Assembly: GCA_025362495.1 (NCBI GenBank)
Contig: JANYGI010000017.1
Coordinates: 1-33,799 of the forward strand
DNA length: 33,799 bases
Direction of reading: 5' to 3'
Source of the DNA: Byssovorax sp.
Lineage (GTDB): Bacteria; Myxococcota_A; Polyangia; Polyangiales; Polyangiaceae
The notes below the pieces were generated by a model, which was not told the DNA's origin, did no database searches, and saw only the letters and a program-made list of their open reading frames with translations. Below are positions 1 through 33,799 of this stretch, one piece after another. The translations under genes were made by a program, and so were the position numbers. Within the stretch, counting starts at the first letter, position 1. Each line of letters opens with the position of its first letter.

Positions 1-64
1 CGCGTCGGCTCCCTCATTTCACAACGTTTCGAGGCTCGATCGCCCGGCCCGCTCACGTGCCCTC

Positions 65-169
65 CTACGCTTCGCCGCGCGAGTCACCTCGCGCTGCGCA
101 AGGAGTGGGCTTCCCGGGGTTGGACTCCTCCCGGGGCAGGACTTGCTCGATTTTCTGGTGTTGATCCAT
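65..169 (-). CDS. Possible small ORF, 34 aa, unknown
   Basis: A short ATG frame begins MDQHQKIEQVLPREE and follows a plausible Shine-Dalgarno (AGGTGA, five bases before the ATG). It lies just downstream of the DUF2007-like gene on the same strand. A GTG twelve bases upstream in frame could be an alternative start. I recognise no family and it may not be expressed. Between it and the upstream gene is a short perfect inverted repeat, GCCGGTC/GACCGGC at 191-206, without a T-run, so I do not call it a terminator. Confidence 0.18.
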   Translation of the reverse strand: MDQHQKIEQVLPREESNPGKPTPCAARGDSRGEA

Positions 170-249
170 CGTGCTCACCTGCTTCCTCTTGCCGGTCTTG
201 ACCGGCGCTACCGTCTTTGCGTTGAATTCTCGCTCTCACTCCGGCGATT

Positions 250-1086
250 TCAGCGCGCTCCGAGCGGAATGGGCTTCTTCGTTCGTTTCGCCGGCAGCTC
301 GGCCTTCCTCGACGCCGCGAGCTCGCGGCGCACGTCGGCCAGCGCCGCGTAGTGCTCGGGAGCGCTGGTGATGGTCCCGGCGATGGTGCCTTTGCAGCCC
401 GGGCACTCCTCCAGATCACGCGGCAGCGGAGCGCGGCACTCGGGCACCGAGCACACGTCCGAGCGCACGGCAGCGCCGAGCCGCCACCCGACGAGCGGCA
501 CTCCCAGCATGAGAAAGAGCATGCCGCAAGGCAGCATCATCCGCATGTCGCCTTCCGGGCGACCGACGGCGGCGCTGAGGGCCATGGCGCACAGGAAGCC
601 GACGATGAGGCCGAGGAACACGCCGGTCCCTCCGCGCCCGCGCCGCAAGCGGAACACCGGCCTTGGATCGCCGGGCTCGCGCGGCGTCATCCGCAAAGGC
701 CCCTGGTCGGCGCTGTCCCACACGTGATCGCATTTGCGGCAATGCCAGCGCATCCCGAAATCGAGCCGCACGAACGCGCCTCGCTCGAAGAAGCAATACT
801 CCAGCTCGCAGCGCGGACACCGCACCACGCGCTCGCCGCCGGGCGGCGGATCCGGCTCGACCTCGTCGTCGGCGTCGCCCGGGATCTCCGCGAGGATCGC
901 CTGGGCGCGGTCGAGATCGCGCTCGCGCACCTGGAGCTGAACCCCACCGGCCGCGCCGCTGAGCAGCGGGTTGAAGCCCGCGCCCTCGATCACGAACGCT
1001 TCGATCCCCTCCCCGCCGAGCCGCACGCGCGCGAGCTGCGCCTCGGTGACGTCGAGGTACTTCGCGACGGTGATGGGCCTGCGCAT
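250..1086 (-). CDS. DUF2007-like, double zinc-ribbon membrane protein
   Basis: This 278-residue protein starts at the ATG that overlaps the stop of the upstream lipoprotein gene (TGATG), so the two are translationally coupled. Residues 1-70 resemble the DUF2007 'putative signal transducing' fold (EAQLARVRLGGEGIEAFV, then LQVRERDLDRAQAIL). A zinc-ribbon follows (C90xxC93 and C116xxC119). Two hydrophobic helices lie at about 154-176 and 183-205, and a second Cys set (C212, C217, C228, C231) precedes a Lys/Arg-rich tail. The layout suggests an inner-membrane protein with cytoplasmic zinc-binding domains at both ends. The longer upstream frame is rejected because its extra residues are an Arg-rich shadow of the neighbouring gene. 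The biological role is unknown. Confidence 0.8.
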   Translation of the reverse strand: MRRPITVAKYLDVTEAQLARVRLGGEGIEAFVIEGAGFNPLLSGAAGGVQLQVRERDLDRAQAILAEIPGDADDEVEPDPPPGGERVVRCPRCELEYCFFERGAFVRLDFGMRWHCRKCDHVWDSADQGPLRMTPREPGDPRPVFRLRRGRGGTGVFLGLIVGFLCAMALSAAVGRPEGDMRMMLPCGMLFLMLGVPLVGWRLGAAVRSDVCSVPECRAPLPRDLEECPGCKGTIAGTITSAPEHYAALADVRRELAASRKAELPAKRTKKPIPLGAR

Positions 1087-2774
1087 CACGGCACCTCGAC
1101 GGCGCCGGCCGTGCAGCCGTCGGCCTTGCGCGGCTGTCCGCGCTGATCCGTGGGCGGACAGGCCTTGCCGACCCCGATCGCGGGGCTTCCCGTCGGCGGC
1201 AAAAGGGTCTTCGTCGGCCCCCCGTTGTCGGCGAGCGCCCCGAGCATCGGATCGGCGAACGTCGTCCCCGCGGCGCCGGCGCAGGGCGGATCGTCCCCGT
1301 CGCAGACCAGGTGCTTCTTCGGCCACTGGATCACGCCCTCGCCCGTGTCGGCCCCGACATGGCACGTCATCGGGGCGCCGCAGTCCATGCTGGTATTATT
1401 GGCAAATAACGAGTTGTCGATCTCGAACGTGGCGCCGCCCGCGAGCGCCGCGCCGAAGAGGCCGGAGCCGCCGTCGGCGTGGTTGTTAGCGAAGGTCGAC
1501 GCCTGGATCTTCCCCCCGTTGCCGAAGAGCGCGATCGCCCCGCCGAGGCCCTTGGTCGCGCTGTTGCCAGTGAACGTCGAGTTGAGGATCACCAGGTTGG
1601 TGTCATCGGCCTTGATGGCCCCGGCGCCCTCGGCCGAGTTGCCCGACACCGTGGTGGCCGTGATGGTCAGATTGCTGTGGTGGAAGTACATCGCTCCTCC
1701 GCCCGGCGCGTGGTTCGCGTCGAAGGTGGATCGGTCGATGCTGGTCGCGGCGACCGGCCCATCGGGCGTGCGGAACACCGCGCCTCCGAGCGCCCCACCC
1801 TGGTTATTGCGGAAGCTGCACCCGCAGATCGTCACCGCGAAGTCTTCCCCGCCGTCCATCACCACCGCGCCGCCGTTGCCGCCGTCGCCGCTCTCGCCGC
1901 CGTTGACCTTGCACGCAGCGTCGATGTAGTTCGCCCCCGTCCCGGTGGCCTGGTTCTTCTCGAACACGTCGTCGACGAGGGTGAGGTTGCTGAAGAGCGA
2001 TCCCACGGCGCCGCCGTTGGAGGCGCTGTTGTTCGCGAAGCGACTCCCCACGATGGTCACGTCGAGCGAGCCGATCGCGTAGACGCCGCCGCCGGCCACG
2101 TCGGGCCCGGTAGTCGGCCCTTTGCCGTCCTCGAACGTCACGTCGATCACGTGGAGCACGCCGTCGCGGATCAGGATCGCCGCGCCCCCGCCGTCGGTGT
2201 CGGTCCCCTGCGAGCAGGGCGCGGGCGCGGGTTTCAGCGCCGTACCCGACGATTTCGCGTTCTTGAAGGCCAGGTGCTGGAGGGTTACCGTGGTCTTGGT
2301 CTTGCGAAAATCACCGCCGTCGAAGTGGAGGATCCGCGTCGCTCCGCCGCCGTCGAGGGTGACGAGGCCGCCGCCGTCGATCACGGTGTCCTTGCCCTTC
2401 GGCAGCTCTTTTTGCGAGGTGATCGCGATCGTCGCCGCGCCGCCGCAGTCGAAGGTGATCACGCCGCCCTTCTTGACCGCGTCCTCGAACGCTTGCTCGG
2501 TGCAGGTCCCCGGCCCCGTCCCGACCTTGGTGGTGACGTTGCTCGTGTCGGCCGCCAGAATCGGCGCGGCGCAGGCCGCCGTCGGCGTCGATCCGCCGGA
2601 GCCTCCCCCGCCGCTCGTCGAGGTCGCCACCGCGCCGCCTGCGCCGCCGCTGCCGGTCGCGCCTCCGCTGCCGGTCCCGCTGCTCGTGCCCTGCGTCGTC
2701 GCGCTCGAGCCGCACGCCGACAGGGTGATCCCCAGCGTCGACACCAGCAGTGACGTGAACCCGCGAAGCTTCAT
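1086..2774 (-). CDS. Choice-of-anchor Q beta-helix lipoprotein
   Basis: The 562-residue protein starts at MKLRGFTSLL, preceded by AGGAG nine bases upstream, and has a lipoprotein signal ending in the lipobox LSAC. A Gly/Ser/Thr-rich linker follows, then a long parallel beta-helix-like region with repeated short strands such as ITATTVSGNSAEGAGAI and ILNSTFTGNSATKGLGGAI, typical of polymorphic-membrane-protein/pectate-lyase-like folds. The C-terminus carries the choice-of-anchor Q signature (DNGGPTKTLLPPTGSPAIGV, then TDQRGQPRK and TAGAVE). Cys residues scattered through the helix could pair in the periplasm or at the surface. Proteins of this class are common surface proteins in myxobacteria. 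Ligand or enzymatic activity cannot be read from the sequence. It is coupled to the downstream DUF2007-like gene. Confidence 0.85.
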   Translation of the reverse strand: MKLRGFTSLLVSTLGITLSACGSSATTQGTSSGTGSGGATGSGGAGGAVATSTSGGGGSGGSTPTAACAAPILAADTSNVTTKVGTGPGTCTEQAFEDAVKKGGVITFDCGGAATIAITSQKELPKGKDTVIDGGGLVTLDGGGATRILHFDGGDFRKTKTTVTLQHLAFKNAKSSGTALKPAPAPCSQGTDTDGGGAAILIRDGVLHVIDVTFEDGKGPTTGPDVAGGGVYAIGSLDVTIVGSRFANNSASNGGAVGSLFSNLTLVDDVFEKNQATGTGANYIDAACKVNGGESGDGGNGGAVVMDGGEDFAVTICGCSFRNNQGGALGGAVFRTPDGPVAATSIDRSTFDANHAPGGGAMYFHHSNLTITATTVSGNSAEGAGAIKADDTNLVILNSTFTGNSATKGLGGAIALFGNGGKIQASTFANNHADGGSGLFGAALAGGATFEIDNSLFANNTSMDCGAPMTCHVGADTGEGVIQWPKKHLVCDGDDPPCAGAAGTTFADPMLGALADNGGPTKTLLPPTGSPAIGVGKACPPTDQRGQPRKADGCTAGAVEVP

Positions 2775-2860
2775 GGGGGCGATCTCCTGGCCGCGATTGT
2801 GCGGCATGGTGACGCCGTTCAACAACGCGGAACCGCGCAAAATCCTCGCGACGCGGGCGT

Positions 2861-2890
2861 TTGACGCCCCTCCACGTCCGGTACTACGGT
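2861..2890 (+). promoter_or_regulatory. Candidate promoter of the DUF4266/DUF3570 operon
   Basis: TTGACG at 2861-2866 and TACGGT at 2885-2890 are 18 bases apart. They would place transcription initiation close to the GTG at 2897, giving a leaderless or nearly leaderless mRNA. This fits the lack of a Shine-Dalgarno there. The -10 match is weak. A small hairpin GGGCGT/ACGCCC (2855-2869) overlaps the -35. The 122-base interval is divergent with the beta-helix lipoprotein gene. Confidence 0.3.
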
Positions 2891-2896
2891 CGCCGC

Positions 2897-3520
2897 GTGA
2901 ACCTCGCGCGCGCCGCACTGGCCCTGATCGTCGCGCCGACGCTCCTCGCGTCGGTGTCGTCCGAGGCCGCCGCAGAGGGCCCGATCGTGGCGCCGTCGAT
3001 CGCGTCGGCGGAGGCCGCGCGCAACGCCGACGACGACGACGCGAGCGGCCTCCTCGCGTTCGTCACCGGCGCCGCGACCGCGCTCGTCCCCGTGGCCATC
3101 GGCGCGACGATCGCCGACCGCGGCAAGACGGATCCCGCGAAGAATACCGGCCTGATCGTCGCCGGCGCCGGCGTGGCGCTCGCGCCGTTCACCGCTCACG
3201 CCATCAACGGCGAGTGGAAGCGCGCCGCCGCGTTCAGCGCCGTCCCGATAGCCACCGAGATCGCGATCTCGGCGCTCCTCGCGGCCCGCCCCGACGCCGT
3301 CTACCAGGGCGACAAGATCACCCGCACCATCTTCGGCGTGCTCTTCACGACCGACGTGTTCATCGCCGCGCTCGGCATCGTCGACGCTTCATTTGCCGGC
3401 GATCGAAAGCGGGAGCGCGCCCTCGCGGTGCCCGCGAAGAGCGCCGCACCCACGCTCCGTTACCTCTCACCGACGGTCGCCGGAGGCGGCTTCGGTCTCA
3501 CCCTCGGAGGCACGCTGTGA
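2897..3520 (+). CDS. Membrane protein heading the DUF4266/DUF3570 operon
   Basis: Read from the GTG at 2897 (VNLARAALALIVAPTLLASV) this is a 207-residue protein with a signal peptide that could be cleaved after SSEAAA. An upstream TTG at 2861 in the same frame is less likely because it would put a polar stretch before the signal sequence. Mature hydrophobic segments follow: LLAFVTGAATALVPVAIGAT, GLIVAGAGVALAPFTAHAI and two more around FSAVPIATEIAISALL and GVLFTTDVFIAALGIV. The C-terminus (TVAGGGFGLTLGGTL) looks beta-like and ends in a hydrophobic residue. I recognise no family. Its stop overlaps the GTG of the DUF4266 gene (GTGA), so it is likely co-expressed with that cassette and may act in the envelope with it. 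Confidence 0.75.
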   Translation: MNLARAALALIVAPTLLASVSSEAAAEGPIVAPSIASAEAARNADDDDASGLLAFVTGAATALVPVAIGATIADRGKTDPAKNTGLIVAGAGVALAPFTAHAINGEWKRAAAFSAVPIATEIAISALLAARPDAVYQGDKITRTIFGVLFTTDVFIAALGIVDASFAGDRKRERALAVPAKSAAPTLRYLSPTVAGGGFGLTLGGTL

Positions 3521-3729
3521 AGCGCTTCATCGTCCTCGCGTCGCTCGCGCTCGGGCTCGGCGGCTGCGCGATCGTGCCCCAGAATCGCCGCGCGCGCCTC
3601 GCCGATCCGATGATGTCCCTCGCCGACGATCCGCTCGAGGTCCACCGCAAGCAGAAGCTCTACAGCACGCGCGAAGGCGCGGCCGGCGGCGACGGGCTCG
3701 CGGCCGGCGGCGGCTGCGGTTGCCAGTGA
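3517..3729 (+). CDS. DUF4266 small lipoprotein
   Basis: A 70-residue protein starting at GTG 3517, inside the stop region of the previous gene. It has a lipoprotein signal peptide with lipobox LGGC (C17), then the family core: RARLADPMMSLADDPLE and HRKQKLYSTREGAAGGDG, ending in GGGCGCQ (C67 and C69). DUF4266 proteins typically end in a GGxGCGC-type tail and sit next to DUF3570 and thioredoxin-family genes, as here. The lipidated N-terminus and CxC tail suggest a membrane-anchored peptide whose C-terminal cysteines are oxidised, metallated or modified, which is inference. The gene overlaps the DUF3570 start by four bases (GTGA). It is hidden inside a longer spurious frame, so automatic calling could miss it. 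Confidence 0.88.
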   Translation: MKRFIVLASLALGLGGCAIVPQNRRARLADPMMSLADDPLEVHRKQKLYSTREGAAGGDGLAAGGGCGCQ

Positions 3730-4928
3730 AGCGGCCGGCGAGCGCGGGGCTCGCGCTCCTCGTGCTCGCCGCGGTGACGGGCGCGCGGGAGGCCGCCGGA
3801 GACGACACGAAACCCGCTGAAACAAAGCCTTTCCCGCCCCTCTTCGCCGACGGCGACATCCTCGCCAAGCCCGCTCCGTACTTCCGGCTCGACTCGGCGG
3901 CGGTCCGCTACACGCGCTTCGATCAGAGCGGCACGGGCTACCAGTCGCGCGCGGGCAAGCCCTCGGGCCCCGGCTCGGAAGAGATGCGCGTCGAGCAGCC
4001 GCAGCTCGAGGTGGTGATAAAGCAGGGCGCCCATCTCACCCATCGCGTCTGGATCCCGGTCGACGTCGTCACCGCCGCTTCGCCCGACGCCATCGATGTC
4101 GTCAGCACCGCCTCGCGCCGCAACGAGGCCGCCTCGGTCGACTGGACAGCCACCTACGCCAGGGACCACACCACGGCCTCGATCCGCAACGGCCACCACG
4201 AAGAGGAGAACTACCGCTCGTGGAACTCTGGCCTCGCGCTCACGCGGGCCTTCGCGGAGGACAATACCGTCGTCTCCGCGGGCGTCAACGTCGTGCTCGA
4301 CTGGTTCGACAGGTACACGCTCCAGGGCGCGCACGACGGCCACAACGCGCGGAGCTCGATCAACTTCAACGCCGGGGTGACTCAGCTCCTCTCGCCCACC
4401 ACCGTCGCTCACCTCGACTATGGATACACGGTACAAGAGGGGCAGCTCTCCAACGGGTGGAACATCGTCCCCACGCCGCAAGGGGCCTTTCAGCTCGAGA
4501 AGCTCCCCGCCGAGCGCGGGCGCCATGCCTTCGTGGCCCGCGTGGCCCAGCACCTGCCGTGGAGCGGCGCCGTTCACGGCTCGTATCGCTTCTACCTCGA
4601 CACGTTCGGCATCGCCGCCCACACGGTGGAGGTCGAGCTCCACCAGCGCATCGCCTCGTTCGCGCGCCTCCGCTTCAATTACCGGTATCACACCCAGACC
4701 GGGGCCGATTTCTTCCGCACCAGCGTCCCGCTCGGCGCCCCGATCTTCGCCACGGCCGACAGCGATCTCGCCCCGCTCCACGCCCAGACGGTGGGCGTCA
4801 AAGGCACCTTCGATTTCCCGGTGTCGTTCGCGCGCACCCTCCACGCCGACCTCGCCGTGGAGCGCTACTTCCGGTCGAACGACCTGCGTGTTAGCGTCTA
4901 CTCGTGCGGACTTGGTATTCTCTTCTAG
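3726..4928 (+). CDS. DUF3570 outer-membrane-type protein
   Basis: The 400-residue product starts at GTG 3726, overlapping the DUF4266 stop. It has a signal peptide (LALLVLAAVTGAREAAG) and then a DUF3570-like body: FRLDSAAVRYTRFDQSG near the mature N-terminus, HHEEENYRSWNSGLALTRAF, VVSAGVNVVLDWFDRYT, and alternating amphipathic segments through to a C-terminal SVYSCGLGILF. The strand-like periodicity with aromatic girdles suggests a beta-barrel in the outer membrane. DUF3570 commonly accompanies DUF4266, a thioredoxin-like protein and an ApbE-type flavin transferase; no ApbE gene is in this window. Function is not established. The downstream thioredoxin gene starts 25 bases inside this one. 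Confidence 0.87.
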   Translation: MKRPASAGLALLVLAAVTGAREAAGDDTKPAETKPFPPLFADGDILAKPAPYFRLDSAAVRYTRFDQSGTGYQSRAGKPSGPGSEEMRVEQPQLEVVIKQGAHLTHRVWIPVDVVTAASPDAIDVVSTASRRNEAASVDWTATYARDHTTASIRNGHHEEENYRSWNSGLALTRAFAEDNTVVSAGVNVVLDWFDRYTLQGAHDGHNARSSINFNAGVTQLLSPTTVAHLDYGYTVQEGQLSNGWNIVPTPQGAFQLEKLPAERGRHAFVARVAQHLPWSGAVHGSYRFYLDTFGIAAHTVEVELHQRIASFARLRFNYRYHTQTGADFFRTSVPLGAPIFATADSDLAPLHAQTVGVKGTFDFPVSFARTLHADLAVERYFRSNDLRVSVYSCGLGILF

Positions 4929-5431
4929 TCGTCCTCCCCTCCCTCCTCGCGTGCGCCGGTCCCGTTCCCGGTAGCGGTCCCGTTGCCGCCCTCGTCCCCG
5001 CTCCCGTTCACGCTCCCGCCCCGGCGTTGCTGCCCGCCGTCGAGCTCGTCACGGCCCAGAACCACGCCGCGGGCGTCGACTCGATGCGCGCCGGCAAGGT
5101 CGCCCTGGTGAGCTTCTGGGCCCCGTGGTGCGACTCCTGCGTGGCCGAGCTCGACGCCCTCAATCGCCTCGACGATCGCGCTCGATCGAGCGGCGGCCTG
5201 GTGATCGGCGTCGCCGTGGGCGAGACGCCGGACAGCGCCGCGGCCTTCGTGGCGAGCCACAGGATCCGGTATCCGCAGCTCGTTGACGAGGACTACAAAC
5301 TGACGGACGCGCTCGGCCAGCGCCGCGTCCCCACGACTCTGGTGGTCGATCGCACCGGCCATGTCGTTTATACCGGCGGCGCGCTCGACGAGCGCGCGCT
5401 CGCGGCGTTTCGCGCGGCGCTGGGCGGTTAG
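4904..5431 (+). CDS. TlpA-like thioredoxin-fold lipoprotein
   Basis: A 175-residue thiol-disulfide protein starting at GTG 4904, within the end of the DUF3570 gene. The N-terminus is a lipoprotein signal (lipobox LLAC, C17) followed by a Pro/Ala/Val linker that would hold the domain away from the membrane. The thioredoxin fold carries the redox motif WAPWCDSC (C76 and C79) and the cis-proline loop RRVPTTLVV (P143). It should act in the periplasm as a reductant or oxidant of a partner's cysteines. The adjacent Cys-tailed DUF4266 lipoprotein is the obvious candidate substrate, which is inference from context. This gene ends the four-gene overlapping operon. Confidence 0.9.
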   Translation: MRTWYSLLVVLPSLLACAGPVPGSGPVAALVPAPVHAPAPALLPAVELVTAQNHAAGVDSMRAGKVALVSFWAPWCDSCVAELDALNRLDDRARSSGGLVIGVAVGETPDSAAAFVASHRIRYPQLVDEDYKLTDALGQRRVPTTLVVDRTGHVVYTGGALDERALAAFRAALGG

Positions 5432-5610
5432 CGCGCGCACCAGCGCAGCGCACTGAGCTGTCATAATCGGGCTTCAATTTCCTTCGAAACTGGCAAAAGA
5501 TTCTTCCGTGACTGCGGCTCGGGGGGGACGCCTGGCGCCCGGATGGGCTGGCGGCCTGCACGTTCTCGCCCTCGGCGCCGCCTGGACCGAACCTTGCCAA
5601 TCGGAGCTCC

Positions 5611-6264
5611 ATGCCTACGACGATCCCGAGAGAGCAGATATCGCCGCTCGACCCGTCCGCGCGGCCGCCCTTGCTCGCGGCCAGGTCGTTCCTGGACGCC
5701 ACGCTGTCGCGCGCGTGGACGAATCGAGGCCTCCACGAGTGGTTCGATCGTCACCTCGTCGCGGCGGGGTGGATGGCCCTCCCGCTGGCCGTCAACGAGC
5801 CAGGCGTCGGCAGCGTCGCCCTCCACGGCAAGGGCGCGAACGAGCCGGATCCGCAGCTCACCGCGCTCCTCGACGCCGCCCGCAAGGAGATCGTCACGGC
5901 GCTGAGCGGCCTGCTCGAGACGCCGCCGGACGATCGCTTCCTCGCGGTCGTCATCTACGCCGGCCGCGTGCGACGAAGGCGCCTGACGTGGGGCACCGAG
6001 TGGACGCCTCACCCCGAGCCGACTGCCCCCCTCAGCGCCGTCGTGCTCAGCGTCCTCGCGGCCGACATCCTCGCGCACCGCGACTTCTACGAAGAGCAGC
6101 TCGCCATCTGCGACATCTGCGCGCGCGTGGTCTTCGAGGAGGGCGCCGTCGCGCGCCGCCGCCGCTGCTCCGATCACGCCCACCCCGAGAGTGGCACCTT
6201 CCCGATCCACGCCGAGCGCGAAGCCGAGGCCGTCGCTGGCGTGGATCGGGACGACGAGCGCTAG
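5611..6264 (+). CDS. Unknown protein with C-terminal CxxC/C/H cluster
   Basis: A 217-residue protein from ATG 5611 with GGAG before the start. There is no signal peptide or membrane helix, so it is probably cytoplasmic. The N-terminal half (RSFLDATLSRAWTNRGLHEW) looks alpha-helical. Near the C-terminus it has C167DIC170 followed about 16 residues later by RRRRCSDHAH (C186, H189, H191), a plausible single zinc site of the kind often called zinc ribbon-like. I do not recognise a family. It stands alone on the plus strand, 179 bases after the thioredoxin gene, and its stop shares the palindromic CTAG with the convergent carboxylase gene. Confidence 0.75.
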   Translation: MPTTIPREQISPLDPSARPPLLAARSFLDATLSRAWTNRGLHEWFDRHLVAAGWMALPLAVNEPGVGSVALHGKGANEPDPQLTALLDAARKEIVTALSGLLETPPDDRFLAVVIYAGRVRRRRLTWGTEWTPHPEPTAPLSAVVLSVLAADILAHRDFYEEQLAICDICARVVFEEGAVARRRRCSDHAHPESGTFPIHAEREAEAVAGVDRDDER

Positions 6265-7829
6265 ACCGGGATGATCCCGCGCCGCTTCGCCGGTCGCTCC
6301 AGGTGCTTGTGCTGCGAGAGCTCGAGCCCGAAGGCGATCGAGCGGCGCGTGTCGCGGGGATCGATCACGTCGTCGATGAGGCCCCAGCCGGCGACCTTCA
6401 TCACGTCGATGTTCTTCTGGATCTGATCGACGATCTGCTGCTTCACCTCGGGCGGAGGCACCATGTCGCCGAAGAGCTTCTTCGCGGCGATACCCACCAT
6501 CCCCTCGGCGCCCATGACGCTGATCTCGGCCGTCGGCCAGCCGACGATGAGGTCCGGCTCGTAGGCACGGCCGCACATCACGTAGTATCCGGCGCCATAG
6601 CCCTTGCGGACGACGACGGTGATCTTCGGCACTGTGGCGGCGGCCATCACGTGGAGCATCTTTGCCCCGTGGCGAATGATCCCCTCGTGCTCCACCTTCG
6701 AGCCGATCATGAACCCCGGCACATCCTGGAGGAAGACCAGAGGGATGTTGAAGGCATCACAGATCTGCATGAACCTCGCGGCCTTGTCCGCCGAGTCCAC
6801 GTCGAGGATGCCGCCGAGGTGGTTCGGCTGATTGGCCACGATCCCGACCGGCCGCCCGCCGACCCGGGCCAGGCAGGTGATGACGGAGCGGGCCCAGCGG
6901 GGCTTGAGATCGAGCCATTTGCCGTGATCGACCACCGAGGCGATCAGCTTGTACATGTCGTAGGCGCGGCGCGGGTTCTCGGGCAGCAGATCCAGCAGCG
7001 ACTCGTCCCGGCGGTCGACGGGATCCGTCACGGCGAGGCGCGGAGGCTCGGACTCGCAGCTCGACGGGAAGTACGAGAGGTAGTCTTTCACGAGCTGGAT
7101 GCAGGCCGCGTCGCTCTCGACCTCGACGTCGCCGACACCGCTCTTCGTGGTGTGGATCTTCGAGCCGCCGAGGTCTTGCTCGGAGATGTCTTCTCCGGTC
7201 ATGGCCCTGACGAGCGCCGGGCCGCCGAGCGCCAGCGAGCCCACGCCCTTGACCATCGGCACGAAGTCGGCGAGCCCCGGGATATACGCAGTCCCGGCCG
7301 CGCCGGGCCCCACCATCGCCGCGACCTGGGGGACGACACCGCTCATGTGGACCTGCTCGCGGAACAGGTGCCCGGAGCCGGCGAAGAGCGAGAGCGTGTC
7401 GGGGTGGTTGGCGCTCGGATCGATGCGCGCCCCGCCCGAGTCGATGAACCACACGATCGGGATCCGCCCGCGCAAGGCCATCTGCCGCAGCCGGGTGACC
7501 TTCTCCTCGCCCGTCTGGCCGATGCTCCCGCCCTTGACCGTGAAGTCGTAGGACGCGCAGCACACCATCCGTCCGTCGACCTTGCCAAAGGCGCAGACCA
7601 CGGCGTCGGCGGCGGGGCGGTCTTTACCGTCGCTCCCCGCGGCGCTGCCCATCTGCGTCCCGTGCATCCCCACCTCGAAGAACACCCCGTCGTCGAAGAA
7701 GGCAAGGAGGCGCTCGCGCGCCGTCAGCTTGCCCCGGGCGTGCTGCTTCTGCACGCGCTCGTCGCCGCCCATCTTGCGCACCTCGGCGCGGCGGGCCTCG
7801 AGATCCTTCACCAGCTCTCGCATGTTCAC
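6261..7829 (-). CDS. Acyl-CoA carboxylase beta (carboxyltransferase) subunit
   Basis: A 522-residue, full-length carboxyltransferase of the PccB/MccB family (COG4799), transferring carboxyl from carboxybiotin to an acyl-CoA. Visible motifs include the start KMGGDERVQKQHARGKLTAR, GGSIGQTGEEK, the N-domain loop MVGPGAAGTAYIPG, FLQDVPGFMIGSKVE and RKGYGAGYYVMCGRAYEP in the C-domain, then WPTAEISVMGAEG. The C-domain loop mixes features of methylcrotonyl-CoA and propionyl-CoA carboxylases, so the substrate is not decided. No biotin carboxylase/BCCP alpha subunit lies alongside; one must be supplied from elsewhere. It is the last gene of the MarR operon, ten bases after the crotonase gene, with GAGGTG upstream of the start. 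Confidence 0.93.
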   Translation of the reverse strand: MNMRELVKDLEARRAEVRKMGGDERVQKQHARGKLTARERLLAFFDDGVFFEVGMHGTQMGSAAGSDGKDRPAADAVVCAFGKVDGRMVCCASYDFTVKGGSIGQTGEEKVTRLRQMALRGRIPIVWFIDSGGARIDPSANHPDTLSLFAGSGHLFREQVHMSGVVPQVAAMVGPGAAGTAYIPGLADFVPMVKGVGSLALGGPALVRAMTGEDISEQDLGGSKIHTTKSGVGDVEVESDAACIQLVKDYLSYFPSSCESEPPRLAVTDPVDRRDESLLDLLPENPRRAYDMYKLIASVVDHGKWLDLKPRWARSVITCLARVGGRPVGIVANQPNHLGGILDVDSADKAARFMQICDAFNIPLVFLQDVPGFMIGSKVEHEGIIRHGAKMLHVMAAATVPKITVVVRKGYGAGYYVMCGRAYEPDLIVGWPTAEISVMGAEGMVGIAAKKLFGDMVPPPEVKQQIVDQIQKNIDVMKVAGWGLIDDVIDPRDTRRSIAFGLELSQHKHLERPAKRRGIIPV

Positions 7830-7839
7830 AGAGACACCT

Positions 7840-8625
7840 CTACTTACCGGTCCAGACAGGGGTGCGCTTCTCGAGGAAGGCCATCAATCCTTCGCGGGCG
7901 TCGTCGGTGGCGAGCACCCGCGCCAGCCGCTCGCGGAGGAGCGGTAACGCCGTCTCGAGATCGAGATCGGCCTGCGCGGCGAACGCCTCCAGCCCCAGCT
8001 TCACCGTGCTCGGGCTCTTCGCCGCGATGGAGTCGGTGATCTTCTTCACGGCAGAGTCGAGATCAGCCGCGTCGACCGCCTGATTGACGAGGCCAATCGC
8101 CTGGGCCTGATCAGCGTCCATCCGCTCCCCGAACAGCATCATCTCCAGCAAACGCCGCTTCGGCACGATCCGCTGGAGAACGGCCATGATCATCATGGGA
8201 AACAGCCCCACGTTGACCTCCGGCGTCGCGAGCCTGGCCCCGCGCGCGGCCACCGCGAAGTGCGACGCGGCGACGAGCCCGAGCCCGCCGCCCATCGCGT
8301 GACCGTTGACCCGCGCGACGATCGGCTTCGGATACCGCGTCATCGCCAGGAGCAGATCGGCGTAATCCCCCTTGTGCGGCAGCGCGTCGGGCCCGGCTCC
8401 AGCGGTCATCTGCGCGAAGTCGCCGCCGGCGCAGAAGGCATCTCCCGCCCCGGTGATCACCACGACGCGCACCGCCGCGTCGGCCGCGGCGTCGCCGAGC
8501 GCGTGAAGCAGCTCATTGACCATCACCGATCCTATCGCGTTCTTGCGAGCGGGGTTGTGGAGCGTCAGCGTGAGGACGCCGCCGGCCACCTCGGCGCGGA
8601 TCGCCGTGAAAACCCGCTCGATCAC
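7840..8625 (-). CDS. Crotonase-family enzyme (enoyl-CoA hydratase/isomerase-like)
   Basis: A 261-residue crotonase-fold protein starting at GTG 8625, overlapping the upstream gene by four bases (GTGA). The oxyanion-hole loops are present: DAFCAGGDFAQM and NGHAMGGGLGLVAAS. Of the two catalytic glutamates of classical enoyl-CoA hydratase, the second is present (TPEVNVG, E136), but the position of the first is glycine (G116 in GGGLGL, where hydratases have GGGCEL). It may therefore be an isomerase, decarboxylase or other crotonase activity rather than a classical hydratase. The long upstream extension in the same frame is a shadow of the neighbour. Operon context points to acyl-CoA breakdown. 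Confidence 0.88.
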   Translation of the reverse strand: MIERVFTAIRAEVAGGVLTLTLHNPARKNAIGSVMVNELLHALGDAAADAAVRVVVITGAGDAFCAGGDFAQMTAGAGPDALPHKGDYADLLLAMTRYPKPIVARVNGHAMGGGLGLVAASHFAVAARGARLATPEVNVGLFPMMIMAVLQRIVPKRRLLEMMLFGERMDADQAQAIGLVNQAVDAADLDSAVKKITDSIAAKSPSTVKLGLEAFAAQADLDLETALPLLRERLARVLATDDAREGLMAFLEKRTPVWTGK

Positions 8626-9530
8626 GACGCCGGGCCGAGGCTCAGGATCGCCCTCGCCTCGTCCACGGTCGCCGGCTTGCGGCCGACGTCGCGCGTCATC
8701 CGCGCCGCGACCTCCACCAGCTCCCCGTTGCTCTTCGCCATCTCGCCGTTCGGCAAGTACAGGTGATCTTCGAGGCCGCAGCGGATGTTGCCGCCGAGCA
8801 CGAGCGCCGCCGCGAGCAGGCGCCATTGACCGTGGCTGATCCCGATCACCTCCCACTCCGATCCAGCCGGCATGATCCGGGTCTGGAGCTGGAGCGACTC
8901 GACGTGTCCGGGGATGCCGCCGAGCACGTTGAGGATGAACGAGAACTGGAGCGGTCCAGAGAGCAGCCCCATGTCGATCAGCGGCCAGATCCCCTGGGTG
9001 TGCCCGGTGTCGAAGCACTCGAGCTCGGGCTTCACCCCCGCTTCCTTCATGGCCTGAAGGAGCTTGACGTTCTTGCCGTAGGTGTTGGGAAACACCATGT
9101 CGAAGTCGAACGCTTTGCGGGCGCGCGAGTACTTCGAGTAGTTCATCGTCCCCATGTTGAGGGCGGCGATCTCCGGCTTGCTCTCGCGGATGTAGGCGCA
9201 CTGCTCGGACACGTCCTCCAGGATGGTGCCAGTCGAGAAGTTGAGGATGACGGGCGAGCGCTTGCGCACCTCGGCCTTGATCTCGGCGAACTTCGCCGGC
9301 GAGAACGTGGGCGAGCCGTCGTCGTTGCGAGCGTGGATGTGGACCACGACGGCGCCCGCCTCGTAGGCGCGTCGGGCCTCTTCGCCGATCTCGGCCGGGG
9401 TGTAGGGGATCCCCGGGCATTGCTTGCGGTTGGCGAGCACGCCGTCGAGAGCGCAGGTGATCACGCAGAGATCGGGATCGCGCGTGGCCGAGCGGCGGGG
9501 CTCGCCGGTGTACGTGGGCTTCTCTTTCAT
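8622..9530 (-). CDS. BKACE family beta-keto acid cleavage enzyme (Kce-like)
   Basis: A 302-residue TIM-barrel protein of the DUF849/BKACE family, whose founding member is 3-keto-5-aminohexanoate cleavage enzyme (Kce). The family condenses a beta-keto acid with acetyl-CoA and cleaves it to acetoacetate plus a new acyl-CoA, using zinc. The zinc ligands are visible as HIH (H64 and H66 in VVVHIHARNDDG) and the later Glu in GLEDHLY (E254). Other family segments are PYTPAEIGEEARRAYEAGA and GGNIRCGLED. The rest of the lysine-fermentation set (aminomutases, Kdd, Kal) is absent, so the substrate is unlikely to be assigned from Kce alone. GGAGG lies upstream of the ATG, which overlaps the marR stop (ATGA). 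Confidence 0.92.
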   Translation of the reverse strand: MKEKPTYTGEPRRSATRDPDLCVITCALDGVLANRKQCPGIPYTPAEIGEEARRAYEAGAVVVHIHARNDDGSPTFSPAKFAEIKAEVRKRSPVILNFSTGTILEDVSEQCAYIRESKPEIAALNMGTMNYSKYSRARKAFDFDMVFPNTYGKNVKLLQAMKEAGVKPELECFDTGHTQGIWPLIDMGLLSGPLQFSFILNVLGGIPGHVESLQLQTRIMPAGSEWEVIGISHGQWRLLAAALVLGGNIRCGLEDHLYLPNGEMAKSNGELVEVAARMTRDVGRKPATVDEARAILSLGPAS

Positions 9531-10042
9531 GTGTCCTCCGGCGGCGCCGCATCCATCGCTCCATCGGCGATGTGGGTGCGGACGTACCGTTGCAGCTTGT
9601 TCATGATGCGGAGTAAATCGCGGAGATCAGCGTGGCTGAGGCCGACGAGCGCGCCGCGGAAGATCTCCATCGGCTCGACCTGGATCTGCTTGGCGAGCTT
9701 CTGGCCCTTCTCGCTCAGGCTGATGTGAACGACGCGGCGGTCGGCGGTCGAGCGGTCGCGGCGGACCAACCCCTCTCGCTCCATCCGGTCGATGATCCCG
9801 GTGACCGTGCTGTTCTGGGCGCGGATCCGCTCGGACAGCGACGAGAGCGAGAGGTTCTCGAACGTCTCGAGGAGCTTTATCACCGTGAGCTGAGGCCCGG
9901 TGAGGCCAAACTGGCTGGCGAGCCCCTTCGTGAGCCGGCGTGACTCGGTATAGAGGTAGATGATCGTCTCGACGATCGAGTCGATTTCAGGCCTGGGCTC
10001 GGGATCGGGGGGTAGGGCTGAGGGCGGCACGATGTTTCGCAT
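9527..10042 (-). CDS. MarR family transcriptional regulator
   Basis: A 171-residue winged-helix regulator and first gene of the acyl-CoA operon. The MarR core is clear: GLTGPQLTVIKLLETFENLS, SLSERIRAQNSTVTGIIDRM as recognition helix region, and the wing DRSTADRRVVHISLSEKGQ. Helices at both ends would form the dimer interface. It probably represses the operon and responds to a CoA thioester or aromatic/organic acid, as many MarR proteins do; the ligand is not visible. The chosen ATG at 10042 lies inside the candidate operator and only a few bases from the -10, so translation may be leaderless, or may begin at the GTG at codon five. Confidence 0.93.
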   Translation of the reverse strand: MRNIVPPSALPPDPEPRPEIDSIVETIIYLYTESRRLTKGLASQFGLTGPQLTVIKLLETFENLSLSSLSERIRAQNSTVTGIIDRMEREGLVRRDRSTADRRVVHISLSEKGQKLAKQIQVEPMEIFRGALVGLSHADLRDLLRIMNKLQRYVRTHIADGAMDAAPPEDT

Positions 10043-10073
10043 ACGAAATATTCGACGCGCGCACGATTGTCAA
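10035..10073 (-). promoter_or_regulatory. marR promoter with overlapping inverted-repeat operator
   Basis: On the minus strand TTGACA (10073-10068) and TATTTC (10050-10045) are separated by 17 bases. An inverted repeat TTTCG/CGAAA with a four-base centre (10035-10048) covers the -10, the predicted start of transcription and the marR ATG. A second small repeat, CGAA/TTCG, overlaps it upstream. MarR proteins often bind such repeats of their own promoter, so autorepression is inferred. Confidence 0.6.
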
Positions 10074-10170
10074 TGGCCGGCCCGGGAAACACCGTGATCG
10101 CCCCGACCGAGACGGCGGAATGCGGCCGAGCGCGCGGGCGTACAGAGCGCCTCACCACGAGGACGGGATC

Positions 10171-12174
10171 ATGGGACGACGACTTCTTCTTCTGGGCGCG
10201 GTCGCGACCATCGCGGCCTGCAGCGCCGCTCCGACGGCGGGCCCGGGCGCGGCGGAGAGCGAGGCGCGCGTGGCGCCGACGCGGACCGACACCGAGACCG
10301 AGGCCGCGCCGGCCGTGGCGATCGCCGCGCCGGCCACGACGCCGGCGGGGCGCTGCGCGCGGCTCCACCCCGGCGCGGGGGCGGCGCGGCTCGGCGCGAT
10401 CCACCAGGGCAGCAGCGTCGCGCTGGCGACGATCGACGGCGCCACGATCGCCTACGTCGCCGACGAGGACGACAGCGCCCTCCACACCTTCGACGTCGAT
10501 CACGGCACCGAGCTCGCGGTGACGCCGCTCGACGGCGCGCCCTCGCAGCTCCTCGTGCTGGGCGATGGGCGCGTCGCGGTCGCGCTCCGCGATCGCAACC
10601 GTGTCGCGATCCTCGAGCCGCCGGCCCGCGCGGATCTGCCGCTCGACGCGCTCTGCGACGCGCCCGTGGCGATCGAGCCGGTGGCGCTGGCGACGTCGCC
10701 CGACGGGGCGCGCCTCTTCGTCACGAGCGGCTGGGGCCACGCGCTGACCGCGCTCGATGCGAGCGATCTCGCGACGGCCTTCACTGTCGACCTGCCGCGC
10801 GAGCCGCGCTCGATCGTCATCGACGACAACGGCCGCCGCGCCTTCGTCGCCCACGTCGTCGGCGCGACGATGTCGGCGGTGAGCCTCGACACCCGCGATC
10901 ACGCGGTCCACGCGATCGATCTCCGCGCCTCCGCCAAGGCCGGGTGCCAGGGCTACGCGCTGACGATGACCAGCCTGGTCGCGCCGGGCCGCGACGCCGC
11001 GAGCGCGGGGACGGGCCGGCTCTTCGCGCCGATGGTGACGGTGGATCCAGGCGATCCGAAGCCTTCTTTCGGCTACGGCGGCGCGCTCGAGGTCCCCGCC
11101 GAGACCGCGCTCGTCAGCGTCGTCGACACCACGGCCGAGCGCACGCTCACCCGCGCTCGCGGCTCCGACGGGGCGAGCCGTCGGCGCGAGTGCCTCCTGC
11201 CGCGCAGCGCGACGATGGACCCGGACGGCGGCCTCCTCGTGAGCTGCCTCGGCATCGACGCGGTCGTCGAGCTCGACGCGCGCGCGCAGAACCCCGCGGC
11301 GGTGGAGCGGCGGCGCTTTCACGTCGCGGCGGGGCCGACGGGCGTCGCCGCGGACCCCGAGCATCGCCGCGCCGTCGTGTGGTCGCAGTTCGCGCACGAG
11401 CTCTCGGTGATCGATCTCGCGGCGCCGATCGTGGCCAGGAAGGGCGCGACGCCCGCGCCCGACTCGACGCCCGCGATCCGGATCGCGGCGATGCGCGAGC
11501 AGGGCTCGTGGGTCACCCCCGAGATCGCCCGCGGCCGCGCCCTCTTCCACGCCACCGACGACGCGCGGGTCTCGCGCGACGGCCGCGCCTGCGCGAGCTG
11601 CCACCCCGACGGCCGCGAGGACTCGCTCACGTGGTCGACGCCCGACGGCCCGCGCCAGACGATCATGCTCGCGGGCCGCGTCGTCGGGAGCGAGCCCTTC
11701 GGCTGGTTCGGCGCGAACAAGACGCTCTCCGCGCACCTGACGCGCACCCTGCAGCGCCTCGGCGGGACGGGGCTCGACAAGAGCAAGGGCGACCTCGCCG
11801 CGCTGCTGGCGTACCTCGGCGCGATGCGCGCGCCTTCGCTCGCCGGCGCGCCCGCGGACCCGACCCGCGCGGCCCTGATCGAGCGCGGCCACGACATCTT
11901 CCTCGAGCCCGCGCAGGGGTGCTCCACCTGCCACCTCGGCGCCGGCACCGACAGGCGCGCGCACGACGTCAAGAGCGGCAACGTCGACGAGACCAGCCTC
12001 CGCTTCGACACGCCGTCGCTCCGCTACGTCTCCGGGACGGCGCCCTACTTCCACGACGGGCGCTTCCGCTCGCTCGAGGACGTGATGGAGCACAGCGACG
12101 GCACCATGGGCCACACGATGCACCTCTCTCGCCCGGACCTGCTGGCCCTCGTGGCCTACCTGGAGACGCTGTGA
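10171..12174 (+). CDS. Beta-propeller di-haem cytochrome c lipoprotein
   Basis: The 667-residue protein starts at ATG 10171 (GAGGA upstream) with a lipoprotein signal, lipobox IAAC. Residues of about 60-440 contain repeated propeller-like segments of the YncE/surface-antigen type (TIDGATIAYVADEDDSALHT, VALATSPDGARLFVTSG, SIVIDDNGRRAFVAHVV). Two haem c motifs follow, C474ASCH478 and C584STCH588, in a cytochrome c peroxidase/MauG-like module that ends FHDGRFRSLEDVMEHSDGTM and a helix. It should be a periplasmic or surface electron-transfer or peroxidase-type enzyme. The propeller fused to di-haem module is a recurrent architecture in myxobacterial lipoproteins, but the substrate is unknown. Its stop overlaps the GTG of the next lipoprotein. 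Confidence 0.88.
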   Translation: MGRRLLLLGAVATIAACSAAPTAGPGAAESEARVAPTRTDTETEAAPAVAIAAPATTPAGRCARLHPGAGAARLGAIHQGSSVALATIDGATIAYVADEDDSALHTFDVDHGTELAVTPLDGAPSQLLVLGDGRVAVALRDRNRVAILEPPARADLPLDALCDAPVAIEPVALATSPDGARLFVTSGWGHALTALDASDLATAFTVDLPREPRSIVIDDNGRRAFVAHVVGATMSAVSLDTRDHAVHAIDLRASAKAGCQGYALTMTSLVAPGRDAASAGTGRLFAPMVTVDPGDPKPSFGYGGALEVPAETALVSVVDTTAERTLTRARGSDGASRRRECLLPRSATMDPDGGLLVSCLGIDAVVELDARAQNPAAVERRRFHVAAGPTGVAADPEHRRAVVWSQFAHELSVIDLAAPIVARKGATPAPDSTPAIRIAAMREQGSWVTPEIARGRALFHATDDARVSRDGRACASCHPDGREDSLTWSTPDGPRQTIMLAGRVVGSEPFGWFGANKTLSAHLTRTLQRLGGTGLDKSKGDLAALLAYLGAMRAPSLAGAPADPTRAALIERGHDIFLEPAQGCSTCHLGAGTDRRAHDVKSGNVDETSLRFDTPSLRYVSGTAPYFHDGRFRSLEDVMEHSDGTMGHTMHLSRPDLLALVAYLETL

Positions 12175-13181
12175 TTCGCCTCGATCGCGCGCTGCTGCTG
12201 CCCCTGCTCGCCGCGCTCGGCTGCGCGGGCGCGCCCCCCTCGCCGCGCGCCGCCGCTCCGGCCGCCGCGCCCCGGCCGATCGTTGCTGCTGCAACCATCT
12301 CGGCCGCCCCGATCGTTGCAGCAGCAACGATCGCTCCCTCCCCCGCTCCGATCGATCGCGCCGCCCTCCCCGCCGGCTGGGTCCGCGGCGCGCTCGCCCC
12401 GCTCGATCCAGGGCCGAAGACCGCCCCGCTGAACCTCGGCCCGCAGCGGACGATCGTGGCGCCGATCGCGCTCCGCCTCGCCGACCTGCCGCTGATCGAG
12501 ATCACGCCGCGGCCGCTGGACACGCAGCGACCGGGGCCGAAAGCGCCGCCGCCCGGCGAGCCCTCGCGCGAGATCTTCATCGCCCCCGGCTGCAGTCGCG
12601 CCAGCGTCCGCAACCACGACGTCGGCACGATCACCGTCGGGTGGAGCTCGCTGCCGATCGCGCCGCAGTCCGGCGGCGGCGTCATGCTCGGGGGCTTCAA
12701 CGGCGGCGACGGCCACGATCGCTACACGCCCGCCTCGTGGCGGACCCTCGATCGCGCGCCGGGCGGCGCCCTCCGCTACCGCGAGACCAACGCCTGGTTC
12801 GACGTGATCACCTGCAAGGCCTACGAGGTGCGGCACATGGAGGCGGTGGCGACGCCGATCGCCTCCGGGCTCGGCTACGCGTTCCGCACGCACTGCCCGA
12901 GCTGCAAGGCCGCCGACGTCGATCAGCTTCACCTGATCACGCCCGGCACCGGCTGGGGTACCGACCCCTTCGATCACACCGAGATCGCGCTCGGGCCGGG
13001 CCAGAGCACGACGCGGGTGCTCACGCTCGGCAGCAGCGCGATCCGTCGCTTTCGCGAGGCCGGATCGCTCGCCGACCGCGTCGCCGACGCCCAGCTCGGC
13101 CTCGACATCGTGCAGGGCACCGGCGAGTCCGAGCCGACCGCGATGGTGTACGTGACCGATCCGCCGCCCTCGCGTTTCTAG
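12171..13181 (+). CDS. Unknown lipoprotein coupled to the cytochrome
   Basis: A 336-residue protein from GTG 12171, overlapping the cytochrome stop (GTGA). A lipoprotein signal ends in LGCAG. An Ala/Pro-rich linker with a duplicated PIVAAATI peptide follows, encoded by a palindromic DNA repeat. The globular part from about residue 85 includes REIFIAPGCSRASVRNHDVG, then THCPSCKAADVDQLHL with a CxxC, and GTDPFDHTEIALGPGQSTT. I recognise no family. The coupling suggests it works with the cytochrome at the same membrane, possibly as a partner or substrate-binding protein, which is inference. There is an in-frame spurious extension upstream inside the cytochrome gene that I reject. Confidence 0.75.
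   Translation: MIRLDRALLLPLLAALGCAGAPPSPRAAAPAAAPRPIVAAATISAAPIVAAATIAPSPAPIDRAALPAGWVRGALAPLDPGPKTAPLNLGPQRTIVAPIALRLADLPLIEITPRPLDTQRPGPKAPPPGEPSREIFIAPGCSRASVRNHDVGTITVGWSSLPIAPQSGGGVMLGGFNGGDGHDRYTPASWRTLDRAPGGALRYRETNAWFDVITCKAYEVRHMEAVATPIASGLGYAFRTHCPSCKAADVDQLHLITPGTGWGTDPFDHTEIALGPGQSTTRVLTLGSSAIRRFREAGSLADRVADAQLGLDIVQGTGESEPTAMVYVTDPPPSRF
12278..12333. repeat. Palindromic direct repeat within lipoprotein linker
   Basis: Two near-identical copies of GATCGTTGCnGCnGCAAC (12278-12295 and 12311-12328) lie 33 bases apart in the coding sequence. Each is itself nearly palindromic; the second reads as a perfect hairpin GATCGTTGC/GCAACGATC around AGCA. The first 17 bases are also the exact reverse complement of the end of the second copy. 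They encode the repeated peptide PIVAAATI. Confidence 0.8.
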
Positions 13182-13250
13182 CCGTGGCGGCCGGGATCGC
13201 GCCTGTACAGCGCGCGCCGCGGCGTGCGATGATCGCGCCCTGAACCCCCG

Positions 13251-13693
13251 ATGCGACTCGACGCCGACATTCTCAGGCTCGCGGTGGAGCTCGACGACGC
13301 CGACGTCGAGGCGCTGCGCGTGTGCTTCCGCGGCCGGCAGTACCGCGCCGGCCAGACGATCTTCCGCGAGGGTGAGCCGGGGGGCTTTCTGATCCTGGTC
13401 AGCGAGGGCGAGCTCAGCGTGTCGACGCGCAGCCCCGGCCGAGCGGAGACGAAGATCGGACGCGTCGTCGCCGGCGAGCTCTGCGGGGAGATGGCCCTGA
13501 TCGATCCGGCGCCGCGCTCGGCCACGGTCACGGCCCGCACCGACGCCGTGGGCTGGGAGCTCGGCCACGACGCGCTGGACGTGCTGCGTCGCAACGCCCC
13601 CTCGGCCGCGCGCGCCGTCGTGCGGGCCGCGCTCCGCACCGTCGCGGGCCGCCTGCGTCGCCTCGGCGATCGCGTCGACAGCGAGGCCCGATC

Positions 13694-13697
<4 letters not shown>
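13251..13697 (+). CDS. Cyclic nucleotide-binding domain protein
   Basis: A 148-residue stand-alone cNMP-binding domain (CAP effector fold). Strands and turns are clear: RQYRAGQTIFREGEPGGFLI, LVSEGELSVSTR, and the phosphate-binding cassette GELCGEMALIDPAPRSATVT, which retains the Gly-Glu and Arg pattern expected to hold a cyclic nucleotide. There is no DNA-binding domain, so it is not a complete CRP regulator. The ATG at 13251 has no Shine-Dalgarno. The stop overlaps the start of the kinase gene (GTGA), and that kinase also carries such a domain, so the pair probably functions together in cNMP-responsive phosphorylation. That functional link is inference. Confidence 0.88.
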
Positions 13698-15199
<1,502 letters not shown>

Positions 15200-15242
15200 C
15201 GCGCCCGGCGCGAGCGTGACTGTCAGGCCACCTCGAGCGTGC

Positions 15243-15935
15243 CTACTCGCAGACCACCTTGTCGCTGTGATACAGCGATTTGCACTCTGCCGTCGACGCG
15301 CAGCCCAGCCAGGCGCAGCGGTGATTCTCGCAGGTGAAGCGGCTCGCGTCGGGCCCCTGGCCGGCCGGAGGTGCGCAGTCGGCGGGCGCGTTGCAGGCGA
15401 TCACGCAGCCGGCCACCGGCGCCCCGCCCTCCTTGACGCAGATGAACTTGTCGCTCTGGAACGTGGCGCTGCACTCCGCGTTCGACTTGCACCCTTGCCA
15501 CTGGCAACGTCCGCCGTTGCACTGATAGTGAGAGGCGTCGTCGGGCGCGCCCTGGCCCGCGCAGTCGGCGGGCACGGTGCAGCTGTGGACGCACCCGGGC
15601 ACCGGCGCCCCGCCCTCCTTCACGCAGACGAAATTGTCACTCTGGAAGGCCGCGGTGCACTCGGCCTTCGACTTGCATCCTTGCCAGTGACAGCGCCCCG
15701 CGACGCACTGGAAATGGCTCGCGTCCTCGAGGCCCGAGCCCGTGCCGCAGTCCTGAGCGGTGCTGCACGTCGGGTTGCATGTGGGCGGATGCTGCGCGCC
15801 CGAGGACACGTTCTGGGTGACCCCTCCGTCCGTCGCCTGCGCGTCCGCGCGAGGTGAGGATTTGCACCCCACGAATACCGACAAAGCGCCCAGCAGCCCG
15901 AGCGTTGCCGCCGTCAGCCCGTGCCTGATGTGCAT
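15243..15935 (-). CDS. Cys-rich three-repeat lipoprotein
   Basis: A 230-residue protein starting at ATG 15935 with AAAGGA upstream, lipoprotein signal ending VGC. After a short linker there are three tandem Cys-rich units of about 62 residues with the pattern C-P/A-DC...DAS-F/Y-C...RC-WxGC-S-AEC...SD-xVC. Each unit has about eight cysteines, enough for several disulfides. The DNA shows the same 186-base period. It is likely exported to the periplasm or cell surface as a disulfide-stabilised ligand-binding or structural protein. I do not know a named family. It is convergent with the kinase gene, 43 bases away, and upstream of nothing on the same strand except the gap before the TPR gene. Confidence 0.82.
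   Translation of the reverse strand: MHIRHGLTAATLGLLGALSVFVGCKSSPRADAQATDGGVTQNVSSGAQHPPTCNPTCSTAQDCGTGSGLEDASHFQCVAGRCHWQGCKSKAECTAAFQSDNFVCVKEGGAPVPGCVHSCTVPADCAGQGAPDDASHYQCNGGRCQWQGCKSNAECSATFQSDKFICVKEGGAPVAGCVIACNAPADCAPPAGQGPDASRFTCENHRCAWLGCASTAECKSLYHSDKVVCE
15415..15786 (-). repeat. 186-bp tandem coding repeats
   Basis: Two consecutive 186-base units, 15415-15600 and 15601-15786, share long near-identical stretches, for example the segment beginning ACCGGCGCCCCGCCCTCCTT in both. They encode the first two full Cys-rich repeats of the lipoprotein. The third, toward the C-terminus, is more diverged. This indicates internal duplication within the gene. Confidence 0.8.
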
Positions 15936-16013
15936 GATGAAGTCCTTTCGACGGGAAGGGCCTTCATCAACTTACGGTCCATCCGCGGGCCGCCTCATTC
16001 GTGCACAGCAAGC

Positions 16014-17219
16014 TCAAGGAGCCGCAGGGGCGGTCCCGTTCTTCTCGATTGAGTCGAGCTCCTGCAATACCGCCTTCACACGGGGATCCGCCGGATCGAG
16101 GGCTTTCGCCTTCAAATAGGCCTCGCGAGCCTCCTTCGTCTGGCCCTGCTTGGCGAGCGCGTTCCCGAGGTTGATCCAGGCGCTGCCGAGCTTGTCGTCG
16201 AGCTTCAAGGCCTCTCGATAGAGGGCTATGGCCTTCGGCAGATCCCCCTTCAGGGAGTACGCATAGCCGAGGTTCGAGCGGTAGGTCGCGCGCTGCGGAT
16301 CCTTCGCGACCGCGGCGGCGAGGATGGCCGTCGCGCGCGCGGGATCGTTGGCGAAGAGCAGCGCTGTCCCCAGATCGTTCTGCACGCGGGCGTCGTCGGG
16401 AGCGAGCGCGGCTGCGCGCTCGTAGGCCGCGACGGCCTCGCCGGCGCGCCCCGCCGAGAGGAGCGCCGTACCGAGGTTGGTCTGCCGCTCGGCGTCTCCG
16501 GGCGCGATCTCCGCGGAGCGAGCCAGCTCGCGGATGGCCTCGGGGAGGTGGCCTCCGGCGAGGTGGGCAATCCCCAGGGCCGAGTGGGCCTCGGCGTCGC
16601 CGGGCGCGAGCTCGACGGCGCGCCGCAGCGACGTCATCGCGTCTCCCGTGCTCCCGAGCACCAGATAGGCGCGCCCGAGCTCGAGGTGCGCCGGAGCATA
16701 GGTATCGTCGAGCTTGATCGCCCGCTTGAGCTCGCTCACCGCGGCGGTGAGCGCCGGGCTCTTCGGGGCCGAGTTGAAGTCGACGGGGACGCCGGCCCTG
16801 GCGATCTTCGCGCGCACCGCGCCCACGATCGCCGCCGGGTCCTTGCGATCCGCGGCCACGGCCTCGCGATAGGCCTTCTCGGCAGCGGCGTAGTCGCCGG
16901 CTGCAAAGGCGGTATCGCCGGTCGTCAGCAGCTTGTCCTCGGGGCTACCCGTCCCCCGGGCGACGCGAGCCGGCGGGCTCGGCGCGGGCAGCGGCGCGGC
17001 GGGCGCGTCGAGCGGCACGCCCGATCCCGCGGGCTCCGCCGACGGCAGCGCGAGCGGCGTGGAAGCCACGGGCGGCGGCGGCGCCGTCACCGGAGGAGCG
17101 GTGTTGACGAGGGGAGCCGGAGGCCCGCCTCGCTCGGGGCCGAACGGCGCCGGATCCACCGCGGGGGTGGAGCCGCACGCCGCGAGCAGGAGCACCAGAG
17201 TACCGAGCGCGCTTCGCAT
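16014..17219 (-). CDS. TPR-repeat lipoprotein
   Basis: A 401-residue protein with a lipoprotein signal (lipobox LAAC) and a long Pro/Ala-rich linker to about residue 85. The remainder is a run of tetratricopeptide repeats, e.g. FAAGDYAAAEKAYREAVAAD, APAHLELGRAYLVLGS, AEAHSALGIAHLAGGHLPEA, ATYRSNLGYAYSLKGDLPKA and SAWINLGNALAKQGQTKEA. TPR arrays scaffold protein complexes, so this is probably an envelope-anchored scaffold. It lies 18 bases downstream of the SpoVR gene in the same direction and is likely part of that operon, an unusual partner for it. Confidence 0.88.
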   Translation of the reverse strand: MRSALGTLVLLLAACGSTPAVDPAPFGPERGGPPAPLVNTAPPVTAPPPPVASTPLALPSAEPAGSGVPLDAPAAPLPAPSPPARVARGTGSPEDKLLTTGDTAFAAGDYAAAEKAYREAVAADRKDPAAIVGAVRAKIARAGVPVDFNSAPKSPALTAAVSELKRAIKLDDTYAPAHLELGRAYLVLGSTGDAMTSLRRAVELAPGDAEAHSALGIAHLAGGHLPEAIRELARSAEIAPGDAERQTNLGTALLSAGRAGEAVAAYERAAALAPDDARVQNDLGTALLFANDPARATAILAAAVAKDPQRATYRSNLGYAYSLKGDLPKAIALYREALKLDDKLGSAWINLGNALAKQGQTKEAREAYLKAKALDPADPRVKAVLQELDSIEKNGTAPAAP

Positions 17220-17237
17220 CGACGCCGGGCGGCCTGC

Positions 17238-18797
17238 TCAGACCTTGTAAGGAGCCATCGAGTGCTCCTTGCCGTCGAAGCGGAGGAGCACCGTCTTGTT
17301 CTCCATCTTCGTGGCGATGGCCACGGGCCGCTTCCACACCCGCACCAGGGCCGAGAGCGTCTCCTTGGCGTAGTCGCCACGGAGATCCATCCCGCCGTGC
17401 TGGTGCTCGAGCAGCAGCTCGCCGCGGTTGGCCCAGTTGGAGTCGACGACGCGGATGTACGGATCGCCGAAGTTGGTGAGCTGGAAGAGCAGCTTCTCCT
17501 TCACTTCCTTGAACTCGCGGCTCTCGATCTCGAAGCGGTCGTTGCGGCTCGAGAAGCCGAACGAGTAGAGCTTCTGATCGATGATGAACTCGGGCGTGAG
17601 GAACTCGTCGATGAAGGTAACGTCGTTGTAGAGGGCGCGGACCTGGAAGATCTTCTCGCGGCCCATGCCGAGGCGCATGTCCCAGCCCTTCTTGGCGTCG
17701 AGATCGTTGCACTCCTCCCACTCGCGGCCGAAGCGGCCCTTGTTCCAGCGATCCTCGACGTAGCGATAGAGCTCGACGCCGACCTTGTAGGGGTTGAAGC
17801 GCCCGGGCGAGGTGGCCATGACGCCGGCGTTGTTGTCGGCGTAGTCGATGATCTCCGAGGCATCGAGGACCTTCTCGGTCATCATCTTCGAGTGCCAGTA
17901 CGAGGCCCAGCCCTCGTTCATGATCTTGGTCTGCTTCTGGGGGACGAAGTAATAGGCCTCCTCGCGGATGACCTCGAGCACGTCGCGCTCCCAGCGCTCG
18001 AGCGGCGCGTGATCGAGCAAGAACTTCAGCACGTCGCGCTCGGGGCGCTCCGGTGTCTTCTTCTCGGGGCGCTTCTGCTCCATCTTCTTCCGCTGAGCGT
18101 CCATGTACGACTCAGGGTTGATGTACGCGTCCATGTAGTCCTTGGCCGCGAGCTTGGGGATCTCGAGCGGGTGCTCCTCCTCGTCTTCCAGGTCGCGCGC
18201 GATGGCCTTGCCGGCGAAGGGCGCCCACGGGTCGATCAGGTTCTCGAGCGAGAGGCACTGATCGATGAACTGCTCGACCTTGTTGATGCCCCACCGCTCG
18301 ACGTGCCGGTTGATCCGGGAGCCGTGGTTGGCCATCTTGTCGATCCAGCGGCGATCCGGATCGTAATTGACGTGCTTCTTCACCGGATCGATCGTCGGCC
18401 CGCGGGCGTCGAGGTCGGTGGAGCGGAAGCAGAAGTTGTTCTTGAAGAAGTCCACGTGCCCGAGCACGTGGGCCATGACCATCTTCTGGTCGGTGAACGA
18501 GTTCCCCTCGAGCAGGTAGGCGTACGAAGGGTTGTTGTTGATCACCATCTCGTAGATCTTCGAGAGGCCGTACTCGTAGCTCTTGGAGAGCTGCTCGTAC
18601 TCCATCCCGAAGCGCCAGTGTGGATAGCGGCTGGGGAAGCCCCCGTAGGCCGCGATCTCGTTCATCTGGTCGTAGGTGAGCATCTCGAAGATCACGGGGA
18701 AGAAATCCAGCCCGTAGTCCTTCGCGATCTTCTGGATCCGCTCCTGCTCCGTGCGGAGGTAGCGGGGGAGAGCGGTGTTCAGCGCGAACTTGCTCAT
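17238..18797 (-). CDS. SpoVR family protein
   Basis: A 519-residue cytosolic protein matching the SpoVR/YcgB family across its length: [75 protein letters not shown], and the C-terminal [20 protein letters not shown]. SpoVR was named for spore cortex formation in Bacillus, while in enterobacteria its homologue is grouped with PrkA and YeaH in starvation responses; the biochemical activity is unknown. It follows the DUF444 gene by seven bases, the classic order, and precedes the TPR lipoprotein. In myxobacteria a role in development is an attractive idea, not shown here. Confidence 0.96.
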
Positions 18798-18804
18798 GGG
18801 CTCT

Positions 18805-19911
18805 TCACTTCCCCTTCCCGAGGAAGTCCTTGATGCTGCCGACGACGGCGTCCTTGTCGCGGATCTCGCTCGTCACCACCCGCTCGTCCCTGGAGAAATG
18901 CTCCTTCAGGTCCTTGATGAACTGGCCCGATCCATAGGGGCTCTCGACCTGGCCGTAGGCGAACATGTTCACCTTGGGGAGGAGCTGGGTCTTCAGCAAA
19001 TCCACGCAGGCCAGGGTGTCGTCCATCGACCAGTTGTCGCCGTCCGAGAAGTGGAAAGGATAGATGTTCCACTCGTGGGCGGGATAATGAGCGTCGATGA
19101 TCGACGAGCAGAGCTTGTAAGCGCTGGAGATCATCGTCCCGCCGGACTCGCGGGTGTGAAAGAAGGTGTCACGATCGACCTCGCGGGCGACGGCGTCGTG
19201 GATGATGAAGCGGGACTCGAGGCCCTTGTACTGCCGGGTGAGCCAGGCATCGAGCCAGAAGGACTCGATCCGGACGATCTCTTTCTGCTCGTCGCCCATG
19301 GAGCCGGAGACGTCCATCATGTAGATGATGACGGCGTTGGCGACGGGCTCGGTGATCGTCTTCCAGGATCGATAGCGCTTGTCGTCCGGGACGGGGACGA
19401 CAATGGGCTTCTCGGGGATGAACGAGCCGCTCGAGATCATCCGCTTGAGCGCTTCGCGGTAGGTGCGCTTGAAGTGACGGAGGGACTCGGGGCCGACGCG
19501 GCGAATACCGGAGTACCGGTCGTGGGCATTGGAGATTTTACTCTTGCCCTTGTCCATGATGTCGGGGAGCTCCAGCTCTTCCCCGAGGATGGCGGCGAGC
19601 TCGTCGAGGGTGACGTCGACCTCGAGCGCGTGGTCGCCCGCGTCGCTCCCGGCCTTGCCTGCCCCCGGCTGCTTGTCGTCGCCGCCGAGCGGATCGCCGG
19701 GATTGCCGTCCCCCTGGCCGACTCCGCCCTGCTGCTTATCGCCGAAGCGAAAACGCGGGATGTCGATCTGGGGGATGGGGATCGAGACGAGATCCTTCCC
19801 TTTGCGGCCGATCAGCTCCCCCTGCGAAATGTACTTTCGCAAGTTCTGGCGGATGCGTCCGCGAACAATTTGTCGGAAACGGCCGTGATCCTGGTCGATT
19901 TTCAGCGACAC
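18805..19911 (-). CDS. DUF444 (YeaH-like) von Willebrand A domain protein
   Basis: Read from the GTG at 19911 ([18 protein letters not shown]) this is 368 residues. An ATG at 19962 would add a non-conserved stretch and is rejected. The N-terminal segment [20 protein letters not shown] leads to a Gly/Asp-rich linker. The vWA domain has the MIDAS-type motif [14 protein letters not shown] and later [19 protein letters not shown]444 proteins belong to a conserved trio with the kinase PrkA and SpoVR; here SpoVR directly follows but PrkA is not in the window. The upstream 130 bases hold the terminator of the preceding lipoprotein gene, so its own promoter must lie close to the start or inside that gap. 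Confidence 0.93.
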
Positions 19912-20019
19912 GAGCCGAGTGTAGCAGCAGTCGGGCCGGGGTGGGGAGCCCACTGCGTTCATAGTGAACGAGCCGGGCGTTGGATCACCGACGAGCCCCG
20001 GACGGACCTCGATGGAAAG

Positions 20020-20054
20020 CGAAACGGGGGAGCCGGACGGCCTCCCCCGTTTCG
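20020..20054 (-). terminator. Rho-independent terminator of the lipoprotein gene
   Basis: A perfect 13-base-pair GC-rich stem, CGAAACGGGGGAG with CTCCCCCGTTTCG, and a nine-base loop lie 42 bases after the lipoprotein stop. On the minus strand the stem is followed by CTTTCC, a short T-rich stretch. It should separate this gene from the DUF444 operon. Confidence 0.75.
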
Positions 20055-20095
20055 AGGTGCAGCCGGGGAGTCGCCCGGCACACCGAGAGAGCGCC

Positions 20096-21457
20096 TCAGG
20101 GAATGGGCGTGAACCGATACTTGAGGCCCGTCGCAGGCACCGTCGTCGATCCAGGGCTGATGCCGGTCGGCGAGGAGATGTTCGAGCCGCCGAACGCGCC
20201 CTGCAGCGCGCCGACCACAGCCGTGCTCCCCGCGACCTTGGCGGCCGGGGTGCCCGTCATGCTGTTGTAGATCATGTCGATCGTATCCGATCCTTCCGAC
20301 AGGATGGCGGAGAAATAGAGGACCGACGTGCCGTTGCCGCTTCCGAAGAACTTCATGTTCTTCCAGGTGGTGACGAAGCGACGCTGAGGCGCCGCGCTCG
20401 CCGGATCCACCACGGTGCATATCGCGCCGCCGGCACCGTAGTTGAGCCCGTCCCAGAACACGTACGCTCCAGGGCGCACCGACTTGGCGCTCGGGTTCTC
20501 GGGCAGCGTGACCGAGACCGGGGTCGTGGGATAACCGGTGTTGTTCGAGTCCGTGGGCGTCGTCGTGCCGATCGTGAACATGCCGTCACGGTTGTAGTTG
20601 ATCTTGGTCGCCGCGGCCTGGTCGTAGAACGTGAACGGGAAAGGGATCGTCGTCGCGCCGAAGCCGGTCGTGGGCTTGATGCTCGTGTGCCCCGTGGTGC
20701 CGCAGGCATCCACCCAGGCGGCCGTCGAGGTGGAGCGAGCGTAGTTCGAGTACTTGAGCGAAGCGAGGACGCGCAGGTAGATGTTGGTGTTCTGCCCGTC
20801 GGGATCGGCGAACTCCCAGATGCGCGTGCCGAACTTGCTCGTCGCCGTGGTGCCGACGGCGCCCGTCGCCATGCCAGCTCCGGTGTACTTCCAGAGACCG
20901 AGGCTCGCGTCGACAGGCTGGCTCCACCCCGACGGGGCAGAGTCGCTGTTGATGCTGGAGTGCCCGGTGAGCGGGTTGCCGTTCGAGTCGGTGATCGACG
21001 TGACCTGGGCAAACACGTTGTTGAGCGGGCGGGTGTAGAAGCTCCCCAGCGTCACCGTGCCGCAGAACGAAGCGGCCTTGCCGCTCGGGCAGGCCGTGCC
21101 GTACTGAACGCTGGTGGTGTTGAGCTCGACGTTGTTCACCGTCCCCGTGCCGGGGTTGTTGTCCTGCTCGATCGAGATGGAGTCGACGCTCTCGGGGTTG
21201 AACCCCGGCTGCGAGCTGGCGCCCGGCTTGAGATGGATGAGCTTCGCGGTCCGCTGGCTCGGCCGGATCTGGAGCACGTACTCGCCGACGACGTGCCCGA
21301 GTCCCGGGATCGCCACCGGCGCGGGGCCTTCCTGGATCTCGGGATCGTCGGAGTCGGGGAACGGCTCGGTGTCCGCGCACCCGGGCACCACCCCCAGCGC
21401 GAACGCGACGGCGAACAAGCAGCCGAGACCCGTGGAAACTGCTGACGGTGTGTTCAT
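20096..21457 (-). CDS. Unknown lipoprotein, intact copy of a tandem pair
   Basis: A 453-residue protein from ATG 21457 with a lipoprotein signal ending VVPGC (C27). The mature N-terminus [20 protein letters not shown] is followed by beta-rich, low-Lys sequence with segments such as [60 protein letters not shown] and [13 protein letters not shown], ending in KYRFTPIP. The strands [20 protein letters not shown] and IDMIYNSM resemble repeating lectin-like or nidogen-type beta sandwich sequence, but I cannot assign a family. It is followed by a terminator and preceded by a related, damaged copy with a similar leader, so it is likely a lineage-specific surface protein. Confidence 0.85.
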
Positions 21458-21489
21458 GATGATGCTCGCCCCCGCGTGTGTGTGGACCG

Positions 21490-21565
21490 GGAGAGCCCCT
21501 CGTGGGTTTCCCGTCGTTACGATCTACAGTCTATCACCCGCAGCCGCCGCCGCGAAGCGTGAATC
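21490..21565 (-). promoter_or_regulatory. Leader conserved with that of the damaged copy
   Basis: The sequence before the intact lipoprotein gene aligns with the region at 22258-22334 before the damaged copy. Shared blocks, read on the minus strand, are GATTC, CTTCGC, GGGTGATAG and GGGAAACCC/CGGAAACCC, with a G-rich run next. This probably contains the promoter and 5' leader carried along in the duplication. I cannot assign -35/-10 boxes with confidence, nor identify a known riboswitch. Confidence 0.5.
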
Positions 21566-21718
21566 AACGGATTGTTGGTGTCGTGAACATTGCGCGTTTT
21601 CTGGACAGGAGTGCCGCGCTTGTAGAGGGGAGCGCGCGTCGTGCGGACCACCGGGAAGCCGGATATCGGCTCCCTGGAAGAGGAAGCGCCGACGGGGAGG
21701 AAAGACCCCTCGCACGGC

Positions 21719-22229
21719 TCAGGGGATGGGCGTGAAGCGAAACTTGGTGCCCGAGGCCGCCGTCGACGTGACCTGCGCAAACACGTTGTTGAGGGGGCGA
21801 GTAGAAGCTTCGCAGCGTGACAGTCCCGCAGAACGAGGCGGCGACGCCGCCAGGGCAGGACGTACCGGACTTGATGCTGTTCTGATCGGTGTCGAGCTCG
21901 ACGCTGTTCGCCGGGCCCGAGCCCGAGATGCCGTCCTGGATGACGCTGATCGCGTCGACGCTCTGCGGGTTGAAGCCCGGTCGCGCGCTGGCTCCCGGCT
22001 TGAGGCGCACGAGCTTCGCGGTGCGCTGGCTCGGCCGGACCTGGAGCACGTACTCGCCCACGACGTGGCCGAGGCCCGGGATGGCCACCGGCGCCGGGCC
22101 TTCCGTCACGCCCGGTTCCTCCGAGTCCGGAAACGGCTCGGAGTCCGCGCACCCGGGGACCACGGCGAGCGCGCCGGAGCAGAGAAGCAAGCAACCGAGC
22201 CCCGTGGAGACTGCTGACGGTGTGTTCAT
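21719..22229 (-). pseudogene. Internally deleted, frameshifted copy of the lipoprotein
   Basis: From ATG 22229 the frame repeats the neighbour's beginning ([14 protein letters not shown], lipobox [25 protein letters not shown]) through [13 protein letters not shown]. There the sequence is two bases shorter than the intact gene. In the shifted frame the homology resumes ([11 protein letters not shown]) and then jumps straight to the normal end (FRFTPIP and stop at 21719). About 280 codons in the middle are missing. Without the frameshift the product would be about 170 residues. In the existing frame, reading continues to a stop at 21564, giving a 221-residue chimera with a novel tail. It could still be exported, but is most simply a decaying tandem duplicate. 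Confidence 0.85.
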
Positions 22230-22257
22230 GGTAAGGCTCACTCGCGTGGCCGACGAA

Positions 22258-22334
22258 GGAGGCCCCTCCGGGGGGTTTCCGGTCGATGCTACCTGGATCC
22301 TATCACCCGGAGCATCCGCTGCGAAGACAGAATC
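22258..22334 (-). promoter_or_regulatory. Leader of the damaged copy, matching 21490-21565
   Basis: This region carries the same conserved blocks as the leader of the intact gene (minus strand GATTC, CTTCGC, GGGTGATAG, GGAAACCC). On the minus strand a short CCCC/GGGG inverted repeat around CCGGA is visible near the conserved AAACCC. Conservation of the leader while the coding part has decayed suggests recent duplication, or a function in the leader itself. Confidence 0.45.
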
Positions 22335-23206
22335 GTGCGACCCGGGACGGAAATTAGCCGCCGGTTTCGGGCTTTTCGGGCCGGTAGTCCGGGTGGAAAG
22401 AGCGCAGGAACGGCGCGCCGCCACACGCCCCCTCCGTGACTCTGCACGTGGGGGGCGAGGAGGCTTTGCGCGCAGCGCGCCTCCCGACGGAAGCAGCCTG
22501 TCGCCGCGAAGGGAAGATGGCACTGCTGAGCAAGTTTTCGCCGAGCATCGAATGACGCGGAGCCGGGCGCCGCGGGCGGCGATCGGCGGGAGGAGGTTCG
22601 CTCGCGGTCGATTCGTCATGGGCGAGGCAGGCGTGGTCTCGACGCGCAGGCGTCGGTGAGTGCTCCACGAGGGTCGGCGCGGGCAGCCGATTGCGCGTAA
22701 CGGACGGCGGTCGGTATGCCTGCTTTGTGCACCGGCTGACTGTTGCGCGGGGCCCCGCGACCATTCACCGCGGGTCGCTCGACTGCGCCGAACGAGCCAC
22801 GCTCTATCCGCGACGACCCGATGAAAATTTCTTCGAGCAAGTCGGAGGCGCGCTTTCCCCGGTCGGGGTGGCAGAACACAGGCACCACCAGCGGGCGACT
22901 TGGACCGAGAGCGAGAATGGTCACTGAACTGGACCGCCGCGGCGGATTGGCCTGTTTTCATGGTGCCTTCGCGATTGCGAGGGCGTCCGAGGTCCGAGGT
23001 CCGAGGCCCGTCGACTGGCGCTATCGTCCCGGCGAACCAGTCAAAAAAGGCGTTGCTTGGCGCGCGGACGGCCCCTATAACGCGGCGGTTGGGCGGGGTG
23101 ACTCGCTACCTCGGGTCGGTGTCGCAGCGGGGGTTTGGCGTCGCGAGGAGCGAAGCTCGACTCACCCCGTCCGCCGCTGCGCGCCGGGGTGCCCCGCGCT
23201 GCTCCC
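22335..23206. other. About 870 bases without a recognisable gene
   Basis: Open frames exist on both strands but none has a plausible start region, protein-like composition or recognisable motif. The only structure I see is three tandem copies of the 7-mer GTCCGAG at 22985-23005 and some locally more A/T-rich sequence near 22820. The right end must contain the promoter of the histidine kinase gene. The left part may hold remnants from the lipoprotein duplication, but I find no alignable trace beyond the leader. Confidence 0.5.
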
Positions 23207-25108
23207 ATGGATTTACTCGACTCGAACGCGAAAGAGCTCGCGACCGGCGCCGGTGATGCGCGGTGGCAGGCGCTGCTCGAGGCTTCGCCCGATCGCGTCC
23301 TCGTCCTCGACGGCGACAATCACGTGCGCTTCGTCCACGGGACGCCCGGCGTCGACGAGCCCGACGACGTGGTCGGGCGCCCGGTGATCGAGCTGTTCCC
23401 GGCGGAGCAGGCCGCGCTCCACGAAGAGCAGATCGAACGGGCTCGGCGCAGCGGTGCCGTCACGATCTACGAGGCTCCCGGCGCGGGCGGGCGCCGGTAC
23501 GAGCACCGCGTCGTGATCACGCGCGGCGCGGCGACGACAGGCGAGGCGCTGATGATCGTTCGCGATCTCGGCGAGCGCGGCAGCACCGAGCAGGCCGCGC
23601 GCGAGAGGGGGGAGCGAGATAACCTGCTCTTCGAGCAGAGCCCGCTCGCGAAGATCTTTTACGACGCCGAAACGCTGGAGATCCTCGACGTCAACCGGAT
23701 GGCCGTTCGCCTCTACGGCTACCCCGAGGCCCAGCTCCGCGCGCTGACTCTTCGCGCGCTGATCGACGCGGCCGACCTCGCGCCCTTCCTCGCTCGCACC
23801 GTCGGGTCCGCGGCCGACGTGGCGATCACCGAGCGCGCGGCGCGCCACCGCCGGGCCGACGGCTCGCTCCTCGACGTCGAGATGTCGCACGCGCCGCTCG
23901 TCGTCGACGGCCGGCGCGCGCGCTTCGCCACCATCATCGACGTCACCGAGCGCATGCGGCTCGAGCACCAGTTTCGCCAGGCCCAGAAGATGGACGCGAT
24001 AGGGAGGCTCGCCGGCGGCGTCGCGCACGACTTCAACAACCTGCTCGCCGTGATCATGAGCTGCACCGAGTTCCTGATCGCCGATCTGCCCGACGGTGAT
24101 CCCAAGCTCCTCGACGTGCTCGACATCCGCCACGCGGGCGAGCGCGCGGCCTCGCTCACGCGGCAGCTCCTCGTGTTCTCGCGCAAGCAGATCCTCCAGC
24201 CCGCGCCGATGAGCCTCAACGATCTCGTGGGCGACGTGGGCAAGCTGCTGAAGCGCCTCATCGGCGAGGACATCCGCTTCGTCACCGTGCTGCGGCCGGA
24301 GCTCGGCCGGGTGATGGCCGATCGCGGCCAGATGGAGCAGGTGCTCGTCAACCTCGTGCTCAACGCGCGCGACGCGATGACCGGCGGCGGGAGCCTCCTT
24401 GTCGAGACTTCGAACTTCGATCTCGGCAGCGAAGAGGCGACGCGCATCGGGGCGATCGAGCCAGGCCGTTACGTCGTCTTCACCGTGAAAGACACCGGCT
24501 GCGGGATGGACGAAGACACCCTCTCGAAGGTGTTCGAGCCGTTCTTCACCACGAAGGAGCCAGGCAAGGGGACGGGCCTCGGGCTCTCGACGGCGTTCGG
24601 GATCGTGCGTCAAAGTCAGGGCACGATCACGGTCGAGTCGCGCCTCGGCCAGGGCACGGTGGTCCGCGTGCTCCTCCCGCGCATCGACGGCGAGGTCGCG
24701 CCCGCGTCGAAGCAGCCGGTGGTCTCGCGACGCTCACGCGGGGCCGAGACGGTCCTCCTCGTCGAGGACGACGAGCAGGTGCGCGCCGTGGTGCGCCGGA
24801 TCCTGAAGTCTCGTGGATACCAGGTGATCGAGGCCAAGGACGGCGGCGCGGCGCTGGCCGCGTGGGAGCGCGATCCCGACGGGATCGACATCGTCGTCAC
24901 CGATCTGGTGATCCCGGGCTTCGACGGCGTGACCATCGCCTCGGAGCTCCAGACGCGGACCCCGCGCGTGAAGGTGCTCTACATGTCGGGGTACACCGAG
25001 CACACGGTGCTCCGCCGCGGCGTGCTCGAGCCCGGCGTCAACTTCATCCAGAAGCCCTTCTCGGGCGAAGAGCTGGCGTTGATGGTGCGCAAGGTCCTCG
25101 ACGCCTGA
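23207..25108 (+). CDS. PAS-PAS hybrid histidine kinase with receiver
   Basis: From ATG 23207 the product is 633 residues and has no transmembrane segment, so it is cytoplasmic. A first PAS-like domain spans about 18-122 and a second about 138-248 ([20 protein letters not shown] to [10 protein letters not shown]). The HisKA region has the H-box [18 protein letters not shown] with His274. The ATPase domain shows [38 protein letters not shown] and [13 protein letters not shown]-terminal receiver ([18 protein letters not shown]) has the phosphoacceptor Asp566 in [17 protein letters not shown]-type kinases with a terminal receiver usually autoregulate or relay to a separate phosphotransfer protein. 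No dedicated output partner is adjacent. Confidence 0.94.
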
Positions 25109-25128
25109 GCCGTATCACGCTCGCGGAT

Positions 25129-25533
25129 CTAGCTCTCGTCGACGTCGAAGCCGATCGGCATCCGCTGGTGGATGAAGGCGGTGATCGTCTCGGCCAGCGG
25201 CGCGGGGAGGTGGAGGAAGCGGACGCCGACGCCGGTGGGGCGGCCGATGCGATCCGCGAGCACCCACGTGACCTCGGTGGCCACGGCGAAGACGCGGTCG
25301 AGGATCTGGATCCGCACGCCGATCTTGGTCCCCACCTCGAGCGCGGCGGTGGTCTCGATGAAGATGCCGCCGAGCGAGATGTCGAGCGCGCGACCGGCGA
25401 AGAAGTTGTCGCGCGAGGTGAGATCCACCGCCGCGGAGAGCGGGAGTCGAGGCGCGCTGCGGCGGTCGAGCACGGACTTCGGCGGCGGCGCGGGCCGGGC
25501 GTGGCGCGGTGGCGGAATCGACGATGCGAGCAT
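25129..25533 (-). CDS. PilZ domain protein
   Basis: A 134-residue single-domain protein from ATG 25533. The c-di-GMP-binding signature is visible: DRRSAPRLPLSAAVDL (RxxxR-type motif at the N-terminus) followed by ALDISLGGIFIETTAALEVG, matching DxSxxG. The rest is the PilZ beta-barrel (VRIQILDRVFAVATEVTWV, VGVRFLHLP). It would bind c-di-GMP and change contact with a partner. An N-terminal Pro-rich stretch precedes the domain. The gene is convergent with the hybrid kinase, 20 bases away, and divergent from the metalloprotease. A c-di-GMP phosphodiesterase gene lies about 1 kb away. Confidence 0.92.
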   Translation of the reverse strand: MLASSIPPPRHARPAPPPKSVLDRRSAPRLPLSAAVDLTSRDNFFAGRALDISLGGIFIETTAALEVGTKIGVRIQILDRVFAVATEVTWVLADRIGRPTGVGVRFLHLPAPLAETITAFIHQRMPIGFDVDES

Positions 25534-25714
25534 GAGTGGCCTCGACGAGACAGGACATCACGCGGCGACCAGCGAGCCTGGACGCCGGTGACGCGTCTGG
25601 AGAACGACGTCGGCCTCCGGACCTTGAGGAGCGATGGGCAGGTCGCTCTCGCGTCCTTGTTTCCCCGCAGACGGTGACGCTCAAGGCCAGCTCGGCGACG
25701 CCGATGGGGGTTCC

Positions 25715-26509
25715 ATGCAGCCTGCCGTTCCCGTCGCGATGTCGTTGCTCGCGGCGTCCCTGTTCGCCGGCGGAGGAGCCAGTGCGTACCAGCTCCGCAA
25801 GACCACCGGCGGCGTGCCGGTGCACTGGGACTCCGACACGATCACCGTCGTCGCGGACGCCTCGTTGAGCGCCCTCGGACCCGACGCGATCAGCGCGGCG
25901 ACCCGCGCGTTCGCCGCGTGGAGCGAGGTGCAAGGCGCCGACGGCCCGGGCGTGGTGCTCGTCGACGGCGTGGCCGACGAGCTGGGTTACCGCGAAGGCG
26001 ACGAGAACAAGAACACGCTGCGCTACGAGCCCGATGGCTACGCGCCCGCGGGCGGAGCGCTGGCCATCACGGTGCTGACGTTCGACAGCACCGGGAAGAT
26101 CGTCGACGCCGACATCGTGATCAACGGCGGAGGGTCGCATGGCTTCGCCGTGCTGCCCGGCGGGGATCCGAAGAAGGGCGTGAAGAACGAAGCCGTCGGC
26201 GGATCCTACGATGTGGAGGACGTGCTCACCCACGAAGCAGGTCACTTCTTCGGGCTCGCCCACAGCGACGCTGGGCCCGAAGCCACCATGTATTTTGCGA
26301 CGGCGCGAGGCGAGATCAAGAAGCGCGACCTCAGCCTCGACGACGAGAGCGGGTTTCGCTCGATCTACCCGGAGGCGCGCGCCTTCACGGCGGCGTGCTC
26401 GGTGAGCCCGGGCGCTGGCTCGAGCGGCCCCGGCCTGGCCGCGGCCGCGCTCCTGGCGACCGCGATTGTCCTCGTCGGGCGCCGCCGCGCGAACCTGCTG
26501 GATCTTTAA
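25715..26509 (+). CDS. Matrixin-type zinc metalloprotease with MYXO-CTERM-like tail
   Basis: From ATG 25715 (GGGGG before it) the protein is 264 residues with a signal peptide ending GGGASA. The metzincin zinc-binding motif HEAGHFFGLAH is at residues 173-183, with His173, His177 and His183 as ligands and Glu174 as base, and the downstream Met-turn candidate is ATMYF. The N-terminal part VHWDSDTITVVAD and AFAAWSEVQG fits the matrixin family. The C-terminus, ACSVSPGAGSSGPG, then a hydrophobic helix and GRRRAN, has the Cys, transmembrane segment and Arg cluster of MYXO-CTERM sorting signals, so the protein is probably surface-anchored or processed. A longer upstream start is rejected because it precedes the signal peptide. 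Substrate unknown. Confidence 0.88.
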   Translation: MQPAVPVAMSLLAASLFAGGGASAYQLRKTTGGVPVHWDSDTITVVADASLSALGPDAISAATRAFAAWSEVQGADGPGVVLVDGVADELGYREGDENKNTLRYEPDGYAPAGGALAITVLTFDSTGKIVDADIVINGGGSHGFAVLPGGDPKKGVKNEAVGGSYDVEDVLTHEAGHFFGLAHSDAGPEATMYFATARGEIKKRDLSLDDESGFRSIYPEARAFTAACSVSPGAGSSGPGLAAAALLATAIVLVGRRRANLLDL

Positions 26510-26583
26510 AGACCGCAGCGCAAGCGCCGTTGGGGAGTTGACAGTCGTCGACCGCGGATGTGGGCGGCGAGCGAAGGAGTGGT

Positions 26584-27810
26584 ATGTTCCTGGAAGCAAA
26601 CGCGGGCGCCGAGACCGTGGTGTCGAGCGCGAGCGGGCACAATTTCAAGGCCGCCGTCGCGGAGACGAAGGGACGGATCCTCGTCGTCGACGACGAGCCG
26701 GCGCTCCTCCGGGCCTACACCCGCGCGCTCACGCGCGATGGCTACGAGGCCCGGGGCGCGACCGACGGCGTCCGCGCCAAAGAGCTCCTCGCCGAGAGCC
26801 GCTTCGACGTGATCATCAGCGATGTTTGCATGCCGGGGATGGACGGCATCGAGCTGCTCCGCGCCGTCCGTCGCATCGACGTCGACGTCCCGGTGATCCT
26901 CGTCACCGGCGCGCCGACCTCGCGCGGCGCCGGCGAAGCGGTCGAGTCGGGGGCCCTCCTCTACCTGGTGAAACCCGTCGAGTTCCGGGCCCTGCTCCAG
27001 GTGGTCGAGCACGCGATTCGACTCCATCGCATCGCCCGCCTCAAGCGCGACGCCATGGCTCACCTCGGGGCGACCGACGGGATGGTCGGCGATCGAACGG
27101 GCCTCGAGGTCCGCTTCGAAAGCGCGCTGGCCTCGATCTGGATTGCCTATCAGCCCATCGTCAGCTGGAAGACCCGTGAGGTCTACGGCTACGAGGCGCT
27201 CCTCCGCAGCAACGAGCCGCTCCTCGCCACGCCCGGCGCGGTGATCGACGCGGCCGAGCGGCTCGGGCGCCTGCCCCAGCTCGGCCGGACGATCCGCGAG
27301 CGCGTGGCGTCGAGGATCGATGAGACGCCGGGAGACGCGGCGATCTTCGTCAACCTCCACCCGCACGACCTCGCCGACGAGACGCTCTTCGACCCGGATT
27401 CTCCGCTGTCGCGCGCGGCCTCGCGCGTGGTCCTCGAGATCACCGAGCGCGCGTCGCTCGAGGAGTTCAAGGACGTCACGACCCGGATCGCCGATCTGCG
27501 CGACCTCGGGTTCCGCATCGCCATCGACGATCTCGGGGCCGGCTACGCCGGGTTGACCTCGTTCGCGCAGCTCCAGCCCGAGGTGGTGAAGCTCGACATG
27601 TCGCTGGTGCGGGACGTCCACAAGGAGCCGGTCAAGCGCAAGCTCATCGCGGCGATGACCTCGCTCTGCAGCGAGATGGGGATGCTCGTCGTCGCCGAAG
27701 GGATCGAGTGCATCGAGGAGCGCGACACGCTGGTCGAGGCCGGCTGCGAGCTGATGCAAGGGTATCTGTTCGCGAAGCCGGGCCGCCCGTTCCCGGGCAT
27801 CAACTGGTGA
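26584..27810 (+). CDS. Response regulator with EAL c-di-GMP phosphodiesterase
   Basis: From ATG 26584 (AAGGAG four bases upstream) the product is 408 residues. A receiver domain lies at about 31-145 (RILVVDDEPALLRAYTR; phosphoacceptor Asp80 in IISDVCMPGMDG; Lys130). The EAL domain covers about 180-400. Its catalytic set is all present: YEALLR (Glu204), FVNLHP, LEITER, AIDDLGAGYAGL, VKLDMSL, VAEGIE and MQGYLFAKPG, so active hydrolysis of c-di-GMP to pGpG is expected. It should be switched by phosphorylation from a histidine kinase; the nearest kinase genes are at 23.2 and 31.4 kb, the pairing being unknown. A possible GTG start at 26560 lacks a comparable ribosome-binding site. Confidence 0.94.
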   Translation: MFLEANAGAETVVSSASGHNFKAAVAETKGRILVVDDEPALLRAYTRALTRDGYEARGATDGVRAKELLAESRFDVIISDVCMPGMDGIELLRAVRRIDVDVPVILVTGAPTSRGAGEAVESGALLYLVKPVEFRALLQVVEHAIRLHRIARLKRDAMAHLGATDGMVGDRTGLEVRFESALASIWIAYQPIVSWKTREVYGYEALLRSNEPLLATPGAVIDAAERLGRLPQLGRTIRERVASRIDETPGDAAIFVNLHPHDLADETLFDPDSPLSRAASRVVLEITERASLEEFKDVTTRIADLRDLGFRIAIDDLGAGYAGLTSFAQLQPEVVKLDMSLVRDVHKEPVKRKLIAAMTSLCSEMGMLVVAEGIECIEERDTLVEAGCELMQGYLFAKPGRPFPGINW

Positions 27811-28078
27811 TCCGCGAGGGAGCTCCATCGCGGGGCGGGTCTCCGCGCCCGCCACGTGGATTGTAGAGAGCACACCTGTCGAGAAGTCGGCTCCGAGAGC
27901 GAGCCAGGCGCCACCGAGTCCCCGCCATTCCGGCGGAGGAGAAGACCTCATTCGACACGGGTGACTCTGCAAGGGCCATGTGGCTGGCACGGAGGCCCGC
28001 CCCCGGTTCCGGGTGCCGGGTGCCGGGTCCAGCGGCCCTGGCGGGCGGTGCCTGGAGGACGCACAAGGACGCGACGAA

Positions 28079-28121
28079 GCGACGGTACGAGGGGAGTGCG
28101 CTCCCTCGTATCGTCGCTTTT
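28079..28121 (+). terminator. Rho-independent terminator-like hairpin
   Basis: The arms GCGACGGTACGAGGGG (28079-28094) and CCCTCGTATCGTCGC form a stem of about 15 pairs with two G-U wobbles and are followed by TTTT (28118-28121). This is a plausible terminator for plus-strand transcription. It lies about 270 bases after the EAL stop, leaving a long 3' tail or implying an unannotated transcript. Confidence 0.6.
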
Positions 28122-28174
28122 CGTCGTCAGTGTGGAGGATTGTTTCGCGTGATCTGGAACGTACCGAGCTGGCT

Positions 28175-28199
28175 CCCTGCGCTCATTGCGAGCGCAGGG
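28175..28199 (-). terminator. Perfect 10-bp hairpin after the sigma gene
   Basis: CCCTGCGCTC and GAGCGCAGGG form a perfect stem with a five-base loop, 13 bases downstream of the sigma factor stop. On the minus strand no T-run follows, so it may act as a 3' stabiliser or a bidirectional barrier rather than an intrinsic terminator. Confidence 0.4.
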
Positions 28200-28211
28200 G
28201 CCACGTCGGCT

Positions 28212-28994
28212 TCAAGCAGCGACCTTGCGAGTGCGGGCCACTTCGCGGCGGGGCACGCGGCGGGTGACGGGCGCGACCTCGATCGGCTCGGTGCGCGAGC
28301 AGTGAGCGCGCATCCGCTGGACGGCCTCGGCCTGGAGCTGGCAAACGCGCGACTCCGTCACGCCGAGGATGGTGCCGATATCGCGGAGCGTGCGCTCGTC
28401 GCCATAATAGAGCTCGATCACCTGACGCAGGCGGGGCGGCAGAGCCTCGATGGCGCGGCGGACCGAGAGCTTCGACTGCTCGCGCAGCAAGCGCTCGTCG
28501 GCGGGCGTCTCGTCGGGATCGCCGACCTGGAGAGCCGTCTCCCCGTTGGTCGGGGCGTCGAGGCTCACCGTCGGTCCGACGGCGGCGCGCGCCGAGTAGC
28601 TGCGGAAAGCCTCGAGCGAGAGGCCCATCTCCTGAGCAATCTCCACCTCGGAGGCCGCGCGACCGAGGCGGCTCTCCAGGGTGCGCCGCGCCGCCAAGGT
28701 GCGGTTGGCGTGGGCGCGGAGATCACGCGAGAGCGGATCCGAGGCGCGCAGCTCATCAATCATCGCGCCGCGGATGCGGAGCTCGGCGTACGAGCGGAAG
28801 TCGTCGCCGCGCGCCGGATCGAACCGGCGATAGGCTGTGATCAGGCCGACGACGCCGGCGCTGATCAGATCATCGATACAGACGTGGGACGGCAGCCGCT
28901 TGGCCAGACGATACGCGATGCGCCGGATCACCGGGATCATCTCGATCGCGAGCTCTTTGGGAAGCGGGCCGTTATCGCGGATTTCTTCGCACAT
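28212..28994 (-). CDS. FliA/WhiG-class sigma factor
   Basis: A 260-residue sigma-70 family factor of group 3 from ATG 28994 with CGGAGGA upstream. Region 2 is clear (IDDLISAGVVGLITAYRRFD, then FRSYAELRIRGAMIDELR, the FliA-type signature), region 3 spans ALSRDLRAHANRT to about residue 155, and region 4 contains LPPRLRQVIELYYGDERTLR and LGVTESRVCQLQAEAVQRMR with its helix-turn-helix. The C-terminal Arg/Lys-rich tail is longer than typical. FliA controls flagellar genes and WhiG sporulation in other bacteria. No flagellar gene is in this window, so a developmental or envelope regulon is possible. No anti-sigma gene (FlgM-like) is seen next to it. Confidence 0.92.
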   Translation of the reverse strand: MCEEIRDNGPLPKELAIEMIPVIRRIAYRLAKRLPSHVCIDDLISAGVVGLITAYRRFDPARGDDFRSYAELRIRGAMIDELRASDPLSRDLRAHANRTLAARRTLESRLGRAASEVEIAQEMGLSLEAFRSYSARAAVGPTVSLDAPTNGETALQVGDPDETPADERLLREQSKLSVRRAIEALPPRLRQVIELYYGDERTLRDIGTILGVTESRVCQLQAEAVQRMRAHCSRTEPIEVAPVTRRVPRREVARTRKVAA

Positions 28995-29412
28995 GATACA
29001 TCCTCCGACAGGAGCGCAGGGAGCGCGTCACCGTTCGGGAACTGGCTTTAGCAAGGAGGGGGCCAACCCCCGAGCATGCGCGAGACCCCATGATTTCAAG
29101 GATCTTGGCCCCGCGGGTCGCCCTGATCAGGGAATCGATTCCCCGATTGCGGGAACCATCTCCCGGCCCGGACGGGGAGCCGGCTCCCTCCCCTGCCCCG
29201 CCCCACCGCGAGTGCTCCGGATCGGGACGAGGCCGCGTCCCTGGCCCTTCAGGCGCGCTCCGCGAGCGCCGCGCGAGCCACCACCCCTCCTCGGCGACCG
29301 ACGTAGCGAGCGGCCCGGGAGGGGCCATTCGAGCGACGCGCGTTTCGAGCAGAGCTGGGGGAAAGGGCCAGGGAGAGGGGGCCTCGGGAGGTGGCCAGTC
29401 GAGGTCGCAGCT
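28995..29412. other. Upstream region of the sigma gene with a palindrome
   Basis: This 418-base interval separates the start of the sigma gene from the end of the NtrC-type gene; both are minus strand. It should contain the sigma gene's promoter. The clearest feature is a perfect 14-base palindrome, GGGAATCGATTCCC (29130-29143), a plausible operator. I see no convincing -24/-12 element and no coding sequence. Confidence 0.5.
29130..29143. promoter_or_regulatory. Perfect palindrome, possible operator
   Basis: GGGAATCGATTCCC reads identically on both strands and lies about 136 bases upstream of the sigma factor start, on the promoter side. It could be bound by a dimeric regulator. No other copy was noticed in the neighbouring promoter regions. 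Confidence 0.35.
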
Positions 29413-30840
29413 CTAATCGAGCCCGTACTTGCGAAGCTTCAACCTGAGCGTCTTCACATCCATCTTCACGATCTTCGCGAGCTGGACGAGCGAAAAGCGC
29501 CCCTCTTTGACCATCACTGTCAACAGCAGCTTCTCGACCTGCTCGGTCGAGACGTTGATCAGCGTCCTGAAGTCGAAGTCGGTCGCTTGGTCCGTCGAGA
29601 CCACCGCCTGCTTGCAGCGGTCGATCATCTCGTCGATGGAGATGGGCGACGACGCGGTCGAGGTCGGGCCGGACGAGAGCGAGACCGAGGGGGTCGACGG
29701 CGTGGGGCAGTCGACCACGTTCTCGGGGAGGTCTTCGAGCGCGATCAGATCGTCGGCGCTGACCACGGCGGAGCGGATGGCGTTCTCGAGCTCGCGCACG
29801 TTGCCGGGCCACGAGTACGCGTTGAGCCGCTCGAGCGCGCGGGGCGCGATCCCCCGCACGGAGAGGCCGAACTCGGCCGCGTAGCGCTGCACGAAATGGG
29901 CGGCGATGCGCTCGACGTCGCCGACGCGCTCGCGCAGCGGCGGCGGGCGGATCGTGAACCCGGCGAGGCGGTAGTAGAGATCGCTGCGGAACGTGCCCGC
30001 GGCCACGGCGTCGCGCAGGCCGGCGTTCGTCGCCGAGACGACGCGGATGTCGAGCTTGATCGTCTCGCGGCCGCCGACGCGCTCGAGCGTGCGCTCTTGC
30101 AGGACGCGGAGGAGCTTGGCCTGGTACGACGGCGTGAGGTTGCCGATCTCGTCGAGGAAGAGCGTGCCGCCGTCGGCCCGCTCGAAGTGGCCGATGCGAG
30201 CCGTCGTCGCGCCGGTGAACGAGCCCTTCTCGTGACCGAACAGCTCGCTCTCGATCAGGCTCTCCGAGAGGATCGAGCAGTCGACCGCGACGAACGGCGC
30301 GGAGGCCCGCTTGCTCGCGGCGTGGATGGCGCGAGCGAACAGCTCTTTGCCGGTGCCCGTCTCGCCTTCGAGGAGGATGTTGATGTCGGGGCGCGCGTAC
30401 TTGCGCACGATCGCCAGCGTGTCCTGGAACCGCGCCGACGCGCCGATCAGGGCAGGCCCCGTGGGCGCGACGCCCTCGCGCGGAGCGGTGAGCAGCGCGT
30501 CGATCGTCGTCTGGAGCTTGCGATCTTCGAAGGGCTTGGCGACGAAGTCGACGGCGCCGAGCTTGAAGGCGCGCACCGCGACGTCGATGCTCTGCTGGCC
30601 GGTCATGATCACCACGGGCACGCCGGGCACGGCGCGCAGCAGCAGCGGCAGCGCGTCGAGCCCGTCCATCCCGCCCATGTTCACGTCGAGCAGGATCAGA
30701 TCCGGGCGGCGCGCGGCGACGGCCACGAGCGCGGCCTCGGCCGACTCCGCTTGCTCGGACGTGTGCCCGAGCTCGCGCAGCACGCGCTCGACGATGCGGC
30801 GGATCGTGGACTCGTCGTCGACGATCAGCGCGTGAGCCAT
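29413..30840 (-). CDS. NtrC-class sigma-54 response regulator
   Basis: From ATG 30840 the protein is 475 residues. The receiver ([20 protein letters not shown]) has Asp52 and Lys102. The AAA+ domain has Walker A GETGTGKE at 159-166, Walker B FLDEIGN, and the sigma-54-contacting loop as GSFTGA (206-211) instead of the usual GAFTGA. R-finger and sensor regions follow ([40 protein letters not shown]). A Fis-type helix-turn-helix closes the protein ([20 protein letters not shown]). It should activate sigma-54 promoters when phosphorylated. The gene is divergent from a large hybrid kinase, a likely but unproven partner. Longer in-frame starts upstream have no homology and are rejected. Confidence 0.94.
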
Positions 30841-31415
30841 GGCAGTTCCCGGAGCACAGGTTCCTCTCCCGGGGTCGAGCGTAGAGAAGTGCTCACGCCC
30901 GGTCTCCTGGAATCGCGTCGGGGGCGGCCGAGGCCAACAAGTTCGAGCACATGCCGTCTGCCTCGTCCATCGTGAGAAGTGTTCATGACTTGAAGCGATT
31001 CGGTGCCGGCGGGAGGAGAAGAGACGGCACGACGGGGATAGTCGCAAGCAGAAAAGCGGGCGCACAAGGTGGGCGAGATCATGAGAGCGCGCGCCGCGAC
31101 AGGCGCCCATGGTGCCGGCGCCCACGAATCCAGCGCTCGTGACCCGTCGCGCCGGACGATCGCGCTGCGCGTGCCGACGAACATACCTCGCGTTGCGAGC
31201 CATTTGCACGGGCGTCGGCGCGCGAGCGGCGGCGGGTGCTAAAGTCGCGGCCTGGTCCGCCGAAGAGCGGGTGCGCGCCGGCTCGACCCGTCTGTATCGC
31301 GACGGGTTCGTTCCCGGCGACGCCGCTCTCCCGCAGAATCCAGGGCTCGTCGAGATCGGCTTTCACGCGACCGACGCCGAGCTCGACACCCCGCGTGCGG
31401 CCCCCGACCGCCCTG
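30841..31415. other. Divergent intergenic region, NtrC regulator and kinase
   Basis: This 575-base interval holds both outward promoters. I searched by eye for a sigma-54 TGGCAC-N5-TTGC element on both strands and found none convincing. Short open frames cross it but show no protein-like character. The kinase start could lie somewhat upstream of 31416, but its first residues already form a natural coiled coil. Confidence 0.45.
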
Positions 31416-33799
31416 ATGAACGAGCAACAAGGCCTCCTCGAGCAGAACGAATCGCTGCGCCGGCAGCTCGACGAGGCGCGGCGGACCATCGAGTCGCTCC
31501 GCGCGGGCGAGGGCGACGCGAGCGCTCGCGGGGCGGCGCCGGGCCCGGTCGCGCCGCGCGGGCCCGCGCAGGACGAGCGGCGCCGCGCGGAGCAGACCTC
31601 GGCCAGCATCTTTCGCCTCAGCCCCATCGCGATGTGCCTCACCTCCGGCCTCGAGGGGCGCTATGTCGACGCCAACGAGAGCTTCCTCCGCCTGTTCGGC
31701 TTCGAGCGCCCCGAGCTCGTCGGCCGCACCACCCTCGAGCTCGGCATCTGGGCTGATCCGGCCGACCGAGAGCGCATGACGGCAGAGCTGTCGACCCGCG
31801 ATCTGGTGACGGACTTCGAGGGCAGCGCGCGCACCAAGCAAGGCGAAGCGCGGCGCGTGCTCCTGTCCACCGAGCGCGTGGTGATCGACGGCAAGGACTG
31901 CTTCCTCAGCACCATCCTCGACATCACCGAGCAGAAGAACGCCCACGAGGCGCTCCTCGCCAGCGAGAAGAAGTATCGCCAGATCGTCGCCACCGCGCGG
32001 GAGGGGATCTGGGTCATCGACGAGTCGGGCCGGACCACCTTCGTCAATCCTGCTCTCGAAGCGATGCTCGGGTACGAGCGCGACGAGATGCTCGGCAAGA
32101 GCATCTTCGAGTTCATGGATACGGAGGATCGCCCCGCGGAGGACGCCCGCCGCAGCAATCGTCCTCACGGCAAAGGGCCGCGGCTCGACGTGCGCTACAA
32201 GCGCAAGGACGGCACCGAGGTCTGGGCGCTCGTGGTCTCGACCCCGCTCCGGGACGACGCCGGGGTGTACCAGGGCGCGCTGGCCATGGTCACCGACATC
32301 ACCGAGCGCAAGCGGGCCGAGACGCGGCTCGAAGAGTACGTGTCGCTCCTCATGGCCACCCTCGAGGCCAGCGCCGACGGCATCCTCGCCACCGATCGAA
32401 GCGGCAACGTGACGACGTACAACCAGAAGCTCGTCCAGCTCTTCGAGGCGCCGATCGACGTCCGCACCGGCCCCGTCGAGCGCGGGCTGGTCTTCATGGC
32501 CGAGCAGACGGCGAACCCGGAGGCCTATTTGCAGCGGGTGCGCGAGATCTACGCCCTCGTCGACCAGGAGAGCGAAGATACCCTCGCTCTCGCCGACGGG
32601 CGCACCTTCGAGCGGCGCTCGCAGCCGCAGTGGATCGCCGGGGCGTGCGTGGGGCGCGTGTGGCGCTTCCGGGACGTCACGCCGGAGCGAGAGCTGCAGT
32701 CGCGCCTGCTCGCGGCGGATCGGCTGGCCTCGATGGGCGCGCTCGCCGCCGGGGTGGCCCACGAGATCAACAATCCTCTGGCCTACGTGACTGCCAATCT
32801 CGGCTTCCTCGCCGACGAGCTCCCCGAGCTGGTGTCGGGGCTGACGGAGGCCCGCGCGGCCGAGGTGGCCGAGTGCCTGAACGACGCCCGCGAGGGCGCG
32901 GAGCGGGTGCGGCGGATCGTCCGCGATCTCAAGGTCTTCTCGCGCACCGACGACGTGGAGAGCGGGCCTGTCGATCTGGAGCGCGTGCTCGATTTCGCGG
33001 TGAACATGGCCGGGAACGAGATCCGCCACCGGGCGAAGCTCGTGCGGGACTATGGCAAGATACCGCTCGTCCGCGGCAACGAGGGGCGCTTCGGGCAGGT
33101 GTTCTTGAACCTGATCGTCAACGCTGCGCAGTCGATCCGCGAGGGCAACCAGGAGCGCAACGAGATCCGCATCGTGACGCGGACCGACGCCGGCGGCTCG
33201 GTCCGGGTCGAGGTCCACGACACCGGCTCGGGGATCCCGGCGAAGCTGCTCAAGCAGATCTTCGTCCCGTTCTTCACGACCAAGCCTATCGGCACCGGCA
33301 CCGGCCTCGGACTCTCGATCTGCCACAGCATCATCGAGTCGATGGGAGGGTCGATCGGCGTCGAGAGCGAGGTGGGCAAAGGCACCGTGGTCCGCGTCGT
33401 CCTCCGCCCCGCGACCCCGGAGGCGAGGCTCACGCCGACCCCGCCCGTGATCGAGCGCCAGGCCCACGTCCGCGGGCGGGTGCTGATCATCGACGACGAC
33501 GAGCTCGTGGGCGGCGCGCTCCGCCGGCTCCTCGGCCGCGAGCACGACGTGACGCTGGTGACGAGCGGGCGGGCGGCGTTCGATCACCTCGCGTCAGGCA
33601 CGCCCGTCGACGTGATCCTCTGCGATCTGATGATGCCCGAGATGACGGGAATGGATGTCCACGAAGAGATGATGCGCGTGGCGCCGCGCCGGGCCGAGAA
33701 GATGATCTTCCTGAGCGGCGGGGCGTTCACGGCGCGAGCACGGGAGTTCCTCGACCGCGTGCCGAACGAGCGTGTCGAGAAGCCTTTCGACTCGGCCGC
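31416..33799 (+). CDS. Multi-PAS hybrid histidine kinase, partial at right edge
   Basis: The frame opens at ATG 31416 and is still open at the window end (794 codons). It starts with a coiled coil (MNEQQGLLEQNESLRRQLDE). Three PAS domains follow at about 65-185 (IFRLSPIAMCLTSGLEGRYV), 185-305 (YRQIVATAREGIWVIDESGR) and 308-425 (LLMATLEASADGILATDRSG). The HisKA H-box is LAAGVAHEINNPLAYVTANL with His449. The ATPase domain has NLIVNAAQSI, HDTGSGIP, FVPFFTTKPIGTGTGLGLSI and GKGTVVRVVL. A receiver (RVLIIDDDELVGGALRRLL) has Asp737 in LCDLMMPEMTG and the Lys motif VEKPFD. There is no transmembrane helix. It is divergent from the NtrC-type regulator and may phosphorylate it, though its own receiver suggests a relay or autoregulation. 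Confidence 0.93.
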   Translation, partial: MNEQQGLLEQNESLRRQLDEARRTIESLRAGEGDASARGAAPGPVAPRGPAQDERRRAEQTSASIFRLSPIAMCLTSGLEGRYVDANESFLRLFGFERPELVGRTTLELGIWADPADRERMTAELSTRDLVTDFEGSARTKQGEARRVLLSTERVVIDGKDCFLSTILDITEQKNAHEALLASEKKYRQIVATAREGIWVIDESGRTTFVNPALEAMLGYERDEMLGKSIFEFMDTEDRPAEDARRSNRPHGKGPRLDVRYKRKDGTEVWALVVSTPLRDDAGVYQGALAMVTDITERKRAETRLEEYVSLLMATLEASADGILATDRSGNVTTYNQKLVQLFEAPIDVRTGPVERGLVFMAEQTANPEAYLQRVREIYALVDQESEDTLALADGRTFERRSQPQWIAGACVGRVWRFRDVTPERELQSRLLAADRLASMGALAAGVAHEINNPLAYVTANLGFLADELPELVSGLTEARAAEVAECLNDAREGAERVRRIVRDLKVFSRTDDVESGPVDLERVLDFAVNMAGNEIRHRAKLVRDYGKIPLVRGNEGRFGQVFLNLIVNAAQSIREGNQERNEIRIVTRTDAGGSVRVEVHDTGSGIPAKLLKQIFVPFFTTKPIGTGTGLGLSICHSIIESMGGSIGVESEVGKGTVVRVVLRPATPEARLTPTPPVIERQAHVRGRVLIIDDDELVGGALRRLLGREHDVTLVTSGRAAFDHLASGTPVDVILCDLMMPEMTGMDVHEEMMRVAPRRAEKMIFLSGGAFTARAREFLDRVPNERVEKPFDSA

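Follow-up and report, generated by a model that had tools for sequence, protein, structure and literature searches.

Clusters that combine genes for ApbE, a thioredoxin, DUF4266 and DUF3570 have been described in connection with DsbD-type flavinylation (Meheust et al., eLife 2021; PMC8238504), some of them also including DsbD. In that study, the CxC motif of DUF4266 is described as highly conserved, and the DUF3570 protein of Chlorobium luteolum is reported to be an ApbE flavinylation substrate with two [S/T]GA[S/T] sites.

The window analyzed here, a stretch of 33,799 nucleotides that makes up the whole of contig C123, carries a variant of such a cluster, with the contig starting 2.9 kb 5' of the cassette. 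As in the clusters of that study, a DUF3570 gene, a DUF4266 gene with a C-terminal CxC and a gene for a thioredoxin-fold CxxC protein form one operon. Compared with the clusters as presented there, however, neither ApbE nor DsbD was found in the cluster, the thioredoxin-like protein is of the AhpC-TSA/Redoxin (TlpA/ResA-like) type instead of PF13899, and the cassette has a glycine-free motif, an extra gene at its head and conserved overlaps of 4, 4 and 25 bases. The DUF3570/DUF4266/thioredoxin core is already known; the head gene, the glycine-free sites and the unlinked ApbE are its variant features. A plasmid cluster of Hymenobacter sp. DG25B (NZ_CP010056.1, L141) likewise combines a thioredoxin, DUF4266 and a DUF3570 with a glycine-free motif (DIYSSAS), but it has an adjacent ApbE (FAD:protein FMN transferase) and no annotated head gene. 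Minicystis rosea DSM 24000 (CP016211.1, L143), the nearest cultured relative found, carries the four genes in the same order with the same three overlap-giving start codons; its DUF3570 is 63% identical to that of the window, and no difference between the cassettes was noted.

Gene organization and the head gene

The original prediction described an overlapping four-gene cassette at 2897-5431, with genes for a membrane protein, a mini-lipoprotein of the DUF4266 family, a DUF3570 protein and a lipoprotein resembling TlpA, and this is borne out by the sequence, the open reading frames and the Pfam assignments (Table 1). The head/DUF4266 and DUF4266/DUF3570 junctions are both GTGA overlaps of 4 bases, and the TlpA-like gene shares 25 bases with the 3' end of DUF3570. 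Its reading as an operon holds as well. Overlap-giving start codons were compared across 18 loci, including that of the window, whose DUF3570 proteins are 43-63% identical to the window's. A start codon for the same overlap is present at the three successive junctions in 13/17, 14/17 and 14/16 loci, presence of a start codon not being proof of its usage. Since these matching start codons recur over the loci of the group, the overlaps are, judged from the sequences, not due to chance. A promoter scan revealed no sigma-70-like site on the + strand, the sigma-70 consensus saying little for a myxobacterium.

Table 1. Positions in the window of the cassette genes and their putative functional motifs
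Feature	Position	Strand	Basis
Head gene, 207 aa	2897..3520	+	ORF; hydrophobic segment at the N terminus, core predicted to be helical, beta hairpin at the C terminus; Cys absent
DUF4266 mini-lipoprotein, 70 aa	3517..3729	+	PF14086; lipobox-like LGLGGC (read by eye); C-terminal Cys-Gly-Cys-Gln
CxC motif of DUF4266, putative redox pair	3715..3723	+	Sequence; CGCQ end
DUF3570 protein, 400 aa, predicted 16-strand outer-membrane beta-barrel	3726..4928	+	PF12094; AlphaFold; structural matches
Flavinylation-like site 1, DVVTAAS, residues 113-119, candidate acceptor Ser119	4062..4082	+	Alignment
Flavinylation-like site 2, DVVSTAS, residues 124-130, candidate acceptor Ser130	4095..4115	+	Alignment
TlpA/ResA-like lipoprotein, 175 aa	4904..5431	+	Lipobox-like LLAC; WCDSC active site; VPT loop
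CxxC active site of TlpA-like protein, C76-C79	5129..5140	+	Sequence

Pfam assigned DUF3570 (113.6 bits, cut-off 25) and DUF4266 (48.5 bits, cut-off 27) clearly above threshold. The TlpA-like protein matches AhpC-TSA (58.9 bits, cut-off 26) and Redoxin (58.7 bits, cut-off 26.6) and, below cut-off, a ResA-like NCBIfam model, with PF13899 absent at E ≤ 1; WCxxC is present in all 16 TlpAs found in the loci with a head gene. Among the 25 of 27 called window genes scanned with Pfam, neither DsbD nor a transporter was found, the conserved cassette itself being devoid of transporters, and the four cassette proteins contain no CxxCH, the motif of multiheme c-type cytochromes.

A homologue of the head gene occurs in 18/18 loci of one DUF3570 group (Myxococcota, including M. 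rosea), accompanied by DUF4266 in 17 and TlpA in 16 of these loci. The refuting condition of the original prediction, a head gene not conserved beside DUF4266, is contradicted in this group (17/18 loci). Co-occurrence is confined to it, a head gene having been found for 18 of the 37 rows of the tree of window-type DUF3570s, with none for the other 19, and in 12/240 genomes examined from the class. All 12 strong matches are linked to the cassette. The remaining 5 of the 17 matches have weak E-values between 1.7e-10 and 9.8e-4, and the one in G100 was seen without DUF4266 or DUF3570; up to 14 candidates per genome were scored, and weak homologues may have been missed. In these comparisons the head protein is a conserved, group-specific partner of the cassette.

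An alignment of 15 head sequences shows nine invariant residues (G92, P97, H101, E106, R109, P117, G160, D163 and G205), including a single His and no Cys. Because of this, the head has no conserved thiol pair or bis-His heme site; a conserved membrane Cys pair or at least two conserved His, the features of a DsbD-like or bis-heme donor, are absent from the alignment. Its AlphaFold model has a mean pLDDT of 81.7, with block means of 93-97 over residues 51-170. Membership of a known family was rejected: Pfam gave nothing above cut-off (best SPW, 18.6 bits, cut-off 31.5), NCBIfam gave no match, Foldseek gave none at E ≤ 0.001, and VIA-align returned only helical bundles of unrelated proteins at Z ≤ 9.2, within the range in which the tool is uninformative for helical models. 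The fold is therefore left unassigned rather than called new.

Flavinylation-like sites and an unlinked ApbE

According to the original prediction no function was established for these genes. In fact, flavinylation of a DUF3570 by ApbE has been published (PMC8238504), although the prediction is right as regards the task of the flavins. Neither site of the window DUF3570 (TAAS, STAS) contains the strict [S/T]GA[S/T], yet both match the relaxed pattern Dxx[ST]xA[ST]. In an alignment of 37 window-type sequences, which like the tree omits L109 as its contig begins inside DUF3570, site 1 retains D, S/T, A and S in 37/37 and site 2 retains D, S/T and the final S in 37/37 and A in 34/37, with Gly in a single sequence at each site. 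For a K. pneumoniae enzyme, changing the motif Gly to Ala is reported to lower flavinylation to ~50%, and changing an acceptor Thr to Ser to cost 10-55% (PMC12052999). Site 1 is likewise glycine-free in two DUF3570s from Hymenobacter plasmids (DIYSSAS and DYYSSAS), one of which adjoins its own annotated ApbE. A loss of function through the missing glycine was set aside because D, S/T and the acceptor Ser are kept in 37/37 and a Hymenobacter cluster with ApbE is glycine-free at site 1, which suggests that the motif glycine is dispensable. Neither Hymenobacter DUF3570 shows a recognizable second site of this type, and the annotation divides the one adjoining ApbE into two ORFs. A plasmid search with another DUF3570 type and a profile search of PDB sequences gave no match.

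ApbE was predicted to be missing from the window, and none is present among the 25/27 genes scanned. A genome-wide Pfam search (genome 96.6% complete) found one copy on contig C118, unlinked to the cassette. Using this ApbE in phmmer searches, no match was obtained in the available flanks of 38 window-type loci (0/38), 26 of which have 3 kb or more on both sides; with the Hymenobacter ApbE added, there was no match in 68 loci. Wide flanks were covered for the 36 window-type matches at E < 1e-44 except G031, G201, G157 and G015. By gene positions, in at least one case in the class (G136, contig C63), ApbE lies ~5 kb from a DUF4266 on the other strand. Overall, the survey suggests that ApbE is not required inside the cluster.

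Across the 240 genomes, in which DUF3570 stands for a tblastn-type match to the window protein and not for PF12094, ApbE is present in 147/155 genomes with DUF3570 versus 46/85 without. In the 108 genomes without matches to the three other ApbE substrate domains considered (FMN_bind, DUF2271 and NqrB/RnfD, further substrate types being flavodoxin-like, FMN_red and fumarate-reductase), the counts are 60/66 with DUF3570 versus 9/42 (Fisher p ~1e-13), and within the window's own family they are 19/21 with DUF3570 or DUF4266 versus 6/15 (p 0.002), these statistics ignoring genome size and, beyond the own-family comparison, kinship. No ApbE match was obtained in 8 of the 155 DUF3570 genomes, four of which are 95-99% complete (G029, G117, G154 and G215). 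The genome under study also encodes an FMN_bind protein with DIVSGAS. Given its SGAS, this protein is another likely substrate of the genome's ApbE, and the notion that ApbE serves only DUF3570 here was rejected.

A predicted outer-membrane barrel

The AlphaFold model of the DUF3570 protein (mean pLDDT 84.3) shows 16 strands, with loops of 18, 14, 3, 5, 23, 4, 26 and 4 residues on one side and turns of 2-4 residues on the other. The even number of strands, the long loops opposite short turns and the aromatic C-terminal end (LF) follow the pattern of outer-membrane barrels. Outer-membrane barrels head the structural matches; these include PelBC, a polysaccharide secretin (4y25), BcsC, CymA and OmpG (Z 16-21), and uptake barrels are represented by CymA, FadL and PirA. 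Model confidence is low in loop 2 (residues 117-131), with pLDDT < 50.

With the orientation taken from the general rule for outer-membrane barrels, 18/18 near-invariant barrel positions in 26 divergent DUF3570s fall in the extracellular half (background 59%), as do 54/70 in a closer set (background 60%). Considering strand residues only, the outward contrast is weak in the divergent set (p 0.048, or 0.22 once residues 108-135 are removed) and stronger among the closer sequences (p 0.0007, or 0.003 after the same removal); in the divergent set the correlation with depth is not significant (p 0.28). Strand parity in the model places the invariant Arg, Asp and Tyr on the lumen side. Judging from this model, DUF3570 looks like an outer-membrane barrel with a conserved site on its outer side. 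Of the predicted "periplasmic or outer-membrane redox module", the redox reading stands, whereas a purely periplasmic module does not agree with a barrel whose conserved site is predicted to face outward.

Proposed mechanism and alternative readings

Building on the order of the genes, the conserved motifs, the co-occurrence of ApbE, the predicted barrel and the invariant-residue positions computed here, we propose that the cassette encodes a heme-free outer-membrane flavin relay in which DUF3570 is flavinylated in trans and is fed by the thiols of TlpA and DUF4266, a reading to which we attach an even chance. The barrel probably carries covalently attached flavins: the unlinked ApbE lipoprotein would attach two FMN, at Ser119 and Ser130 in extracellular loop 2, before barrel insertion. 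The CxxC of the TlpA-like protein and the C-terminal CxC of DUF4266 would transfer electrons as thiols across the periplasm and might either reduce the flavins or be oxidized by them. Close to the invariant Arg, Asp and Tyr of the barrel's outer mouth, the flavins would form the site of reaction with an outside substrate, and electrons could pass to or from the cell exterior without hemes. Electron passage across the outer membrane via a beta-barrel is also what is proposed for porin-cytochrome conduits such as MtrCAB of Shewanella and OmbB-OmaB-OmcB of Geobacter; compared with those conduits as commonly outlined, the window cassette has no CxxCH and its proposed carriers are flavins instead of hemes. 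The head would be a group-specific membrane partner, for which assembly or scaffolding is likelier than electron carriage given its lack of an invariant Cys and its single invariant His.

A different function of the same flavins, as part of a reductive uptake channel, appears unlikely. An oxidized metal complex or similar compound, iron being the likeliest ligand, would be bound at the mouth and reduced by flavin, and the product would pass through the barrel, in agreement with the uptake barrels among the structural matches and with a lumen lined by the invariant Arg, Asp and Tyr. Such matches are poorly informative on function, however, and neither the conserved cassette nor the scanned window genes include a transporter. 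Slightly less probable still is that DUF3570 is not flavinylated at all and that TlpA and the CxC lipoprotein drive thiol-disulfide maturation or repair of outer-membrane or surface proteins, which would leave or dock through the barrel. The missing glycine at both sites, the lack of an ApbE match in the available flanks of the 38 loci, the four near-complete DUF3570 genomes without an ApbE match and the retained CxxC and CxC would fit this explanation. Yet it hardly accounts for candidate acceptor serines and aspartates kept in every aligned sequence. The co-occurrence of ApbE with DUF3570 also speaks against it, as do serines that persist although TlpA was not found in 10/20 window-type loci without a head gene. 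These headless loci also bear on the idea that the head is an inner-membrane electron donor standing in for DsbD: DUF3570 remains in the 19/37 rows for which no head was found, with TlpA in 10/20 loci. The head is predicted to be helical, is probably membrane-embedded and comes first in the operon of its group, and DsbD is not among the scanned window genes, but the window protein lacks Cys altogether and its family conserves no thiol pair or bis-His site, and we consider this role very improbable.

In the flavin relay that we favor, the flavins would sit at the boundary between the cell and its surroundings, a position taken by multiheme cytochromes in other systems. Since ApbE apparently need not adjoin the cassette and the motif glycine seems dispensable, flavinylation censuses based on gene neighborhood or on the strict motif would overlook loci of this kind. 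With the head gene comes a new family tied to the cassette. More tentatively, and with considerable doubt, DUF3570s may represent an unrecognized class of heme-free outer-membrane redox conduits with two covalently bound flavins at the mouth beside conserved charged residues and a shared ApbE acting in trans, the version of myxobacteria having in addition a dedicated membrane protein from a new family. Flavinylation of a DUF3570 is proven (PMC8238504); if DUF3570 is an outer-membrane barrel with flavins at its outer mouth, their purpose becomes testable.

Organization and conservation of the cassette

The window is a complete contig of 33,799 bases, from a genome that measures 10.8 Mb. By their coordinates, the four cassette genes overlap one another at each junction. 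For the TlpA-like gene, inspection of the sequence showed that a start at 4904 yields a lipoprotein signal; a composition-based gene caller picked 5027. A gene for a CCP_MauG (di-heme cytochrome c peroxidase-like) protein is located 4.7 kb 3′ of the cassette (10120-12174 in the window).

Coordinates of the cassette genes in the window
Feature	Positions	Strand	Assignment
Head (predicted membrane protein)	2897-3520	+	no Pfam match over cut-off
DUF4266	3517-3729	+	Pfam
DUF3570	3726-4928	+	Pfam
TlpA-like	4904-5431	+	Pfam

When 240 genomes of the class, the window included, were ordered solely by how similar their DUF3570 is to the window's, a head gene adjoined DUF3570 in exactly the 12 top matches (≥45% identity); the next full-length match (42%, genome G072) has no head in its flanks. 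Scanning named genome contigs separately, with an alignment of DUF3570s as the query, yielded 15 loci of at least 35% identity, the head being present in 14 and absent in one (35%). By the lengths of their contigs, eight of these 14 are common to the first set, which brings the union to 18 loci. A head homologue is present in every one of them, DUF4266 stands between head and DUF3570 in 17 (not in locus L150), and a TlpA protein with WCxxC was detected in 16 (not in L150 or L064). A start codon allowing the same overlap is found in 13/17, 14/17 and 14/16 loci for the three junctions, from 5′ to 3′. Since gene content and overlapping starts are kept across these loci, the gene order is, judging from sequence comparison, under selection, and translational coupling probably is as well. 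A half DUF3570 gene at a contig edge (L109 in G073; 54% identical over its part) was left outside this judgement. Among cultured organisms, the closest relative identified for the cassette is Minicystis rosea DSM 24000 (Polyangiaceae, Myxococcota), whose DUF3570 is 63% identical.

A protein search detected the head in 14 of the 240 genomes. In 12 of them it adjoins a window-type DUF3570, that is, one resembling the window's; in the remaining two, G100 (E about 6e-4) and G071 (about 7e-4), it has no such neighbour. With a profile search the head was found in 17 genomes, the same 12 strongly (E below 1e-28) and the other five weakly. In a tree built from 37 DUF3570s of the window type and 13 of other types, the 18 head-bearing rows group at one fork (89/88 support, unstarred) and the 19 headless window-type rows at another (98/98, starred); a formal count, which set the head rows against just the 13 rows of other type, gave one head change. 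On the basis of this distribution and these forks, the head looks like a single, group-specific gain or loss. Its 15-row alignment contains nine invariant residues (G92, P97, H101, E106, R109, P117, G160, D163 and G205), none of them a cysteine. The AlphaFold model comprises four helices (35-75, 79-103, 107-130, 140-164) plus a hairpin at the C-terminus, and no fold stands out when it is compared with known structures. In three other lineages, an SH3_3-domain protein is encoded directly 5′ of DUF4266/DUF3570 (L122 5619-6410, L132 5682-6521, L135 6908-7711), a place comparable to that of the head gene.

Flavinylation-like sites and the supply of ApbE

The published DUF3570 (PMC8238504) contains two [S/T]GA[S/T] sites. 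The candidate sites of the window protein are DVVTAAS (site 1) and DVVSTAS (site 2). Among 37 aligned window-type sequences, the D, S/T and final S are present in 37/37 at both sites and the A in 37/37 at site 1 and 34/37 at site 2, with Gly in 1/37 at each. A review (PMC12052999) gives the ApbE motif as D-x-x-[S/T]-G-A-[S/T], reports that in one enzyme a Gly-to-Ala change brought flavinylation down to about 50%, and describes Ser as less efficient than Thr in the acceptor position (10-55% decrease). Gly is likewise missing from two DUF3570s of Hymenobacter plasmids (DIYSSAS and DYYSSAS), one of which adjoins its own ApbE; a clear second site was seen in neither. The DIYSSAS protein, from Hymenobacter sp. 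DG25B (L141 4414-5666), is split in the annotation into two neighbouring ORFs and may come from a broken gene. We infer, on sequence grounds, that the Gly-free form would be a working variant and not a dead site.

As the original prediction correctly stated, ApbE is missing from the window. A genome search found one ApbE on another contig (C118:95836-96690), with a lipoprotein-like signal and no recognised flavin gene next to it. ApbE was found in 0/38 window-type loci (flanks up to 6 kb; both flanks at least 3 kb in 26/38), and in a subset of the compared loci the sole ApbE was the genome's own. Of the 240 genomes, 155 have a DUF3570 match and 147 of these carry ApbE, versus 46 of the 85 without a match. 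Because other ApbE substrate domains (FMN_bind in 100 genomes, DUF2271 in 66, NqrB/RnfD in 76) could explain this link, genomes containing any of them were removed, after which ApbE was present in 60/66 genomes with DUF3570 versus 9/42 without (p about 1e-13, without genome-size or kinship correction beyond a family check). Restricting this last comparison to the 56 genomes of the window's family (DUF3570 or DUF4266) gave 19/21 versus 6/15 (p 0.002). Eight DUF3570 genomes, four of them 95-99% complete, gave no ApbE match. The only FMN_bind found in the window's genome (L013 1450-2100) keeps a DIVSGAS site, and the genome's ApbE therefore need not exist for the sake of DUF3570.

In at least nine class genomes (G116, G119, G122, G125, G130, G139, G042, G083 and G076), DUF2271, which is likewise a published substrate of ApbE, is no more than about 1.3 kb away from DUF4266, and one further contig (G136:C63 20794-27058) holds ApbE, DUF2271 and DUF4266 inside about 6.3 kb. 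The window's genome contains three more DUF3570 loci (L010 7093-9750, L011 5915-9631, L012 6026-9230). Two have a DUF4266 match, two of the DUF3570s bear a long N-terminal extension (741, 703 aa), and small proteins with CxxCH-like or CxxxxCH motifs adjoin the loci; in seven such proteins scanned, no Pfam cytochrome scored over cut-off.

A predicted outer-membrane barrel

The AlphaFold model of DUF3570 has 16 strands, joined on one side by loops of 18, 14, 3, 5, 23, 4, 26 and 4 residues and on the opposite side by turns of 2-4, and its closest structural matches are outer-membrane barrels (BamA, PelBC, the polysaccharide secretin 4y25, BcsC, CymA and OmpG; Z 16-22). Known outer-membrane barrels have both ends in the periplasm; as both ends of the model are placed there, the flavinylation-like sites would fall in the second extracellular loop, which is itself poorly modelled.

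A divergent set of 26 DUF3570s, hand-picked from both kinds encountered and sharing 20-54% identity with the window protein, has 18 near-invariant barrel positions (conservation above 0.9 in columns occupied by 70% of rows or more). Every one of these positions falls in the extracellular half (background 59%). They include R264, R266, R288, Y290, D292, R320 and Q324, assigned to the lumen by strand parity. For a closer set of 16 sequences the figure is 54/70 positions (background 60%). Over all strand residues, the half-to-half contrast is weak in the divergent set (p 0.048, or 0.22 when residues 108-135 are left out) and clear in the close set (p 0.0007, or 0.003 with the same omission). Given that variability in outer-membrane barrels is usually greatest in the outer loops, conservation in the modelled extracellular half points to an outward active site.

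Proposed mechanism and relation to the known module

ApbE would flavinylate the unfolded barrel in the periplasm. TlpA (CxxC) and DUF4266 (CxC) would form a thiol relay, and the flavins would swap electrons with these thiols and with something outside the cell, while the head may aid assembly or tethering of the set. Of TlpA and DUF4266, the latter seems nearer the core, as TlpA was not found near 10/20 headless window-type loci and DUF4266 is present in 18/20, with a contig end truncating the remaining two. The VIT1 links published in PMC8238504 make iron a candidate for the outside reactant.

Within the literature searched (most subscription journals and all preprints lay outside it), DUF3570, DUF4266 and their Pfam numbers appeared in PMC8238504 alone, the main text of which does not contain the word 'barrel'. 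Within the same limits, no outer-membrane flavinylated protein appeared in titles or abstract openings among the matches listed. The cassette is a real, conserved variant of the known flavinylation module, from which it differs in three ways: ApbE would come from elsewhere in the genome, the motif lacks Gly, and a head gene is added. Its putative flavoprotein, DUF3570, is predicted to be an outer-membrane barrel whose flavin site faces outward, a prediction not made in PMC8238504.
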